Shown: one piece after another, positions 1-64,000 of the stretch
Numbering within the stretch: position 1 is the first letter of the stretch
How the letters are laid out: each line of letters begins with the position of its first letter
Assembly (NCBI GenBank): GCA_026005175.1
Contig: BPKO01000001.1
Span: 558,001-622,000 of the forward strand
Direction of reading: 5' to 3'
From: Candidatus Tectimicrobiota bacterium
Lineage (GTDB): Bacteria; Tectomicrobia; Entotheonellia; Entotheonellales; Entotheonellaceae
Length of the DNA: 64,000 nt
Notes under the pieces: generated by a model
The model's database searches: none
The model's input: the letters and a program-made list of their open reading frames with translations, nothing else
Told to the model about the DNA's origin: nothing
Program-made: the position numbers and the translations under genes

Positions 1-1295
1 CGGACCGCCAGGATGGCGTCTACATCCTGCCGGCGGCAACGGTGTACGAGCAGTGGGGCACGGTGACCAACTCCAACCGCGACATCCAGTGGCGTAACCG
101 CATCGTTTCGCCGGTGTGGGAAGCGCGCACCGACCTGGCCATCCTGCTGGAGCTGGCCGAGCGGCTGGGCTTCAAGGACGACTTCACCAAGAACGCGCGC
201 GGCAGCTGGAAGGGCGTGCCGAAGAGCCTCAAAGGGGTGAAGGAGCTGCCCGAGGAGACCATCGCCTCGATCATCGGCGAGTGGAACCTCGGCATGCGCA
301 CCATCGGCATGACCGGCCAGACCTATGAGCGCCTCAAGCGCCAGCAGGAGTGGGCGCACGTCTTCGACGTGAAGACCAAGAAGGCGGTGGGCGGCCCGGT
401 GGATGGCGAGCAGTGGGGGCTGCCGTGGCCGTGCTGGACAGAGAAGCATCCCGGCACGCACATCCTCTACCGCATCGACATTCCGGTCTCCGAAGGCGGC
501 ATGGGCTTCCGGGCGCGCTGGGGCACCACGGCGCCCGACGGCCAGACGCTGCTGGCGGCAGAAGGCTCGGCGCCGGTGGGCAGCTCGATCAACGGCGGCT
601 ATCCCGAGCTGCCCGACTGGAAGACCGACCTCACCGGCAAGGTCTTCGAGGAAGCCCTGGCCAAGGGGCTGGCGCCTTACGGCAACGGCCGGGCGCGCTT
701 CAACGCCTGGAACATCCCCGAGGATCCGGTGCCGCGGCACCGCGAGCCCATCCACAGCCCGCGGCCTGATCTGGTAGAGAAATGGCCGACCTACGAGGAC
801 GTCAAGGACCACTTCCGCGTGCCGACGCTCTACAAGAGCATCCAGAAAGCCGACTGGGTGAAGGAGTATCCCATCATCCTCTCCAGCGGCCGGCAAGTGG
901 AGTTCGAGGGCGGCGGCAACAGCGAGCGGGCTTGCTGGTGGCTGGTGGAGCTGCAGCCCGAGATGTACGTGGAGATCCATCCCAAGCTGGCGCACGACCA
1001 CGGCATCAAGCACGGCGACTGGGTATGGATCGAGAGCCCCGAGGATCTCGACGGCCGGCCGAGCCGCATCAAGGTGCGGGCCAAGGTCACCAAGCGGGTC
1101 AGCCCCGACATGGTCTACTTGCCTTTCCACTGGGGTGGCGTGTTCGAAGGCAAATCGCTGGCGCACAAGTACCCGGCGGGATACGTCCCCTACGGCCTGG
1201 GCGAGTCGGCCAACACGGTGACCAACTACGGCTACGACCGCGTCACCCAGATGCAGGAAACCAAAACCGGTCTGTGCCGGATCCGCAAGGCCTAA
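1..1295 (+). CDS. Formate dehydrogenase-type molybdopterin oxidoreductase, catalytic subunit (C-terminal part)
   Basis: The gene enters the window already open and about 430 residues are visible. The C-terminal 150 residues look like the molybdopterin-dinucleotide-binding domain that closes this superfamily, running from a YPIILSSGR strand to a TKTGLCRIRKA end. The interior, with an EQWGTVTNSNRDIQWR segment and a GLPWPCW motif, resembles catalytic subunits of formate dehydrogenases. The following gene encodes the matching four-cluster iron-sulfur subunit 18 bases downstream, so the two form one operon. The active-site Cys/Sec and the N-terminal [4Fe-4S] motif lie outside the window, so formate as substrate is inferred from overall resemblance only. 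Another complex iron-sulfur molybdoenzyme is possible. Confidence 0.8.
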   Translation, partial: DRQDGVYILPAATVYEQWGTVTNSNRDIQWRNRIVSPVWEARTDLAILLELAERLGFKDDFTKNARGSWKGVPKSLKGVKELPEETIASIIGEWNLGMRTIGMTGQTYERLKRQQEWAHVFDVKTKKAVGGPVDGEQWGLPWPCWTEKHPGTHILYRIDIPVSEGGMGFRARWGTTAPDGQTLLAAEGSAPVGSSINGGYPELPDWKTDLTGKVFEEALAKGLAPYGNGRARFNAWNIPEDPVPRHREPIHSPRPDLVEKWPTYEDVKDHFRVPTLYKSIQKADWVKEYPIILSSGRQVEFEGGGNSERACWWLVELQPEMYVEIHPKLAHDHGIKHGDWVWIESPEDLDGRPSRIKVRAKVTKRVSPDMVYLPFHWGGVFEGKSLAHKYPAGYVPYGLGESANTVTNYGYDRVTQMQETKTGLCRIRKA

Positions 1296-1313
1296 GTCTG
1301 AGGAGGACAACCC

Positions 1314-1958
1314 ATGGCGAAGACGCAGGTGACCATCCCCTTCAGAGAGGCCGGGGGACCGCAGCTCAAGCACGCGCCGGCACGCCTGAAGTTCTATGTG
1401 GACGTCAAGCGCTGCATCGAGTGTGGCGGCTGCGAGGTGGCGTGCAAGAACGAGAACAACATCCCGCCGGGCATTGCGCGCATCCGCGTGGTGACCATCA
1501 ACGAGGGCGAACCGGGCGAGACCAACGTGGCGGTGCCTTGCATGCACTGCTCCAAGGCGCCCTGCGTGGCGGTGTGCCCGGTGGACGCCCTCTTCCACCG
1601 CCCCGACGGCATCGTGCACGTCAACAAAGAGACCTGCATCGGCTGTGGCTACTGCCTCTACGCCTGTCCCTTCGGCGCGCCGCAGTTCCCCGAGTCGTCG
1701 CCTTTTGGGGCGCGCGGCGTGATGGACAAGTGCACGTACTGTGCCGGCGGGCCGGAGGTGCCGTTCTCGGAGCGGGAGCGCCGCCTCTACGGCTCTAACC
1801 GCATTGCCGAGGGCAAGCTGCCGATGTGCGCCTCGGTCTGCGCCACCAAGGCGCTGGTGGCCGGCGACGCCGAGGAAGTGGCTAACGTGGTGCGGCAGCG
1901 CATGGCCGCCCGCGGCTCCGGCGGCGGCGCCTGGGGCTGGGAGACCGCTTACCGCTAA
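1314..1958 (+). CDS. Four-cluster [4Fe-4S] ferredoxin subunit of the molybdoenzyme (FdhB-like)
   Basis: A 214-residue electron-transfer subunit that passes electrons between the catalytic subunit and a membrane quinone module. Sixteen cysteines fall in four groups: C34/C37/C40/C44, C76/C79/C84/C88, C108/C111/C114/C118 and C140/C143/C172/C176. That is the arrangement for four [4Fe-4S] clusters in the FdhB/DmsB/PsrB family. The start is set by a GAGGAGG ribosome site 8-10 bases before the ATG. No Tat signal is visible, as usual for this subunit, which travels with its partner. It is followed by an intrinsic terminator and integron DNA instead of the expected membrane subunit; an NrfD-type subunit appears 2.7 kb further on. 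Confidence 0.92.
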   Translation: MAKTQVTIPFREAGGPQLKHAPARLKFYVDVKRCIECGGCEVACKNENNIPPGIARIRVVTINEGEPGETNVAVPCMHCSKAPCVAVCPVDALFHRPDGIVHVNKETCIGCGYCLYACPFGAPQFPESSPFGARGVMDKCTYCAGGPEVPFSERERRLYGSNRIAEGKLPMCASVCATKALVAGDAEEVANVVRQRMAARGSGGGAWGWETAYR

Positions 1959-2040
1959 GCGCGCAACGGGCGGCAGGGAAGGCCTGCCGCATGCTGCCTG
2001 CCCTGCGCTTGTACTTCAAGCCTGGCCAGAAAAACACTAA

Positions 2041-2077
2041 GAAGCCGCTTGTTCAGTGGAGCAAGCGGCTTCTTTTG
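2041..2077 (+). terminator. Rho-independent terminator after the molybdoenzyme genes
   Basis: A perfect 11-base stem, GAAGCCGCTTG at 2041-2051 pairing with CAAGCGGCTTC at 2062-2072, with a 10-base loop, followed by TTTT. It lies 83 bases after the iron-sulfur subunit stop. The A-rich stretch just upstream means it could also stop transcription from the minus strand, where the decayed integrase ends at 2132. Confidence 0.85.
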
Positions 2078-2131
2078 TATCGAGGCCGGATACGCAGCCG
2101 TTTCAAGCCAGAACGGCAAACCCCAGGTCGT

Positions 2132-2661
2132 CTAGGGGGCTGGGGACTCCCTGGCCTCTTGCTGCAGGACGTGGGTGTAGACCATCGTTGGGGCAAGATT
2201 CTTGTGCCCGAGCAGGTGCTGAATGGTACGGATGTCGGTGCCACGTTGCAGCAGGACCATGATCCTGAGCCAGGTCCTGCTGATGCAACGTCTTGACCCT
2301 GGCCAGGTGGCTTTGGGGCAAGGGCGTGAGGGTAGTGGGGAAGGTCGTGACGCGGTCCTTGTCGCCCTTGCCCGAACGGACGGTCAGTTGCTTCATCGGA
2401 AAATCGATGTCCTTGACTCTGAGCCGGACGGCTTCCATGAGCGGCAGCGACGTTGCCGTGCACCGCCAGGGGGGTCAGGAAGGCTGCGATCTTCGGTTCG
2501 GCGGGGAAGAGGTCCTGGCGCGCATGGCGTGGAAGCGGACGAAGCGGACGATCCACGCTGTATTAGGAGCGCTCGGTGTGGAGGGAGTAGTGGAGGAGAC
2601 GGAGGACGTGGCGCACTTCGTCGAGGAGTTTGGGTTGTTGCCTTCTTGGCGAGGCAGGCAT
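2132..2661 (-). pseudogene. Decayed integron-type tyrosine recombinase (IntI-like)
   Basis: Pieces of one integrase can be read in order on the minus strand in three frames. They are an ATG at 2661 after a GGAGGGA ribosome site, LLDEVRHVLRLLHYSLHTER followed by an in-frame TAA, AWIVRFVRFHAMR, DLFPAEPKIAAFL, MEAVRLRVKDIDF, and [20 protein letters not shown] with YTHV carrying the tyrosine nucleophile. IntI-family enzymes are about 320-340 residues; here only about 530 bases remain. Two internal deletions of roughly 60 and 80 residues remove the first catalytic Arg region and the HxxR box. The pieces resemble integron integrases more than XerC/XerD. The opposite orientation to the cassettes, its own promoter at 2734-2762 and the attC site downstream support an integron origin. 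The enzyme must be inactive. Confidence 0.85.
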
Positions 2662-2733
2662 ACAATCCCTCCGTGGAGGTGCCCTGAGCGTGCCGATAAC
2701 GGGCATGGGGCAAAACGGCCCGAAAACCCCGTT

Positions 2734-2762
2734 ATTATCACATTATCAGGGCAAAATGTCAA
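2734..2762 (-). promoter_or_regulatory. Sigma-70-type promoter for the integrase relic
   Basis: On the minus strand TTGACA (2762-2757), a 17-base spacer and GATAAT (2739-2734) make a near-consensus promoter. It points at the integrase start codon at 2661. A second ATTATC copy at 2742-2747 offers an alternative, badly spaced -10. The promoter is intact although the gene is broken. Confidence 0.65.
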
Positions 2763-2773
2763 GTTAATCAATG

Positions 2774-2780
2774 GTTAGAC
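2774..2780 (+). other. Integron core recombination site (attI/cassette junction)
   Basis: GTTAGAC fits the integron core consensus GTTRRRY. It is the exact reverse complement of GTCTAAC at 3390-3396, the R'' box of the downstream attC. This is the relation expected between the first bases of a cassette and its own attC, since cassettes join between G and TTRRRY. It defines the first cassette as 2775-3442. The site lies between the integrase promoter and the first cassette gene, where attI is normally found. Confidence 0.7.
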
Positions 2781-2863
2781 GATTGGTTCAAAATGCATTC
2801 CTGAGTGAGTGTGCCTTGGATGGCGCGGCAATTCCCGGATGAGCCAGTGGCCTTCATCCAGGC

Positions 2864-3157
2864 ATGTGTCCGAGGGGACGACTCTATTGGACCTACCATG
2901 TCAACATGCGCCTTCAAGGCCGGGACATTCCGCGCCAAGCCATTATCGATGCAGTTGACACCTACCAGCTTGTGGAAGCCTACCCAGCTGACAAATACCT
3001 CCCCAGCTACCTGATCCTGGCACGCTATGGCCATGACGCGTTTCATCTCTTGTTTGCGGTCGATCTTGAGGGGGATAATGTCAGAGTGGTCACGGCGTAT
3101 CGTCCAAGCTTGGACGAGTGGGAAGCCGATTTGAAAACTCGGAGGACACCGCGATGA
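2864..3157 (+). CDS. DUF4258-type small protein, possible toxin of a cassette-borne pair
   Basis: A 97-residue protein whose core (WTYHVNMRL, IIDAVDTY, YLILARYGHDAFH, VRVVTAYRP) matches the DUF4258 family, small RelE/MqsR-like proteins usually paired with a YgiT-type zinc-ribbon protein. The pair here overlaps by ATGA at 3154-3157, indicating translational coupling. The ATG at 2864 has only a weak ribosome site, and no better in-frame start precedes YWTYHVN. It is the first gene of integron cassette 2775-3442, a typical setting for toxin-antitoxin genes. Toxicity is inferred from family and context only. Confidence 0.75.
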   Translation: MCPRGRLYWTYHVNMRLQGRDIPRQAIIDAVDTYQLVEAYPADKYLPSYLILARYGHDAFHLLFAVDLEGDNVRVVTAYRPSLDEWEADLKTRRTPR

Positions 3158-3375
3158 AGTGTGCGGTCTGTGGAGCCCAGCTGCAGCCGGCGCGGAGCGA
3201 TCTGCCCTTCAAGGTGAGCGAGCAGACTATCGTTATCCTCAAGCAGCTTCCGGTATGGCAGTGTGGGAATTGTGCGCAATATCTGATCGAGGATCACGTG
3301 CTCCGCCGGGTGGACGAGATTCTCGCGGGCGTCGACCGTGCAGCGGAGCTGGAAATCATTCGCTTTGCGGCCTAG
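3154..3375 (+). CDS. YgiT-type zinc-finger protein, probable antitoxin
   Basis: A 73-residue protein with two CxxC pairs, CAVC at residues 3-6 and CGNC near residue 37, forming the N-terminal zinc ribbon of YgiT/MqsA-like antitoxins. A LPVWQCGNCAQYLIED core and a short helical tail follow. It lacks the helix-turn-helix domain of full MqsA, as is common for the short YgiT partners of DUF4258 proteins. The ATG at 3154 follows a GGAGG site and overlaps the upstream stop by four bases. The attC site begins 15 bases after the stop, so the pair fills the cassette. Confidence 0.82.
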   Translation: MKCAVCGAQLQPARSDLPFKVSEQTIVILKQLPVWQCGNCAQYLIEDHVLRRVDEILAGVDRAAELEIIRFAA

Positions 3376-3389
3376 CGCTGCGTCCCATC

Positions 3390-3448
3390 GTCTAACGACG
3401 GCCTGAAGCCGACGCGGTACCCCGCGCGGCTCAGGCCCGGCGTTCGGC
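3390..3448 (+). other. Integron attC site (59-base element)
   Basis: A 59-base site bounded by R'' GTCTAAC (3390-3396) and R' GTTCGGC (3442-3448). Between them GCCTGAAGCCGACGCGG (3401-3417) and CCCGCGCGGCTCAGGC (3421-3436) pair with single unpaired A bases on one arm, the extrahelical bases typical of folded attC sites. The layout closely resembles attC sites of well-known resistance cassettes such as aadA. It ends the cassette holding the DUF4258/YgiT pair. Confidence 0.85.
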
Positions 3449-3487
3449 TGCGAGCCGTTCTCGCAAGGCTGAACCGAGGAGGGCGTC

Positions 3488-3789
3488 ATGAAAGGTTTGG
3501 TTCTTGCCGCTACGGTGGTCGCGATCACGGCCGCTATCGTCGCCCAGGCGGACGCCGGATGCCGGTGGGAGTGGCTCTGCGACCAGTATGGTAGATGCGC
3601 CCAGAAGCCGATATGCGACTCGACTCTCGACATCGTCCCGCCGCGCCCCCTTCCGTCGCTCCGATCGTTCCGCCGAGTATCCAGCCCATTCCGACCCTGA
3701 CGATCCCGCCAATCGGCACACGGCAGTGCCGGTAGGTTCGTCGATGCGATACGTGGGGCAATTGCGTTTGGGATACAGTGTGCTACTGA
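3488..3789 (+). pseudogene. Decayed secreted Cys-rich cassette protein
   Basis: ATG at 3488 follows a strong GAGGAGGG site 40 bases after the attC site, so this heads the second cassette. The first 23 residues are a signal peptide ending ADA. The mature part opens with a CxxxxxCxxxGxCxxxxxC motif. The frame is lost in the C-run near 3645 and closes at 3700. Reading the next frame gives a Pro-rich linker, an in-frame TAG, and a second copy of the Cys motif ending WDTVCY before TGA at 3789. Proteins with two such Cys motifs joined by a Pro-rich linker occur as short secreted proteins of unknown function. One frameshift plus one stop suggest real decay. Confidence 0.6.
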
Positions 3790-3854
3790 TCACTCGGTTG
3801 GCCGGGATTCAGCGCGCTGAGAAAAGCGGCACGCGATGTACGCGCAAGGGCGTG

Positions 3855-3874
3855 GGGTTAGGTCTTGAATCGTG
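3855..3874 (+). repeat. 20-base direct repeat, copy 1
   Basis: GGGTTAGGTCTTGAATCGTG matches the copy at 4099-4118 at 16 of 20 positions, in the same direction and 244 bases apart. Motifs of the form GGGTCAGGTCTTGAAT often flank REP-associated tyrosine transposase genes, from memory; no transposase lies between the copies here. Confidence 0.5.
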
Positions 3875-4098
3875 AAACAACAGCTTGGCCTAATAACCGC
3901 GTGCAGCCGCTTCCAGCGCCTACCGGCGCGCTTGAAACGCGCTTGAGTAACGTGTTTGCAGCCCCTCTCCGCAACGGCGTCGGCCAGCTTACTACTTCAC
4001 GGCGGGTCTGCTTCAGGCAGGCCACCCACTCTGCGACCGCATCCAGCACACAGACGCAGCACCGTACCAGGACGGCTCCCTGCAAGCACGGGGTCATA

Positions 4099-4118
4099 GG
4101 GTCAAATCTTGAATTGTG
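4099..4118 (+). repeat. 20-base direct repeat, copy 2
   Basis: GGGTCAAATCTTGAATTGTG is the second copy of the motif at 3855-3874. The sequence between the copies has no coding potential, so this may be the scar of a lost mobile element or a chance remnant. Confidence 0.5.
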
Positions 4119-4618
4119 CATCGCTGACTTCGCCTGCAAGCGGTACTGGGGCCGATTTTCTTCACGTTTTTCACGTCTCTCGGGGCATCGGGGGTGCCGG
4201 AGTCAGTTCCCTGTAACGGTTGCTCCTACTGCTGTCGGCAGGTTGGCTTCCCCTGTCTTGCCTCTGTCGGGTGCTTGCCTCTGTCTAGGTTCGCGTGCCC
4301 GCTACCCGTAGGAGGTATTATGCCGTTTGGCCAGTAAGGATGCGCCCTTGGCCGTACGGCCTTGCTCTCCCCGTTTGGATGGGTCACCGGCGGACTTAGT
4401 AGCCCTATCTGGCTCTCCCTCCCCGGCGATCTGTCCCGGTCAAAATGGCCTTGACACCGGGCACCAGCTGGTGAATACTGCAAGCGCTTTTCGGTAAGAA
4501 GCGATAGGAGCTGGGAGGCGATCGACGGTGTAGCCGCTTGCAGAACCGGGGCAGTTCTTCACTCGCGAACAAAGTAAACGCTGTCGCGGGCAGGCGCAGC
4601 CGCCCTCAGGGAGAGGCG

Positions 4619-5632
4619 ATGGAACCCATTGTCCTGTGGCAGACCAAGTGGAGTCACGGCCCCTACGTGCCCATGTACCTTTTCTTCGGCGGGCTGACAA
4701 CGGGCGTGTTTATCACCGCGGTGCTCGCCGATCTGGTAGGCATTGGGGCGCGGCGCTTCCGCCCGCTTTCTAGAGTGGGGGCCTACTGCGCCGTGCTCAC
4801 CCTGGCCCTAGCCGGCTTTTTTCTCACCGTGCACCTGGGCAAGCCCGAGCGTGGCCTGGCATTTCCGGTGTTCTTTACCAACTACAATTCCTGGATGACG
4901 CGCGGCGGCTGGGTCGTCGGCGCGGCCAGCCCGCTGGTAGTGCTTTATGCCGCCCTATGGTTTTTTGGGGCTCGTGCCTGGCTGCGGCGCCTCGTGGGCG
5001 TCATCGGCATCCCGTTTCTCATCTTGCTGGCCGTCTATACGGGGTTGCTCCTCAGCCACGCCGGCTTCGTGCCCCTGTGGTCGAAAAAGTTCCTGCCGGT
5101 GATTTTCCTCAACTCTGGCCTGACTACCGGCCTGGCGGCCGCCGGCCTGGTCTTTCTTCTTGCCTGGCCCTGGCTGCGGCGTGCCAATGACCACCGCCTC
5201 GCCGACCCGTACGGGACGCTGTTCTGGGTGAGCCTGGCGGTGGTGGCCGCGATCCTCTTGGAGCTGTACGAACTCAAGAACTTCATGGCGCACCTCCAGG
5301 CCACGGACCAGCGGGTGCCTACAGGGCACTACGTGGCGCCCAAAGGTGGGCGCCTGGCTTACGAGTACGTGACCCAAGGTGCCCTGGCGCCCTGGTTCTG
5401 GAAGGGCATCATCGGCTTGGGTTTGCTCGTGCCCCTGGGGCTGACGGTCGTCGAATGGGTCCTGCGTTTGGTGCTGCGCCCCTGGGAGCGCGCCGTGGCG
5501 GCGGTCAAGTTTGCCAGTATTCTCGTGGGCGGCGCCATCCTGCGCTTTGTCATCGTCTGGGGTGGAAATCTCAAAGCCCCGCTTGACTTTCCCCCCTCGA
5601 AGTGGCCTATCCCGCCCCTGGCAGGAGGCTAG
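4619..5632 (+). CDS. NrfD/PsrC-type integral membrane quinone-reactive subunit
   Basis: A 337-residue polytopic protein of the NrfD family, the membrane anchor that exchanges electrons between an iron-sulfur partner and the quinone pool. An early GGLTTGVF segment, an HLGKPERG loop and SWMTRGGW are family hallmarks, with eight or nine hydrophobic helices along the length. I start it at the ATG at 4619 (MEPIVLW) behind GGGAGAGG. A frame extension to 4538 adds 27 polar residues unlike the family. It is followed three bases later by cytochrome c. The nearest iron-sulfur partner is at 1314-1958, across the integron, so the two halves may once have formed one operon. Confidence 0.88.
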   Translation: MEPIVLWQTKWSHGPYVPMYLFFGGLTTGVFITAVLADLVGIGARRFRPLSRVGAYCAVLTLALAGFFLTVHLGKPERGLAFPVFFTNYNSWMTRGGWVVGAASPLVVLYAALWFFGARAWLRRLVGVIGIPFLILLAVYTGLLLSHAGFVPLWSKKFLPVIFLNSGLTTGLAAAGLVFLLAWPWLRRANDHRLADPYGTLFWVSLAVVAAILLELYELKNFMAHLQATDQRVPTGHYVAPKGGRLAYEYVTQGALAPWFWKGIIGLGLLVPLGLTVVEWVLRLVLRPWERAVAAVKFASILVGGAILRFVIVWGGNLKAPLDFPPSKWPIPPLAGG

Positions 5633-5635
5633 GCC

Positions 5636-5995
5636 GTGGGGCGTCTCCTGGTCATGGCTGCCGTCTTGCTGCTAGGGGCAGGCGTGGCGGGAAGCGCCGA
5701 GCCCACGGGCGACGCGGCACGAGGCAAGGAAATTTACCAGGAGCGCTGCCTCCTCTGCCACGGCGCCTTGGGGCAGGGGTGGGCCTGGCACAAAAAAGCG
5801 GTACGCCCTCCGGTGCCGGTGCCCGATTTGCGCCAGGTGGTGCCGCAGCGCTCCGACGAATACCTCATCACCGTCATCCGCGACGGCGGGGAGGCGGTAG
5901 GGCTGACCCGCTTCATGCCGGCGTTTGGCTTTGACATGAGCGAACAGGACCTGCGCGATGTGGTCGCTTTTTTGCGTTCTTTGCAGTCTCCGTAG
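5636..5995 (+). CDS. Small periplasmic c-type cytochrome
   Basis: A 119-residue monohaem cytochrome c. It has a cleavable signal peptide over about the first 21 residues, the haem-binding CLLCH at residues 38-42, and a likely axial Met94 in the TRFMPAFGF loop. It starts at GTG behind a GGAGG that lies inside the end of the NrfD gene, so the two are translationally linked. It probably shuttles electrons from the membrane subunit in the periplasm. The terminal partner is not evident. Confidence 0.88.
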   Translation: MGRLLVMAAVLLLGAGVAGSAEPTGDAARGKEIYQERCLLCHGALGQGWAWHKKAVRPPVPVPDLRQVVPQRSDEYLITVIRDGGEAVGLTRFMPAFGFDMSEQDLRDVVAFLRSLQSP

Positions 5996-6005
5996 GAGAG
6001 GCTTC

Positions 6006-7113
6006 TTGTTGCCCCTTTGCGCAATGGTTCTCTTGGGGCTGCTGTCTTCTGCCGGCGCGCATACCAGCGCCACCGGTTTTTTCCCGCATGCCATCGTCCT
6101 GGCCGATTTCAACCACGATGGCCATGTCGACATGGCGGTGCCGGCGTCGGCAGAGCGCCAGGTGACCGTCTTGCTCGGCGATGGCAAAGGGGGTATCTTG
6201 TCCAGCCGGACTTATCCGGTGGGACAGGGCCCGACGTGGATCGACGTGGCAGACTTCAACGGCGACGGCCGGCTCGACTTCGTGGTTACCAACACCGGGG
6301 AAGGAAGCCTGACGCTGTACTTCGGCAACGGCGAGGGGGACTTCGCCGCCCGCCAGGACATCGCGGGCATTCACGGCCCGGTGTCGGTGGTGGCGGCCGA
6401 TTTCAGCGGCGATGGCTTGCCGGACCTGGCGGTGGCGCAGGCCAAGCGCTCGGCGGTGGCCTTGCTGCTGAACCAGGGGGCAGGGAAGTTCACCTTGGTC
6501 CAGACGTACAACGTCGGGCGGGGGGCCCCACATCCTCTCCAAAGCCGACCTCAACGGGGATGGCTGCCCCGACGTGATTTCGGGTAACCTCGGCCCGCAT
6601 ACTCTCTCGGTTCTCCTCTGCCAGGGCAACGGCACACTGCGCGAGCCGCTGACCGTGCCGGTGGGGCGCTTTCCCCACTACCGCGCCTTTGGGGACTGGA
6701 ACGGCGACGGGCATCTCGACCTCGCGGTGGTGGCCGCCGGGGACGATGCCGTTGACGTGTTGCTGGGTGACGGCACAGGCCAGCTGCGTAAAGTCACGAG
6801 TTATCCGGTGGGTACCAACCCGCACGGCCTGGAGGCAGGTGACGTCAACGGCGACGGCCACCTGGACCTGATCGTGAGCAACCGCAGCTCGCGCGACCTG
6901 CACGTGTTGTTTGGCGACGGCACCGGCGCGTTTGTGGCTGCGCCCCCCATCCCGGTCGGCCAGGACATCATTGCCCTGGCTGCGGCGGATCTCGATGAAG
7001 ACTCGCGTCTCGACCTGGTGCTGGTGTCTGCCACCTCGCACGTGGTGATCCTGCTGCGAGGAGATGGTCAAGGCCGGTTTGCGCCTTTTGCCCTCCAAAA
7101 AGCGGGAGAGTAA
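6006..7113 (+). CDS. Secreted seven-repeat FG-GAP/VCBS beta-propeller protein (one frameshift)
   Basis: After a short signal peptide the protein carries seven calcium-binding loops of FG-GAP/VCBS type: DFNHDGHVD, DFNGDGRLD, DFSGDGLPD, DLNGDGCPD, DWNGDGHLD, DVNGDGHLD and a weaker DLDEDSRLD. They are spaced about 50 residues apart, as for a seven-bladed propeller. The frame breaks at the six-G run 6520-6525; removing one G joins repeats 3 and 4 without loss, so the break is probably a sequence error. The likely start is one of the TTG codons at 6006/6009 behind GGAGAGG, with the ATG at 6024 as alternative. It lies in the NrfD/cytochrome operon. A binding or scaffold role outside the inner membrane is inferred. 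Confidence 0.75.
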
Positions 7114-7118
7114 CTGCC

Positions 7119-7796
7119 GTGGCTTACGAGGAGCGCGCACCTATCGCTGCCGTGCAGCCCACAGGGATTGCCCCGGGATGGCTGCGGCGTGCCCTGGGGG
7201 CGCTGGTGGTTGCCCTGATTGCCATCGCCGTCCTTGCCGTGCTGGTGGTCTTTGCCACGCGCTCGGCGTGGCAGCTCCTGGGCGTGGGACGCGGGCTGGT
7301 CTCTCCTGAGTTTTATCCCTATAGCGGGTTGCTGGTGCTGCTGGGCACCACCTTAGGCCAGTTTGCTGGCTGGGCAGGGGGCAGCGCCTTGCTGGTCTAC
7401 CTGTGGCGGAGGCTGACGCAGCGCCCCCTTACCCCGCGCGTGGTGCAGGTGGCCGTCAGCCTCGTTTACCTCGGCATGGCAGTGCTCCCGATACTCGTTT
7501 ATCACGTGCTCTTTGGCCCGCCCCTGGCCGGGCTGCCGCGTCCTGGCCTGGAAGCCTGGGTGCGGACGCACCACCCGGATGCCTATGCGCTGCTTTTCCC
7601 CGGCCACCGCGTTGTCGACTTTAGTGTCATCCCTCTGGCCATCGCCGTCTTGGCCCTGGTGTGGAGCAGCAAAGAACGCCTGGTGCGCCACTTTGGCTTG
7701 CAGACCCTGGTGCTGTTCCTCATCCTGGCAACCTCGTTTGCCGTGGCGCTCTCCCTGGCCATCCACTCCACCCTCGTCCATATCCGCCTGGGATAA
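7119..7796 (+). CDS. Membrane protein of unknown function
   Basis: A 225-residue protein with a short cytoplasmic N-terminus and four to five predicted membrane helices, near residues 25-47, 65-90, 107-130, 168-185 and 194-215. A conserved-looking loop, HHPDAYALLFPGHRVVD, precedes the fourth helix. It starts at GTG 7119, five bases after the stop of the propeller gene and behind GGGAGAG, so it belongs to the same operon. I do not recognise the family. Several His residues in the loops and at the C-terminus could bind a metal or haem, but no known motif is complete. Confidence 0.7.
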   Translation: MAYEERAPIAAVQPTGIAPGWLRRALGALVVALIAIAVLAVLVVFATRSAWQLLGVGRGLVSPEFYPYSGLLVLLGTTLGQFAGWAGGSALLVYLWRRLTQRPLTPRVVQVAVSLVYLGMAVLPILVYHVLFGPPLAGLPRPGLEAWVRTHHPDAYALLFPGHRVVDFSVIPLAIAVLALVWSSKERLVRHFGLQTLVLFLILATSFAVALSLAIHSTLVHIRLG

Positions 7797-7867
7797 GCCC
7801 GGCGGCGGGGATGCCGCTCGCTTGCCATCGCGTCTGCCATGGAGACCGAAGCGCGGAGGAGAGCGCA

Positions 7868-9067
7868 ATGGTGCGTCTGGCTTCCTTGCTCGCGGGCTTC
7901 TTTGCCTTCCTGCCCCTGGTTGGCGCAGCGGCCATGCCGCGCGCCTTCACGCTGCACCCTCTGGTGACGGCCGGAACCCCGGCGCCCCAAGGCGGCGTCT
8001 TCCTGCGCTTTGATCCGCTGGCCAGTAACCGGCAAGGAGTTATCCTCTTCGATGCCCTGGTGCAGAGCAGCCGGCCTTTTCACGGCCTGTATCTCTGGCA
8101 GGAAGGGGCGGTGCGCCGCGTGGTGGCCTCCGGTGACCCCTTGCCCCTTGGCGGCACGCTGCTGGAAGCGAGCTCGGCGCAGCTCAACAACCTCGGGCAC
8201 GTGGCTTTCCTCGCTTCGGCGCGCGGCGGCGTCCCGCGCGCCATTTTTCTTGCCAATGGGTCGCAAGTGCAGAAAGTAGTAGCGGTGCGGGATATGGTTC
8301 CTGAGGGCGGCGTACTGCAAGAGTTTAGCGATATTACCTTGAACGACGCAGATGCGCTGGCGTTTGTGGCCCGCGTCGAACGTGGCACAGCCCCGCGGGC
8401 TCTGCTACGGATGCAGGGCGGAACACTGGCAACGCTCCTGCGCGTTGGCACCCCCACCCCGCTGGGCGGACGCTTTTCCCAGTTCAGCAATCCAGGGCTC
8501 AACAACCGCGGCGACGTGGTGTTCGAAGGCAAGATTTACGGGGGGGAAGCGCCCGCAGGGATCTTCGTCCTCACCGCCTCGGGACTGCACCCCGTGGTCG
8601 CCGTGGGCGAGCCTTCGCCCCTTGGCGGCCGCTTTCAGGAGCTCGCGCTGCCGCGGCTCAACGACCGCGGCGAGGTGCTCTTCTGGGCGGCGCTGGAGGG
8701 AGCTGCAGCGCCGTCGGGGCTCTTTCTGGCCACGCCGGAGACCCTTGCCAAAGTGGTGGCGCGCGGCGAAGCGGCGCCCGGTGCAGGACGCTTCGCGTTT
8801 ATCGAGTTCTCGTACACGTTGGGAGAGACGGGCCTGGTGGCGTTCCAGGCCGAGATTGCCGACACGCAGCGCACGGCAGGCATTTTCCTGAGCGACGGCC
8901 ACGACCTCGTTCCGGTGGTGACGACTGGCCAGGAGACCCCTCTGGGCGGGCGTTTCACCGCCGTCACCATGCCGGTGCTCGGCCCTGAGGGCGCCGTGGT
9001 CTTTGCCGGCACCGTGGCCGGAGGCACCGCCCCGGTAGCGCTGTTTGCCGCTAGACCGCGGCCGTAA
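7868..9067 (+). CDS. Secreted seven-repeat protein of the NxxGxVxF tandem-repeat type
   Basis: A 399-residue exported protein with a 21-residue signal peptide (MVRLASLLAGFF to VGAAA). It contains seven repeats of about 55-60 residues. Each begins with a Gly-rich turn such as GTPTPLGGRF or GEPSPLGGRF, then an LNNRGDVVF-type strand and a GIFL strand. This matches the repeat of proteins annotated as choice-of-anchor tandem repeat NxxGxxAF-containing, probably a beta-propeller. The ATG at 7868 has GGAGAG ahead of it; longer frames upstream lack a signal. It ends the NrfD-cytochrome-propeller operon, which therefore encodes two different secreted repeat proteins. Function unknown. Confidence 0.75.
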   Translation: MVRLASLLAGFFAFLPLVGAAAMPRAFTLHPLVTAGTPAPQGGVFLRFDPLASNRQGVILFDALVQSSRPFHGLYLWQEGAVRRVVASGDPLPLGGTLLEASSAQLNNLGHVAFLASARGGVPRAIFLANGSQVQKVVAVRDMVPEGGVLQEFSDITLNDADALAFVARVERGTAPRALLRMQGGTLATLLRVGTPTPLGGRFSQFSNPGLNNRGDVVFEGKIYGGEAPAGIFVLTASGLHPVVAVGEPSPLGGRFQELALPRLNDRGEVLFWAALEGAAAPSGLFLATPETLAKVVARGEAAPGAGRFAFIEFSYTLGETGLVAFQAEIADTQRTAGIFLSDGHDLVPVVTTGQETPLGGRFTAVTMPVLGPEGAVVFAGTVAGGTAPVALFAARPRP

Positions 9068-9080
9068 GCCCTACGGCACC

Positions 9081-9110
9081 TTGACAGCGCCGGCAGGCCC
9101 TTGCTAGAGT
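9081..9110 (+). promoter_or_regulatory. Sigma-70-type promoter for the LeuC/LeuD-like operon
   Basis: TTGACA at 9081-9086, an 18-base spacer and TAGAGT at 9105-9110 lie 40 bases upstream of the ATG at 9150. The -35 is perfect; the -10 matches at four of six positions. It sits just after the stop of the preceding gene and so separates the two operons. Confidence 0.55.
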
Positions 9111-9149
9111 AGGTCCCTGCCCCTGAAAATCTGGAGAGAGGGTACAGGC

Positions 9150-10394
9150 ATGGGCATGACGATGACCGAACACATCCTGGCACGGGCCTCCGGCCAGGCG
9201 CGGGTACAGCCCGGCGACCTGGTGGTGTGCCGTGTGGACCGCGCGGTGCTTCTCGACCTTAACTTCGGGGCGCTGTTTGGCGAGAAGCGCATTCGCCGCC
9301 TGGCCGACCCCCGCCGCGTGGCCATCGTCCTCGACCACTCCGTCCCGGCCCCCACCGTGGCCGACGCAGAAAACCACCGCCGGGCCCGCGCCTTTGCCGC
9401 CGAGTTCGGCATTCGCCACTTTTACGACGTCGGCGCCCACGGCATCTGCCACCAGGTGATCGCCGAGCAGGGCTTGGCTTTGCCCGGGCAGCTGCTGGCC
9501 TGTGGCGATTCCCACACGTGTGGCGCAGGAGCCTTCAACTGCGCGGCGCGGGGCATGGGCGCAGAAATGCTGGCCATTGTCTGCACCGGCCAGACGTGGT
9601 TCCGCGTCGGGCCCACGGTGCAGTACGTGCTGCACGGACAGCTGCGCGAGCGGGTGGCGGCAAAGGACGTCTTCTTGCACATCGCCGGAACCTACGGCGA
9701 GCATGCCAACACCAACGTGGAGTTTACCGGCCCCGGCCTTGCCACCCTGTCGGTGATGCAGCGCCATACCATTGCCACCATGTGCGCCGAAATCAGCGCC
9801 GACTTTGCCCTTTTTCCCGCCGATGAGATGCTGGAAGCTTACCTGGCCGGCCGCGCCAGCGAGCCCTATGAGCCGGTGCACAGCGATCCCGATGCCCGCT
9901 TTGCCGAGGTGCGCCACATCGACCTTAGTGCCTTAGAGCCGCTGGTGGCCCTGCCGCACACGGTGGTCCACAACGTGCGGCGCCTGGCCGAGTTGCGCGA
10001 TGTGACCATTCACCAGGCGTTTATCGGTTCCTGCGCCAACGGCAAGCTGGAAGACCTCGCCGCCGCTGCCCGTCTGATTGCCGGGCGGCGCGTGGCCCCA
10101 GGAGTGCGTTTTATTGTCACTCCAGGCTCGCAGGAGATTTACAAGCAGGCGCTGCGTGCCGGCTATATTGAGACGCTAGTTGAAGCAGGGGCCGTGGTCA
10201 CCAACTCGACGTGCGGGGCCTGCCCCGGGCTGCACATGGGGGTTTTGGGGCCGGGCGAGCGCTGTATCACCTCAAGCACGCGCAACTTCCAGGGCCGCAT
10301 GGGAAGCCCCGAGGCCGAAATCTTCCTGGCTTCCTCCGAGTCGGTGACCGCCGCCGCCATCACCGGCAGGCTGACGGATCCCCGCGACCTCTGA
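9150..10394 (+). CDS. Aconitase-family hydratase, LeuC-like large subunit
   Basis: A 414-residue large subunit of the isopropylmalate/homoaconitate isomerase family. The [4Fe-4S] ligands are visible as C294 in GSCANGKLEDL and C354/C357 in STCGACPGLHMG. GDSHTCGAGAF near residue 119 and SSTRNFQGRMGSPEAE near the end are family signatures. The start ATG has GGAGAGAGGG upstream. It is paired with a LeuD-like subunit 26 bases downstream. The third gene is an FMN hydroxyacid dehydrogenase rather than LeuB or LeuA, so leucine synthesis is not the obvious role. Hydration of another unsaturated diacid is an alternative. Confidence 0.85.
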   Translation: MGMTMTEHILARASGQARVQPGDLVVCRVDRAVLLDLNFGALFGEKRIRRLADPRRVAIVLDHSVPAPTVADAENHRRARAFAAEFGIRHFYDVGAHGICHQVIAEQGLALPGQLLACGDSHTCGAGAFNCAARGMGAEMLAIVCTGQTWFRVGPTVQYVLHGQLRERVAAKDVFLHIAGTYGEHANTNVEFTGPGLATLSVMQRHTIATMCAEISADFALFPADEMLEAYLAGRASEPYEPVHSDPDARFAEVRHIDLSALEPLVALPHTVVHNVRRLAELRDVTIHQAFIGSCANGKLEDLAAAARLIAGRRVAPGVRFIVTPGSQEIYKQALRAGYIETLVEAGAVVTNSTCGACPGLHMGVLGPGERCITSSTRNFQGRMGSPEAEIFLASSESVTAAAITGRLTDPRDL

Positions 10395-10420
10395 GCGCTG
10401 GCACGAGGGAGAGCGAGGGC

Positions 10421-10912
10421 ATGCGCTACCGTGGCAGGGTATGGACGTTTGGGGACAACATCAACACCGACCTGATGATGCCGCAGGTTGCCTTCCGGCT
10501 GCCTCTGGAAGAACAGGTCAAGTACGTCTTCCGTGCCAACCGGCCGGGCTGGGTGGAGCAGGTGCGGGAGGGAGACATCCTGGTGGCCGGCCGCAACTTT
10601 GGCACCGGCTCGAGCCGGCCGGCGGCGCGGCTGCTGCGCCACTTGGGCATTACGTGCGTGGTGGCCGAGTCGCTCAACGGGCTGTTCTTTCGCAACTGCG
10701 TCAATTTTGCCCTTGCCCCCGTGCAGTGCCCCGGGGTTCGCAGCGCCTTTACGGAAGGCGACACGGCGGAAGTCGACTTGGTGGCCGGTACGGTGACCAA
10801 CCTGCGTACCGGCGCCTGCCTGCAGGGCGAGCCCCTGCCCGAGTTGCTGCGCCAGATTATCGCTGCCGGAGGGCTGATTCCCCTCTTGCAACAGCAGGGC
10901 TACCTCGAGTGA
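10421..10912 (+). CDS. Aconitase-family hydratase, LeuD-like small subunit
   Basis: A 163-residue swivel-domain subunit. GDNINTDLMMP at residues 11-21 is the usual N-terminal motif, and GRNFGTGSSRPAA near residue 58 is the substrate-binding loop that in isopropylmalate and homoaconitate isomerases reads (F/Y)G.GSSRE. Here Pro replaces the usual Glu after SSR, which may mark a different substrate. The start follows GAGGGAGAGCGAGGG. Length fits the archaeal-type short LeuD (about 165 residues) rather than the 200-residue enterobacterial form. Confidence 0.85.
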   Translation: MRYRGRVWTFGDNINTDLMMPQVAFRLPLEEQVKYVFRANRPGWVEQVREGDILVAGRNFGTGSSRPAARLLRHLGITCVVAESLNGLFFRNCVNFALAPVQCPGVRSAFTEGDTAEVDLVAGTVTNLRTGACLQGEPLPELLRQIIAAGGLIPLLQQQGYLE

Positions 10913-10942
10913 TGCCGACGACCCAAAGGAGACACTGCCGGT

Positions 10943-11980
10943 ATGCAAGCGCGCTTCATGACCCTGCCCGACATCCGCCGTGCTGCCAAGCAGATCTTGC
11001 CTACCAGCGTGTGGAACTTCGGCGCCGGGGGCGCCGAAACCGAGACCACCCTGCGCCGCAACCGCCGCGCCCTGCAGCGGCTGGCCATCCGCCAGCACGT
11101 CTTGGTGGACGTGCGCCACGTGGATCTCACCACGACGTTCCTGGGCATGACTTTGCCCATGCCTATTGCTATTGCGCCCATGGGCGGCCTGGTACTCTTC
11201 CATCCCCAGGGGGACTGCGAAATGGTGCGGGGCGCCGGCCCCACCGGCACCCTGGCGGTGGTCAGCGGTGTCACCGGCTGGCCGGTAGAGGAAGTGGCCA
11301 AGGAAGCCAGCGGCCCGCTGCTTTTTCAGCTGTACCACTTCGGCCCGCGCTCGTGGGTGCAGGAGCTGCTGGCCCGTGTGGAAGCCTCGGGCTACCGGGG
11401 CGTGTGCCTCACCGTGGACGTCCAGGTCTATGGGCGGCGCGAACGCGACTTGCGGCAGCGCTTCGACCCGCGTGCGGCGATGGGCAACCTGGCCCCTAAC
11501 CCGCGACCGCCGGATCCCACTTATCCGGCACGCCTCACCTGGGACGACGTGGCCTGGCTGCGCGAGCAGCTCCGCGTGCCGTTTGGCCTCAAGGGCATCA
11601 TGACTGCTGAAGACGCCCGCCGGGCCGTAGACGCCGGGGTGCAGATCGTGTGGGTCTCCAACCACGGCGGGCGCCAGCTCGACCACGCCCAGGCAACCAT
11701 CGACGTCTTGCCCGAAATCGTGGAAGCCGTGGACGGGCGGGCGGAGATTGTCATCGACGGGGGCTTTTCCCGCGGCACCGACGTCATCAAGGCGCTGGCC
11801 CTGGGCGCCAAGCTCGTCGCCCTGGGGCGTACCATCCTCTGGGGACTGGCGGCAGCCGGCGCCGCCGGCGTGCACCGCACCCTTGAGCTGCTGCGCGAGG
11901 AAATGACCACCACGCTGGCGCTGTGCGGGCAGACCAGCGTGCGACACCTGACGCCGGATTTAATCCGCCGCGTCGATTAA
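10943..11980 (+). CDS. FMN-dependent alpha-hydroxyacid dehydrogenase/oxidase
   Basis: A 345-residue TIM-barrel flavoenzyme that oxidises an L-2-hydroxyacid to the 2-oxoacid. The catalytic His241 and substrate-binding Arg244 lie in SNHGGRQLD. IAPMGG near residue 75, the LTVDVQ strand, the FMN-binding LKGIMTAEDA and the phosphate loop DGGFSRGTDV are all in place. It follows the LeuD-like gene by 30 bases with AAGGAG ahead of the ATG. The family covers lactate, mandelate and glycolate enzymes, and the substrate cannot be fixed from sequence. Together with the hydratase it suggests a hydrate-then-oxidise pathway to a 2-oxoacid. Confidence 0.88.
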   Translation: MQARFMTLPDIRRAAKQILPTSVWNFGAGGAETETTLRRNRRALQRLAIRQHVLVDVRHVDLTTTFLGMTLPMPIAIAPMGGLVLFHPQGDCEMVRGAGPTGTLAVVSGVTGWPVEEVAKEASGPLLFQLYHFGPRSWVQELLARVEASGYRGVCLTVDVQVYGRRERDLRQRFDPRAAMGNLAPNPRPPDPTYPARLTWDDVAWLREQLRVPFGLKGIMTAEDARRAVDAGVQIVWVSNHGGRQLDHAQATIDVLPEIVEAVDGRAEIVIDGGFSRGTDVIKALALGAKLVALGRTILWGLAAAGAAGVHRTLELLREEMTTTLALCGQTSVRHLTPDLIRRVD

Positions 11981-11983
11981 GAC

Positions 11984-12907
11984 TCAGCCCGCCAAGACCA
12001 CGCGGTTGCGCCCGGCAGCTTTGGCCTGGTACAGAGCCTGGTCGGCACGGGCGAGTAGCGTCGTCACGTTTCGCATGTCTGGAGTGAACGGCGCCACCCC
12101 GATGCTGCAGGTGACGAAAAACGTGGCGCCGTGCGGAGCAGGAAAGGGTTCGGCGGCAACGCGCCGGCGCAGGCGTTCGGCCAGCAGACGTGCCCCCTCG
12201 AGCTTGGTCTCGGTCAGCACCAGGCAGAACTCCTCCCCGCCATAGCGCCCGGCAATGTCGGTCGCCCGCACCGTTGCCCGAATCACGCCGCCTACCGTCG
12301 CCAGCACCGTGTCGCCCATGAGGTGGCCGTAGGTGTCGTTGACCTCCTTGAAGTGGTCTAGATCGAGCATGGCCACGCACAATGGCGAGCCATAGCGTCG
12401 GGCGCGCAGAAACTCCTCGGCCAGGCGATCGAGCAGATAGCGGCGGTTGTAGAGGCCAGTGAGGTCGTCGAAGCGGGCCAGGCGGTAGAGCTCGGCTTCC
12501 AGCTGGGCCCGCTGGCGCGCGTGCTCGTGCTTTTCGAGCACGTAGCGCAGCGAGCGACTCAGGGTATTGGCGTTCAGGTCGTCTTTGATCAGGTAATCGT
12601 CGGCGCCGGCCCGCAGGAAGGCCGCGGCAATGCGCTCGCTTCCCTTGCTGGTCAAAACGACAACCGGCCGCTGGTCGCCGCTGGCGCGCAGCTGCCGGAG
12701 CGCGTCGAGCCCGGTTTGCCCGCACAGCAAGTAGTCAAGAAAGACCACATCCACCGGTTGCTGGCGCAGCGTGGCCAAACCCGAAGCGGCGTCGTGCCTG
12801 GCGAGAAACGAGACGGCAAAATCCGGGACTTCCTCCAGAGCGCGCCGCAGGAGCTCGAGGTCGGCGGCATCGTCGTCGATGGCCAGTACGGTGAGGGGGG
12901 TCCGCAT
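11984..12907 (-). CDS. Response regulator with GGDEF output (diguanylate cyclase)
   Basis: A 307-residue protein: receiver domain over residues 6-120 with phosphoacceptor Asp58 in FLDYLL and the acidic DDD at 11-13, then a GGDEF domain over 140-305. The catalytic loop is GGEEF (223-227), so it should make cyclic di-GMP. An RxxD inhibitory site, R214 to D217, lies five residues ahead, predicting product feedback. It is the last gene of a minus-strand trio with a single-domain receiver 12 bases upstream and a histidine kinase before that. It converges with the hydroxyacid dehydrogenase, leaving only three bases between the stops. Confidence 0.92.
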   Translation of the reverse strand: MRTPLTVLAIDDDAADLELLRRALEEVPDFAVSFLARHDAASGLATLRQQPVDVVFLDYLLCGQTGLDALRQLRASGDQRPVVVLTSKGSERIAAAFLRAGADDYLIKDDLNANTLSRSLRYVLEKHEHARQRAQLEAELYRLARFDDLTGLYNRRYLLDRLAEEFLRARRYGSPLCVAMLDLDHFKEVNDTYGHLMGDTVLATVGGVIRATVRATDIAGRYGGEEFCLVLTETKLEGARLLAERLRRRVAAEPFPAPHGATFFVTCSIGVAPFTPDMRNVTTLLARADQALYQAKAAGRNRVVLAG

Positions 12908-12919
12908 CGCTCAGGGACC

Positions 12920-13372
12920 TCAAGCACGTGGCAAGGCCACGATCCGAAACCAGTATTCCTCAAGCACTTGGATGACGCGGATGAACTGCTCCATGTCGAT
13001 GGGCTTGGGGATGTACGAGTTGGCTCCCAGTTCGTAGCTGCGCACGATGTCCTCTTCCCGCTGCGAGGTGGTCAGAACCACCACCGCCAGGCGGCGCAGC
13101 AAAGGGTGCGCCCGGAGGTGGTGCAGCACCTGACGGCCGTCGAGGCGGGGCAGATTGAGGTCCAGCAGCAGCAAGTCCGGTCGCGGCGCTGTCGCCGCGT
13201 CCCGGTACTTGCCGCGCCGCAAGAGGTAGTCCAGCGTTTCTTCCCCGTCGGTGACGATACGCAGCTCGCTGGAGGCCCCGCTTTCTTCCAGCGCACGCCG
13301 CGTTAGCTCCTGGTCACCGGGGTCGTCATCGGCCAGCAAAATCACCGCCCGCCGGCTACCGAACTGCCCCAT
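12920..13372 (-). CDS. Single-domain response regulator (Rcp1/CheY-like)
   Basis: A 150-residue lone receiver domain with acidic pocket DDD at residues 15-17, phosphoacceptor Asp71 in LLLLDLNLP, the conserved Thr in VVVLTTS, and Lys in IPKPIDMEQF. The extended loop after the phosphoacceptor and the PKPID motif are typical of Rcp1-type regulators that pair with phytochrome-like or PAS kinases. It starts at 13372 and overlaps the end of the kinase gene (stop at 13356) by 17 bases, so the two are almost certainly partners. With no output domain it may pass phosphate onward or act by protein contact, possibly on the adjacent GGDEF regulator. Confidence 0.9.
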   Translation of the reverse strand: MGQFGSRRAVILLADDDPGDQELTRRALEESGASSELRIVTDGEETLDYLLRRGKYRDAATAPRPDLLLLDLNLPRLDGRQVLHHLRAHPLLRRLAVVVLTTSQREEDIVRSYELGANSYIPKPIDMEQFIRVIQVLEEYWFRIVALPRA

Positions 13373-14819
13373 GGGGGTGCTCCTGCAGATCCTCGTTGAG
13401 GGTGAAGCGGAAGTGCGCGCCTTGGCCAAGGTGCGACTCCACCCAGATGCGGCCGCCGTGGCGTTCGACGACCTGACGGCAGATCGCCAGACCGATGCCA
13501 CTGCCGGGATAGGTGGCACTGTCGTGGAGGCGCTTGAAGGGAAGAAAGATCTCCTCGGCATGGGCGGGCGGCACGCCGATACCGTTGTCTTGCACGCCGA
13601 AGATCCATCGCCCGTGCTGCTGTGCCGTCAACCGGATGTGCGGTCGCCGGCCGTTGACGAACTTGAGCGCGTTTTCGATGAGATTCTGGTACAGCTGCGT
13701 CAGCAGCGTTGCATCCCCTAGCACCGCAGGAAGCGGGTCGCGCTGCACCACAGCGCCGCTTTCCTGCAGCCGCCCCCGCAAGGCGTCAAGGGCCCGCTCC
13801 ACACACGCATCGAGCGAAACGAGCTGCCACTGCATCGCCGTGCGGCCGGCCCGCGCCAGGGCCAGCAAGTCTTGCACCAGGCGGTGCAGCCGCGTGGCCG
13901 CCGCGGTGATGAAGCACACGTCTTGGGCGGCGCGCGGTGGCAAGTCTTCCCCTAAATCCCGTGGCAGCTGCTCGCTGAAGGCCACGAGCTGGCGCAGCGG
14001 CTGCTGCAGGTCGTGGCTGACCATGTAAACAAACTCGTCGAGGTCGGCATTGCGGCGAGCCAGCTCGGCGTTGAGCCGCTCGAGCTGCTTGACACGCCGC
14101 AGCAAGGCCGAGATCCGCGGACCAGCCCCGGAATGAGGCGCCTGCTCTTGCTGCACGAAGGTGCGATAATGGCCGAAAAATTCGGCCAGGCGGGGCTCCT
14201 GAGCGGCCAACACAACCAGCCATGCCTGTACCCTGGGATCGCCGGGAACCGTCGCTACCGGAGCCGCCTCTGCCCAGCGGTGCACGGTGTCCACGTACGA
14301 CAGAAAGAGGATCAGGGACGCATAGTGCCGGTCGCCCAGCACCTGCTTCAGCATCCGCTGCAGGTCTGCCATTGCGGCGTGGCGCACAAACACCAACACC
14401 GCTGCCCAATGCAGCGCCCAGGCCAGCGGCGCCTCAGGCGGCGGCCAAGTGCGCAGCGGCTTGCGGTGCGCCGCAAGCTGCTCGAGCAGCTCTTTGCAGT
14501 CTGTCTCGGCTACCGGCGGAGGCTCCTGCAGCAAGCGGCACACTTCCGCTGTGGGCGTCCCCAGGGTGTGCAGCACATGGCTGTGGTAGATCAGACAGGC
14601 GGGGGTAGCGCAGTAGCGCGAAAGATAAGCAAACAGCCGCTCTTTGGCCAGCAAGGGCAGGGGGTTGTGCAAGTAACTCGCCAGCGCCTGGCGCCACAGC
14701 GCCTGGCGTACCGCTGGGGCTACCCCCTGTGGCAAGAGCGCAAAGAGATGCTTCCGGTAGGTTTCCTCCAAAGGGCCTGCGGCGTCCCTCTGAGGCGCTT
14801 CGACAAGCGTTGCCCGCAT
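13356..14819 (-). CDS. Soluble sensor histidine kinase
   Basis: A 487-residue kinase with no membrane segment. Residues 1-235 form a mostly helical input region with no recognised domain. A coiled segment (KQLERLNAELARRNADLDEF) leads into the dimerisation domain with phosphoacceptor His269 in SHDLQQPLRQ. The ATP-binding domain has the N box QNLIENALKF, G1 DNGIGVP, an F box and G2 GSGIGLA, so it should be active. I start at ATG 14819 because GGAGGG stands seven bases ahead; an upstream ATG at 14858 adds 13 residues without a ribosome site. It heads the kinase/receiver/receiver-GGDEF operon. Confidence 0.88.
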   Translation of the reverse strand: MRATLVEAPQRDAAGPLEETYRKHLFALLPQGVAPAVRQALWRQALASYLHNPLPLLAKERLFAYLSRYCATPACLIYHSHVLHTLGTPTAEVCRLLQEPPPVAETDCKELLEQLAAHRKPLRTWPPPEAPLAWALHWAAVLVFVRHAAMADLQRMLKQVLGDRHYASLILFLSYVDTVHRWAEAAPVATVPGDPRVQAWLVVLAAQEPRLAEFFGHYRTFVQQEQAPHSGAGPRISALLRRVKQLERLNAELARRNADLDEFVYMVSHDLQQPLRQLVAFSEQLPRDLGEDLPPRAAQDVCFITAAATRLHRLVQDLLALARAGRTAMQWQLVSLDACVERALDALRGRLQESGAVVQRDPLPAVLGDATLLTQLYQNLIENALKFVNGRRPHIRLTAQQHGRWIFGVQDNGIGVPPAHAEEIFLPFKRLHDSATYPGSGIGLAICRQVVERHGGRIWVESHLGQGAHFRFTLNEDLQEHPHGAVR

Positions 14820-14988
14820 CGCTCCCTCCGTTATGCCATCGTGCACAGCGTTCAGCAAATTCTGTGCCAGCTTGCGAGAACGGCATCAGGGCAATCCGCG
14901 AGTGGCCTGGCCTTCTGTGCTTCCTGGGCCCAGCGCCAAGAATCTGACGCCTACTTGCCGGCAACCCGAACAAAAAGAAAGGCGGCGG

Positions 14989-15017
14989 TTGACGGCGGCG
15001 GGGCACTCTGGTACCGT
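14989..15017 (+). promoter_or_regulatory. Possible promoter for the aldehyde oxidase-type operon
   Basis: TTGACG (14989-14994), a 17-base spacer and TACCGT (15012-15017) lie about 35 bases before the ATG at 15050, in the divergent gap from the kinase operon. The -10 is weak, with three of six matches, so this is tentative. Confidence 0.4.
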
Positions 15018-15049
15018 AGTGGCCCACCATGCCGAGCGCGAGGGAAGCG

Positions 15050-15541
15050 ATGGCGCAGCGTATCCCCATCACCCTTCACGTCAACGGACACCCACAGGCG
15101 CTGTCCGTAGAGCCGCGCACGACGCTGCTCGAGGTGCTGCGCGAGCAGCTCGATCTTACCGGAGCCAAACGCGCCTGTGACCGTGGCGAGTGCGGCGCCT
15201 GCACGGTGCTCGTCGACGGCCAGCCCATGTTTGCCTGCCACGTGCTGGCCGTGCAAGTGCGGGAACGCGAGGTAACGACCGTCGAGGGGCTGGCGCGGCG
15301 GGCCGACTTTCAGCCCTTGCTAGAGGCGTTTGTGGCGCACGATGCCGGGCAGTGCGGCTACTGCTTGCCCGGCTTTGCGGTGGCCGCCTACGCCTTGCTG
15401 CGGCGCCTGCCTCGCCCCGACGCCTGGCAGATCCGCTGGGAGCTGGTGGGGCACATCTGCCGCTGCAACGCCTATGAGAAGCTGGTGGCGGCGGTGCAAG
15501 ACGCCGGCCGCCGCCTGCACCCAGAACCGGAGGACCCGTAA
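15050..15541 (+). CDS. Aldehyde oxidase/xanthine dehydrogenase family, [2Fe-2S] subunit
   Basis: A 163-residue small subunit with two [2Fe-2S] clusters. Plant-type ferredoxin cysteines are C43, C48, C51 and C63; the all-helical C-terminal domain provides C102, C105, C137 and C139 (QCGYC and ICRCN). I start at 15050 because GAGGGAAG precedes it; an ATG at 15029 adds seven residues. It is the electron relay between molybdenum and FAD subunits encoded directly downstream, the order small-large-medium. The family includes carbon monoxide dehydrogenases, isoquinoline and nicotinate oxidoreductases and aldehyde oxidases. Confidence 0.92.
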   Translation: MAQRIPITLHVNGHPQALSVEPRTTLLEVLREQLDLTGAKRACDRGECGACTVLVDGQPMFACHVLAVQVREREVTTVEGLARRADFQPLLEAFVAHDAGQCGYCLPGFAVAAYALLRRLPRPDAWQIRWELVGHICRCNAYEKLVAAVQDAGRRLHPEPEDP

Positions 15542-15542
15542 C

Positions 15543-17801
15543 ATGCCCCTGCACGTGGTCGGCACGGCGGTGCCACGCCTGGGGCTGGCCGAGAAAGTCA
15601 CGGGTGCGGCGCGCTATACCGCCGATCTCAAACGCCCCGGGATGCTGTACGCCCGCTTGCTGCGCAGTCCCCACGCCCACGCCCGCATCGTGCACCTCGA
15701 CGCCAGCGAAGCCCTGCGCCTGCCCGGGGTGCACGCGGTGCTGACATACCGCGACGTTCCCCAGGAGCGCATCGATGCGGACTTGCCGGTGCTTGATGCG
15801 GTGGTGCGCTTCGTCGGCGACGAAGTGGCGGCGGTGGCGGCAGAGAGCGAGGCCCTGGCCGAGGAGGCGCTGCGCCACATCCGTGTCGACTACGAGGTGC
15901 TGCCGGCGGTCTTCGATGCCGAAGCGGCGCTGAAGCCCGCGGCGCCTGCCGTGCACCCCGCAGGCAACCTGGTGGGTGGCCAGTGGCTTGTTGTCGAACG
16001 CGGCAACGTGGCGCAGGGCTTTGCCGAAGCCGCGCGGGTCTTTGAGGGCACGTTTCACACCCAGGCGCATGCCCCGGTGGGGATGGAGACGCGCGCGGCC
16101 CTGGCCGAGTGGCAGGGCGAGCGGCTGACGGTGTGGAAGACGAGCCGCGCCGTGCACGCCATGGACCGCCCTATCCTGGCGCGCGTGCTGGGCCTGCCTC
16201 TGGAACACGTGCGGGTGATCTGCCCCAACATGGGCGGGGGGTTTGGCAACAAAGACGAGAGCCGCGTGGCCGTCCTGGCCGCTCTGCTGGCCCGGCGCAC
16301 GGGTCGGCCGGTGCGCCTCGAATACACCCGTGCCGAGGAGTTTGTGGCCGGGCGCAGCCGGCAGGCCGCCGCCATGCACCTGCGTATTGGCGTGCGCGCC
16401 GACGGGGCGCCGGTGGCCATCGACATGCAGGCCACGATGAACGCCGGGGCTTACGTGGCCACGGGCATGCGGGTGACGCGGCGGGTGGGGCAAGGCGCCC
16501 TCTACCTCTACACCTGCCCGCACGCCCGCTTCCGCGGCGCCACCGTCTACACCAACCGGCCGCCGGGCGGTTCTTTCCGCGGCCTGGGTGCCCCCCTGGG
16601 CCACTTTGCCCTGGAAGTGCTGATCGACCAGATCGCTGTGGCGCTGGGCCTCGATCCCCTCGAGTACCGCTTGCGCTTCCACGTCACCGCCGCCGGACAG
16701 CCGGGTCAGCGCACCACCCCGCCCCATGAGCTGCTGCCCGACGAGCCGGTAGAAGGAGGCGTGCCGTTTTCCAGCAACGCCCTGCGCGAGTGCCTGCTGG
16801 CCGGTGCCGAGCGCATCGGCTGGTGGCAGCGCCGGCAGCCCAACGGCACCGCCACCGGGCCCCTGCGCCGGGGCCTGGGCATGGCCATGGGCCTTTACAA
16901 GGGCGGCGTGGGGCGCGAAGCCGAGGCCGAAGTGCGCATCACCCCGGCCGGACGCGTGCGGGTGGCCATCGGCAACGTCGACGTGGGTCAGGGCTCGGCC
17001 ACCGTACTGGCCCAAATCGCCGCCGAAGCCCTCGGGGTTCCCGTTGACCACCTCGACATGGTGCTGGCCGATACCGAGCTGACGCCGCCGGCCCACATCA
17101 CTGCCGGCTCCAGCGTGACGCTGAGCAGCGGCACAGCGGTGAAGCTGGCAGCAGAAGAGGCGCGGCGGCACTTGCTGGAGTACGCAGCGGCGCGCCTGCG
17201 CGTGCCGCAGGTGCGCCTGGAGCAGGGCCGGCTCCTGGGCGACGGCGAAACAGGCCTTGACTGGCGCAGCGTGGTGGCCGATCTGCCGGGGGACCTCGTG
17301 GGTACGGCGCGCGTCACCGCCGGCAGCCGCACGCATTTGATCAACGCCTTTGCCGCCCACTTTGCCGAAGTAGAGGTGGACGTGGAAAGCGGCCGCATCC
17401 GCGTGCTGCGCTACGTGGCCGCCCACGACTCGGGGCGCATCGTCCATCCCCGCATGGCCGAAAACCAGGTCTCGGGCGGTGTCTTGCAGTTTCTCAGCAT
17501 CGCCCTGCGTGAGGAGCTTTACCTCGACCCGCGCACCGGGGTGACCCTCAACCCCAGCTTCCTCGAGCACAAAGGCACCAGCATCGTCGACTTCCCGCCC
17601 ATCGAGGTTCTCTTTCCCGCTCCGCCCGATCCTCTTGCGCCGTACGGGGCCAAGGCGCTTGGGGAGCCGCCGGTGGTGCCGGTCTTTGCCACCATTGCCA
17701 ACGCGGTGGCCAACGCCACCGGCGTATGGCTACACCAGGTGCCGTTTACCCCGCAGCGGGTGCTCCAGGCGCTGCGCGCCCAAGGGAAAATCCCGGCATG
17801 A
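15543..17801 (+). CDS. Aldehyde oxidase/xanthine dehydrogenase family, molybdenum-binding large subunit
   Basis: A 752-residue catalytic subunit. The N-terminal hammerhead domain (residues 1-120) begins VGTAVPRLGLAEKVTGAARY. The molybdopterin-binding region contains NMGGGFGNKDE near 230, the FRGLGAPLGHFALE loop near 345 and GNVDVGQGSATV near 480. The catalytic base is Glu708 in GAKALGEPPVVP. The CO-dehydrogenase loop with its special Cys (VAYRCSFR) is absent, so CO oxidation is excluded. The gene begins one base after the small subunit stop and overlaps the FAD subunit by ATGA. The substrate is not predictable; aldehydes, N-heterocycles or aryl-CoA compounds are candidates. Confidence 0.92.
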   Translation: MPLHVVGTAVPRLGLAEKVTGAARYTADLKRPGMLYARLLRSPHAHARIVHLDASEALRLPGVHAVLTYRDVPQERIDADLPVLDAVVRFVGDEVAAVAAESEALAEEALRHIRVDYEVLPAVFDAEAALKPAAPAVHPAGNLVGGQWLVVERGNVAQGFAEAARVFEGTFHTQAHAPVGMETRAALAEWQGERLTVWKTSRAVHAMDRPILARVLGLPLEHVRVICPNMGGGFGNKDESRVAVLAALLARRTGRPVRLEYTRAEEFVAGRSRQAAAMHLRIGVRADGAPVAIDMQATMNAGAYVATGMRVTRRVGQGALYLYTCPHARFRGATVYTNRPPGGSFRGLGAPLGHFALEVLIDQIAVALGLDPLEYRLRFHVTAAGQPGQRTTPPHELLPDEPVEGGVPFSSNALRECLLAGAERIGWWQRRQPNGTATGPLRRGLGMAMGLYKGGVGREAEAEVRITPAGRVRVAIGNVDVGQGSATVLAQIAAEALGVPVDHLDMVLADTELTPPAHITAGSSVTLSSGTAVKLAAEEARRHLLEYAAARLRVPQVRLEQGRLLGDGETGLDWRSVVADLPGDLVGTARVTAGSRTHLINAFAAHFAEVEVDVESGRIRVLRYVAAHDSGRIVHPRMAENQVSGGVLQFLSIALREELYLDPRTGVTLNPSFLEHKGTSIVDFPPIEVLFPAPPDPLAPYGAKALGEPPVVPVFATIANAVANATGVWLHQVPFTPQRVLQALRAQGKIPA

Positions 17802-18778
17802 GGCCTTTTCGCTTTGTCGAACCGACCAGCCTGGCCGAGGCGGTGCGCTGCTTGCAGGCCGAGCCGGGCAAGGCCCGCCTCCTGGCTGGCGGCAGCGACT
17901 TGCTGGCCGAGCTCAAAGACGAGCTCGTGGCTTATGACTGCCTGGTGAGCCTGGCCAAGGTGCCCGAACTGACCCGCTTTGAGGTCACCGAAAGGGGTCT
18001 CTACCTCGGGGCCATGGTCACTCTGGCGCAGCTCGAACACGACCCGCGCCTGCACGGGCCATACCGCCTGCTGGCGGAAGCGGCGCGCGGGGTGGCAGTA
18101 CCGGAGATCCGCGCCCAGGGCACGCTGGGCGGCAACCTCTGCCAGCGGCCGCGCTGCTTCTACTACCGCCAGGCGCTCACCCCGTGCTTGAAAAAAGGTG
18201 GACCCGATTGCCCGGCACGCGAGAGCCCTTACCAGCAGTACCTGGTGCTCATGGGTGGCGCCGGCTGTTACAGCGCCCACCCTTCGGACCTGGCGCCGGC
18301 GCTCATCGCCCTGGATGCGGAGGTCGACCTCGTGGGGCCCTCTGGCGCCCGCTCCCTCCCCCTGGAGCGCTTTTTCATCGGCCCTGAGGTCGACGTGCAG
18401 CGGGAAACCGCCCTGGCCCCTGACGAGATTCTGACGGCGGTGCGCGTCCCACTCCTGCCGTCTGGATGGCGGGGGACATACCTGAAGGCGCGCGAGCGCA
18501 CCGCCGGCGACTTTGCCGTGGTGAGCGTGGCCGCAGGCTATGCCCTGGAGTGCGGCACGGTAGTGCAGCCGCGTCTGGTGCTGGGCGGCGTGGCGCCGGT
18601 GCCCTGGCGCTCGCGGCAGGCCGAAGCCCTCCTGGCCGGGCAAGCGCCAACGCCGGAGGCGGCAAGGCGCTGCGCCGAAGCGGCGCTGGCTGCGGCCCAA
18701 CCCTTGCCCCACAACGCTTACAAAGTCGACATCGCCCGCGCCCTCATTGCCCGCACCATTCTGGCTCTGGCCGGCTAG
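17798..18778 (+). CDS. Aldehyde oxidase/xanthine dehydrogenase family, FAD subunit with four-Cys insert
   Basis: A 326-residue FAD-binding subunit with the flavin loops LLAGGSDLLAELK (residues 28-40) and QGTLGGNLCQ (107-116), and the usual CO-dehydrogenase-flavoprotein-type C-terminal domain. Between them, C115, C120, C130 and C138 (NLCQRPRC, TPCLKKGGPDC) form a spacing seen in subunits with an added iron-sulfur cluster, as in 4-hydroxybenzoyl-CoA reductase. The ATG at 17798 overlaps the large-subunit stop by four bases. It feeds or drains electrons from the clusters. A reductase direction is possible but not proven. Confidence 0.88.
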   Translation: MRPFRFVEPTSLAEAVRCLQAEPGKARLLAGGSDLLAELKDELVAYDCLVSLAKVPELTRFEVTERGLYLGAMVTLAQLEHDPRLHGPYRLLAEAARGVAVPEIRAQGTLGGNLCQRPRCFYYRQALTPCLKKGGPDCPARESPYQQYLVLMGGAGCYSAHPSDLAPALIALDAEVDLVGPSGARSLPLERFFIGPEVDVQRETALAPDEILTAVRVPLLPSGWRGTYLKARERTAGDFAVVSVAAGYALECGTVVQPRLVLGGVAPVPWRSRQAEALLAGQAPTPEAARRCAEAALAAAQPLPHNAYKVDIARALIARTILALAG

Positions 18779-18794
18779 GGCCGGCGGGGCCGGC

Positions 18795-19748
18795 TCAGGC
18801 CAGAGCGGCTTGCGCTTTGACGTAGCGGGCAACCTGCTCGTGGGTGGCGAACCACACACCGGGGTGGGAACGGATGTAAGCGATCAGCTCGGCGAGCACG
18901 CTGATGCGCGAGCGGTGGCCGATGATGTGCGGGTGCATGGTGAGGAGAAAGAGGCCGCGTTCGGCATAGGCGCCGTCAAACTCTCGCCGCCAGATCTCGA
19001 AGACCAGCGACGGCGGGGTGTAGGGGCGAATGGCCGACAGGCGGTCCATACCGAAGTAAGGGTAGTCATCCTTGATCCACTCCACCGGCAGCTCCACCAC
19101 CCCGGTGGGCTCGCCGTCTTCGAGGAGCTCGTAAGGCTCGTCGTCGCCCATGAGCGACGAGTCGTAGAGCAGCCCCAGCTCGCGGATGATCTTCAGCGTG
19201 GCGGCACTGAAGTCCCACGAGGGGGTGCGCAGCCCCACCGCCGGCTTGCCGGCGAGCTTTTCCAGCACCTCTGCCGCGCGCAGGGTGAGCGCGCGTTCGT
19301 CCTCTTCGGCCAGGTTGCTGTTGCGCTCGTGAATCCAGCCGTGCAAGCCGATTTCGTGGCCGGCGTCGGCAATGCGGTGCACGTCGTCGGGATGCAGCAG
19401 GGCCGACACGCCGGGAATATAGAAGCTGGCCGGAATGCCGTGCTGCTCGAGCAAGGCCAGGATGCGCGGCAGGCCGGCCCGCGAACCGTACTCGCCCTGG
19501 GCCAGCAGCGCCGGCGAGGTCTTGCCATCGCGCAGCGTCAGGGTTTCCTGGTCGACGTCAAACGACAGGGCCACGGCCACCTGGGCTCCTGCCGGCCAGA
19601 AAGCGGGCTTGAGGGAGCGGCCGGCGCGCACTTTCTGCACCGCCTGCCGCCAGCGCGCTTCGGGCCAGCGCCACGAGGCGTCGGGTCCCAAGCCGGCCAG
19701 CGCGCCTTCGACCATTCCGGCTGCAGCTGCGTGCGGTTCCTGTGGCAT
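18795..19748 (-). CDS. Polysaccharide deacetylase family protein (PuuE/PgdA-like)
   Basis: A 317-residue NodB-fold hydrolase without a signal peptide, so probably cytoplasmic. LSFDVDQE holds Asp64 and Asp66, GLHGWIHE supplies metal ligands His136 and His140, RTPSWD is motif 3, and TMHPHIIG near residue 280 gives the C-terminal His. The long N-terminus and these motifs match the HpPgdA/allantoinase-like branch, whose members act on cyclic imides, allantoin or peptidoglycan. The start follows GGGAGGAG, and a promoter at 19787-19815 precedes it. It converges with the FAD subunit gene. The substrate is unresolved. Confidence 0.85.
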   Translation of the reverse strand: MPQEPHAAAAGMVEGALAGLGPDASWRWPEARWRQAVQKVRAGRSLKPAFWPAGAQVAVALSFDVDQETLTLRDGKTSPALLAQGEYGSRAGLPRILALLEQHGIPASFYIPGVSALLHPDDVHRIADAGHEIGLHGWIHERNSNLAEEDERALTLRAAEVLEKLAGKPAVGLRTPSWDFSAATLKIIRELGLLYDSSLMGDDEPYELLEDGEPTGVVELPVEWIKDDYPYFGMDRLSAIRPYTPPSLVFEIWRREFDGAYAERGLFLLTMHPHIIGHRSRISVLAELIAYIRSHPGVWFATHEQVARYVKAQAALA

Positions 19749-19786
19749 GGCGGCTCCTCCCTGCGAGTGGCGTCCCAGATGCCCCC

Positions 19787-19815
19787 ATTATGCGCTGCCG
19801 GCAGCCGCCTTGCAA
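19787..19815 (-). promoter_or_regulatory. Sigma-70-type promoter for the deacetylase gene
   Basis: On the minus strand TTGCAA (19815-19810), a 17-base spacer and CATAAT (19792-19787) lie 39 bases before the start at 19748. Match is four of six and five of six with ideal spacing. Confidence 0.5.
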
Positions 19816-19852
19816 GCCACAGAACCGCGGCCCCTGTCCGCTAAGACACGTC

Positions 19853-21185
19853 TTACGGCGCCGGGGTAGCCTGGAGAAGCTGGCGGATGCGCTCCGGCAG
19901 CCGCTTGAGCTGCTGGCGCAGCGACGGCAGCAGCGCCGTGTGCCAAAACGCCTCGAAATCCGGAAGATTCAGCACGGCCAGGTACTCATCGAGAAACGTG
20001 TCCGGCGTCTCTGCCTGCTGCAGCAGGCGGTCGTGGCACAGGTGCGCCAGATAGAGAATGGCGGCGTCTTCTTTGAAGGCATGGCTCAGAGACACCGGCG
20101 GCGCAAATGCCGGCGTGTGCTGCTCTTCGATCACGCGGTAGATCCGCTCCGGCAGCTGCCAGGCCTGCAACAGGCTGGCTCCCACGCTGGCCTCGTCGAC
20201 CAGGGTGAGCAGCTCGGCCGCCCCGTGGTGCTTTTTCTGAAGCAGCAAGAGCACCAGCTCGCCGACGGCGTGCAGCAGCCCGATGGTCGAGGCCGTCAGC
20301 GGATTGGAGGCCTTGGTTAAGCGGGCGATGTCGTGGGCGAGCACCGAAATCAGCAGCGAGTGGTCGTAAAGGGCATCGAACGCCGGTTCTCTTGGCACCA
20401 GGCTGCCGAGGGCCTGGGTGAGGACGAGCTGAGAAACCGCACTGTAGCCGAGAAATACCACGGCGTGGTAGACGCTGGTGATTTTTTCGGGCAGGTTGTA
20501 GTACGCCGAGTTAACGGTTTTCAGGACGAAACTGGCCAGCGCCGGGTCGCGCTGGATGAGGTTGACGACTTCTTGCACCTCGATGTTTCCATCCTCAAGC
20601 CTGGTGGCCAGCTCGTAGGCGTAGGAGGGCAACTTGGGAAGCTTGCGCAGCACATTCTGGAGGGGTTCCGAAGCAGCGGCGTGGCGAGCCTGCGCCTGGC
20701 GCCGCGCCACGTATGCCGAGAGCTTGTGCAGCTGCGCCCGGCAGCGGGTTGCGTCCTGCATCACGGCAGCCAGCAGGGCACTGGTGGCGGCCGCCGTTTT
20801 GGTCCCCAGCGCCAGCCGCACCGGCTCGGAGAGTAGGGAAAGCGTACGTTGGTCAAGCACCAAGACCTTGGCCTCCTCGCTGGCTTTTACCGTCCAGGGC
20901 GCTGGTAGGGAAAAAAAAGCCGAGCAAGTGGCCGGCAGGGAAGCGATGCAAGGGCATGGGGGCGTGTTCGTGCGCGTAGAGGGCCAGGGCGCCCTGCAAG
21001 ATCCACAAGGCGCAGGCAGCAGCGTTCTCTGCGTTGAGGGCCACCTCCCCCTTCGCGACGGTGCGCGTTTGGCATATACTGTAGAGCTGCGCCAGGTCGC
21101 CGTCGGGCTCGCCCGTACCCCCGGCGCTGGCGGCAGCGCTTGCGCTAGATGGTCCGTCTTCTAAGCCCTTTTTGAACAGACGCAT
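19853..21185 (-). CDS. cNMP-binding-like/HDOD domain protein (one frameshift)
   Basis: Two reading frames join into one protein of about 445 residues. The N-terminal 100 residues resemble part of a cyclic-nucleotide-binding fold ([36 protein letters not shown]). The rest is a HDOD domain (residues about 190-380) with [37 protein letters not shown] and [13 protein letters not shown]. The frame breaks at an eight-A run (20911-20918); one base fewer joins GHLLGFF to [24 protein letters not shown] proteins act in signalling, often beside c-di-GMP systems. The likely start is ATG 21185 behind GAGGGG; GTG 21200 is an alternative. The poly-A tract could be an error or a slippage switch. Confidence 0.75.
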
Positions 21186-21295
21186 GGAGAGTCCCCTCAC
21201 ACCGAACGGAAGGCGTGTGCATACCGAATTCCACGACGCCTCTATCGGCCGGGGAGAGAGGCAACTTGAACGGCAAGGAGAAGGCCCCTAACGTC

Positions 21296-22090
<795 letters not shown>

Positions 22091-22110
22091 GTGCGAGGAG
22101 GTGCGGGGCG

Positions 22111-23023
22111 GTGTGGCAGCGGGTTGGGGTCTGGTGGCGGGCCATTCGTCCCTTTACCCTCAGCGCTTCGGTGGTGCCGGTGGGGGGTAGGCAGCGCCCT
22201 GGCTGCCAGCCACGGCGCCTTCGATCCCTGGCTCTTCCTGCTCGTCCTTGTGGCCTCGCTGCTGGTGCAGAGCGGCACCAACCTGGTGGACGAGTACGCC
22301 GACCACCGTCAGGGAGGCTCGGCGGGCAAGGTGCTTGCCCCTTACAAAGTCATTGCCTTGGGGCTGCTCACGCCGCGGGCGGTGTGGCACGGCGCCTTGG
22401 TCTGCTTCGGGGTGGCAACGCTTATCGGCGTTTACTTGGTCCTGCGTACCGGCTGGCCGCTGGCCCTGGTCTGCCTGGCCAGCGTGGGGGTGGCCTACGC
22501 CTACAGCGCGGGCCCTTTGCCCCTGGGCCATCTTGCCCTGGGCGAGCCGCTAGTCTTTGTCTTCATGGGCCCGGTGATGGTGGGCGGCAGCTTTTACGTG
22601 CAGATCCACACCCTGCATCAGGACGCCCTGTGGCTGTCGCTGCCTGTGGCCTGTCTGGTGACGGCCATTCTCGTGGCCAACAACCTGCGCGATGCCGAGG
22701 AAGACCGCCGCAGCGGCAAGCAGACCCTCGTCACCCTATGGGGGCGGCGGCCGGCAGCCTGCCTGTACGGCGGCTTGCTGCTGGTGGCCTTTGCCAGCCC
22801 GGTGGCCCTTGTGGCCGGCGGCCACGGGCGGCCCGCCTGGCTCCTTCCCCTGCTCACCCTGCCTCTGGCCTGGCGCGTGGCACGCCTGGCCTGGCAGGGG
22901 GGGGAGCGCCCGCTGCTGCACCGGGCGCTGCGGCAAACCGCCAAGCTGCACCTGTGGTTTGGCCTGCTGCTGGCCGCCGGGGGTCCAGCCCCCTGTTTGC
23001 CTGGCCGGGCTAAGGGGGGGTAG
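22111..23023 (+). CDS. menA: 1,4-Dihydroxy-2-naphthoate polyprenyltransferase-like UbiA protein (one frameshift)
   Basis: A UbiA-family membrane prenyltransferase of about 300 residues. The two Asp-rich motifs are NLVDEYADHRQG and NNLRDAEEDRRSGK, which bind the Mg-diphosphate of the prenyl donor. About eight membrane helices follow. The start is GTG 22111 behind GAGGAGG, giving an N-terminus RAIRPFTLSASVVPV typical of MenA. The frame breaks in the six-G run 22182-22187; one G fewer restores it, so an error is likely. MenA is chosen over UbiA because menB is directly upstream. Confidence 0.8.
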
Positions 23024-23026
23024 GGT

Positions 23027-23636
23027 TCAGGGGGTGTCGAAGCGGAAGGGCCCCTCGCAGACGATCTCTGCCAGGCGCTTACGTCCGGAAGGAACCTCGC
23101 GCGCCTGCAGGTGCTCGGGGGAGTTCGGCCTTGTTGCCGGGGCGGCCGACGGCGATCATGGCTTCCACGGTGTAGCCCGGCGGCACGCCCAGCACCTCGC
23201 GGGCCCGGTCGTAGTCGAACCCCTGCATGCCGTGCACCACCAGGCCAAGAAGCGATCCTTGCAGGGCCAGGTTCTGCCAGGCCGCGCCGGCATCGTAGCT
23301 GTGGGTGCGGGCCGGCGAGCCGTCGCGGTCAAGGGTGTTCTTGGAAACAACGACAATGAGCACGGCGGCGTTTTTGGCCCATAGCTGGTTGTTGGGGGTG
23401 AGCAAGTCGAAAAAACGCCGGCCAGTGAGGGGGAGTGGCGCTTGGCATAGAGAAACCGCCAGGGCTGGTTGTTATACGAAGAAGGCGCCCATTTGGCGGC
23501 TTCAAAAAGCGTCATGAGCTCCTCGTCGCTGATGAGCCTCGCCGGACATGGCGCGTGGCGACCAGCGGTTGACAAAAAGCGGATGCACTGGATACTCGGG
23601 CGTGCGGTAGGCGCTGACGTCAAGCAAAACAGACAC
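23027..23636 (-). pseudogene. Nitroreductase family protein, several frameshifts
   Basis: A FMN-dependent nitroreductase of about 200 residues can be rebuilt from three frames. It has a GTG start at 23636 behind AAGGAGGG, then YRTPEYPVHPLFVNRWSPRA, LMTLFEAAKWAPSSYNNQPW (the FMN-binding signature), LLTPNNQLWAKNAAVL, DAGAAWQNLALQGSLLGL and a C-terminus ending RFDTP before TGA at 23027. Each of the breaks near 23540, 23429-23433, 23411-23416 and 23117-23121 is fixed by deleting one base. Either the consensus is wrong here or the gene decayed very recently. It converges with menA, the two stop codons being three bases apart. Confidence 0.7.
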
Positions 23637-23747
23637 CGGTTCCCTCCTTTACCTAGACAGTACGGTGTTGCTTGCGGTACGCTGCTTGCAGGCACCGAAC
23701 CATACCATGCGCCCGGGTGGGGCGAGCAAGGCGAGGAGGGACGCCGT

Positions 23748-24625
23748 ATGGGACACCGTCACACGGTGCACAAAGCGGCCCCTGGCTCGCGGCAGGGCTC
23801 GTCTGGCTGTGGGCCGCAGCAGCTTTCTCTTTCCCGGCGCGTGTTGACACCGCCTGGCTGGCGCAGCACCTGCACGACGACGGCCCTGCGGCTTGTCGAC
23901 TTGCGCGCCGCCGAGGCCTACCGGCAGGGGGCACATCCCCGGCGCGGTGCACGTCTGCTCTGGCCCAGCTGGTCGATCCGACGCAGCCCGTGCGCGGGAT
24001 GCGGCTGTCGGCGGTGGCACTGGAAGCCCTGCTGTCGCGGCTGGGGTATTGGCAACGCCACCCGCGTGGTGGCCTACGACGACCAGGGGGGCCTGTACGC
24101 GGCACGCTTCTGGTGGATCCTGACCGCTTATGGCCACGAGGCGGTAGCGGTGCTCGACGGCGGCTGGCCGGCCTGGCAGCGCGAGGGGCGGCCGGTGAGC
24201 GCCGAGGTCCCCTCTCCCCGGCCGGCGGTGTTCAAAGCCCGCCCGGTGGCGCAGCGCGTCGCCACCAAGGATGACGTGCTGCGGGCGCTGCGCGAGGCAG
24301 TGCAACCATCGTGGATGCGCGCTCCTGGCTCGAGTATACCGGCTGGCTGCGCTATGCGGCCCGCGGCGGGCATATCCCCGGCGCCGTGCACCTGGAGTGG
24401 AAGCGCACCCTGCAAGGCGACGGCACGCTGCGGCCGCCGCCGCAGCTCAAGGCGCTGGTGCAGCACAAAGGCCTGCCGCCCCAGCAACGGATCATCACTT
24501 ACTGCCAGTCGGGGGTGCGTGCCGCGCACCTGGCCTGGGTGCTCGGGCAACTTGGCTACGAGGTGGCCGTCTACGACGGCTCGTGGGCAGAGTGGGGCAA
24601 CGACCCGCAGCTGCCGGTCGAGTAA
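23748..24625 (+). pseudogene. Tandem rhodanese-type sulfurtransferase, several frameshifts
   Basis: Fragments in different frames add up to a two-domain rhodanese of about 290 residues. A hydrophobic N-terminus (AAGLVWLWAAAAFSFP) may be a signal or anchor. The first domain shows LRLVDLRAAEAYRQG, HIPGAVHV, RVVAYDDQGGLYAARFWWIL and VLDGGWPAW; it lacks the active Cys, having Asp in YDDQGG. The second domain reads ARSWLEYTGWLRYAARGGHI and ends with the active-site loop YCQSGVRAAH. At least five frame changes occur, all but one of them repaired by dropping one base. ATG 23748 has an AGGAGGG site. Thiosulfate or mercaptopyruvate are the usual donors for this family. Confidence 0.65.
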
Positions 24626-24730
24626 GCCAATACGCCCGCGCTGGCGGTAGCGGCTCCATCGTGGGTAAGGGACTCCCGTCTTGTAGCAACACCGGCTGCA
24701 AGGGAAAGCATGCAGAAGGGAGGAGGCATC

Positions 24731-25287
24731 ATGCGCGCGCAAATCGGTCCGTGCACCCTGGAGCTGGTCATCGGCGACATCACCAAAGAGCACACCGACG
24801 CCATCGTCAACGCCGCCAATAGCCGCCTTGCCGGCGGAGGCGGGGTGGACGGCGCCATCCACCGCGCTGGGGGGGCCCAGCATCATGGAAGAGACGCGCC
24901 GCAAGTACCCGCAGGGCTGCCCCACGGGGGGAAGCGGTGATCACCGGTGCCGGCAACCTGCCGGCGCGCTACGTCATCCACGCCGTGGGGCCGGTGTGGC
25001 AAGGCGGCCAGCAGGGCGAAGCAGACAAGCTGGCCAGCGCTTACCGCCGCAGCCTGGAGCTGGCCGTGGCCCACGACTGCCGCAGCGTCGCCTTTCCCTC
25101 CCTTTCCACCGGCGCTTACGGCTATCCCGTCGAGCAGGCAGCCCGCATCGCCCTGCGCACGGTAAGCGACTTCCTGGCCCAGCACCACAAGCCCGAGCTG
25201 GTACGCTTTGTGCTCTTCGACCAGCGCACCTTTGACGCCTATGCTGCGGCGCTCGAGGCGCTGCTGCCGGACCGCGTGCAGCGCTGA
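24731..25287 (+). pseudogene. Macrodomain protein (ADP-ribose/O-acetyl-ADP-ribose binding), two frameshifts
   Basis: A stand-alone macrodomain of about 185 residues, similar to YmdB/Af1521 enzymes that hydrolyse O-acetyl-ADP-ribose or remove mono-ADP-ribose. [20 protein letters not shown] and [16 protein letters not shown] are the nucleotide-binding motifs, and FPSLSTGAYGYPVEQAA is the second loop. AGGAGG lies four bases before the ATG. Removing one G in the seven-G run near 24869 and one in the six-G run near 24926 restores a full domain ending LLPDRVQR. No ADP-ribosyltransferase is visible nearby, so the substrate is unknown. Confidence 0.75.
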
Positions 25288-25377
25288 TCACAGAAGTGGC
25301 CTGCGAGGAGAGTGGCCGCGTGGACTGCGGCACCACAATCGGCTGGGGACGGGTCACCGGGTAGGAAGGTCGTCTCC

Positions 25378-26275
25378 TTGCCTTGTCGCCGATGGGGGGT
25401 ACCTCCTCTGGCATGCTCCCACGCGTCTCCTGCTTTTGGGGAGCAGCGCCGGGCTCCTCCTGGTCGCCGTACTTCGCTTCCCTGGCAATCCGATTTGGGA
25501 CCTAAGCCAGAGACGACTCCCCAATGCGGTGCTTGTCTATTTGAGCCTCCTGCCGCTCATGCTCGTAGCGTGGAGAGAGCGGGGACCGAGTGCTGCGCCG
25601 CTTTGCTCGCCTCTCCCCGCCCCAGCAGTATACCGGAATCACCGGCGTCCTCTTGGCCCTCCTGGCCCTCCTCTCTGCCCTGGCTTGGTGGCATCCCCTG
25701 TACCTACGCGCCCTCAGCAGCGAATGGGGGTTACTCGAACCACTCACCTTTTGGCTTTACTGGCTGGCAACCTGGATTGCGGTCAGCCTGGCCCGCCTGT
25801 ATCCCAGGCCAGCTGACAAGCCTTACCGCCTGCTGGTCTTCCTGTGCGTGCTGGCCTTCTTGGAAGAGTGCGACTACCTTGGTATTTTTGGTGGCCTCAT
25901 CGGGCGCATTGATGGTGTATACGTGGGGGCGATCCATGACCTTCTCAATCTATGGTACCGAACAGGGCGTGATCCCCGCTGGCTGGTCTTGGCCCTGGCC
26001 GGGATGGCGGTGCTGACGCTTTGGCTGTGGCATCGCGGTTACCTCGGCCTGGCCGTACTGCGCCGTGAGGTGCTGTGCCTAACCACAGTCCCTTTCTGGG
26101 TGGGGCTTTCTGCTTCTGGCTCTGGCCCAGCTCGACGACATCGACCCCCACCCTCCTGCCCGCCCTGTGGTGTGCGGTATGCGAAGAGACGCAGGAGTTT
26201 TTCTTCGCCCTTCTCCTGAACGCCTCGCTTATGCTCAAGTACGCCCGCGATGTGGCCCGGGGACCGGCCCCCTAG
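25378..26275 (+). pseudogene. Multi-pass membrane protein of unknown family, frameshifted
   Basis: Three open pieces join into about 300 residues with six to eight hydrophobic helices if one base is dropped at each of four runs: G6 near 25393, G4 near 25582, T3 near 26108 and C5 near 26142. The rebuilt protein might start at TTG 25378 behind GGAAGG. It contains EWGLLEPLTFWLYWLATW, LEECDYLGIF, AQLDDID and CEETQEFFFALLLNASLMLK, with acidic residues at several helix ends. If taken literally, the longest intact part starts at GTG 25590. I do not recognise the family. No link to the flanking macrodomain or monooxygenase genes is evident. Confidence 0.5.
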
Positions 26276-26399
26276 CGCGGGTGAAAGCAGGAAACACCTC
26301 GCTCATAGAACCCGTGCCAATGCGCTGTCCTTTGTGATAGGATGAAAGCCTGCCCGCCGGCTTTGGCGTATTTCACACCCTTAGCGACGAGGAACCCCG

Positions 26400-27346
26400 A
26401 TGCGCTACGGATTCTACTTGCCAACGCGCGGCGCCACCGCCACGCCAGAGGCCCTGGCCACCCTGGTGCAGCGGGGCGAGGCCCTGGGCTTTCACTCCGT
26501 GACGATTGCCGACCACGTCGTCTTTCCGGTCGACATCCGCTCGCCTTATCCCTACACCCTGAGCGGGGCCTTCCCCGGCCAGGGAGACGCCCTGGAGCAG
26601 CTGACGCTTATGGCCTTTGTCGCCGCCAAAACCCAAACCCTGCGCCTGATAACCAGCGTCATGATCCTGCCTTACCGCAACCCGGTGCTGGCAGCCAAGA
26701 TGCTGGCCACGGTGGACGTTCTTTCCGGCGGGCGGGTCACCGTCGGCGTGGGGGGTGGGCTGGCTGCGCGAGGAGTTCGAAGCCCTTGCGGCCCCAGACT
26801 TTGACCACCGCGGCGCGGCGAGCGACGAGTACCTGCAGATCTTCAAGACCTTGTGGACGCAGGACCCGGCTTCTTTTACGGGACGGTTTTACCGCTTTGC
26901 GGCGCTGCGCTGCCTGCCGCAGCCGGTGCAGAAGCCCCCACCCGCCCATCTGGATCGGCGGCCACAGCCGGCCGGCCCTGCGCCGCGTCGCCCGCTACGG
27001 CGACGGCTGGCACCCGGTGGGGGCCAACCCCGCCGTGCCGCTGCGCCCGGCCGAGCTGCAGGCCGCCCTCGACGAGCTGCGCCGCTTCTGCGAGGCAGCG
27101 GGCCGGGACTTTGACACCCTGACCATCGCCTACAAGGCCCCCCTATACGACGCCGCCGCGGCGCTGCCCGGCGGGCAGGAACGCCGCCCCTTTAGCGGCA
27201 CGCCGGCGCAGGTGGCCGAGGATATCCACACTTACCGCCGCCTGGGGGTAAGCGAGCTCATCTTTGACTTCCGCAGCGAACACCTCGCGGAGAGCCTCGA
27301 GCGCATGGAGCACTTTGCCACCGTCATTCGCCCGGCCGCCGAATGA
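26400..27346 (+). pseudogene. Luciferase-like (LLM class) flavin-dependent oxidoreductase, two frameshifts
   Basis: About 315 residues of the bacterial luciferase-like TIM-barrel family, using reduced FMN or F420. The N-terminus MRYGFYLPTRG, the IADHVV strand, SVMILPYRNPVLAAK and VDVLSGGRVTVGVG are family motifs. A LWTQDPASFTGRFYRF segment and the IWIGG strand follow. Losing one G near 26754 and one C near 26938 restores the whole barrel through SELIFDFRSE. The ATG follows a GAGGAA site. The HSVTIADHV form with the RSPYPYTLSG insert resembles F420-type members, but the cofactor is not certain. Confidence 0.75.
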
Positions 27347-27359
27347 GGCACAAAAGGGC

Positions 27360-27389
27360 TTAACAGCGCTCTGCCGGTTCGTCTATGAT
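27360..27389 (+). promoter_or_regulatory. Sigma-70-type promoter for the acyl-CoA degradation operon
   Basis: TTAACA (27360-27365), an 18-base spacer and TATGAT (27384-27389) lie 33 bases ahead of the ATG at 27423. Five of six positions match in each box. It separates this operon from the monooxygenase gene. Confidence 0.55.
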
Positions 27390-27422
27390 AAAGGCGTACC
27401 CCAAGCTGCGGAAAGGACACCG

Positions 27423-28221
27423 ATGCGCCAGGACTACGAAACGCTGCGGGTGAGTCGCTCCCCGGACGGCTTCATCGTCACCGTGGAAATGCACCGCCCC
27501 GAGGCCCTCAACGCCATGAACACGGCCATGGGGCGCGAGCTGCTCGACTGCTTCGAAGCGCTCTTTTGGGACAAGCAAACGCGTGTCGTCATCCTCACCG
27601 GCGCCGGCGACAAGGCCTTCTGCGTTGGCGGCGACCTCAAAGAGCGCCAGGGCATGAGCGACGAGGCGTGGCGCGAGCAGCACGTCATTTTCGAGCAGGC
27701 CGCCTTTCGCCTGCTGCGCTGCCCGCACCCGGTGATTGCCGCGGTGGAAGGCTACGCCATGGGCGGCGGCTGCGAGCTGGCGGTGCTCTCGGACTTCATC
27801 GTCGCCAGCGAAACCGCGGTGTTTTGCCGTTCCTGAAGTGACGCGGGGGCATTTTCCCCGGCATTGGCGGCACGCAGCTGCTGCCGCGCATCGTCGGGGC
27901 CCCCTTTGCCAAGGAGATGATTTTCACCGGCCGCCACGTGCCGGCCGCCGAGGCCAAAGCGGTGGGGCTGGTCAACCACCTGGTGCCGGCCGGGACAGGC
28001 CAGGGCCAAGGCCATGGAAATTGCCGCCACCATCGCCCGCAACGGCCCCATCGCCGTGCGCCAGGCCAAAAAAAGCCATCGTCTGGGGGCTGGAGACCGA
28101 CCTGCAGACGGGGATGATTCTCTCCATCGAGGCGTACAACGAGACCGTGCACACCGAAGACCGCCTCGAAGGCGTGCGCGCTTTTAACGAGCGGCGCCCG
28201 CCGCAGTTCAAAGGCCGCTAG
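27423..28221 (+). pseudogene. Enoyl-CoA hydratase/isomerase family protein, several frameshifts
   Basis: A crotonase-fold protein of about 263 residues, start ATG 27423 after GAAAGGA. The first 135 residues are intact: MHRPEALNAMN, the oxyanion-hole AFCVGGDLKER, and AVEGYAMGGGCELAVLSDF. The frame then breaks near 27824 (T4), 27846 (G5), 27990 (G3) and 28068 (A7). Removing one base at each yields a normal C-terminal half with GGTQLLPRIVG, EAKAVGLVNHLVP and FNERRPPQFKGR. The second catalytic Glu position of true hydratases reads Glu in the rebuilt frame. It heads an operon with acyl-CoA dehydrogenase and a lyase, consistent with branched-chain or isoprenoid acyl-CoA breakdown. Confidence 0.75.
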
Positions 28222-28250
28222 GGGCACCGGCTGGCAAAGAGGAGTGCGTC

Positions 28251-29428
28251 ATGGTCGACATTCGGATTTCCCTCACCGAAGAGCAGCTGGCTTTAAAAAA
28301 AGCGGTGGCCGAGCTGTGCAAGCTTTATCCCCCTTCGTACTGGCGCGAGCTCGACGAAAAGCGCGAGTATCCGGAAGCCTTCGTGCAAGAGCTGACCAAA
28401 GCCGGCTACCTGTCGGTGCTCATTCCCGAAGAGTACGGCGGCGGCGGCCTGGGCATCCTGGAAGCCGGGCTTATTCTGGAAGAAATCAATCGTTCAGGTG
28501 GCAATGCCGCCGCCTGCCACGCGCAGATGTACATCATGGGCACCCTGCTGCGCCACGGCTCTGAAGAGCAAAAAGCGCGCTACTTGCCCAAAATCGCCAG
28601 CGGCGAGCTGCGCCTGCAGGCCTTTGCGGTGACCGAGCCCAATTCCGGCTCGGACACCACCAAGCTGCAGACCACGGCGGTGCGCCACGGCGACGTCTAC
28701 GTGGTCAACGGGCAGAAGATCTTCATCTCGCGCGTGCTGCAGTCCGACCTCATGCTGCTTTTGGCGCGCACCACGCCTTTGGACAAAGTCCGCAAGAAGA
28801 CCGAGGGGCTGTCGGTGTTCCTCATCGACATCCGCGGGCCCTCAAGGGGGCTGCAGGTGCGGCCGGCTGCGCACCATGATCAACCACTCGACCCAACATC
28901 CTGTTCTTTGACAACGTGGAGATTCCGGCCGACAGCCTCATCGGCGAGGAAGGAAAAGGGATTTTCTTATATTCTCGACGGCATGAACGCCGAGCGCATC
29001 CTGGTGGCCTCGGAGTCGATTGGCGACGGGCCGCTGGTTCATCGACAAGGCGGTGCAGTACTCCAAAGAGCGCGTCGTCTTCGGGCGGCCCATCGGCGCC
29101 AACCAGGGGGGTGCAGTTCCCCATTGCCAAAGCGCACATGGCCGTAGAAGCCGCAGACCTCATGCCGGCTCAAGGCGGCGGCGCTGTTCGACGCCGGCTT
29201 GCCGTGCGGCGCCGAGGCCAACATGGCCAAGTACCTGGGGGGCCGAGGCCGCCTGGGAAGCGGCCCAACGCCTGCCTCGACTGCCACGGCGGCTACGGCT
29301 TTGCTGCCGAGTACGACGTGGAGCGCAAGTTCCGCGAGACGCGGCTGTACAAGACGGCTCCGGTGAACAACACCCTGGTGCTGGCTTACGTGGGGCAGCA
29401 CGTGCTGGGCATGCCGCGTTCGTACTGA
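28251..29428 (+). pseudogene. Acyl-CoA dehydrogenase, many single-base frameshifts
   Basis: A FAD acyl-CoA dehydrogenase of about 385 residues. The first 200 residues are intact and include LTKAGYLSVLIPEEYGG, the FAD-binding QAFAVTEPNSGSDT and VNGQKIFISR. From about 28855 to 29270 the frame changes eight times; every change is repaired by removing one G or C from a two-to-six base run. The rebuilt tail contains DGMNAERILVASESIGDGRW, GANQGVQFPIAKAH, LDCHGGYGFAAEYDVER and YKTAPVNNTLVLAYV. GAGGAG precedes the ATG. It would make the enoyl-CoA used by the hydratase upstream. Confidence 0.8.
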
Positions 29429-29447
29429 TCACGGGAAAGGAGGAGCC

Positions 29448-30395
29448 ATGGGCACGTTCATCAGCATCTGCGAAGTGGGCCCGCGCGACGGCTTTCAGAT
29501 CGAGCCGGAGTTTATTCCCACCGAGCTGAAAGTGGAAGTCATCGACCGCCTCAGCGCCACCGGATTGCCCAAGATCGAGGTCACCTCGTTTGTCCATCCC
29601 AAAGCGGTGCCGCAGCTGCGCGACGCCGAAGAGGTGATGGCCAAGATTACCCGGCGGCCGGGGACCGTTTACGCCGCCTTGGTGCCCAACGACAAGGGCG
29701 CCATGCGTGCCCTTGCCGCCGGCGTGGACCAGATCCACACCGTGCTGTCGGCCAGTGAGAGCCACAACCTGGCCAACGTCAACATGACCATCGAGGAATC
29801 CCTGACCAAGCTGGAAGCCGTGGCGCGCCTGGCGCACGAGGCCGGCATCCCGCTTTATAGCGGCATTTCCACTTCCTTTGGCTGTCCCTTTGAAGGCCCA
29901 GTGCCGCTGGGGCGGCTGGAGTACATCGTGGCGCGGCTGGTGGACATGGGCGCCACGGGCATCGGGCTAGCCGACACCACCGGCATGGCCAACCCGGCGC
30001 AGGTGCGGCGCACCCTGGAGTACTTGCTGCCGCGCTTCCCGGGCGTGACGTGGAGCCTGCACACGCACAACACGCGCGCCATGGCCATCCCCAACATCCT
30101 GGCGGCCATCGACTGCGGCGTGCGCCACTTCGACGCCTCTATTGGCGGCCTGGGCGGCTGCCCCTTTGCGCCCGGCGCCACGGGCAACGTCTGCACCGAG
30201 GACCTGGTGCACTGCCTGCACGCCATGGGCTACGAGACCGGCATCGACCTTGACCGCCTCATCGAGACGGCGCAGCGCGTCGAGCAGATCCTCGGCCGCA
30301 CCCTGCCCGGCCAGGTGATGAAAGCCGGCAAGTGGGACCGCCGCTACCCGCTGCCCGAGCGCGTCGCCGCCCGCCTGGCCGCCGCGGCGCCCTAA
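29448..30395 (+). CDS. Hydroxymethylglutaryl-CoA lyase-like HMGL-family protein
   Basis: A 315-residue TIM-barrel lyase. CEVGPRDGFQ holds the catalytic Arg13 and metal Asp14, LHTHNTRA near residue 204 gives the two metal His ligands, and GGLGGCPFAPGATGN places the catalytic Cys at about residue 239, the HMG-CoA lyase signature. It starts at ATG 29448 behind AAGGAGG, 20 bases after the acyl-CoA dehydrogenase, and keeps a clean frame. In this operon it should cleave HMG-CoA or a close analogue to acetoacetate (or a homologue) and acetyl-CoA as the last step of a leucine or isoprenoid-like pathway. Confidence 0.9.
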   Translation: MGTFISICEVGPRDGFQIEPEFIPTELKVEVIDRLSATGLPKIEVTSFVHPKAVPQLRDAEEVMAKITRRPGTVYAALVPNDKGAMRALAAGVDQIHTVLSASESHNLANVNMTIEESLTKLEAVARLAHEAGIPLYSGISTSFGCPFEGPVPLGRLEYIVARLVDMGATGIGLADTTGMANPAQVRRTLEYLLPRFPGVTWSLHTHNTRAMAIPNILAAIDCGVRHFDASIGGLGGCPFAPGATGNVCTEDLVHCLHAMGYETGIDLDRLIETAQRVEQILGRTLPGQVMKAGKWDRRYPLPERVAARLAAAAP

Positions 30396-30404
30396 GACCC
30401 CCTG

Positions 30405-30435
30405 GGGCTCTGCTTCCTTGCGGGAGGCAGAGCCC
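30405..30435 (+). terminator. Hairpin after the acyl-CoA operon, possible terminator
   Basis: GGGCTCTGC (30405-30413) pairs with GCAGAGCCC (30427-30435) around a 13-base loop, ten bases after the lyase stop. No T-run follows, so it may act with Rho or protect the RNA end. The rest of the 265-base gap up to 30660 holds a second inverted repeat near 30550 (CCGCCCG/CGGGCGG) and no gene. Confidence 0.5.
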
Positions 30436-30660
30436 ACCCGCCGCTTCACCGTATACCCGCATAAAGATTTTTTCCCGTTCCGCCGATAACGTCCTCAGAA
30501 AACCAAGCCTGTAACGCCCACTTCCCGAGCGCCCTCAAGAGCGCGCCACCCGCCCGAGAAGCGGGCGGCTAGAGGGACGTGTGCGGGAAAGCAACGGGGC
30601 GCCAGAAAATCTGGCCAGGAAGCATGCCGGCGGAAACAGGAACAGTGGAGGGGATGGCTT

Positions 30661-31905
30661 GTGGAGCGGCGGCGCGTGGTGATCACCGGCTTGGGCGCTA
30701 TTGCCCCTAACGGCATTGGCAAGGACGCCTTCTGGGAAGCCCTGGTGGCGGGACGCTCCGGCATCGACCGCATTACCCGCTTTGACGCCAGCCGCTATCC
30801 CTGCCAGATCGCCGGGGAAGTGCGCGACTTTCGCCCCACCGACTACCTCGAGCCCCGGGAAGCCAAGCGCCTGCCGCGGGTGGCCCAGTTCGCCATCGCC
30901 GCTGCCAAAATGGCCATGGCCGACGCCGGCCTGGAAGTGACGCCCGACAACCGCAAGGAGATTGGCGTCTGCTTTGGCACCTCTTTGGGCAAGGCCGAAA
31001 CTTTCGAAGCTGATCACCTCGCCTTCCTTGACAAGGGCATACGGGTCCTCAACCCCCTGACCTTGGTTGAGATTCCTTCGCATGGCGTTACGAGTCACGT
31101 GGCCGTCGCGTTGGGAGTGGAAGGCGTCTGTGGTACTGTCGCCACTGGATGTACCAATGGACTCGACGTCGTACAGTGGGGATACACACAAATCCAACTT
31201 CAACGGGCTCGCGCCATCCTGGTAGGCTGTGCCGAGGCAGTTCTGACACCATTCACGTTTGGCGTGGTATGCGCCTCTCGAGTGCTCTCTACGCGCAACG
31301 ACGATCCCCAAGGGGCCTCTCGTCCCTTCGAGAAGTATCGAGACGGAATGGTGCTCAGTGAAGCCGCAGGCACTTTACTCCTCGAAGACTACGAGCAGGC
31401 AAGGGCACGTGGTGCCCCTATGTACGCCGAGATCCTCGGCGGTGCCAGTGGCCGTGATGGCAACGACTTGATTCACTGTGATCTCAGCGGCGCAGGCATG
31501 GCTCATGTCATGGCAGAAGCCTTGCATCATGCAGCCGTGTCACGCGCGGACATCGACTACATTAACGCCCATGGCAACAGCTTGCCAAACTACGATTTAG
31601 CGGAGACAAATGCTATCAAAACTGTGTTTGGCTCTTTGGCGTACAACATTCCCATAAGTTCTATTAAATCTATGATCGGCCAACCCTTTTCAGCGGCCGG
31701 TTGCTTGCAGGCAATAGCCTCTTGCTTAACCCTAAAACATAGCATCATTCCACCGACAATTAACTATGAGACGCCCGATCCTCTGTGTGATTTGGATTAT
31801 GTACCTAATCGTGCCCGCCGCGCGCGCGTTCGCACCCTTCTCGTTCACGTGCATGGTATCGGAGGCATGGATTCAGCTCTGGTCTTAGCAAAGGTGAAGC
31901 CCTAA
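30661..31905 (+). CDS. FabF-like beta-ketoacyl synthase with altered active site
   Basis: A 414-residue condensing enzyme starting at GTG 30661 behind GGAGGGG. The nucleophile Cys164 (ATGCTNGLD), His304 (NAHGNS) and Lys336 (SIKSMIG) are present. The second catalytic His, which in FabF lies in KSMTGH, is Gln341 here (KSMIGQPF). The window also has a canonical FabF at 59313, so this copy is likely specialised, perhaps for a secondary metabolite or an unusual fatty acid. No acyl carrier protein is adjacent; a sensor kinase follows 12 bases later. Base composition drops from about residue 120 on, though the frame is intact. Confidence 0.85.
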   Translation: MERRRVVITGLGAIAPNGIGKDAFWEALVAGRSGIDRITRFDASRYPCQIAGEVRDFRPTDYLEPREAKRLPRVAQFAIAAAKMAMADAGLEVTPDNRKEIGVCFGTSLGKAETFEADHLAFLDKGIRVLNPLTLVEIPSHGVTSHVAVALGVEGVCGTVATGCTNGLDVVQWGYTQIQLQRARAILVGCAEAVLTPFTFGVVCASRVLSTRNDDPQGASRPFEKYRDGMVLSEAAGTLLLEDYEQARARGAPMYAEILGGASGRDGNDLIHCDLSGAGMAHVMAEALHHAAVSRADIDYINAHGNSLPNYDLAETNAIKTVFGSLAYNIPISSIKSMIGQPFSAAGCLQAIASCLTLKHSIIPPTINYETPDPLCDLDYVPNRARRARVRTLLVHVHGIGGMDSALVLAKVKP

Positions 31906-31917
31906 AAGGACAGTGCC

Positions 31918-34449
31918 ATGGCCATACATCTGTTTGCAGGGCTTCCTCTATGGATCATGAATCTAGCCATAGGGATGCTCGTCTATATACGAGCACCACG
32001 AAAGCCGGCAAACCAGGCTTTCTTCTGGTTTGTGATGACACTTGTGGCGTGGTCTTTTGGTGTAAAAATGACCCATATTTATGCGATCACCCCTTTGGGT
32101 GTCTTTTGGGGAAGATTTGCTTTTGCATCGGCAAGCCTCGCTGCTAGCGGTTTTATTGCATTTTGTCAAGCTTTTCCAAATTCTCTTCATTTATTTTCTT
32201 GCAGAATCGGGTATGTTTTCCTGTTACTTAGCATTCCATTTGTGATCGCTTCCTTCTCTCCATGGATACTGGAAGCAACAAGCCTTGACGAGGCCGGACG
32301 TCTCAAGACGCACTATGGCCCTCTCTATCCGCTCTGTGCGCTTTTCCTCCTCACCGCCTTTGGCTACGGGCTCTGGACTTTGATCCGGAAGTGGCGCACG
32401 GCCCGCGGGCGCAGCCGGCTGCAGCTGCAGTACCTGGGGCTGGGCCTCTTCTTGCTTATTGCCGGCGCTCTGACCACCAACCTCCTCATCCCGGCCCTGC
32501 TGCGCACTTCCGCTTTTAGCGCCTACGGGCCGTACTTCACGCTGTTTTTCGTCGGCTTCACCGCCCACGCCATCGTCCGCCACCGCCTCATGGACGTCCG
32601 GCTCATCGTCCGCCGCGGCGTGACCTATGGCCTCTCTCTGGGCAGCACGGCCGGGCTGATGTGGCTGATGGGGGCGCTGGGGCGGCGGCTGTGGTCGCCG
32701 GAGCAGGTCACGGCTGCGGGCTTCCCGCTGCTGCTGGGAATCGGGGGGGTGGTGGTCTTCCACCCGCTGCGCCTTGCCGTCCAGCGCCTGCTCGACAAGT
32801 ACTGCTACCGCGAACCGTACGATTACCAGCAGGCCACCCGCACCATCAGCCAGGCTCTGGCCAGCCAGCTCCACCTCGCGCCGCTCTGCCAGCACCTTGC
32901 CGCCTTCTTGCAGGCCACCCTCAAGGTGGAAGCGGTGGCCGTTTACCTCTGCCAGGCGCCCTCCCGCCTCGAGCGCCAGGCCTGGCAGGGGGACGACACC
33001 TCAGCAGAGGTGCCCGCGGTGCTCGACATGCCTCAGCTCTTGGCCTTTTTGAGCCGCACCGCCATGCCGGTGATGCGCGAGGAGCTCGAGCGCTGGCACG
33101 GCGTGGAAGACGTGCCGCAGCTTGCCAAGGCCTTTGCCCTCCTGCGCAGCGAGGTGGTGGTGCCGCTGCCTGTGGAGCAGCGCCTCATCGGCCTCGTGAC
33201 GCTGGGCGCCAAGCTCTCCGGCGACCCTTTTTTCGTGCACGACCTGACGTTCCTTGGCACCGTGAGCCACCAGGCCAGTGTGGCGTTGCGCCGGGCGCAG
33301 CTGCACGAAGAAGTGATCTGGATGAAGGAGTACAGCGAAAGCATCCTGCGCCAGATGGAAAGCGGAGTCATCGCCGCCACCGCCCAAGGCCACCTCACGG
33401 TAATCAACGCCGCCGCCGCCCGCCTGCTTGGCATCGAGGCCGCCCGCGCAATAGGCCGCCACGTGGCCGAGGTCCTGCCGCAGGAACTCAGCGCCCCGCT
33501 GCTCGACACGCTGCACGGCAAAGGCGCCCTGGCGCACTGCGAGGTGGCCGTGCCGCGCCCTGCAGGCGGCACGCTGCCCCTGGCGGTGAGCACCTCGGTG
33601 CTGCCGGCCCACGGCGCCGAGCCCGCCGGCGCCATCCTCGTCTGCCACGACCTGTCGCGCATCAAGGAACTCGAAGAGGACAAGCGCCGCATGGAACGGC
33701 TGGCCGCCCTCGGCGCCTTTGCCGCCGGGATTGCCCACGAGATCAAGAACCCCCTGGTGGCCATCCGCACCCTGGCGGAACTGCTGCCCGAGCAGTACGA
33801 CGACGCCGAGTTCCGCGAGGCCTTCAGCCAGGTGGCGCTGCAAGAAATTTCCCGCATCGATGCCCTGGTACACCGCCTGCGCACCCTGGGGGCCGCCTCG
33901 CCCGCGTCGCGGCGCCCCATCAGCGTCTTAGAGCCCCTGGAAGAAACCCTCACGCTGCTTTCCGGCGAATGCAACAAGCGCCGCATCCGCCTCGTGCGCG
34001 CTTACCACAAACCCCTGCGGCCCGTGCTCGGCGACCACGATCAGCTCAAGCAGGTGTTCCTCAACCTCTGCATGAACAGCCTTGAAGCCATGGACGAAGG
34101 AGGAACGCTGACCGTTACCGTGGGCATGACGCCAGGCCCAGATGGCCCGCCGCGGCTCTTCGTGCAGGTGGCCGATACCGGCCCCGGCATTCCTGACGAC
34201 TTGCTGGGGTCCATGTTCGAGCCGTTTGTCACCTCCAAAGCGGGGGGCAGCGGCCTGGGGCTGGCCATCTGCAAGGGCATTGTCGAGTCCCACCGCGGCA
34301 CCCTCCAGGCTGCCAACCGCTCTGACACCAATGGCGCGGTGGTGACCGTGACGCTGCCGACCGTACAGGGAGACGAAGTCCATGCACTCGCTGCTTCTGA
34401 TGGCGGAGAGCCCGCCGCAGCGGCAAGCGCTGCAGCAGCTCCTTGGTGA
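31918..34449 (+). CDS. Membrane sensor histidine kinase (7TM-GAF-PAS-HisKA-HATPase)
   Basis: An 843-residue kinase. Residues 1-285 hold about eight hydrophobic helices resembling the N-terminal 7TM sensor region of some kinases. A GAF-like domain follows (about 300-455), then PAS (475-580), and the dimerisation domain with His607 in AAGIAHEIKNPL. The ATP-binding domain has the N box NLCMNSLEAM, G1 DTGPGIP and G2 GSGLGLA, so it should be active. The last 22 residues (Ala-rich) are read out of frame from the start of the next kinase gene, a 68-base overlap. The first 120 codons are AT-rich and the rest GC-rich, marking a junction near 32280. Confidence 0.88.
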   Translation: MAIHLFAGLPLWIMNLAIGMLVYIRAPRKPANQAFFWFVMTLVAWSFGVKMTHIYAITPLGVFWGRFAFASASLAASGFIAFCQAFPNSLHLFSCRIGYVFLLLSIPFVIASFSPWILEATSLDEAGRLKTHYGPLYPLCALFLLTAFGYGLWTLIRKWRTARGRSRLQLQYLGLGLFLLIAGALTTNLLIPALLRTSAFSAYGPYFTLFFVGFTAHAIVRHRLMDVRLIVRRGVTYGLSLGSTAGLMWLMGALGRRLWSPEQVTAAGFPLLLGIGGVVVFHPLRLAVQRLLDKYCYREPYDYQQATRTISQALASQLHLAPLCQHLAAFLQATLKVEAVAVYLCQAPSRLERQAWQGDDTSAEVPAVLDMPQLLAFLSRTAMPVMREELERWHGVEDVPQLAKAFALLRSEVVVPLPVEQRLIGLVTLGAKLSGDPFFVHDLTFLGTVSHQASVALRRAQLHEEVIWMKEYSESILRQMESGVIAATAQGHLTVINAAAARLLGIEAARAIGRHVAEVLPQELSAPLLDTLHGKGALAHCEVAVPRPAGGTLPLAVSTSVLPAHGAEPAGAILVCHDLSRIKELEEDKRRMERLAALGAFAAGIAHEIKNPLVAIRTLAELLPEQYDDAEFREAFSQVALQEISRIDALVHRLRTLGAASPASRRPISVLEPLEETLTLLSGECNKRRIRLVRAYHKPLRPVLGDHDQLKQVFLNLCMNSLEAMDEGGTLTVTVGMTPGPDGPPRLFVQVADTGPGIPDDLLGSMFEPFVTSKAGGSGLGLAICKGIVESHRGTLQAANRSDTNGAVVTVTLPTVQGDEVHALAASDGGEPAAAASAAAAPW

Positions 34450-36400
34450 GGCTTACACGCTCTTTGCCGCTGCTTCGTGTGACGACGCCCTGGAGTACTT
34501 GCGCCTGACCCCCATCGACGTGCTCATCGCCGCCGCCGAGGAGTGGTCGCCGCTGCTCGAGCGCCTGTGCGCGCAGGCCAAGGCCTTGCAGCCCCACTGC
34601 GTGACGCTGTGCCTCGCCCCGGGCGCTCCGGAAGAGATCCCCCAGGTTGACTACGTCCTGTCCGGGCCCCTTTCTTCTTCAGCGCTGCAGCGTACCCTGA
34701 AGCAGGCGCTCGACAGGCAGCAGCTGGCGGCAGAGCTCGAGCGGCTGCGGCACCAGAAGGCCCAGGTCCAGCCCATTGCCCCTGCCAATGGGGAGCACGG
34801 CCCCACGCTGGCCAGCGTAGGGCACCTCCTGCGCCACTTTGCCAAGGCCTTCAGCACCCCCTTTGACCTGGAGCAGGCCCTGGGCCTTTTCCTGGAAGCC
34901 GTGGGCGACTTTTTGCGCCCCAGCCGCATGGCCGTCCTGCTTCCGGACGCTGCTGGCGACGCCTTCCTCGTGCGGGCCCAGCGCGGCCTGCCCGCCAAAG
35001 TCACCGCCCCCCTGCGGCTGCCCGCCGATGCCCCTCTGGTTTGCTGGCTGCGCAGCGAGGCCCGCCTCTTGCACCGCGCCGAGCTCGAAGGCCACCGCGC
35101 GTCGCCGGAGGCGCTGGCCATGCTGCGCCCCCTGCAAGCGCTCAAAGCCGTGGTCTGCGTGCCCTTGCTGGCCTCGGGCACCCTGGTGGGCATCCTCACC
35201 CTGGGCGAGCGCGTCACCGGCACGCCGTATGGCGAGGCCGAGCTCGAAACGCTCTTTAGCCTGGCCAGCCATATGGCCGTAGCGGTGCAGGGCATTGCCC
35301 TGCACCACGCCGTGCAGGAGCAAAAGGTGTTTACCGAAAAGATCCTGCGCTACATGAGCAGCGGCGTCATCACCATCGGCACCGACGAGAAGATCCGCCT
35401 GTGCAATCACCGCGCCGCGCAGATCCTAGGCACTTCCTGGGAGCGGGTGCTGCACCAGGACCTGCGCACCCTGCCCTCGCCCCTGGGCGACCTTCTTTAC
35501 GAGACCCTGCGCGACGGCGTGGCCTATGACCGGCAAGAGGTGGTGCTGGCAGCCGGCAAAGTGCCGCTCCAAGTGAGCACTTACCAGATCTTCGACCAGC
35601 AAGGGGCCGTGGCAGGAAGCGCCATGGTCTTCGAAGACCTCACCGCCCAGAAGCAGCTCGAAGCCGAGCGGCGCCGCGCCGACCAGCTCGACTTCCTCAA
35701 CAAAGTGGTCGGGCGCATGGCCCACGAGATCAAAAACCCCCTGGTCTCCATCCAGACGTTCGTGGAGCTGCTCGAAGAGCGCTACGACGACGCCGAGTTC
35801 CGCCACACCTTCTGCCAGGTGGTGCGCCGGGACGTGCGGGCCATCAACAGCATCACTGACAAGCTGGTGAGCTTTGCCAGCAAGCTCCCCTATGCGTTCG
35901 AGTACGGCGACCTCAACGCGGTGGTCCAGCGCCTGGCACACACCGGCGTGCTTCCGCCCCCAAATGGCGAAAAGCCCCCCGAGGCCACTGTGCGCCTCGA
36001 GGTCCGCTGTGCCGAGGAGCTGCCTCCGGTAAAGCTCGACCCCGAGCAGCTCCTCAAGGCCCTGGGCTACCTGGTTGCCTTTCTCTCCCAGGGCATGCCA
36101 GAAGCAGGCCGCATCCGCGTGACCACCCGCCTGGGCTACCGGGGGTTACCGGCTACCCCTCACCCCTGGGTCTGCGTCGTACTGACCGGAGAGGGCTGCA
36201 CGCTGCCCGCTGAGGAGCTGGAGCTGCTCTCTGATCCCTTCAGCATGGAGCGCCGCACGCTGGTCGATGTGGGACCCTGCGTGAGCCAGAAAATCGTCGA
36301 AGAGCACGGCGGCCGCCTCGAGGTCCGCCGGGAGAAAAACGGCGACACCACCTTCGTCGTGGCGTTGCCCGCAACCACGGAGGCATGGGAAGCCGCATGA
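34382..36400 (+). CDS. Histidine kinase-like protein with degenerate receiver and ATP-binding domains
   Basis: A 672-residue protein with an N-terminal receiver-like domain (1-115) whose phosphoacceptor is lost (DVLIAAAEE), a GAF domain (about 150-310), a PAS domain (320-430) and a dimerisation domain with His448 in RMAHEIKNPL. The C-terminal ATPase domain is degenerate: the N-box Asn is missing (LLKALGYLVAFLSQ), G1 reads LTGEGCTLP without its Asp, and the G2 glycines are replaced (DVGPCVSQKIV), while the following EEHGG is kept. It probably cannot phosphorylate itself but could be phosphorylated by a partner. It sits between two intact kinases with overlapping ends on both sides. Confidence 0.85.
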   Translation: MHSLLLMAESPPQRQALQQLLGEAYTLFAAASCDDALEYLRLTPIDVLIAAAEEWSPLLERLCAQAKALQPHCVTLCLAPGAPEEIPQVDYVLSGPLSSSALQRTLKQALDRQQLAAELERLRHQKAQVQPIAPANGEHGPTLASVGHLLRHFAKAFSTPFDLEQALGLFLEAVGDFLRPSRMAVLLPDAAGDAFLVRAQRGLPAKVTAPLRLPADAPLVCWLRSEARLLHRAELEGHRASPEALAMLRPLQALKAVVCVPLLASGTLVGILTLGERVTGTPYGEAELETLFSLASHMAVAVQGIALHHAVQEQKVFTEKILRYMSSGVITIGTDEKIRLCNHRAAQILGTSWERVLHQDLRTLPSPLGDLLYETLRDGVAYDRQEVVLAAGKVPLQVSTYQIFDQQGAVAGSAMVFEDLTAQKQLEAERRRADQLDFLNKVVGRMAHEIKNPLVSIQTFVELLEERYDDAEFRHTFCQVVRRDVRAINSITDKLVSFASKLPYAFEYGDLNAVVQRLAHTGVLPPPNGEKPPEATVRLEVRCAEELPPVKLDPEQLLKALGYLVAFLSQGMPEAGRIRVTTRLGYRGLPATPHPWVCVVLTGEGCTLPAEELELLSDPFSMERRTLVDVGPCVSQKIVEEHGGRLEVRREKNGDTTFVVALPATTEAWEAA

Positions 36401-38799
36401 GCAGCGAATGCCCCACCAGCCGCATTCTGATCGTCGACGACGAGCTGGGGCCGCGCGAGGCCCTGCGCATGATCCTCAAAACGCGCCACGCGGTGGCTAC
36501 GGCCAGCTCCGGCGCCGAAGCCCTGGAGCTCGTCCGCCGCTGCCCGCCTGACCTCGTCTTTCTCGACATCAAAATGCGCGAGATGGACGGCATCGAAGTG
36601 CTCAAAGCCATCAAGGCCTTCGATGCCACCATCGAAGTGGTCATGATGACGGCCTACGCCTCGCTGGATACGGCACGGCAGGCCATGAGCTACGGCGCCT
36701 CGGAGTACCTCATCAAACCCTTTAGCAAAGCGGAAGTGGAAAACGCGGTGGCCAAAGCGCTGGCGCGCCGCGCTGCCCATACCGGCACGCAGCACGAAGT
36801 GCGAGTGCTGCTCGAGCGCATGCGGGCTCTGGCAGAAGCGGCCCAGCGGGGCACGGACGCCGACAGCCTGGCGCAGATGGGGCGCAGCATTCTGGCGCAG
36901 GGCTGCCAGGTGCTGCAGGCGGCGGCCGCCGTCCTGCACCGCGTCGCTGATGACCGCTTCCCGTGCCAGCTCGCCTTTCAGCTGCCGCCGGCGCACCTTA
37001 CCGCCCTCGAGCATCCTGCCTGGCACGCGACGCTCGAGCACGCCTTCTTGACCGGCCAGCCGCTTCTGGTGAGTGCCATGGAGGCGCCGGCAAGCGAAGC
37101 CTCGCCGGTGCTGCAGCAGCTGGCTTGCCAGGCAAGCGCCCTCTTTCCCGTGGTGGTGGGGGAGGAGCCGCTTGGCCTTCTGGCTTTTTTCTATCCAGAG
37201 CCAGCGCGCGTGCCAGCAGGTTGGCAAGAGCGCGGCCGCACGTTTGCCGATCTCATGGCCGTGGCCATCCATACCCACCGGCGCTGGCAAGCTTCCCGGC
37301 AGGAAGCGGTCCAGCAGGCCCAGCGGGCTGCCCAGCTCGGCATCCTGCGCGAAGTGACGCGCGTCATCATGGACTGCCTTGACCTGGAAGCGATGCTGCA
37401 CGCCATCGGCGAGCAGCTGCGCACCGGCCTGGGATACAGCGGCGTCCACCTCTGGCTGTATGACCCTGCCACCGGCGCCTTCCAGGACGCCTACCACGCC
37501 GGCACCGCACCGGACTGGCAGCCATCCCTGCAAGGCGTGCCCGCCGCTTTGGAGGTGCAAGACACGGCTGCCGGCCAGGTCATCGTCGCGCCGTTGGTGC
37601 TGGACAAGCGGCAAATCGGCGTGGTGCAGCTGCTGCGCCAGCCCCAGCACGGCCCGCTGGCCGACTTCGAGCGCGAGCTCCTCTGCATGGTTCTCGACCA
37701 CCTCGCTCTGGCGGTGAAGAACGCCCAGCTGTACGGCGAGATGTGCCAGACCAAGAGCTACCTCCAAAGCCTCATCGACGGCGCCGGCGATGCCATTTTC
37801 ACCGTCGACACGCGCGACACGATTACTTCTTGGAACAGCAGTGCCGAGCGCCTCTTCCAGTACCCGGCCGCAGAGGTCCTCCAGCGTCCCGTCACCGTGC
37901 TTTTGCCCGAGGCCCCTTACCAGGCGTGGCGGCAAGCGGTGCTGCAGCATGGCTCGGTGCAGCACCTCGAGACGCAGCTGGCGCGGCGCGACGGCACGCC
38001 GGTGGACGTCAGCATGACCCTCTCCCCACTGCGCGGCGCCCACGACGAGATCGTTGGCTTTTCGGCCATCATCAAAGACGTCACCCAGGACAAGCGGCTG
38101 CGCGAGCAGCTGTGGCAGGCAGAGAAGCTCCGTGCGGTTGGCGAGATGGCTGCCGGGGTGGCCCACAACTTCAACAACATCCTCACCACCATCCTAGGCC
38201 ATACCCAGCTCCTGCTCGATGACCCGGGCGACGTGCAAGCGGTGCGCCGCGGCTTAACCATCATCGAAACCGCCGCCCGCGACGCCGCCCACATCGTGCA
38301 GCGCATTCAGACTTTTGCCCGCGGTCACGGCGACGCCGCCTTTATCCTCACCGACCTGGTGCAGGTGGTAAAAGAGGCGGTCGACACCACGCGCCCGCTG
38401 TGGAAGGAGCGCGCCTGCGACGAGGGCCGGCCCATCGACTTGGTTCTCGACCTTGCCCCGGTGCCCCCTTTCTCGAGCCGCGCCGCCGAGCTGCGCGAGG
38501 TGCTCACCAACCTCATCCTGAACGCCGTTGACGCCATGCCCGCCGGCGGCACCCTGACCTTGCGCACGTACACGGAGGGCGCGTGGGCCTGCCTGGAGGT
38601 GGCCGACACCGGCATCGGCATGAGCGACGAGGTCCGGCGGCGCATTTTCGACCCCTTTTTCACCACCAAAGCCGGCAAGGGCTCCGGCCTAGGCCTGAGC
38701 GTCTCCTACACGCTCATCAAGGCCCTGGGCGGCAGCATCGACGTGCGCAGCGCACCCCGGCAGGGAACGACGTTTGTCATCCGGCTGCCCCTGGGCTAA
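36397..38799 (+). CDS. Hybrid sensor kinase: receiver-GAF-GAF-PAS-HisKA-HATPase
   Basis: An 800-residue cytoplasmic protein. The N-terminal receiver has phosphoacceptor Asp57 (LVFLDIKM) and Lys in YLIKPF. Two GAF-like regions follow (about 140-290 and 320-455), then PAS (460-575) and a kinase core with His590 in GVAHNFNNIL, the HNFNN type of NtrB-like kinases. N box NLILNAVDAM, G1 DTGIGM and G2 GSGLGLS are complete. I choose ATG 36397, which overlaps the upstream stop by ATGA; ATG 36385 adds four residues. With a receiver ahead of the kinase it may be the phosphate-receiving and signalling end of the three-kinase set. No DNA-binding output lies nearby. Confidence 0.88.
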   Translation: MSSECPTSRILIVDDELGPREALRMILKTRHAVATASSGAEALELVRRCPPDLVFLDIKMREMDGIEVLKAIKAFDATIEVVMMTAYASLDTARQAMSYGASEYLIKPFSKAEVENAVAKALARRAAHTGTQHEVRVLLERMRALAEAAQRGTDADSLAQMGRSILAQGCQVLQAAAAVLHRVADDRFPCQLAFQLPPAHLTALEHPAWHATLEHAFLTGQPLLVSAMEAPASEASPVLQQLACQASALFPVVVGEEPLGLLAFFYPEPARVPAGWQERGRTFADLMAVAIHTHRRWQASRQEAVQQAQRAAQLGILREVTRVIMDCLDLEAMLHAIGEQLRTGLGYSGVHLWLYDPATGAFQDAYHAGTAPDWQPSLQGVPAALEVQDTAAGQVIVAPLVLDKRQIGVVQLLRQPQHGPLADFERELLCMVLDHLALAVKNAQLYGEMCQTKSYLQSLIDGAGDAIFTVDTRDTITSWNSSAERLFQYPAAEVLQRPVTVLLPEAPYQAWRQAVLQHGSVQHLETQLARRDGTPVDVSMTLSPLRGAHDEIVGFSAIIKDVTQDKRLREQLWQAEKLRAVGEMAAGVAHNFNNILTTILGHTQLLLDDPGDVQAVRRGLTIIETAARDAAHIVQRIQTFARGHGDAAFILTDLVQVVKEAVDTTRPLWKERACDEGRPIDLVLDLAPVPPFSSRAAELREVLTNLILNAVDAMPAGGTLTLRTYTEGAWACLEVADTGIGMSDEVRRRIFDPFFTTKAGKGSGLGLSVSYTLIKALGGSIDVRSAPRQGTTFVIRLPLG

Positions 38800-38802
38800 G
38801 CG

Positions 38803-39441
38803 CTACCACCAGTGCCACTCGCCCGTGAGCAGCACGTGCACGCCAAGCAGCAAGTTGGTGAGGGCATGGGCCAGCACGCACGGCCACAGGCGCCGGGTGC
38901 GGTAAAGCAGCAGGGTATACGCCACCCCGGCCAGGAGGCCGGCCAGCCAGTAGTGGTGCTCGAGGCCAAAGAGCACCACGGTAATCAGAAACGAGGGCCA
39001 GGTAAAGGTGCCCAGCGCCACGGTGGCAAAGCGTGCAGAAACGAGGTAGCGAAGCAGGAACGAGCGCCAGAAGAGTTCCTCCATCACCGGCACCACCGCC
39101 GCCGCGCCAAACAGGCGGATGGCAGCCAGCACCGTGCCGGCCGTGGCCCCGGCGCGGAAGGGGTCGTAGCCTGCCGGCTGCCCCTGCACCGCCCACGGCC
39201 AGTCCATGCGCACCCAGGCGACGTATACCCCGACGCCCACGGCCAAAGTGAGCAGCGCTTCCCCTCCGTCCTGCCAGGGGCGGCCGCGCAACTCGTCGTA
39301 CCGGCGCCAGAACCCCGCCAGAGCCAGCAGCACGGCGGCCGTTTTTACGGGGTACAGCCACAAGGACAGCCTTTCGCGCGGCCATACCGCCTGCTCGCCG
39401 CCAAGCCAGGCAAGCAGCTCTTCTAGGGCGAGAAAGGCCAC
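38803..39441 (-). CDS. CPBP-family intramembrane metalloprotease (CAAX-protease-like)
   Basis: A 212-residue membrane protein with six or so helices and the three CPBP motifs: VMEELFWRSFL (catalytic Glu-Glu and Arg), FGLEHHYWLAG (His) and VLAHALTNL (His). It resembles the CAAX-protease-like protein often linked to PEP-CTERM/exosortase systems, but no exosortase is seen here. The reading frame continues upstream of GTG 39441 to a stop at 39493. A CTG at 39474 or 39471 behind AGAGGGGA would give the more usual LLARTLPFGLYVAFL start. It lies just downstream of the monooxygenase gene in the same direction and converges with the hybrid kinase. Confidence 0.75.
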   Translation of the reverse strand: MAFLALEELLAWLGGEQAVWPRERLSLWLYPVKTAAVLLALAGFWRRYDELRGRPWQDGGEALLTLAVGVGVYVAWVRMDWPWAVQGQPAGYDPFRAGATAGTVLAAIRLFGAAAVVPVMEELFWRSFLLRYLVSARFATVALGTFTWPSFLITVVLFGLEHHYWLAGLLAGVAYTLLLYRTRRLWPCVLAHALTNLLLGVHVLLTGEWHWW

Positions 39442-39503
39442 GTAGAGGCCAAAAGGCAGCGTACGGGCCAGCAGAGCAGACGCTCCCCTCTGTCAGGCGG
39501 CAG

Positions 39504-40529
39504 CTAGAGAAACGCCGGCATCACCTCCTGGGCAAAGCGCCGCATCGAGCGCAGCACTTGCTGCTGGCTCAGGTCGCCAAACCAGAAGCTGCAGCTGAAG
39601 TGGTCCATGCCCATGGCCTCTTGGAGCCGCCGCAGCTGCCGGATACAGGTGTCAGGCGTGCCCACCACCAGATAATGCTCCAGCAGCTCCTCGGTGCTGG
39701 GCTCACCGCGAAAGGGGACGGGAATAGCCCTGCCCCGCTCAACGCGCTCGTAGTTATGCCGCAGGCTCAGCGTCACCCGCATGTTCCAGCGCGCCTGCTC
39801 GGCCACCGCTCGCGCCTCGGCAGCACTGTCGGCCACGTACACGGGGCGCTGCGTGCCCACGGTGGGAGGCTGGGCGGGGCGATACGTCGCCAGCAAAGTA
39901 TCGAAGAGCTGCCGGAACTGGCGCAGCCGTGCCAGCGGCACGCCAAAGCCGCCCGACAGGAGGTGAAAGCCGCGCTTGACCGTGGCTTCCACCGACTCCG
40001 GGCTCTGCGCCGTGACCCAGATGGGCGGGTGGGGCCGCTGCAGCGGCTGGGGAAACACCGAGGTTTCGGGAATCTGGAAGTACTTTCCCTCGTAAGTAAA
40101 CGGCTCTCCCCGCAGCGCCAGCAAGAGAATATCCACCGCTTCTTCCCAGCGCTCCCGGCTCTGGCCCAGGTCTTGCCCTAGCCGCTCGAACTCGTAGCGC
40201 TGGTAGCCGCGCCCCAGGCCGACGTCAAGACGCCCGCCGCTGAGCAAGTCGACGGTGGCAATTTCCTCGGCCACGATGAGCGGGTGGTGCAAGGGCAGCA
40301 CGATCACCGCGGTGCCTATCCGCAGGCGGTGCGTCTGGTGTGCCAGGTGCATGGCATAGAGGAGGGGTCGCGACAAGTAGCCGTAAGTCGAGAAGTGGTG
40401 CTCGGCCAGCCAGACGTGGTGAAAGCCGAGTTCCTCTGCCGCCTGGGCCATTTCGGTGCCGCGCGCGTAGACTTCGGCCGCCGGGCGGGCCGCCGGAGAT
40501 TGCATGAGGAGAAAGATGCCAAATTGCAT
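39504..40529 (-). CDS. Luciferase-like (LLM class) flavin-dependent monooxygenase
   Basis: A 341-residue TIM-barrel flavoenzyme with an intact frame. MQFGIFLLMQSPAARP opens the barrel; GFHHVWLAEHHFSTYGYLSRP carries the conserved EHHF seen in alkanal-monooxygenase-like members, and VDLLSGGRLDVGLGRGYQRYEF is the family signature. The C-terminal EEVMPAF end is normal. The full EHHF motif suggests an FMNH2-dependent monooxygenase rather than an F420 enzyme. It lies 30 bases downstream of ilvA in the same direction. The substrate is unknown. Two other LLM genes occur in this window at 26400 and 44336. Confidence 0.88.
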   Translation of the reverse strand: MQFGIFLLMQSPAARPAAEVYARGTEMAQAAEELGFHHVWLAEHHFSTYGYLSRPLLYAMHLAHQTHRLRIGTAVIVLPLHHPLIVAEEIATVDLLSGGRLDVGLGRGYQRYEFERLGQDLGQSRERWEEAVDILLLALRGEPFTYEGKYFQIPETSVFPQPLQRPHPPIWVTAQSPESVEATVKRGFHLLSGGFGVPLARLRQFRQLFDTLLATYRPAQPPTVGTQRPVYVADSAAEARAVAEQARWNMRVTLSLRHNYERVERGRAIPVPFRGEPSTEELLEHYLVVGTPDTCIRQLRRLQEAMGMDHFSCSFWFGDLSQQQVLRSMRRFAQEVMPAFL

Positions 40530-40562
40530 AGCCGCTCCTTCTGTCGCCCAAAGCGCAAGCGC

Positions 40563-42113
<1,551 letters not shown>

Positions 42114-42160
42114 ACGCCATTTGCCGCCGGAGTGCAAGCCTTTTTTGCCGGCGCCTTTTC

Positions 42161-43840
42161 TTATCCTGTCACGTCCCCGCGCAGCCATACGTCGAGCAGG
42201 TAAGGGGCGTCCTGCGCCAGGGCCGCCTGCACCGCCGGGGCGATGGCTTCGGGGTGGGTGACCCGCGTGCCGGCTACGCCCATGCCGCGGGCGAGATCGA
42301 CGAAATCGAGCGGCGGCTCGGTAAGGTCCATGAACGGGTATGGCCGCTCCAGGGGCAGCTGCTGGTGGCGGCGGTAGCGGTTGAGGTTGAACTTCAGGAT
42401 GCGGTAGCTCTGGTTGTGCAGCACGATGTAGAGCACGGCGAGGCGGTGATGGGCAGCGGTCCACAGGCTCTGCACCGTGTACATGGCCGAGCCATCGCCC
42501 ACCAGCGCCACCACCGGCCGCTCGGGAAAGGCCAGCTTCACCCCCAGCGCCCCGGGCATGCCCTGGCCGATGCCGCCCCCGTGGTTGCCAAAAAGGCTAC
42601 CGGGGCGCTCCAGGGGAAGGGTGCGCAGCAAGTCGGGGCTGGCGGTGATGGCCTCGTTGTAAATCACCGCCTCGGCCGGCAGGCAGTCGCGCAAGGCAGC
42701 CATCAGCCGCGCCGGGGCGATGGGGGAGGCATCCCAGAAGCGCCGCGCCCTGTCTTCTTGCCGCTGCCGCTCTTGTGCTTTGCGCGCGGCCAGAGCAGCC
42801 CGCCGCTGTGCGGCGCGCGCCTGCGCCGCCGCGTCCAGGCGCGGCAACAGCACTTCGGTAAGTTCCTGCAGCGCCAGCTTGGGATCGGCCAGCAGCGCCA
42901 CCGCGGTGGGCAGGTTTTTGCCCAGCTCCCAAGGCGAGTTGTCGAGGTGAATGAGGGCACAGCCGGCGGGCAAAGGGGAGCCCTCGGCGTAGAAGACCTC
43001 GTGAAAGAGGTCGGCGCCCACCGCCAGCACCACATCTGCTTCACCCAGGGCCTGGCGGATGGCAGCGTATTCGGCCGGCAGCTCGCCGCAGAACTGCGGG
43101 TGGGTGAGGGGGAAGTTGAGGGCGCTCATGAGCAAGGTGTTCCACACCGGCGCTCCCAGGCCCTCGGCCAGCCGCACCAGCTCTGCCTGCGCTGCCGCGG
43201 CTGCCACGCCGTCGCCGCAGATGATCACCGGGTACTGTGCCGCTGCCAGCAGCGCTGCTGCGGCCTGCACCCCTTCCGGGTCAGGACGGCTGCGGCGGTA
43301 AGGGGTGCTGAAGGCGGGAAGTACCAAGTCGACCACGTCGTCGAGGACGTTGCTGGGCAAGGCCACGAACACCGGGCCGCGCGGCGGATCCTGGGCCACT
43401 TTGAGAGCCCGCGGCAAGACCACGGGCAGCTCCTCCACGTGCTGCACCTGCACTGCCCACTTGCTCAGCGGTCGTGCCATGGCCACCAGGTCGTGGGCGA
43501 GGACCGGCTCGCGCACCAGCATGCGACTGTCCTGCTGGCCGGCAGTCACCAGCAGCGGCACTTTGCCTACCAGGGCGTTATAGAGCATGCCCAGGGCGTT
43601 GCCCAGGCCCGGCGCCACGTGCAGGTTGACCACACCGGTGCGGCCAGAGGCGTGGGCGTACATGTGGGCGGCGCCCAGGGCTACCCCCTCGTGCAGGCAG
43701 AGGATGTATTCCAGATCCGGGCAGTCCTGCAAGGCCTCGAGCAGCCCCAGCTCGGTGGTGCCGGGGTTGCCAAAAACGTAGCGCACGCCGGCAGCGCGCA
43801 GCATCTCGGCTACGGCTTCTCGGCCCCTCAGCAGCGGCAT
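42161..43840 (-). CDS. Thiamine-diphosphate enzyme, benzoylformate decarboxylase-like
   Basis: A 559-residue three-domain ThDP enzyme. FGNPGTTELGLLEAL at the N-terminus and catalytic Glu51 in LHEGVALG are conserved; the cofactor motif is VGDGSAMYTVQSLWTAAHH about 440 residues in, followed by NQSYRIL. These features match benzoylformate decarboxylase and related 2-oxoacid decarboxylases better than acetolactate synthase, and no regulatory small subunit is present. The start follows CAGGAGGAA. It could use a 2-oxoacid such as the product of the FMN hydroxyacid dehydrogenase at 10943, but the two are far apart and no link is shown. A domain-joining linker (QARAAQRRAALAARKAQERQ) is unusually charged. 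Confidence 0.85.
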   Translation of the reverse strand: MPLLRGREAVAEMLRAAGVRYVFGNPGTTELGLLEALQDCPDLEYILCLHEGVALGAAHMYAHASGRTGVVNLHVAPGLGNALGMLYNALVGKVPLLVTAGQQDSRMLVREPVLAHDLVAMARPLSKWAVQVQHVEELPVVLPRALKVAQDPPRGPVFVALPSNVLDDVVDLVLPAFSTPYRRSRPDPEGVQAAAALLAAAQYPVIICGDGVAAAAAQAELVRLAEGLGAPVWNTLLMSALNFPLTHPQFCGELPAEYAAIRQALGEADVVLAVGADLFHEVFYAEGSPLPAGCALIHLDNSPWELGKNLPTAVALLADPKLALQELTEVLLPRLDAAAQARAAQRRAALAARKAQERQRQEDRARRFWDASPIAPARLMAALRDCLPAEAVIYNEAITASPDLLRTLPLERPGSLFGNHGGGIGQGMPGALGVKLAFPERPVVALVGDGSAMYTVQSLWTAAHHRLAVLYIVLHNQSYRILKFNLNRYRRHQQLPLERPYPFMDLTEPPLDFVDLARGMGVAGTRVTHPEAIAPAVQAALAQDAPYLLDVWLRGDVTG

Positions 43841-43863
43841 GGGCGTTCCTCCTGGCGGCGGGG

Positions 43864-44085
43864 CTAGCCGGTAGCCTGCAAGGTAAAGAGCCGTTCTCCC
43901 CAGGGCAGCCGCTGCTTGGCCTGCTGGAGGAACTCCGGCGGCACGTCGAACACCGCCTGCTGGGGACCCAGCCCTTCCTGGCGCAGGTAGTCGGGCAGCC
44001 GGTCGTCGGCCTCGCTCAAGCCGGCGCGGCGGCCGCCCTCCGCCTCGTTAGAGCCTGCCAATCGCAAGTGAGTGGATTTTCTCAC
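43864..44085 (-). CDS. Small hypothetical protein
   Basis: A possible 73-residue protein starting at GTG 44085, ten bases after GAGGGAGAG, and ending 24 bases before the decarboxylase start. The second half (DYLRQEGLGPQQAVFDVPPEF, then LQQAKQRLPWGERLF) looks coding in composition; the first 25 residues do not. No family recognised. Its position suggests a leader gene of the decarboxylase operon. Confidence 0.45.
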   Translation of the reverse strand: MRKSTHLRLAGSNEAEGGRRAGLSEADDRLPDYLRQEGLGPQQAVFDVPPEFLQQAKQRLPWGERLFTLQATG

Positions 44086-44159
44086 CAAAACATCTCTCCC
44101 TCGAACTGGCAAATCTCGTTCCGCGTCGGCTAGCGGGAACCGACAGACAGAAGGCTACA

Positions 44160-44194
44160 GCGTATCCATAACGAAGGCGTCACCCTGGATACGC
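44160..44194 (+). repeat. Perfect inverted repeat in the divergent gap
   Basis: GCGTATCCA (44160-44168) and TGGATACGC (44186-44194) are exact reverse complements around 17 bases. They lie between the minus-strand decarboxylase group and the plus-strand monooxygenase operon, 78 bases upstream of a strong -35 box. An operator for a dimeric regulator or an RNA hairpin are both possible. Confidence 0.45.
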
Positions 44195-44271
44195 CTGGCT
44201 CCTTTTCCTCGAGAGTAGGCAAATTGCCACCGCGATGCAAGCCCACCGGCCTATCGCTGTGGCCACCTGCA

Positions 44272-44300
44272 TTGACACCGCCCGCCCCAGAGAGGATAAT
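44272..44300 (+). promoter_or_regulatory. Strong sigma-70-type promoter for the monooxygenase/P450 operon
   Basis: TTGACA (44272-44277), exactly 17 bases, then GATAAT (44295-44300), 36 bases ahead of the ATG at 44336. Eleven of twelve consensus positions match. Confidence 0.75.
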
Positions 44301-44335
44301 GTCGCAATCACACGGCGATCACGCGAGGGTTGAGC

Positions 44336-45349
44336 ATGCGCTTCAGCGTCTTTTCGGTGACCGATCACTACCCCGAGGAGCCCCGCAGCATTCGCGACTT
44401 CTACGCGCAGCTCCTCGATGAAATGGTGCTGGCCGAAGAGCTGGGGTTCTCGGCGTACTTTGTCGCCGAGCACCACTTCCACGAGTACGGCATCGTGCCT
44501 TCGCCGCCGGTGCTGCTTGGCGCCGCGGCCCAGCGCACGTCCCGCCTTGGGCTGGGGGTAGCGGTGTCGGTGCTACCATTTCACCACCCGCTGGCGGTGG
44601 CCGAAGAATACGCCATGGTCGACCAGCTCACCAACGGCCGCCTTGTCTTGGGTGTGGGCTCCGGCTACCTGCAGCACGAGTTCGCAGGCTTTGGCATGGG
44701 GCCGTGGGAAAAGCGCTTCCGCTTTGACGAGGCGCTGGCCATCATGCTCAAGGCCTGGGAAGGCGAGCCCTTCTCTTACCATGGTGTCTATTATCACGTA
44801 CACAACACGCGCCTGGCGGTGACCCCGCTGCAGCGGCCACACCCGCCTCTGTGGATCGCCATCCTGCGTGCCGAAGCGGCCTACCACGTGGGCAAGCAGG
44901 GCCGCTACCTCATGCTGGTGCCTTATGCCACCTGTGACACGCAGGCCGACCTGCAAGGCGTCATCGCCCAGTACGCGCAGGGCTACGCCGCTTCGGGCAG
45001 CGGCACGCCGCCCGACGTGGCGGTGGCCTTGCACACCTACGTTTCGACTAGCCCGGCGGCCGCCCGTGCCGAAGCAGAAGCGGCGCTGGACCGCTACGTG
45101 CGCACCCGTCTTTACGCTCGGCGCCGCAGCTACGACGAGCTGGAGCAGGCGGGGCTTATTCTCTTTGGCGACCCCGACACGGTGGCGGCGCGCATCGAGG
45201 CCTTGGCAGCCATGGGCATGACGCACCTGCTGATTCTTACTAACTTCGGGGCCTTGCCCGCCAAGCGGGTGCAGGCGTCGCTGGAGCGCTTTGCACGCCA
45301 GGTGATGCCGCGCTTTGCCACGCCGCCGGTTACCCCGGGCTACCCTTGA
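44336..45349 (+). CDS. Luciferase-like (LLM class) flavin-dependent monooxygenase
   Basis: A 337-residue TIM-barrel flavoenzyme. RFSVFSVTDHYPEEPRS opens the chain; FVAEHHFHEYGIVPSPPVLL contains the EHHF motif and VDQLTNGRLVLGVGSGYLQH the usual ligand loop. The barrel is complete to LERFARQVMPRF. ATG 44336 is preferred over TTG 44330 because GCGAGGG is better spaced. It is the first gene after the strong promoter, followed by a carboxymuconolactone-decarboxylase-like gene and a P450, which suggests an oxidative pathway on one organic substrate. The substrate is not predictable. Confidence 0.88.
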   Translation: MRFSVFSVTDHYPEEPRSIRDFYAQLLDEMVLAEELGFSAYFVAEHHFHEYGIVPSPPVLLGAAAQRTSRLGLGVAVSVLPFHHPLAVAEEYAMVDQLTNGRLVLGVGSGYLQHEFAGFGMGPWEKRFRFDEALAIMLKAWEGEPFSYHGVYYHVHNTRLAVTPLQRPHPPLWIAILRAEAAYHVGKQGRYLMLVPYATCDTQADLQGVIAQYAQGYAASGSGTPPDVAVALHTYVSTSPAAARAEAEAALDRYVRTRLYARRRSYDELEQAGLILFGDPDTVAARIEALAAMGMTHLLILTNFGALPAKRVQASLERFARQVMPRFATPPVTPGYP

Positions 45350-45396
45350 GCAAATGCCCCTCGGAGGACTCCTGACAAACAGAAAGGAGGCAGACC

Positions 45397-45711
45397 ATGG
45401 CCGACACCCGGAGCCTCATGCGCGAGGTGGCGCCGAAGCTGGCAGAACTGACCAGCGAGGTACTCTTTGGCGACGTGTGGGAACAGCCAGACCTGTCGAA
45501 GCGGGACCGCAGTCTTATCACCGTGGCTGCCCTCATCGCCCTCTACCGCACCGACCAGCTTCGCAACCACCTGCGGCGAGCCCTGGAAAACGGCGTCACG
45601 CGGCAGGAAATCGGCGCGGTCATCACCCACATGGCGTTCTATGCCGGGTGGCCCACGGCGGCCAATGCCGTGCGCGTGGCCAAGGAAGTCTTTGACGAGA
45701 TGGGCGTCTAG
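45397..45711 (+). CDS. Carboxymuconolactone decarboxylase family protein
   Basis: A 104-residue all-helical protein of the CMD fold. DLSKRDRSLITVAALIAL and GVTRQEIGAVITHMAFYAGWPTA are the family signatures. It has no cysteines, so it is not an AhpD-type peroxidase; the gamma-carboxymuconolactone decarboxylase branch, which needs no cofactor, fits better. AAAGGAGG stands eight bases ahead of the ATG. It lies 47 bases after the LLM gene. The true substrate may differ from carboxymuconolactone, since no other protocatechuate-pathway gene is nearby. Confidence 0.88.
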   Translation: MADTRSLMREVAPKLAELTSEVLFGDVWEQPDLSKRDRSLITVAALIALYRTDQLRNHLRRALENGVTRQEIGAVITHMAFYAGWPTAANAVRVAKEVFDEMGV

Positions 45712-45735
45712 GCGCCTGGAGACCGCAAAGAACCG

Positions 45736-47004
45736 ATGACAGGCGCCATACGGAAGGTTCTTGCCCCTCTGGCAGTGCGTGCCCTGCTGCTGCGGGAGTG
45801 GTGGCAGAGCGGCGTGACGTATTACCCGCTTTCGCCGCGGGTGCGGCGCGATCCTTATCCGCACTATGCGCGGCTGCGCGCCCGCGATCCCGTGCACTGG
45901 AGCGCTCTCATGAACGCCTGGGTAGTGTCGCGCTACGCCGACGTGGATGCCATTTTGCGCGACCACCGGCGCTTTGCCAACGACCCGCGCAAGTGCACGC
46001 GCTCGCGCCTGCTGCGCACGCCCCTGGAGGCCGGGGAGCCGAGCATGCTCTTCCTGGATCCTCCAGACCACACGCGGTTGCGTTCCCTGGTGAGCAAGGC
46101 CTTCACGCCGCAGGCCATTGCCGCGCTGGAGCCCCGCATTCGCGCCATTGTCAATGAGCTGCTCGATGGCATTGCCGACCCGGCGGCTTTTGACCTCATC
46201 GAAGTGCTGGCTTACCCCTTACCGGTGATCGTCATTGCCGAGCTTTTGGGGGTGCCGCCGCAAGACCGGGCCCAGTTCAAGCGCTGGTCGGATCAGCGCG
46301 CCCGCATTCTGGAGCCGGTACTCACGGCCCGCGAGCGGCAAGAGGCCATGCAGGCGGCCAAAGAACTCGACGCCTACTTCCTGCGCATCCTCGACGCGCG
46401 CCGCCGCGAGCCACGCGCCGATCTTATCAGCGCCCTGGTGGCCGCTGAAGAACAGGGCGATCGCCTCACCCAGGCAGAGCTCTTGGTGATGCTGCGCTTG
46501 CTGCTGGTGGCCGGCAACGAAACCACCACCAACCTCATCGGCAACGGCATGCTGGCCTTGCTGCGCCACCCCGACCAGCTGCACTTGCTGCGCGCCCGCC
46601 CCGAGCTGCTGCCGAGCGCCGTGGAAGAGCTGCTACGCTACGATGCCCCGGTGCAGATCGACGCCCGCACCGCCGTCGAAGACGTCGACCTCCACGGCCG
46701 GCATATCGCCAAAGGCCAGGCGGTGATCTTGCTCCTGGGTGCGGCCAACCGCGATCCCGAGGTGTTTCCCCACCCCGACACCTTGGACATCATCCGCCAG
46801 CAGGCCAGCCACATCGCCTTTGGCCGCGGCATTCACCACTGCCTGGGGGCGCCGCTGGCGCGACTGGAAGCCCGCATTGCCTTTGAAGCCCTGTTGCAGC
46901 GCTTTGCCGACTTGCGCCTACTTAGCGAGGAGCCGCCTTGGCGCGACAACGTGGTGCTACGCGGCTTGCGCGCCTTGCCACTGCGCGCCACGGTGGCGCG
47001 CTAG
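45736..47004 (+). CDS. Cytochrome P450
   Basis: A 422-residue soluble bacterial P450. Haem-thiolate Cys369 lies in FGRGIHHCLGAPLARLE, the ExxR pair in AVEELLR near residue 300, and the oxygen-activating I helix reads LLVAGNETTTN near 256. SMLFLDPPDHTRLRSLVSKAF is the usual C-helix region. The N-terminus is not hydrophobic enough for a membrane anchor. The gene starts 24 bases after the CMD-like gene and closes the operon. No ferredoxin partner is encoded here. The class resembles hydroxylases of terpenoid or fatty-acid-like substrates, but the substrate is open. Confidence 0.92.
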   Translation: MTGAIRKVLAPLAVRALLLREWWQSGVTYYPLSPRVRRDPYPHYARLRARDPVHWSALMNAWVVSRYADVDAILRDHRRFANDPRKCTRSRLLRTPLEAGEPSMLFLDPPDHTRLRSLVSKAFTPQAIAALEPRIRAIVNELLDGIADPAAFDLIEVLAYPLPVIVIAELLGVPPQDRAQFKRWSDQRARILEPVLTARERQEAMQAAKELDAYFLRILDARRREPRADLISALVAAEEQGDRLTQAELLVMLRLLLVAGNETTTNLIGNGMLALLRHPDQLHLLRARPELLPSAVEELLRYDAPVQIDARTAVEDVDLHGRHIAKGQAVILLLGAANRDPEVFPHPDTLDIIRQQASHIAFGRGIHHCLGAPLARLEARIAFEALLQRFADLRLLSEEPPWRDNVVLRGLRALPLRATVAR

Positions 47005-47009
47005 CGCCC

Positions 47010-47792
47010 TTACTGCTCGCGCACCACGGGGTTGCGCAGCACCCCAATGCCGTCGATGGCGATCTCGATGACGTCCCCGTCTTTGAGGTTTTCCGACGCG
47101 CCGTCGGTGCCCATCCACAGCACGTCGCCGGGATAAAGCGTCAGGTACTGGCTCATGCGACTAATGTAGTGCTGGACGCTGAAAATGGCGTCGGCCACCG
47201 CGTAGCGGAACACCTCGCGGCCGTTGAGAATGATGCGCACGTGCAGCTCGGCAGGATCGAGGCCGGTAACGATCCAGGGGCCCATGGGCTTGAAGGTGTC
47301 GGTATTTTTGGCCCGCCACAAGGTGCGGTCGGTGCGCTGCCAGGTGCGCTCGCTGACGTCGTTGCCAATGGTGTAGCCGAGCACGTAGTCGAGGGCTTCG
47401 GCCTCGGAGACGCGGCGGCACTTCTTGCCGATGACCACCACCAGCTCGCCTTCGTACTGCACTTCGTCAGAAGCATCACGCGGAATAATAATAGGCTCAT
47501 CAGTAGCAATAAGCGCGTTGTTGGCGCGGTAGCCCACGTCGGCCTGGGTGGGGAAGCGGGGTTCTTCCCCGCGCTGACGGGCCACCTCGATGAGGTGCTG
47601 GCGGTAGTTGATGCCGGCGGCGTAAAACGTCGGCGGGATCACCGGCACCCGCAGCTTGACGGCCGAAAGCGGATATGTCGTCGGGGTGACGGTGTAGCCC
47701 TCAAACGGCGAGCCGACAACGGCGGTCACCGTTTCTCCTTCCACGAGGCCGTAGGCGGTCTGCTCGCCTACCTGAAAGCGGCACCACTTCAT
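47010..47792 (-). CDS. Fumarylacetoacetate hydrolase (FAH) family protein
   Basis: A 260-residue metal-dependent hydrolase or decarboxylase of the FAH fold. The metal ligands are Glu114, Glu116 (VQYEGELVVVIGK) and Asp145 (GYTIGNDVSERTWQ), followed by KNTDTFKPMGPWIV. YAAGINYRQHL near residue 58 is the usual start of the catalytic domain. Members act on 2-oxo or 2,4-dioxo acids in aromatic breakdown, for example 2-hydroxyhepta-2,4-diene-dioate or acylpyruvates. It converges with the P450 gene, with five bases between stops, and is followed upstream by an MBL hydrolase. Confidence 0.9.
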   Translation of the reverse strand: MKWCRFQVGEQTAYGLVEGETVTAVVGSPFEGYTVTPTTYPLSAVKLRVPVIPPTFYAAGINYRQHLIEVARQRGEEPRFPTQADVGYRANNALIATDEPIIIPRDASDEVQYEGELVVVIGKKCRRVSEAEALDYVLGYTIGNDVSERTWQRTDRTLWRAKNTDTFKPMGPWIVTGLDPAELHVRIILNGREVFRYAVADAIFSVQHYISRMSQYLTLYPGDVLWMGTDGASENLKDGDVIEIAIDGIGVLRNPVVREQ

Positions 47793-47831
47793 GGCGTATG
47801 CCTCCTGGCGGTCAGACGCAACTTGGCAAAG

Positions 47832-48656
47832 TCACGAGGCCAGCGCATAGCGTGCCGGCGTGGCCACCACCTTGCCCTCGCGCACCAGCTTTTCGAGGTG
47901 GGTGGCCACGTTGCTTTCTGCCGCCTGGCGCAGACCTCGGGGCAGGTTGCGGGGATAAATGGCCCGCGCAAGGGCACGTACATCGCCCACTCCGCGTGCC
48001 AGCGCCGCCAGGATCTGCTGCTCGCGCTCCTCGCGGTGCTTGATGTACCACTGCACCAGCTTTGGCCCGCGCGGCGGGGGCACCACCGGACCGTGGCCCG
48101 GACAGACGGTGTCGTGCGGGAAGCGGCGCAGCAGGTGCAAGGAGCGCATGTAGCTCGCCAGGTCCCGCACCGTCGACGACGAAGCGCCCAGGATGCAGTC
48201 GCCGGTAAACAGCACCCGGTCTTCTTTGAGGTAAAAGCTCACGTGATCGACTTCGTGCCCTGGAGTAAACAAGGCGCGCAGCGTCGCCCCACCTCCCGTG
48301 CGAATCACCTCCCGAGAGGCAAGCGGCTGCACCACTCCCGGGCCGAGCATGGCCTCGAGACGCTTCACCAGCTTGGGGTGGCAGCGCACCGGTGCTTGCA
48401 GGGCATCGTAGAGGCGGTCAAGGCCGCCGATGTGGTCTTGATGGCCGTGGGTGATGAGGATGGCGCTGATGTGCGGGCGTCCCAGCCGGGCGTAGTACTC
48501 CAGGATGCTGCGCGTCCAGGCGCGGTGCTGGTCGCCGGCGTCGATGAGCACCATGTCGGTATGCGGATCGCCGACAAAGTAGTTGTTGCTGCCGCCGGGA
48601 TGCATCACCCCGCCGTCGTCAATGTGCATCACGTACACGTGGGGAGCCACCTGCAT
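47832..48656 (-). CDS. MBL-fold metallo-hydrolase
   Basis: A 274-residue beta-lactamase-fold hydrolase with zinc motif THGHQDH (His70, His72, Asp74, His75), a further His in FTPGHEVDHVSF, and Asp in LFTGDCILG. VCPGHGPVV supplies another ligand. The C-terminal helical domain (residues about 200-270, REEREQQILAAL) resembles the winged-helix-like tail of LACTB2-type hydrolases. It lies 39 bases upstream of the FAH gene on the same strand, so the two probably form one unit. The substrate class is thioester or glyoxalase-like by family, not proven. Confidence 0.88.
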   Translation of the reverse strand: MQVAPHVYVMHIDDGGVMHPGGSNNYFVGDPHTDMVLIDAGDQHRAWTRSILEYYARLGRPHISAILITHGHQDHIGGLDRLYDALQAPVRCHPKLVKRLEAMLGPGVVQPLASREVIRTGGGATLRALFTPGHEVDHVSFYLKEDRVLFTGDCILGASSSTVRDLASYMRSLHLLRRFPHDTVCPGHGPVVPPPRGPKLVQWYIKHREEREQQILAALARGVGDVRALARAIYPRNLPRGLRQAAESNVATHLEKLVREGKVVATPARYALAS

Positions 48657-48750
48657 ACGACACCTCAGTCAGCAATGGAGGTTAAAGGCTGCGGCGCCGT
48701 TGGGCCCGAAGTTAACGGCGGAACACCGTACCATACCGCCCCCGCGGGCG

Positions 48751-49387
48751 TCAAGCCCGCTGGCCGCCTGCCGAGCCCCTTGGGTTTTCGTCCTCGGGCG
48801 GCGAGGCCTGGCGTTGCTGCCACAGCCACTGCAGGAACTCGGCGCGCTCGGCCCTCGCTGGCCCGCTGCCACCAGTAGCGCAGGCGGGCCAGCGGGGTAG
48901 GCCTGGCGGCAAGGCGCTTGGCTTCGGGACGCAATGGCCCCGTGTCAGGCGGCGCGGAAGGCCGGGGTGCTCCAGAGGGGGGCGGTGCGGTTGGGGAAGC
49001 CACGGCGGCTGCCCGTGGCTGAGCGGATGGGGCAGGGGTAGACAGGCCACAGAGCTCGCCAAGTGTCACGGTGGGACCTGCCGACATGAGGCGCTCGATC
49101 AGGGCGGCTTCACAGCCAAGCCCGTGCGGGGGAGGCGCGGTGCAAAAAGCCGTCAGGGAGGCAAAAGGCTGTCCGGTGGGATCCGTTAGCTGCCGGTACC
49201 CCTTGTAGCGCTCCAGACTCAGCAGCCAGGCCTTGAGGTGACGCACCGGCACGCCGGGGCGCCGCAGCAGCCGCTGCAGCTCCCAGCGTACGCCCAGCGC
49301 CCAAGCCCGTGACCCGCGGGGGGCTGTAAGGTCGCCGCGCTCCTCTAGGAGAAGGCTCGGCACCTGCTTGGCCTGCCCGTGCTCCAT
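48751..49387 (-). CDS. Conserved-looking protein of unknown function (one frameshift)
   Basis: Start at ATG 49387 (MEHGQAKQ) behind GAGGAAGG. Residues 25-110 form a compact domain with VPVRHLKAWLLSLERYKGYR, TDPTGQPFASLTAFC and HGLGCEAALIERL. A Pro/Ala-rich linker of about 70 residues follows, then a short tail with RLRYWWQRASEAERAEFLQW once one base is dropped in the CCC at 48852-48854. The literal frame instead runs on to 48665 with low-complexity sequence. I recall similar KAWVLALE...GYR...F.AFC proteins of unknown role in other bacteria, but have no family name. It stands alone upstream of the MBL gene. Confidence 0.55.
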
Positions 49388-49780
49388 GCCGCCTTCCTCT
49401 CGCCTGGCCTGATCACGCCCCCTCAAGTTTCTCTTCGCCGCAGCCGATACGGTAGCCAGGCTTTTTTTTCGTGCCTTTGGCCGCTGGTCGCACGGCACAC
49501 GGCAGCATGGTGAGGGGCGCGCATGAACGGCTGCAGATACTGTATTATCATGCACTTTCGCCGCCGGCGCGGCAAGCGGCTCGCCCGCGGCATCGCCATG
49601 TGTTTGGCCCGCGAGCAGCTGACCCGCTGCGAAAAAAAAACGACACGAACGCGGGTCGGGCTGCGAATATCACGACGCCAAGGCGCGGGCCTTTGGCCTT
49701 TACCCAGCGGAGCACAACGGCTCTTCGCGGCGCCCCCGGCGGCGTTCCCGGCGGCGTTCCCGCACCCAGGCGTAACGGGT
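49388..49780. other. Gene-free gap
   Basis: About 390 bases with no supported gene. It contains two exact tandem copies of GGCGGCGTTCCC (49738-49749 and 49750-49761), a nine-A run near 49630 and an AT-rich patch near 49540 (ACTGTATTATC) that might hold a promoter. No hairpin with a T-run was found. Confidence 0.5.
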
Positions 49781-50065
49781 TCAGGCGTAAAGGTCAAGAA
49801 GCAAGCCGCGGGCCGAGACAAAGCGAAGGGGCTCGCCGCGGGCCGAGTAGATCTCCGGGCCCCGCGCTGCAGGCAGCAGCAATTGCGGCGGACGTGCCGT
49901 AACGCCTTCTTCGACCGCGGCAGAGGCGACCTCCCACACGCCGTCGTGACCCAGCGCCAGCGAAATCACCGGCCCTTCCTGGAAGCGCCCCGGCGCTGCC
50001 GGTGGTCCCCAGGCAGGCCACCGCACTTCCCCCCACCCTGCCAGCGTCCCAGGACCCAGGTTCAT
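49781..50065 (-). CDS. Small hypothetical protein downstream of the carbonic-anhydrase-like gene
   Basis: A 94-residue protein starting at ATG 50065 with GGGAGAGGACGG ahead of it, 42 bases after the stop of the gamma-carbonic-anhydrase-like gene. The middle part, PVISLALGHDGVWEVASAAV followed by a Pro/Arg stretch, reads like a folded protein; no family recognised and no signal or membrane segment. Confidence 0.55.
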   Translation of the reverse strand: MNLGPGTLAGWGEVRWPAWGPPAAPGRFQEGPVISLALGHDGVWEVASAAVEEGVTARPPQLLLPAARGPEIYSARGEPLRFVSARGLLLDLYA

Positions 50066-50107
50066 CCGTCCTCTCCCTTGCCGCTGCGGTACCGCAGCGC
50101 CCAGGCG

Positions 50108-50665
50108 TCAAGGCGCCGCGAACCCCCGCCGTGTCGGCGAGGTGTCGAGATCAGGGCGCTGGCGCTTGTAAGCCCGGGTAAGCCGAACGTACTCCTCTCC
50201 CATGGCCCGCACACGCGCGCGCTGCTCCGGCGTCAGCCCCCTAACGATCCGTCCCGGCACCCCCACCACCAGCGAGTTGGGCGGCACCTCCATTCCTTCG
50301 GGGACCAGGGCACAAGCTCCAATGATGCTGTTGGCCCCGATGCGAGCGCGGCTGAGGACCACGGCGCGGATGCCCACCAGGACACCGTCGCCGATGCGGC
50401 AGCCGTGGACCACCGCCCCGTGGCCGATCACCACGTCGTTGCCGATAACGGTAGGCTGGTCCGCATCCACATGCACCACCGCGCCGTCTTGCACGCTGCA
50501 GCGGTCACCCACCACGATCGGTGCCAGGTCCCCGCGCAGCACGGCGCCAAACCAGACGCTGGAGTCTTCGCCCAGGGTCACGTCGCCAACGAGCGTTGCG
50601 GTATGGGCTACAAATGCCGTGGCGTGCACCTTGAGCAGGGCTGGCTCGAGCCGCAGCGGTGCCAT
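50108..50665 (-). CDS. Gamma-carbonic anhydrase-like hexapeptide-repeat protein
   Basis: A 185-residue left-handed beta-helix protein with isoleucine-rich hexapeptide repeats. The zinc-binding His set His65, His82 and His87 (VVHVD, IGHGAVVHGC) is complete, as in the YrdA/PaaY/Cam group. The C-terminal helix carries LTPEQRARVRAMGEEYVRL. Members form trimers and some are active carbonic anhydrases. It lies 13 bases after leucyl aminopeptidase on the same strand. Whether it acts on CO2 is unproven, since many relatives show no activity. Confidence 0.88.
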   Translation of the reverse strand: MAPLRLEPALLKVHATAFVAHTATLVGDVTLGEDSSVWFGAVLRGDLAPIVVGDRCSVQDGAVVHVDADQPTVIGNDVVIGHGAVVHGCRIGDGVLVGIRAVVLSRARIGANSIIGACALVPEGMEVPPNSLVVGVPGRIVRGLTPEQRARVRAMGEEYVRLTRAYKRQRPDLDTSPTRRGFAAP

Positions 50666-50678
50666 GCCGGCTACTCGC

Positions 50679-52211
<1,533 letters not shown>

Positions 52212-52250
52212 CTTGTTTTCTCCTGTACGGGTAGTGGACAGGCGCGCGGC

Positions 52251-53709
52251 TCAGTCTGCCGGCCGCGGCAAGGCAACGTAAAGCGTCGTCTCCTGGCGGG
52301 CGACCAGCAAGAGGACGTCTTGCGTGGGGCCTTGCTGCAGGGCAGCGGTGTAATCCTGTACGCCGTGGACCGGCTGCCGATTTACCTCGAGGATGACGTC
52401 GCCGCGTCGCAGCCCGGCTTCCGCCGCCGGGCTGTCCTCCTCAACGGCCGTCACCACCACCCCGTCGGTGGCCGTCAAGCCCAGCTGTCGTGCCAGGGCC
52501 GGCGAGAGGTCGGCGACGGTGAGTCCGAGCCGCTGCGACACGTCTTCCCCCGCGCGCTGCATGGTCTCGCGCAGCTCGGCCACGGTGACGCGCAACGTCC
52601 GCAGCTTGCCCTGGCGCAGGACCTGCACCTCCACTTGCTTGCCCACCGGGGTGCGGGCCACCACCCGCGGCAGCTGGTGCATGTCGCGAATGGCCGGTGC
52701 CGTCAAAGGCCACAATAATGTCACCCCGCTCAATGCCAGCCTGCGCCGCCGGGCTGTCGGCCACCACCTCGGTGACCAGGGCGCCGTGGGCCTCTTCCAG
52801 GGACAGGGCCTGAGCCAGTTCGGGGGTGATTTTCTGGATCATGACCCCCAGCCACCCGCGCGTCACTTTGCCGCTGCGGTACAGCTGCGGCACGATCTCC
52901 TTGGCCAGATTGATGGGAATGGCAAAGCCGATGCCTGTCCCGCCGGCGATAATCGCGGTGTTGATTCCCACCACCTGTCCGCGGATGTTGAACAGCGGGC
53001 CGCCACTGTTGCCCGGGTTGATCGAGGCATCGGTCTGGATGAAGTCGTCGTACTGTCCGGCGCCGATCACGCGCCCCTTGGCGCTGACGATGCCCACCGT
53101 CACCGTGTGCGACAGCCCAAACGGATTGCCAATGGCCATCACCCACTCGCCGATGCGCAGGGCATCCGAATCCCCCAGCACCACCGCAGGCAAGGGGTCC
53201 GCGGGCTCAACTTGTAGCAGCGCGAGGTCCGTTTTAGGGTCGCGTCCCAAAATGCGCGCTTCCAGCTGCCGCTCGTCCTGCAGGATCACCTTGATGGCCT
53301 CGGCGCCTTCAATAACGTGGTCGTTGGTGAGGATGAGCCCTGAGGGGTGAATCACAAAGCCCGAGCCCAGGCTCTGGCGCGCGTGCGGCGGCGCCTCTCC
53401 AAAGAAGCGCTCGAAGAACTCGCGGAAGGGATCGGGCGCAAAGGGCGGGCGCTCGCCAAAGGGACTGCGGAAGCGCGGGAATCCCCCCCCTCGCCTCGCC
53501 TCCTTGTGCACGGCACTGATGTTGACCACCGCGGGCGACAGCTTCTCGGCAAGTTCCGTAAAGATCTCAAGACCCTGCGGCACCGCGGGCGCAGGGGCCT
53601 CTCTGGCTTCCTGCCACAGGGGCCCTTGGAACTCCTGGACCCCTTGGCCCGTCGCTGCCAAGAGGGCCAGTATCCAAAGCGCCCACACACCGCCTTTCCA
53701 GGAGGGCAT
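52251..53709 (-). CDS. Periplasmic serine protease, DegP/HtrA family (one frameshift)
   Basis: Two frames join into about 485 residues: signal peptide ([20 protein letters not shown]), trypsin-like domain with His in [11 protein letters not shown], Asp in [11 protein letters not shown] and Ser in [10 protein letters not shown], then two PDZ domains ([15 protein letters not shown] and [15 protein letters not shown]). The frame breaks near 52694; dropping one base restores [17 protein letters not shown], so an error is likely. ATG 53709 is preferred because it gives a clean signal peptide; GTG 53739 adds ten residues. A Gly/Phe-rich Q-linker-like stretch (GGGFPRF...FFERFFG) precedes the protease, as in DegP. 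It degrades or refolds damaged envelope proteins. Confidence 0.85.
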
Positions 53710-53739
53710 ACCAAGAACCTTTATAGGGGAAGACTTCAC

Positions 53740-53934
53740 CAGTGTGAGGGAAATATACTCGGTGCGCGCGGCCCGTGCAAGGGCGCCTACTGCAGCCTAA
53801 TCGCGCAAAAAGCTTGACATTGGAAAAATTCTTGTGCTGCGGCCAGCGGCTTCTGTATAAATAAAGCGTTGGGGTTGCAGTGGTACGGAGGTGGACTCTG
53901 GACGGCGAACCCTGTGACCGGGAGAGGACGGGAC
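53740..53934. promoter_or_regulatory. AT-rich divergent promoter region between HtrA and the M23 gene
   Basis: TTGACA at 53814-53819 and TATAAA at 53856-53861 stand out on the plus strand, but they are 36 bases apart. A weaker TTGTGC (53832-53837) lies 18 bases ahead of TATAAA and pairs better. The minus-strand HtrA promoter is not clear; no obvious sigma-E motif was recognised. Confidence 0.4.
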
Positions 53935-55203
53935 GTGCAAGCAAGCAAACTGTGGCGCGCCGTGTGTCGTGAGCCCGGCATACGGCTGGTAGTGTGGTGG
54001 GTATTGGCGCTGGTGGCTCTGCGCAGCAACGTGGTGGCTCCCGTCTGGGCCACGCCCTCGCAGACGCCGGTGGCGCCACAGGCGTCAACTGCTTTAGCAA
54101 CACCGTCACCGCCGCCCCTGCAGGTCCATACGGGGGAGGTCGCGCCAGGCGAGACGGCCTACGCGCTGCTCCGCCAGGCCGGGTTGTCCCCGGCAGACGT
54201 CCTGGCCTTGCGGCAGGCGGCGCGTTCCCTCTACGATGTACAGCACTTGCGGGTGGGGCAGCGCTACCGCATCGAGGTGTCTCCAGAGAACGGCGTGCAG
54301 CGCTTTGTTTACGAGATTGATACCGAGCGCCAGCTCGAGGTGGAACGGCAGGGAGAAGACTGGGTGGCCCACCTGCGGCCGCTGGTTTACCAGACGCGCC
54401 AGCGCGTCGTGACCGGCACCATCTCGGAATCGCTCTATACGGCGCTGACGGCGCAGGGAGAAACGCCGGGCCTGGTTGCGGATCTGGCCGACATCTTTGC
54501 CTGGGATGTCGACTTTCACCGCGATCTCCGCCCTGGCGATGCCTTTCGTCTCCTTGTCGAAGAGCGGGCGCGGCCGGGAGGCGACTACCGTTACCACCGC
54601 ATTCTGGCGGCCGAGTTGGTGAATGGGGGGCGGGTGTTACAAGCCGTGTATTATCCACCCGAGGGCAAAGAGGGGGCTTACTACTGGCCCGACGGACGGC
54701 CGATGCGTCGCATGTTCCTGCGCTCCCCGCTGCGCTACACGCGCATCACGTCCCGATTTTCCTACCGGCGCTTCCACCCCATTTTGAAGCGCTATCGCCC
54801 GCATCTGGGGATCGATTACGCCGCCCCGGTGGGCACGCCGGTGCGCAGCGTCGGTGATGGCGTTGTCGTCTGGGCCGGGCGTAAAGGGGGAAACGGCAAG
54901 ATGGTGCAGGTGCGCCACAACCAGGTCTATTCCACATACTACCTGCACCTGTCGCGTTTTGCGCCAGGCATCCGTCCCGGCGTGCGCGTGCACCAGGGCC
55001 AGGTCATTGGCTACGTAGGGGCGACGGGGCTGGCGACCGGACCGCACCTGTGCTTTCGCCTCACCAAAAACGGCAAGTATCTCAACCCCGTGCGGCTGAC
55101 CAATATTCAGGCACCGCCTTTGCCAGAGGCCGAGCTGCCGGCGTTTCGTGCCTATGCGGCGCAACTCCTGGCTAAGCTGGCGGCGCCAGACACCGTACCG
55201 TAG
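53935..55203 (+). CDS. Membrane-anchored M23 family murein endopeptidase-like protein
   Basis: A 422-residue protein starting at GTG 53935 behind GGGAGAGG, with an N-terminal helix (RLVVWWVLALVAL). An OapA/LysM-like region (about 60-150) contains VAPGETAYALLRQAGLSPAD and LRVGQRYRIEV. The C-terminal M23 domain has HLGIDYAAPVGTPV (zinc His and Asp), YYLHLSRF and GPHLCFRL. In classical enzymes the last motif is HLHFE, so the third zinc ligand is Cys here instead of His. It could still bind zinc, or act as a regulator like NlpD. Divergent from HtrA and just upstream of the lipid-synthesis promoter; a cell-wall role is likely. Confidence 0.85.
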   Translation: MQASKLWRAVCREPGIRLVVWWVLALVALRSNVVAPVWATPSQTPVAPQASTALATPSPPPLQVHTGEVAPGETAYALLRQAGLSPADVLALRQAARSLYDVQHLRVGQRYRIEVSPENGVQRFVYEIDTERQLEVERQGEDWVAHLRPLVYQTRQRVVTGTISESLYTALTAQGETPGLVADLADIFAWDVDFHRDLRPGDAFRLLVEERARPGGDYRYHRILAAELVNGGRVLQAVYYPPEGKEGAYYWPDGRPMRRMFLRSPLRYTRITSRFSYRRFHPILKRYRPHLGIDYAAPVGTPVRSVGDGVVVWAGRKGGNGKMVQVRHNQVYSTYYLHLSRFAPGIRPGVRVHQGQVIGYVGATGLATGPHLCFRLTKNGKYLNPVRLTNIQAPPLPEAELPAFRAYAAQLLAKLAAPDTVP

Positions 55204-55227
55204 CCGCCGGCACGCCATAGGGGGCGC

Positions 55228-55256
55228 TTGACACACCCCGGGGGGCTGGCTATAAT
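55228..55256 (+). promoter_or_regulatory. Perfect sigma-70 promoter for the yceD-rpmF-plsX-fab cluster
   Basis: TTGACA (55228-55233), 17 bases, TATAAT (55251-55256): all twelve consensus positions match at ideal spacing. It lies 52 bases before the ATG of yceD and predicts high, steady transcription of the cluster. Confidence 0.85.
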
Positions 55257-55307
55257 CAGCCGGCCAAGAAGCGTAGTGCGCCCCTTTACTGCCGGGAGAA
55301 CGCGGGC

Positions 55308-55868
55308 ATGGGCGGAAAGAAACGCTGGCAGCCGTCGGTGCTGGTGGTGGAGATTGCCAAAATTCCCGTCGAGGGACTCCCCCTTGACGCCGAGATCCCG
55401 GCAACGGCGCTTCACTTGCCGCCGCTACCTGATGTCACGGTACGGACGCCGATTCGCATTCGTGGCTTGCTGAGCCGGGTGACGGACCAAGTATACTTTG
55501 ACGGCCGTATTGAGGGGGTGCTGCAAGTTCCTTGCAGTCGCTGCCTGGAGGAAGTGACCACGGGCTTTTGTGTCGAGACGCGGGCAGTGTATCTTCCGCC
55601 AGGAAGTGAGCTCGCCTCGGAAGTCGAGGCAGAGGGGGAGGAGCTCGACCTCTACCAGCACAGCGGCAACACCGTGGACTTGCACGAGCTCGTTTACGAC
55701 CAGGTGGTGCTGGCGGTTCCGGTGCAGCCGTTGTGTCGTGACACGTGTGCAGGGTTGTGTCAGGTCTGTGGTGGCAACCGCAACATCACGCCGTGTACGT
55801 GCCAGGAAGCGGAAGGTGACCCGCGCCTGGCGGTGCTGAAGCGACTCCGCGTGCCAGAGTCATCCTGA
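55308..55868 (+). CDS. yceD: YceD family (DUF177) protein
   Basis: A 186-residue protein of the DUF177 family, nearly always encoded just before rpmF and thought to help 23S rRNA accumulation. CSRCLEEV near residue 80 and a C-terminal Cys cluster (CRDTCAGLCQVCGGNRN) are typical. A DLYQHSGNTVDLHELVYDQV segment is the conserved central helix region. ATG 55308 is the only good start after the promoter. The L32 gene follows 12 bases later. Confidence 0.88.
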   Translation: MGGKKRWQPSVLVVEIAKIPVEGLPLDAEIPATALHLPPLPDVTVRTPIRIRGLLSRVTDQVYFDGRIEGVLQVPCSRCLEEVTTGFCVETRAVYLPPGSELASEVEAEGEELDLYQHSGNTVDLHELVYDQVVLAVPVQPLCRDTCAGLCQVCGGNRNITPCTCQEAEGDPRLAVLKRLRVPESS

Positions 55869-55880
55869 GGGGCAAACGCC

Positions 55881-56063
55881 ATGGGGGTTCCCAAGCGCAA
55901 GACGTCACGCGCTCGCCGTGACAAGCGACGCAACCACCAGCGCCTCGCCGTGCCAAGCCGCAGCACGTGTCCGCAATGCCACGAAGTTAAGCTCCCGCAT
56001 CACGTCTGTCCCCAGTGTGGCACGTACCGGGGACGGGAGATCCTTGCCGTTAGCCAGGTATAG
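55881..56063 (+). CDS. rpmF: Large ribosomal subunit protein bL32
   Basis: A 60-residue basic protein with the invariant start MGVPKRKTSRARRDKRR and a zinc ribbon of two CPQC motifs (residues 34-37 and 47-50), so it is the zinc-binding (C+) form. It ends YRGREILAV as usual. The ATG has GAGGGG ahead of it. Position between yceD and plsX is the classic arrangement. Confidence 0.96.
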   Translation: MGVPKRKTSRARRDKRRNHQRLAVPSRSTCPQCHEVKLPHHVCPQCGTYRGREILAVSQV

Positions 56064-56114
56064 CGCCGGGAGGTGCCGGATGCCATCCGGGGGCGCGCAA
56101 AAGGGCGGGGAGCG

Positions 56115-57245
56115 ATGCGCATTGCGGTAGACGGGATGGGCGGCGATTACGCGCCGCAGGCCATCGTCGAGGGGGCGGTGCTGGCGGCACAGGAATACAA
56201 CACGCCCATTGTGCTCGTGGGTGACGAGGCCCACTTGGAGCGCGAGCTCGACCGTCTCCAGGCGCGCAAGTTGCCTATCTCGGTGTGCCACGCAGCAGAA
56301 GTTGTCCACATGGACGAGGCCCCAGGCATGGCCCTGCGGCGCAAGCGCTTTTCCTCTATCCGCGTGGCCATCGAGCTCATGCGAAGCGGCGAGGTACAGG
56401 CGGTGGTTAGCGCCGGCAACACCGGGGCGGCGCTGGCCGCTTCGACAATGATCCTCAAGCCCCTGCGGGGCGTGGACCGCCCGGCCATCGCCACCCTGCT
56501 GCCCACGCAGAAAGGCTTTTCGGTGCTCGTAGACGTCGGGGCCAACGTCGATTGCAAGTCGACGCAGCTCTTTCAGTTTGGCATCATGGGCAGCGTGTTT
56601 GCCAAGTACGTCTTGGGAAAGCCGACGCCTTCGGTGGGCTTGCTGGCCATAGGTGAAGAGGACACCAAGGGCAACGACGTGACGCGCGAGGCCTTTTCGC
56701 TGCTGAAGCAGAGCAACCTCAACTTCATCGGCAACGTGGAGGGCAAGCTCTTCTTCCGCGGCCTGGCCGACGTGGTGGTGTGCGACGGCTTTATTGGCAA
56801 CATTGCCTTGAAGATGTGTGAGGGTCTGGCGGAAATGTACCATCAGTCCCTCAAGGCCGGCCTGACGCGCACCTTGTGGCGGCGCCTCGTCGCCTGGCTG
56901 ATACGCCCGGTTCTCAACGACATTCGCCGTCGCGTGGACGCCGCCGAGTATGGGGGGGCGCCGCTGCTGGGGATCAATGGCACTTGCATCATCGGCCACG
57001 GCAGCTCGACGCCCAAGGCGATCAAAAACGCCATTCATATGGCCAAGCGCTTTATCGAAGAGCGCGTCAGCGAACGCATCCAGGAAGACATCGAGCGCCA
57101 CAGCGATATTCAGAACGAATGGCTCGTGCGGCGCCGGAGAATCTGGCGCCAGATACGGAACCATATGACGTTTCGCAGTGAGCGCGATGCAGGCGAGACG
57201 GGCGACGTAGACGACAACCCGCAGTCCTCTCTTCCGCCTCTCTAA
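56115..57245 (+). CDS. plsX: Phosphate acyltransferase PlsX
   Basis: A 376-residue enzyme making acyl-phosphate from acyl-ACP for phospholipid synthesis. IAVDGMGGDYAPQAIVEG at the start, AVVSAGNTGAALAAS and LDVGANVD-like VDVGANVDCKS, and NGTCIIGHGSS near 290 are family motifs. The start ATG 56115 has GGGGAG seven bases ahead; a frame extension to 56073 adds 14 residues. The C-terminus has about 45 extra charged residues (RRRRIWRQIRNHM and an acidic tail), longer than most PlsX. No fabH follows, unlike many bacteria. Confidence 0.94.
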   Translation: MRIAVDGMGGDYAPQAIVEGAVLAAQEYNTPIVLVGDEAHLERELDRLQARKLPISVCHAAEVVHMDEAPGMALRRKRFSSIRVAIELMRSGEVQAVVSAGNTGAALAASTMILKPLRGVDRPAIATLLPTQKGFSVLVDVGANVDCKSTQLFQFGIMGSVFAKYVLGKPTPSVGLLAIGEEDTKGNDVTREAFSLLKQSNLNFIGNVEGKLFFRGLADVVVCDGFIGNIALKMCEGLAEMYHQSLKAGLTRTLWRRLVAWLIRPVLNDIRRRVDAAEYGGAPLLGINGTCIIGHGSSTPKAIKNAIHMAKRFIEERVSERIQEDIERHSDIQNEWLVRRRRIWRQIRNHMTFRSERDAGETGDVDDNPQSSLPPL

Positions 57246-57270
57246 CGCCCACACCTGAAGGAACCAGCGC

Positions 57271-58186
57271 ATGGCAAGGCGGCTTCTCTGTGTCTTTCCC
57301 GGCCAGGGGTCACAGTTTGTGGGCATGGGACGTGACCTTTACGCCGCGGATGCCGAGGTGCGCCAGCTCTACCAGACGGCCAACGAGGTCCTGGGCTACG
57401 ACTTGCAGCGCCTGTGCTTTGAAGGTCCCGAGGAGGCGCTGCGGCTCACTGCCAATACCCAGCCGGCGATTTTGGTGCACAGCATCGCTGCCTGGACGGT
57501 GCTCGCCCGGCGTGGCCTACGTCCCGTGCTGCTTGCCGGCCACAGCCTGGGCGAATACACGGCGCTGGTGGCCGCCGGGGTGCTGCGCTTTGCCGACGCG
57601 GTGCGCCTCGTCCACTGCCGCGGTGCCTTCATGCAAGAAGCCGTCCCTCCGGGGGCCGGCAGCATGGCCGCCATGCTGGGTATGCGCCGCGAGGACGTCG
57701 AAGCGCTCTGTGCCGAGTTTGCCGACGGTGGCGTGCTGCAGCCTGCCAACTACAACGCCCCTGACCAAATCGTCATCGCCGGAGAGACGGCCCGGGTGCA
57801 GGCCGCGGTGGCGGCGGTGAAAACCCGGCGCTTGGGCCGTGCCGTGCTCCTCAACGTGAGCGCCCCCTTCCACTGCCGTCTGTTGCAGCCGGCAGCCGAG
57901 CGCCTCGCCGCGGTGCTGGCGCAGGTGCCCATCGGGGACTTTGCGTTGCCCGTGCTCTCCAACGTCACGGCAACGCCCTACCCTTCGCCCGCCGCGGTGC
58001 GCGAGCTGCTCGTGGCCCAGGTGTGTGCCCCGGTGCGCTGGGAAGACTGCATGCGCTATGCCATCGCCCAGGGGTGCGATGCCCTGCTTGAAGTGGGGGC
58101 CGGGCAAGGTCCTCTCCACCCTGATGCGCCGCATTGCGCGCGACGTCGACATTCTCGACCTGGCAACGGTACTGGACGCGTCATGA
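57271..58186 (+). CDS. fabD: Malonyl-CoA:ACP transacylase (one frameshift near the C-terminus)
   Basis: About 304 residues. Catalytic Ser92 lies in AGHSLGEYTAL and His201 in SAPFHC; the start MARRLLCVFPGQGSQFVGMG is textbook. A one-base insertion in the five-G run 58095-58099 throws the last 30 residues out of frame and makes the frame run without a stop into fabG. Dropping one G gives LLEVGPGKVLSTLMRRI and a stop at 58184-58186 that overlaps the fabG start as ATGA. The apparent 556-residue FabD-FabG fusion is therefore an artefact or a recent mutation. Confidence 0.88.
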
Positions 58187-58941
58187 AGGATTTGACCGTA
58201 CGCTTGCAGGACCGGGTAGCCGTGGTCACCGGCGCCTCGCGTGGCATCGGGCGTGCCATTGCCCTGGCGCTGGGAGAGGCTGGCGCCCGTGTGGTGTTGA
58301 CGTGTACCGAGCAGCGCTCGGCTGCCGAAGCCGTGCTGGCCGCCTTGCAGGCTGCTGGCGGCGAGGGGAGCGTCTATCAGTTCGACGTTGCCGATTATGC
58401 GGCGACGCAGGCGGCCTTTGACGAGATCGCCCGCACGTTTGGTCGCATCGACATTCTGGTCAACAACGCCGGTATCCGGCGCGACCAACTTTTGGTGCGC
58501 ATGTCGCCCGAAGAGTGGGACCGGGTGTTGCGCGTGAACCTGTCGGGGGTGTTTCACTGCTCGCGCGCCGCCGCGCGCCTCATGCTACGCCAGCGCTGGG
58601 GCCGCATCCTCGCCATCACCTCGGTGGCCGGACTGGTGGGCAACGCCGGCCAGACCAACTACGCTGCCTCCAAGGCCGGCATCGTGGGCTTTGTCAAGGC
58701 CTTGGCCAAAGAACTGGCGCCGCGGGGCATCACGGTGAACGCCATCGCACCGGGTCTGATCGCCACCGACATGACCGATGCCTTGCCCGCTGCACAGCGC
58801 CAGACCCTGCTGCAGCGTATTCCCCTGGGGCGCTTCGGCACCCCAGAGGAGGTGGCGGCGTGCGTGCTCTTTCTGGCTTCAGAAGCGGCCCAGTACATCA
58901 CCGGCGAGGTGATCACCGTCAGCGGCGGCCTAACAGTTTGA
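58183..58941 (+). CDS. fabG: 3-Oxoacyl-ACP reductase
   Basis: A 252-residue short-chain dehydrogenase reducing 3-oxoacyl-ACP with NADPH. The cofactor motif TGASRGIG is at residues 16-23, NNAG at 94-97, and the catalytic set is Ser147, Tyr160 and Lys164 (NYAASKAG). It ends GGLTV like most FabG. It starts at ATG 58183, four bases inside the corrected fabD gene. Confidence 0.94.
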
Positions 58942-59014
58942 GAAGGCGGCAGCGGGATGCCGCCGTGGCGTAAATGGCAAGCCTGACTTGCCACCAGTGG
59001 GGAGGGAGCAAACC

Positions 59015-59281
59015 ATGGGTGCCAAAGAACCTGGAAGCATCGAAGAGCGCGTGCAGGCCATCATCGTCGAGCAACTGGGCGTCGACGAAAAAGAAGTGAC
59101 CGCTTCGGCGTCCTTCATCGACGATTTAGGGGCGGACTCGCTCGATACCGTTGAGCTGGTGATGGCGTTCGAGGAAGAATTCGACATCGAAATCCCCGAT
59201 GAAGACGCCGAGCGCATCACCACGGTTGCCGATGCCATTAACTACATTAAGGAACGGCTGAGCCAAGAAAAATCGTCTTAA
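59015..59281 (+). CDS. acpP: Acyl carrier protein
   Basis: An 88-residue acidic four-helix carrier. Ser42 in [11 protein letters not shown] takes the phosphopantetheine arm; the third helix carries [16 protein letters not shown]. The ATG at 59015 has GGGGAGGGAG ahead of it; the frame extends nine codons further back without a ribosome site. About eight residues longer than E. coli AcpP at the N-terminus. Confidence 0.95.
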
Positions 59282-59312
59282 GATAGCGCCTTGGGATCCG
59301 AAGAGGAGGGGA

Positions 59313-60590
59313 GTGGTGCGTGCCGAGCCAGGGGGAGCGGGGCGTCGGCGGGTGGTGGTGACCGGCGTGGGCGCCATCACCCCGCTGGGAACCGGGGTGC
59401 AGAAGAGCTGGGAGGCGATACTCAAAGGGGTCAGCGGCGTCGACCGCATCACGCGCTTCGATGCCAGCCCTTATCCTTGCCGCATTGCCGCCGAAGTGCG
59501 CGATTTCGACCCCCTCGACTTCATTGAGCGCAAGGACGTGCGGCGTATGGACCGCTTTACCCAGTTTGCGGTGGCCAGCGCCGTGATGGCCATGGCCGAC
59601 GCCGGGCTTACCGCTGCCGACATCGATCCCGAGCGCGCCGGCTGCCTCATGGGCATTGGCTTTGGCGGCATGCCGGTGTTGGAGCAGACCCACGCCACGT
59701 TGCTGCACGAAGGGCCACAGCGCATCTCCCCTTTCTTCATCCCGATGCTGATTGCCAATATCGCCGCCGGCCAGATCTGCATGCGCTTTGGCCTGCGCGG
59801 GCCCAATTCGTGTGTGGCCACCGCCTGCGCCGCCGGCACCCACGCCCTCGGCGACGCCTTCAAGATCATCCAGCGCGGTGAGGCCGACCTCATGCTGAGC
59901 GGCGGCTGTGAAGCGGCCATCACGCCGCTGAGTCTGGGGGGCTTCTGCGCCATGCGTGCCCTTTCCACTCGCAACGAAGCCCCTCAGGAAGCGAGTCGGC
60001 CTTTTGACAAACAGCGCGACGGCTTCGTCATGGGCGAAGGGGCCGGCGTCTTGGTCCTGGAAGAGCTGACCCACGCCCGGCGGCGCGGGGCGCGCATCTA
60101 TGCCGAGGTGGCCGGCTACGGCATGAGTGCCGATGCTTACCACCTGACCCAGCCCGATCCCGAAGCGCGCGGCGTCGCCCTCTGCATGCGCCGCGCCCTT
60201 GCCGACGCCGGCTTGGACCCCACGGCGGTGGACTACATCAACGCCCACGGCACCTCGACCCCTTACAACGACAAGTACGAAACCCTGGCCATCAAACGCG
60301 TCTTTGGCGAGCACGCCTACCGCCTGGCGGTGAGTTCGACCAAGTCGATGACCGGCCACTTGCTTGGGGGGGCCGGCGGCGTCGAAGGCGTCTTTACCGT
60401 GCTGGCCGTGGCGTACGACGTGATGCCGCCGACAATTAACCTCCACGAGCCCGACGAGGCGTGTGACCTCGATTACGTCCCCCACGTGCCCCGCTACGCC
60501 CCGGTGCGCGTTGCCCTTTCCAACTCCCTAGGCTTTGGCGGCACCAATGCTTGCATCCTCTTTAAGAAGTACGAGGAGGCGACGGCGTGA
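59313..60590 (+). CDS. fabF: 3-Oxoacyl-ACP synthase II
   Basis: A 425-residue elongating ketosynthase with the complete catalytic triad Cys172 (VATACAAGTH), His312 (NAHGTSTPYND) and His349 (STKSMTGHLLG), plus Lys344. GFGGTNA closes the chain. It starts at one of two tandem GTG codons (59313 or 59316) behind GAGGAGGGG, giving a short basic leader before RRVVVTG. It is the housekeeping copy, in contrast to the altered ketosynthase at 30661. The stop overlaps the rnc start. Confidence 0.95.
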   Translation: MVRAEPGGAGRRRVVVTGVGAITPLGTGVQKSWEAILKGVSGVDRITRFDASPYPCRIAAEVRDFDPLDFIERKDVRRMDRFTQFAVASAVMAMADAGLTAADIDPERAGCLMGIGFGGMPVLEQTHATLLHEGPQRISPFFIPMLIANIAAGQICMRFGLRGPNSCVATACAAGTHALGDAFKIIQRGEADLMLSGGCEAAITPLSLGGFCAMRALSTRNEAPQEASRPFDKQRDGFVMGEGAGVLVLEELTHARRRGARIYAEVAGYGMSADAYHLTQPDPEARGVALCMRRALADAGLDPTAVDYINAHGTSTPYNDKYETLAIKRVFGEHAYRLAVSSTKSMTGHLLGGAGGVEGVFTVLAVAYDVMPPTINLHEPDEACDLDYVPHVPRYAPVRVALSNSLGFGGTNACILFKKYEEATA

Positions 60591-61306
60591 TCGGCGACGA
60601 GCGCCTGCAACAGCTCGCGCACTTTCAAACCCGCCTCGGGTACACCTTTCGCGACGTCGCCTTGCTCAACTCTGCTCTCACCCATGCTTCCTACGCCTAC
60701 GAGGTCGACGCCGGCCGCGGCCACTACGAGCGCCTGGAGTTTCTCGGCGATGCCGTGCTCGACCTCATTGTCAGTACTTACCTCTACACCGCCTACCCTG
60801 CCTGGAGCGAGGGGCAGCTCTCCAAGGTGCGAGCGCGCCTGGTGAGCGAAAGCAGTCTGGCCGAGCTCGCTCGCCAGCTAGAGCTGGGACGCTTTTTGCT
60901 CCTTGGCCGCGGTGAGGCGCAAAGCGGCGGGCGCGACAAGGACTCGCTGCTGGCGGCGGCGTTTGAAGCCGTGTTTGCCGCGCTCTACCTCGACGGCGGC
61001 CTGGAGACGGCGCAGCGGGTCTTCTGGCACCACTTCCGTCCCACGTTGCAGCAGCGCCTGCACGCCGCAAAGGTCTATGACTACAAGGGCCTCTTGCAAG
61101 AATACGCCCTCCATACGTTTGGCCGCTTGCCGGTCTACCGCGTGGTGCGCGAAGAAGGTCCTCCACACAAGAAGACGTTCTACGTGCAGCTGACGCTCGA
61201 CGAGGCCCACACCTGTATCGGGGTGGGCAGGAGCAAGAAGGCTGCCGAGCAACACGCCGCCAAGCAGCTGTTCGAGCGGCTGCACCCGGAGCACGGTTCC
61301 CCCTGA
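60587..61306 (+). CDS. rnc: Ribonuclease III
   Basis: A 239-residue double-strand-specific RNase. The catalytic signature ERLEFLGDAVLDL lies near residue 46, the second acidic Glu/Asp pair in LAAAFEAVFAALYLDGG near 125, and a C-terminal dsRNA-binding domain (about 160-232) ends KKAAEQHAAKQLF. It starts at GTG 60587, overlapping the fabF stop by four bases (GTGA), a common arrangement in deltaproteobacteria and others. Confidence 0.95.
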   Translation: MIGDERLQQLAHFQTRLGYTFRDVALLNSALTHASYAYEVDAGRGHYERLEFLGDAVLDLIVSTYLYTAYPAWSEGQLSKVRARLVSESSLAELARQLELGRFLLLGRGEAQSGGRDKDSLLAAAFEAVFAALYLDGGLETAQRVFWHHFRPTLQQRLHAAKVYDYKGLLQEYALHTFGRLPVYRVVREEGPPHKKTFYVQLTLDEAHTCIGVGRSKKAAEQHAAKQLFERLHPEHGSP

Positions 61307-61399
61307 CGCCGTGCGTTTCTTGCCCTTCGCCAAGAAGCGGTGGTGTGCGCCTGGCCCGCTATAAGATATGCTTTAAGAGGCCCGACTGGAGGAAAGACG

Positions 61400-62353
61400 A
61401 TGAGCGAACGGACGCTGTTTGGCCGCCTGCGCGCCGGGCTGCGCAAGACGCGGCAAGCGCTGCAAGAGCGTCTGGAAGCGATCTTCAGCCGCCCGCGCGT
61501 GGACGCCAATACCCTGGAAGCGCTCGAAGAAGCCCTGATTCTGGCCGACGTGGGCGTCCGTGCCACCGCCAGGGTATTGCAAGAAGCCACGGCGCGCCTC
61601 CGCGCCAAAACCCTACAGGGGGGAGAGGACCTGCGCCAGTGCGTGATGGCCACCCTGCGCGACATCCTCGAGGCAGCCACGCCCCCACCCGCCACGGACC
61701 CCTTGCCGCGGCCTTGGGTGCTGATGCTCGTTGGCGTCAACGGCGTGGGGAAAACCACCACCCTGGGCAAGCTGGCCTACCAGTACCGGCAGGCTGGCGA
61801 GAGGCCGCTTTTGGTGGCTGCCGATACGTTTCGCGCCGCGGCCATTGAGCAGGCGGTGATCTGGGCCGAGCGTGCCGGCGTGGAGGTGGTCAAAGGCCAG
61901 CCGGGCGGCGATGCGGCGGCGGTGGCCTTTGACGCCTTGCAGGCGGCGTGCGCCCGCCACCTCGACCGCGTGCTGATCGACACCGCCGGGCGCCTGCACA
62001 CCAAAGCGCACTTGATGCAGGAGCTGGCCAAGATGCGGCGCGTCATTGCCCGTGCCTTGCCCGGCGCGCCCCACGAGGTGTGGCTGGTGCTTGACGCCAC
62101 CACCGGCCAGAACGGCCTCGTGCAAGCGCAGCAGTTTCACGAGCAGCTGGGCCTCACCGGCCTCGTGCTGACCAAGCTCGACGGCACCGCCAAAGGCGGC
62201 ATCGTGGTCCACATCGCCGAGCAGCTGCGCCTGCCCATTCGCTACCTTGGGGTTGGCGAAGGCCTCGACGATTTGCGGCCTTTTGACGCGCAAGCCTTTG
62301 CCGAAGCGCTTTTGGAATACGAACCCATCCCTGAACGAGGAAGCACGCGATGA
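61400..62353 (+). CDS. ftsY: Signal recognition particle receptor FtsY
   Basis: A 317-residue SRP GTPase. The helical N domain (1-95) leads to the G domain with P-loop [10 protein letters not shown] (112-121), [11 protein letters not shown]3 DTAGR, and G4 [10 protein letters not shown]; it ends [13 protein letters not shown]. The long acidic A domain of E. coli FtsY is missing, as in many other bacteria. ATG 61400 follows GGAGGAAAG; a frame extension to 61340 is unlikely. The stop overlaps the prfB start (ATGA). Confidence 0.95.
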
Positions 62354-63481
62354 CCCTTGAAGAACTGAAACTGCACGCCGCCCGCCTCCAGGAGCGACTT
62401 GACGCGTTGCGAGGGCATCTTTGAGCTCGCCCGCAAGCAAGAAGCGCTGGCAGCTCTCGAAGCCCAGATGGCCAAAAGCGACTTCTGGACAGACGTCGAC
62501 AAGGCCCAGGAAGTAATGAAGCGGCGGGCGCAGCTCCAGGCTCCTGTAGAGCGCTGGCAGGCGCTGGCCCAGCGGCTGCAAGAGGCCACCCTGTGGCTCG
62601 CGTTAGCCGAAGAAGAGCAGGATCCCGAGGTATTGCGCGAAGTTGCCGGCGACCTGCAGCGGCTGGAAGCCGAGCTCGAGCGCTTTGAGCTCGAAACCTT
62701 GATGCACGGGGAGCTCGACGCCAACAATGCCCTCCTCAGCATCCATCCCGGGGCCGGCGGCACCGAGTCGCAGGACTGGGCCCAGATGCTCATGCGCATG
62801 TACTTGCGCTGGGCAGAAACGCACGGCTATCGCGCCGAGGTGCTGGACGTGCAGCCGGCCGAGGAAGCAGGGATCAAAAGCGCCACCCTGCGCATCGCAG
62901 GCCCCTATGCCTACGGCTACCTCAAAGGCGAAACCGGAGTGCACCGCCTGGTGCGCATCTCGCCTTTTGACGCGGCCCGGCGGCGCCACACTTCTTTTGC
63001 CGCGGTGCTGGTGACCCCGGAGCTCGACGACACCGTGGAAGTGGAAATCGACGAGTCGCGCCTGCGCGTTGATACCTATCGCTCTAGCGGCGCTGGCGGC
63101 CAGCACGTCAACGTCACCGACTCGGCGGTGCGCCTCACCTACGAAGTCGATGAGCACACCAAAATCGTCGTGCAGTGCCAAAACGAGCGCTCGCAGCACA
63201 AAAACCGCGCCATTGCCATGAGCATCCTGCGCTCGCGGCTCTACGCTCTGCAGCAGCAGCGCCAGCGCGAGAAGCTGGCCGCTCTGCAAGGCGAAAAGAA
63301 AGAAATTGCTTGGGGCAACCAGATCCGCTCCTACGTGCTGGCCCCCTACCAGCTGGTCAAAGATCACCGCACCGGCGTCGAAGTGGGCAACGTCGAAGCC
63401 GTCTTCGACGGCGGCCTCGATCCCTTCATTCACGCCTACTTGCTGGCACAGCGCGAGGCGCGGGAGACGAGCCGGTCGTGA
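62350..63481 (+). CDS. prfB: Peptide chain release factor 2 with programmed +1 frameshift
   Basis: Translation starts at ATG 62350, overlapping ftsY by four bases, and reads 24 codons to an in-frame TGA at 62422-62424. A +1 shift at CTTTGA continues as FELARKQEALAALE for 352 more codons to the stop at 63479-63481. The stop-recognising tripeptide SPF (RISPFDAA) shows it is RF2, and GGQ lies in SSGAGGQHVNVTDSAVR. The shift lets RF2 control its own level: scarce RF2 gives more shifting. The full product is about 376 residues. Confidence 0.95.
62411..62424 (+). promoter_or_regulatory. Programmed +1 frameshift site of prfB
   Basis: GAGGG (62411-62415), an internal Shine-Dalgarno-like element, lies three bases before CTT TGA (62419-62424). 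The ribosome slips from CTT to TTT on the slow UGA codon. The layout is the same as in E. coli prfB, with GAGGGCAT in place of AGGGGGTAT. Confidence 0.92.
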
Positions 63482-64000
63482 GGTACGAGCTCACCGTCAG
63501 CCTGCGCTACCTCCTTTCCAAACGCCGCCAGACCTTTGTTTCGCTCATTACCCTCATCTCCACCGGCGGCGTTGCCGTGGGGGTGATGGTGCTCATCGTG
63601 GTGCTGGCGGTGATGAGCGGGTTTGAGGCCAGCCTTAAGGAAAAGATCCTAGGCATCAACGCACATTTGTGGATTCTGCCGCAAACGACGACGGGCATCG
63701 CCAACTACCGCGAGGTCGTCCGCCAGGTGCGCGCCCTGCCCCATGTGGTCTCCGCCACTCCCTTCACCACCCACGAGGTGATGCTCATGGCCGAGGGCCG
63801 CGTGGCCGGGGCCTTGGTGCGCGGCGTTGATCCGCACGAGGCCGAGCGCCTGGCAGAGTGGCGCCGCTACGTCCACGGCGAGGACCTGACGCGCTTGCTG
63901 CAGCCGCCGGCGCCGTCGGACACCGCGCCGCCGGTGCGCGGCATCGTCCTTGGGCAGGAGCTGGCCCGCACCTTGCTGGTGTTTCCGGGCCAAGAGTTGA
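63478..64000 (+). CDS. Lipoprotein-releasing ABC transporter permease (LolC/LolE-like), N-terminal part
   Basis: Starts at GTG 63478, overlapping prfB by GTGA, and runs off the window with 174 residues visible. The basic N-terminus RYLLSKRRQTFVSLITLIS and the first helix (VGVMVLIVVLAVMSGFEASL) are typical of LolC/LolE permeases, which release lipoproteins from the inner membrane for transport to the outer membrane. A periplasmic domain with HVVSATPFTTHEVMLMAEG and GADL-like VRGVDPHE follows. It points to a diderm cell envelope. LolD should lie just downstream. Confidence 0.88.
   Translation, partial: MRYELTVSLRYLLSKRRQTFVSLITLISTGGVAVGVMVLIVVLAVMSGFEASLKEKILGINAHLWILPQTTTGIANYREVVRQVRALPHVVSATPFTTHEVMLMAEGRVAGALVRGVDPHEAERLAEWRRYVHGEDLTRLLQPPAPSDTAPPVRGIVLGQELARTLLVFPGQEL

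Follow-up and report, generated by a model that had tools for sequence, protein, structure and literature searches.

Very probable remains of a sedentary chromosomal integron within an operon of a Candidatus Tectimicrobiota bacterium

Near the start of the DNA examined here, a broken recombinase gene lies beside a few small open reading frames. Was this gene the integrase of an integron, and can the neighboring cassettes still be moved? The window is the whole stretch of 64,000 nucleotides that was analyzed (G000:C1:558001-622000); it belongs to a 3.99-Mb MAG of 14 contigs that is 77.5% complete. It is highly probable that the window carries a decayed sedentary chromosomal integron which sits inside an operon, holds captured cassettes, and has a dead integrase.

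Identity and decay of the integrase

The relic of the intI gene lies on the minus strand at positions 2116-2661. The integron integrase model TIGR02249 (model length 315) is matched by three fragments, which cover its positions 1-62 (interrupted by one stop), 129-193, and 272-307, and it was the best-scoring model for each of them in the profile search. The central fragment, which is the longest, scores 55.8 bits against 21.6 bits for the best Xer-type model. The C-terminal fragment of 40 residues is less decisive alone, with 46.3 bits for IntI and 41.0 bits for XerC. An orthologous full-length intI gene, itself broken, is found on contig C172 of G001, a relative in the same family. In the integrase tree, the rebuilt window relic is the sister of the C172 relic with support of 100/97, and a group supported at 100/99 unites these two with a Desulfobacteraceae IntI and the relic of G002; most other parts of the tree have low support, and the outgroup includes two very long branches. 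From the profile scores and the tree, the fragments are assigned to an integron integrase (IntI) and to neither a Xer nor a phage recombinase.

The lesions were located by alignment of the relic with the C172 ortholog and with IntI1. At the junction 2440/2441 (minus strand), 209 bp have been lost, including catalytic R146. At the junction 2256/2257 (minus strand), 233 bp have been lost, including H277, R280, and the IntI-specific patch by which IntI differs from Xer; this patch is present in the orthologous G001 relic. A frameshift and a TAA codon appear near position 2560 in the alignment with C172. K171, the LLGH histidine, and the tyrosine are kept in the alignment with IntI1. These six residues have catalytic roles in IntI1, and the set R, K, H, R, H, Y is incomplete in the window relic. 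Since R146, H277, and R280 disappeared with the 209 and 233 bp, the integrase is dead whatever small sequencing errors are present, and the aligned sequences identify the element as a non-functional integron relic, not a working integron. The original prediction of an integron-type integrase relic on the minus strand, broken by frameshifts and a stop, is borne out by the IntI-versus-Xer profile scores, the tree, and the alignments. Its two deletions were also recovered, but their sum against the G001 ortholog is nearer 147 residues than the 140 proposed.

Recombination sites and cassettes

The attI core GTTAGAC is located on the plus strand at 2774-2780, with the crossover at G^TT. Identity to G001 contig C172 is 31/40 on the integrase side of the core and 10/40, which is the chance level, on the cassette side. 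The break in homology at the predicted crossover fits an attI with different first cassettes, and by this alignment the core, predicted as a GTTRRRY site, is judged to be real. A putative PintI-like promoter, TTGACA-N17-GATAAT, is found on the minus strand at 2734-2762. It agrees with the consensus at 11/12 positions, as the prediction of a near-consensus integrase promoter held, and four promoter-like sites were seen in the surrounding region against 0.7 expected. In the G001 ortholog the -10 region is conserved but the TTGACA of the -35 region is not, so it is no more than a plausible candidate for the intI promoter. No Pc promoter was identified in the window integron. Between the operon and intI, an inverted repeat with a T-run at 2038-2078 probably serves as an intrinsic terminator.

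A first heuristic scan for attC sites was dropped because RYYYAAC...GTTRRRY is self-complementary and many chance matches were obtained. It was replaced with a fixed 7-9-6-A architecture and a covariance model. The architecture consists of 7 (R''), 9, and 6 (L'') positions, one unpaired base, and an inner stem, followed by 6, 9, and 7 positions; it was derived from attCs in other genomes, both class 1 and chromosomal. The covariance model was trained on 13 external attCs, none from this genome. The 59-bp site at 3390-3448 on the plus strand contains 19 of the 21 pairs with the unpaired A correctly placed and is the best site in the 64 kb; 0.77 Mb of sequence resampled from the window by a Markov model gave at most 18/21. 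The covariance model scores this site at 38.7 bits (E 8.8e-8), and the next match in the window is at 10.9 bits. In the genome-wide search it ranked at the top among the 150 candidates scored. The two attCs on contig C7 were missed there, probably owing to this limit of 150; both were recovered by direct search of their loci, and one of them outscores the window site at 42.8 bits. BLAST of the site against plasmids gave nothing beyond weak, partial similarity, which is usual for attCs, and neither an Rfam gathering scan nor a tRNA scan of the window gave any match.

The window attC shares the 7-9-6-A-stem architecture and the extrahelical A with the aadA-type class 1 attC (loci L135, L138, and L140), and both contain a GTCTAAC R'' box and a AAGCCGACGC core. 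The R' box is GTTAGRY in the aadA-type site and GTTCGGC in the window attC, a departure from GTTRRRY. The same GTTCGGC box is found in attCs of G001, which suggests a variant of this lineage. The relic, the promoter-like site, the core, and the 59-base attC are all present in the predicted order and polarity, and the attC was matched at its predicted place by a model built from external sites.

Cassette 1 extends from the attI crossover to the R' crossover of its attC (2775-3442, plus strand). It contains a DUF4258 ORF at 2864-3157 (PF14076, 49.9 bits) and a YgiT/MqsA-type zinc-finger ORF, antitoxin-like, at 3154-3375 (TIGR03831, 26.7 bits, above the cut-off), both on the plus strand. The stop of the first overlaps the start of the second by ATGA. 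DUF4258 is among the RelE/ParE-superfamily toxin families and occurs in fusions with MqsA (PMC11980606); no literature naming DUF4258 together with YgiT was found. With adjacent, overlapping ORFs of a toxin family and an antitoxin family, this DUF4258/MqsA-like pair resembles a type II toxin-antitoxin module. Upstream of about 2880 the N-terminus of DUF4258 runs on in a different frame, and this part also matches a G001 homologue; the apparent frameshift is either a real lesion or a sequencing error. At another place in the genome (L171, G000:C5:178342-178461), a short second DUF4258 fragment is 83% identical to the cassette copy, and the 21-bp motif described below is present 5 bp from the end of this fragment.

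A second cassette ORF, recognized from the reading frames only, is located at 3488-3735 on the plus strand. It would encode a small secreted-type protein and has an apparent frameshift near 3635. Behind it, at 3854-3955 on the plus strand, genome repeats and alignments delimit a decayed second attC preceded by the 21-bp dispersed motif GGGGTTAGGTCTTGAATCGTG. The attC remnant proper lies near 3880-3955, and only the attC of cassette 1 is intact.

The 21-bp motif GGGGTCAGGTCTTGAATCGTG is present in about 40 copies in the genome of the window and in none in G001-G003. Six copies precede an attC-like start at a fixed spacing, one in the window (3854-3893) and five at other places in the genome (L013:7740, L013:12437, L056:1501, which is the same as L089:2701, L087:16340, and L095:2756). 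One variant copy adjoins a gene for a Y1_Tnp transposase of the REP-associated type (L093, C4:307134). The attCs may have joined a dispersed repeat, with the cassette ends copied by a single-strand transposase instead of IntI, all detected integron integrases of this genome being dead; we consider this reading improbable. At loci L087 and L088 (G000:C1:307000-326000 and C5:35000-45000), copies of the motif are frequently paired in inverted orientation, at a distance of a few hundred bp, and enclose two recurring internal sequences, which suggests small non-autonomous elements.

Insertion site, relatives, and alternative readings

In the window, where the domains of the operon genes were assigned by Pfam, about 2.65-2.66 kb separates two respiratory genes, that for the 4Fe-4S ferredoxin subunit and nrfD, and the alignment with the relatives resumes at 4610. 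In G002 and G003 the genes for the molybdopterin subunit, the ferredoxin subunit, and NrfD follow one another without interruption, and the gap between the ferredoxin-subunit gene and nrfD measures about 70 bp. The block that is absent from these relatives spans 1959-4618 and comprises the integron and its decayed flanks; its ends are approximate because the flanking intergenic sequence has diverged. The feature originally delimited at 2132-3448 ends exactly with the first attC, but the missing block reaches to about 4618. The integron is most simply read as an insertion in the lineage of the window; that the ancestor of G002 and G003 lost it has a lower probability. Farther along the window, at 6520-6540, a frameshift within a run of G/C seemingly interrupts an FG-GAP-like repeat gene, either a homopolymer error or a pseudogene.

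Related elements were found elsewhere in the genome and in the family. Contig C7 (L013:4300-12460) carries two tandem copies of a second decayed intI gene with an adjacent attI, and the two are 95-97% identical over their longest stretches. Their homology stops at AG^TT, with identities of 37/41 and 8/40 on the two sides. The attCs are at L013 6578-6665 and 11123-11210, and the cassettes are on the same strand as intI; this inverted layout is atypical and has been described for Treponema (PMC3607928). About 32 attC matches were counted in G001, which also has two intact IntI genes; with very similar attCs on many of its contigs (L164 and L165, contigs C269 and C197), G001 probably carries a large chromosomal integron. 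G002 has a truncated intI gene beside an attC. Dead intI copies of one clade are present in three genomes, and one relative retains an intact IntI. Taken with the C7 copies, the integrons of G001 and G002 indicate that integrons recur in this family and that the integrase has been lost repeatedly.

The near-equal IntI and XerC scores of the C-terminal fragment might suggest a Xer-like or phage tyrosine recombinase next to a hairpin that is a chance palindrome. This origin has almost no probability and is refuted by four results combined: the clear IntI score of the central fragment, the position of the relic among IntI in the tree, the covariance match of the attC, and the attI boundary, the last two of which stand independently of the identity of the fragments. 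The integrase might also be intact in living cells, with the lesions being assembly or sequencing artefacts of the MAG. Single-base frameshifts beside G or C runs occur outside the integron (near 6525) and in both cassettes, and part of the small lesions could therefore stem from sequencing. The clean losses of 209 bp and of 233 bp are not homopolymer errors, however, and breakage is repeated in other copies: the G001 ortholog has in-frame stops and a change of LLGH to LLGP, the G002 copy is truncated, and both C7 copies bear a different deletion. An intact integrase is accordingly very improbable.

The element might also be dead only in cis. The attC of cassette 1 is structurally intact, and the relative G001 has intact IntI genes and numerous attC matches; the cassette could still be mobile through an IntI encoded elsewhere in the genome or arriving from outside. 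Against this, no full-length intact IntI was detected by profile search in the genome of the window, although at 77.5% completeness one may be encoded elsewhere, and cassette 2 and its attC are decayed. Continued mobility of the cassette is unlikely, and the original description of the cassettes as frozen in place is a fair one for the genome as assembled, with an IntI acting in trans possible.

The preferred reading is that of a decayed sedentary integron, for which the following history is proposed. An integron of the usual layout, with intI divergent from the cassettes and attI between them, would have settled in a molybdopterin-oxidoreductase operon, between nrfD and the gene for the ferredoxin subunit. 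IntI-mediated recombination between attI and attC would then have taken in at least two cassettes, those of the DUF4258/MqsA-like pair and of the small secreted-type protein. The intI gene decayed afterwards through two large deletions, a frameshift, and a stop, so that the platform can no longer insert or excise cassettes by itself. Some leftover expression of the cassettes may persist.

Comparison with known systems

Inactive integrases are well known. When 103 bacteria were surveyed, almost a third of their intI genes proved to be pseudogenes (Nemergut et al. 2008, PMC2426708), and arrays left as remnants after loss of the integrase have been reported in Treponema (PMC3607928) and Xanthomonas (PMC8618304). 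For this lineage, the original remark that such integrons are under-described has some justification, but it does not apply to intI pseudogenes in general (PMC2426708, PMC3607928, PMC8618304). The window element is a well-documented new example of integrase decay, of a kind already described, and it leaves existing knowledge about integrons unchanged. Its value is in the unusually clean evidence for the presence of an integron and the death of its integrase in one uncultivated bacterial family, provided by block-free sites in two relatives, by an attI boundary that the sequence by itself reveals, and by the dead intI copies of one clade in three genomes beside the intact IntI of one relative. 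The element is well suited to studying how integrons arrive at new sites in chromosomes and what causes the recurrent loss of their integrases.

Like the pseudo-integrons of the earlier survey (PMC2426708), the window element combines deletions, a stop, and a frameshift in intI with an attI and an attC cassette that are still adjacent. It differs from them in having two large deletions besides the small lesions, in an integron-free site that can be demonstrated in relatives, and in its uncultivated host lineage. A static array after integrase loss is shared with the remnants of Treponema phagedenis (PMC3607928) and the inactivated integrons of Xanthomonas (PMC8618304); in T. phagedenis the attCs are kept and intI is gone, whereas the intI relic of the window is still readable. 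The window element also resembles CALIN, the attC clusters without an integrase defined in IntegronFinder 2.0 (PMC9024848), in having an attC and a cassette and no working integrase. Only one attC is intact in the window, and, in contrast to CALIN, the intI relic and attI remain, so that the element looks like an earlier stage of decay.

Follow-up and report, generated by a model that had tools for sequence, protein, structure and literature searches.

Recurrent loss of catalytic residues in the middle protein of a ketosynthase-histidine kinase gene cassette

Results

Organization of the locus

The window analysed here, a stretch of 64,000 nucleotides from the genome of a Candidatus Tectimicrobiota bacterium, contains three overlapping kinase-like open reading frames, all on the + strand (31918-34449, 843 aa; 34382-36400, 672 aa; 36385-38799, 804 aa). 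A ketosynthase gene, which a preliminary description of the locus had left out, lies on their upstream side and belongs to the same cassette. The genes and the domains of the middle protein are as follows:

30661-31905, + strand: KS, FabF-like cassette ketosynthase (Pfam ketoacyl-synt N and C)
31918-34449, + strand: HK1, 7TM histidine kinase, HisKA_7TM-GAF-PAS-HisKA-HATPase_c (Pfam; motifs; 110 homologues)
34382-36400, + strand: MID, the middle gene, pseudo-receiver-GAF-PAS-HisKA-pseudo-HATPase (Pfam, motifs, structure model)
34382-34711, + strand: MID pseudo-receiver domain (motif positions; receiver fold match)
34865-35290, + strand: MID GAF domain (Pfam)
35333-35653, + strand: MID PAS domain (Pfam)
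35690-35881, + strand: MID HisKA/DHp domain, with the His448 codon at 35723-35725 (Pfam, alignment)
36029-36385, + strand: MID dead ATP-binding domain (Pfam, alignment)
36397-38799 (longest ORF from 36385), + strand: gene 3, receiver-GAF-GAF-PAS-HisKA-HATPase_c (Pfam Response_reg and others; motifs)

Twelve bases separate the KS stop codon from HK1. The HK1 and MID reading frames overlap by 68 bases. For MID and gene 3, the overlap depends on the start codon of the latter: it is 4 bases (ATGA) with the ATG at 36397, which is preceded by GGGAAG, and 16 bases with the ATG at 36385. The overlaps of 68 and 4 bases reported earlier agree with these coordinates, the latter with the start at 36397. 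Pfam and motif searches likewise agree with the earlier view of the first gene as a membrane kinase and the third as a receiver-led kinase, both with full ATP-binding motifs. The catalytic motifs of HK1 are complete (His607, Asn720, Asp753, GLGL) and, judged by them, the protein is catalytically intact; in gene 3, the receiver motifs and the kinase motifs are all intact. Base composition was compared as a check for recent acquisition: GC3 is 0.85 in MID and gene 3, 0.78 in HK1, 0.83 in the genome's FabF gene and 0.64 in KS, whose overall GC content (0.58) is below that of its neighbours (0.65-0.67).

The surroundings present two further features. Upstream of KS (27264-29529), an enoyl-CoA hydratase gene and an acyl-CoA dehydrogenase gene are broken across reading frames, a pattern that suggests decay or indels from assembly, and an intact HMG-CoA lyase-like gene lies just downstream of them. 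Three luciferase-like monooxygenase genes are found within 20 kb (26342-27346, 39504-40529 and 44330-45349).

Features of the middle protein

Pfam recognizes in MID the succession GAF-PAS-HisKA, followed by a weak HATPase_c match (32 bits, versus 82 and 93 in the neighbouring kinases); the HisKA and HATPase_c matches are both above the Pfam cut-off, and no Pfam receiver match is found in the protein. The phosphoacceptor His448 is present and is accompanied by E449 (H+1) and N452 (H+4). In the ATP site, the N-box Asn is replaced by Phe567 and the G1 Asp by Gly603, and the G2 box reads VDVGPCVS. At the amino-terminal end, the phospho-Asp position of the receiver is occupied by Ala, the Thr and Lys positions are replaced and so is the acidic pair, with one acidic residue left in the pair region. 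On these criteria (acidic pair, Asp, Thr/Ser, Lys) we rejected the idea that this receiver can accept phosphate. The preliminary description had listed the retention of the His and of the GAF/PAS domains together with the loss of the N-box Asn, the G1 Asp, the G2 glycines and the receiver Asp, and every one of these assignments holds.

A structure model of MID (mean pLDDT 82, falling below 50 in the ATP-lid region) shows a receiver fold over residues 1-115 (VIA-align Z of about 17-18 with receivers of known structure). The DHp-CA part matches histidine kinases with Z about 20, and DivL (4q20_B; Z 20.5, rmsd 3.8, 221 residues) is among the best matches, tied with other kinases; a common fold gives no proof of MID function. 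The protein is predicted to be soluble.

Occurrence of the cassette across phyla

Searching for related loci with a single protein retrieved general kinases only. A MID profile was used to search 386 genomes, each from a different species and with most families represented by one or a few, and then the phyla of genomes G089 (95 genomes), G028 (3), G019 (3), G280 (68), G254 (7), G128 (35), G031 (17) and G091 (2). These genomes are mostly drafts and their ORFs were called mechanically. We found 107 MID loci in at least nine phyla, the window's lineage included; the count follows the genome collection's own grouping and leaves two MID carriers (G340 and G092) outside. The order KS, 7TM kinase HK1, MID, receiver-led gene recurs across these phyla, a conservation that had been put forward as a check on the locus.

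KS lies directly upstream in 61 of the 66 loci with contig room; the other five include at least two (L155, L218) in which KS is broken or slightly farther away. Many loci of the G089 family carry two 7TM kinases in tandem. In the window and in the G089 family, the product of the receiver-led gene is a receiver-PAS-kinase; elsewhere the gene encodes receiver-HD-GYP, receiver-sigma54-Fis or receiver-kinase-receiver proteins. A gene for a B12-type radical SAM protein is often present upstream of KS in the G019, G254, G280 and G128 lineages. At one locus (L171, G475:C333), the kinase is preceded by two closely spaced KS-like genes; in the phylum of G028, the cassette is followed by a large gene which by eye is of an RND/MMPL-like exporter type (L080:14013-16346, L114:3990-6332). 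In the open-access literature we found no description of a ketosynthase-histidine kinase cassette or of a KS partner.

Catalytic residues are lost in the middle protein and kept in its neighbours

The phosphoacceptor His is found in all 110 HK1 proteins and all 47 gene-3 kinases, and in 25 of 105 MID proteins. HK1 also keeps the N-box Asn (109/109) and nearly always the G1 Asp (106/109). As a control, 78 other histidine kinases were collected by similarity; among them, scorable sequences have the His in 75/76 cases, the N-box Asn in 75/75 and the G1 Asp in 75/75. The 80 MID proteins out of 105 without the His compare with 0.9% of HisKA domains in a published census (PMC12632262). By these sequence counts, residue loss recurs in MID and spares its neighbours.

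Scoring H for the His and CA for the N-box Asn plus the G1 Asp, the 105 MID proteins fall into 11 H+/CA-, 34 H-/CA+, 46 H-/CA- and 14 H+/CA+. As the last group keeps all three tested residues, the MID family, judged by these positions, is not exclusively one of pseudokinases. The broken states are nearly fixed per lineage. In the G089 phylum, the sister group of the window's protein, the His is replaced by Asp and the ATP site is dead in all 46 species; in the G280 phylum, the His is replaced by Gln and the ATP site is intact in all 31; in the G128 phylum, the His is kept and the ATP site is lost in 9 of 11, the same state as in the window. Throughout all lineages and all states, N at H+4 (105/105) and E at H+1 (101/105 scorable homologues) are maintained. 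In the phylum of G019 (L078:7218-11690, L112, L113), it is HK1 that has Asn for the G1 Asp and MID that keeps the Asp; a swap of roles between the two proteins is possible there.

Alignment with homologues had been suggested as a way to see whether the loss is conserved, and indeed the ATP site is dead in the window and in the whole sister group. Intact ATP sites in homologues at the same position had been regarded as a sign of decay in this strain only. Such homologues exist, but 34 of the 48 have lost the His, and the dead site is common to a family of another phylum. Decay in one strain was rejected on the strength of the 46 relatives sharing the dead site and of the dN/dS values below 1 described below. 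With DHp and ATP-binding domains still recognizable and a loss of catalytic residues that is conserved among relatives, the window's MID is, as far as residues can tell, a conserved pseudokinase.

Repeated change and purifying selection

On a tree of MID, built without the columns of the His, the N-box Asn and the G1 Asp, parsimony requires at least five changes at the His and at least three at the ATP site. Since species are not independent, such counts are the fair measure of repeated loss, although by themselves they give no direction of change. The window's MID is sister to the MIDs of the G089 phylum (support 99), and its dead G2 box, VDVGPCVS, resembles IDVGPAVS and its variants in the 46 species of that other phylum. 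Such a common remnant implies that the loss of the ATP site is older than the split or arrived with the cassette.

In the G089 phylum, simple NG86 counts over 21 independent pairs gave a dN/dS of 0.30 for the whole of MID. The value is 0.29 when the dead ATPase domain is taken separately, and 0.14 in the DHp without its His, the most constrained part of the protein in this family. By this sequence measure, the dead domain of MID is under purifying selection. Values for HK1 mix tandem copies and were not relied on.

Relationship between MID and the flanking kinases

HK1, MID and the gene-3 kinases form separate clades (FastTree), and in both the HK1 and the MID clades the window falls together with the G089 and G019 lineages. 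HK1 and MID are more alike in the DHp (identity 0.41) than in the ATPase domain (0.27); for HK1 and the gene-3 kinase the relation is reversed (0.26 and 0.40, respectively), and the DHp domains of MID and the gene-3 kinase are 0.17 identical. This pattern indicates that what MID preserves is an HK1-type dimerization domain. A private, co-evolved HK1-MID interface was looked for and found no support, as DHp identity within a locus (0.41) shows no excess over that between lineages (0.41).

The ketosynthase and the radical SAM protein

The window's KS keeps Cys164 and His304 and has Gln341 in place of the second active-site His. With 418.9 bits to TIGR03150 (fabF; cut-off 493.75), against 650 for the genome's own FabF, and with Cys-His-Gln instead of Cys-His-His, it was rejected as a FabF equivalog; it passes the broad NF005589 subfamily only. 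A FabF above the curated cut-off is present in 12 of the 12 genomes tested, and the KS of the cassette is an additional copy, below the FabF cut-off in tested genomes except G031. The Cys is kept in every scored cassette KS. The second active-site His is replaced by Gln in the window, in G019, in G280 and in most of G089, and by Asn in G128 and G254; it is retained in G031's phylum and in three of G089's, and is Ile in G028, where the first His is also lost. Nine housekeeping-type, non-cassette ketosynthases, the window's own FabF among them, have Cys-His-His. The active site of KAS III is Cys-His-Asn, so the altered cassette enzymes could still be active.

A CxxxCxxC-type motif was sought by pattern search in the radical SAM protein of the G280 phylum and was missing at 21 of 23 loci (L172-L200); this protein may also be a pseudoenzyme. 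At L197, the ORF upstream of KS (327-1943) has no Pfam match at all. Together, the features of the KS and the radical SAM protein suggest a ligand-linked role.

Discussion

The conserved gene order, the recurrent loss confined to MID, the purifying selection on its dead domain and the preferential conservation of an HK1-type DHp lead us to favor, at what we judge to be an even chance, the view that MID, itself non-catalytic, regulates HK1 as a partner by pairing with it through the DHp. MID would have arisen as a relative of HK1, keeping the DHp of the latter along with a cytoplasmic pseudo-receiver-GAF-PAS input. Pairing of the two proteins, in a heterodimer or a mixed oligomer, would allow signals perceived by the cytoplasmic domains of MID to shift the kinase/phosphatase balance of HK1. 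HK1 would then transfer phosphate to the intact gene-3 receiver, with a receiver-kinase as output in the window and receivers with HD-GYP or sigma-54 outputs in other phyla. As a dimer needs no more than one working ATP site and one working His, each lineage would be free to lose the His, the ATP site or both in MID. The heterodimers proposed in the preliminary description fit with the neighbourhood of MID, in which an intact membrane kinase with a similar DHp is nearly always present; the heterodimer itself we infer, as we do the direction of phosphate flow, the ligand of the GAF/PAS domains and the role of KS. Counting against a single-partner view, one family carries an additional HK1-like kinase, and the partner of MID may be more than one protein.

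The same description had also envisioned a relay in which MID is phosphorylated by its neighbours. One could imagine that, as proposed for FasB/FasC (PMC12675982), the ATP-binding domain of HK1 phosphorylates His448 of the window's MID within a heterodimer and that MID passes the phosphate to the gene-3 receiver. The retention of His448, E449 and N452 despite a dead ATP site, and the occurrence of the same state in nine loci of the G128 phylum, speak for such a scheme. This state, however, is found in only 11 of 105 homologues, and the Asp and Gln that occupy the acceptor position throughout the sister group (46/46) and the G280 phylum (31/31) mean that phosphorylation of MID cannot be the conserved function. 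As a general rule the relay falls; in the window, where the His is kept, it could operate, and we regard it as unlikely. The nearly invariant E-x-x-N motif beside the frequently lost His raises the question of whether MID might be a dedicated phosphatase of the gene-3 receiver, all the more so as the conserved His is not essential to HisKA phosphatase activity (PMC12632262). On the other hand, the His does contribute to that reaction (PMC12632262), the E and N might be kept for structure, DivL was shown to lack phosphatase as well as kinase activity (PMC4211667), and the DHp of MID is of the HK1 type, differing from the one in the gene-3 kinase. We find a phosphatase role distinctly unlikely.

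It is also worth considering that the DHp of MID might, in the manner of DivL, bind a phosphorylated receiver as an input and feed back to HK1. The constraint on the DHp in the His-less family and the appearance of DivL among the top structural matches of MID would be in keeping with this, but the likeness to DivL, tied as it is with that to other kinases, is common to all histidine kinases, and such a read-out function seems to us highly improbable. Hardly any weight can be given to the idea that MID is a decaying pseudogene or an assembly artefact. The split fatty-acid genes at 27.2-29.5 kb do point to indel errors or decay nearby; MID, however, is a single open frame of 672 codons that aligns with its relatives throughout, its DVGPxVS remnant is common to 46 species, and dN/dS in relatives is far below 1; for the family as a whole, the idea is refuted. 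A frameshift inside MID was ruled out by the full-length alignment.

It is tempting to speculate that the cassette as a whole constitutes an undescribed signalling system, in which an altered KS (Cys-His-Gln/Asn), often with a radical SAM protein, would make or bind an acyl ligand, the 7TM kinase and the pseudokinase would read it, and interchangeable outputs (kinase, HD-GYP, sigma-54 activator) would follow. We consider this possible but, on balance, doubtful; if true, metabolic enzymes and kinases would have been turned into sensors together within one cassette. Across at least nine phyla, the findings point to an unexplored link between fatty-acid-type ketosynthases and signalling by membrane kinases. 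Pseudo-histidine kinases were already known from a few cases, namely DivL, RocA and FasC; in the present cassette, a single orthologous position of the operon has lost the His, the ATP site or both in different phyla, next to an intact kinase. The MID slot thereby offers a natural mutagenesis series on the role of a pseudokinase once catalysis has become dispensable.

Comparison with known systems brings out both the likeness and the differences. DivL of Caulobacter, which acts on CckA, shares with MID the histidine kinase architecture and the PAS input; it has Tyr in place of the acceptor His, keeps its ATP-site boxes intact and controls an intact kinase while having no kinase activity of its own (PMC4211667). 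The MID lineage with Gln (31 species) resembles DivL in residue state only, with the acceptor replaced and the ATP motifs kept. The acceptor is reported to be replaced throughout the alpha-proteobacterial homologues of DivL, whereas different residues are lost per lineage in MID, and MID, unlike DivL, has a pseudo-receiver-GAF front end and, next to it, a 7TM kinase that shares its DHp type. The window's MID, which keeps His448 and has lost the N, G1 and G2 boxes, was rejected as a member of the DivL family. RocA is likewise a kinase-like protein without catalytic residues; kinase-dead, it contacts the intact kinase CovS and alters its balance (PMC7028121). RocA is, however, a membrane protein that regulates CovR/S, whereas MID is predicted to be soluble and is co-encoded with HK1. 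In the FasB/FasC/FasA system of group A Streptococcus, two kinase-like proteins and a response regulator are encoded together, as in the cassette, one of the kinase domains is dispensable, the His of that protein is needed, and a heterodimer was proposed (PMC12675982). Both FasB and FasC span the membrane with six TM segments and, unlike the cassette, the system has no KS and no pseudo-receiver. The precedents of DivL, RocA and FasB-FasC indicate that states comparable to those of MID can be functional in bacteria, and a comparable state arose in the laboratory in ChrS (PMC9491836).

The PrsK/PrsR pair of the PEP-CTERM/XrtA system (NCBIfam TIGR02916/TIGR02915) combines, as the cassette does, a kinase with a response-regulator partner. 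The kinase cores of HK1 and MID match TIGR02916 weakly (97.4 and 43.3 bits, respectively), and neither was accepted as PrsK, both being below the curated cut-off of 300. CqsA/CqsS and LqsA/LqsS, for their part, are systems of alpha-hydroxyketone signalling. CqsA and LqsA are not known to be FabF-family ketosynthases, unlike the cassette KS, a candidate signal synthase. In the arrangement of their genes these systems nonetheless come close to the cassette: the gene for the signal synthase adjoins that for a multi-pass membrane histidine kinase (PMC3376566).
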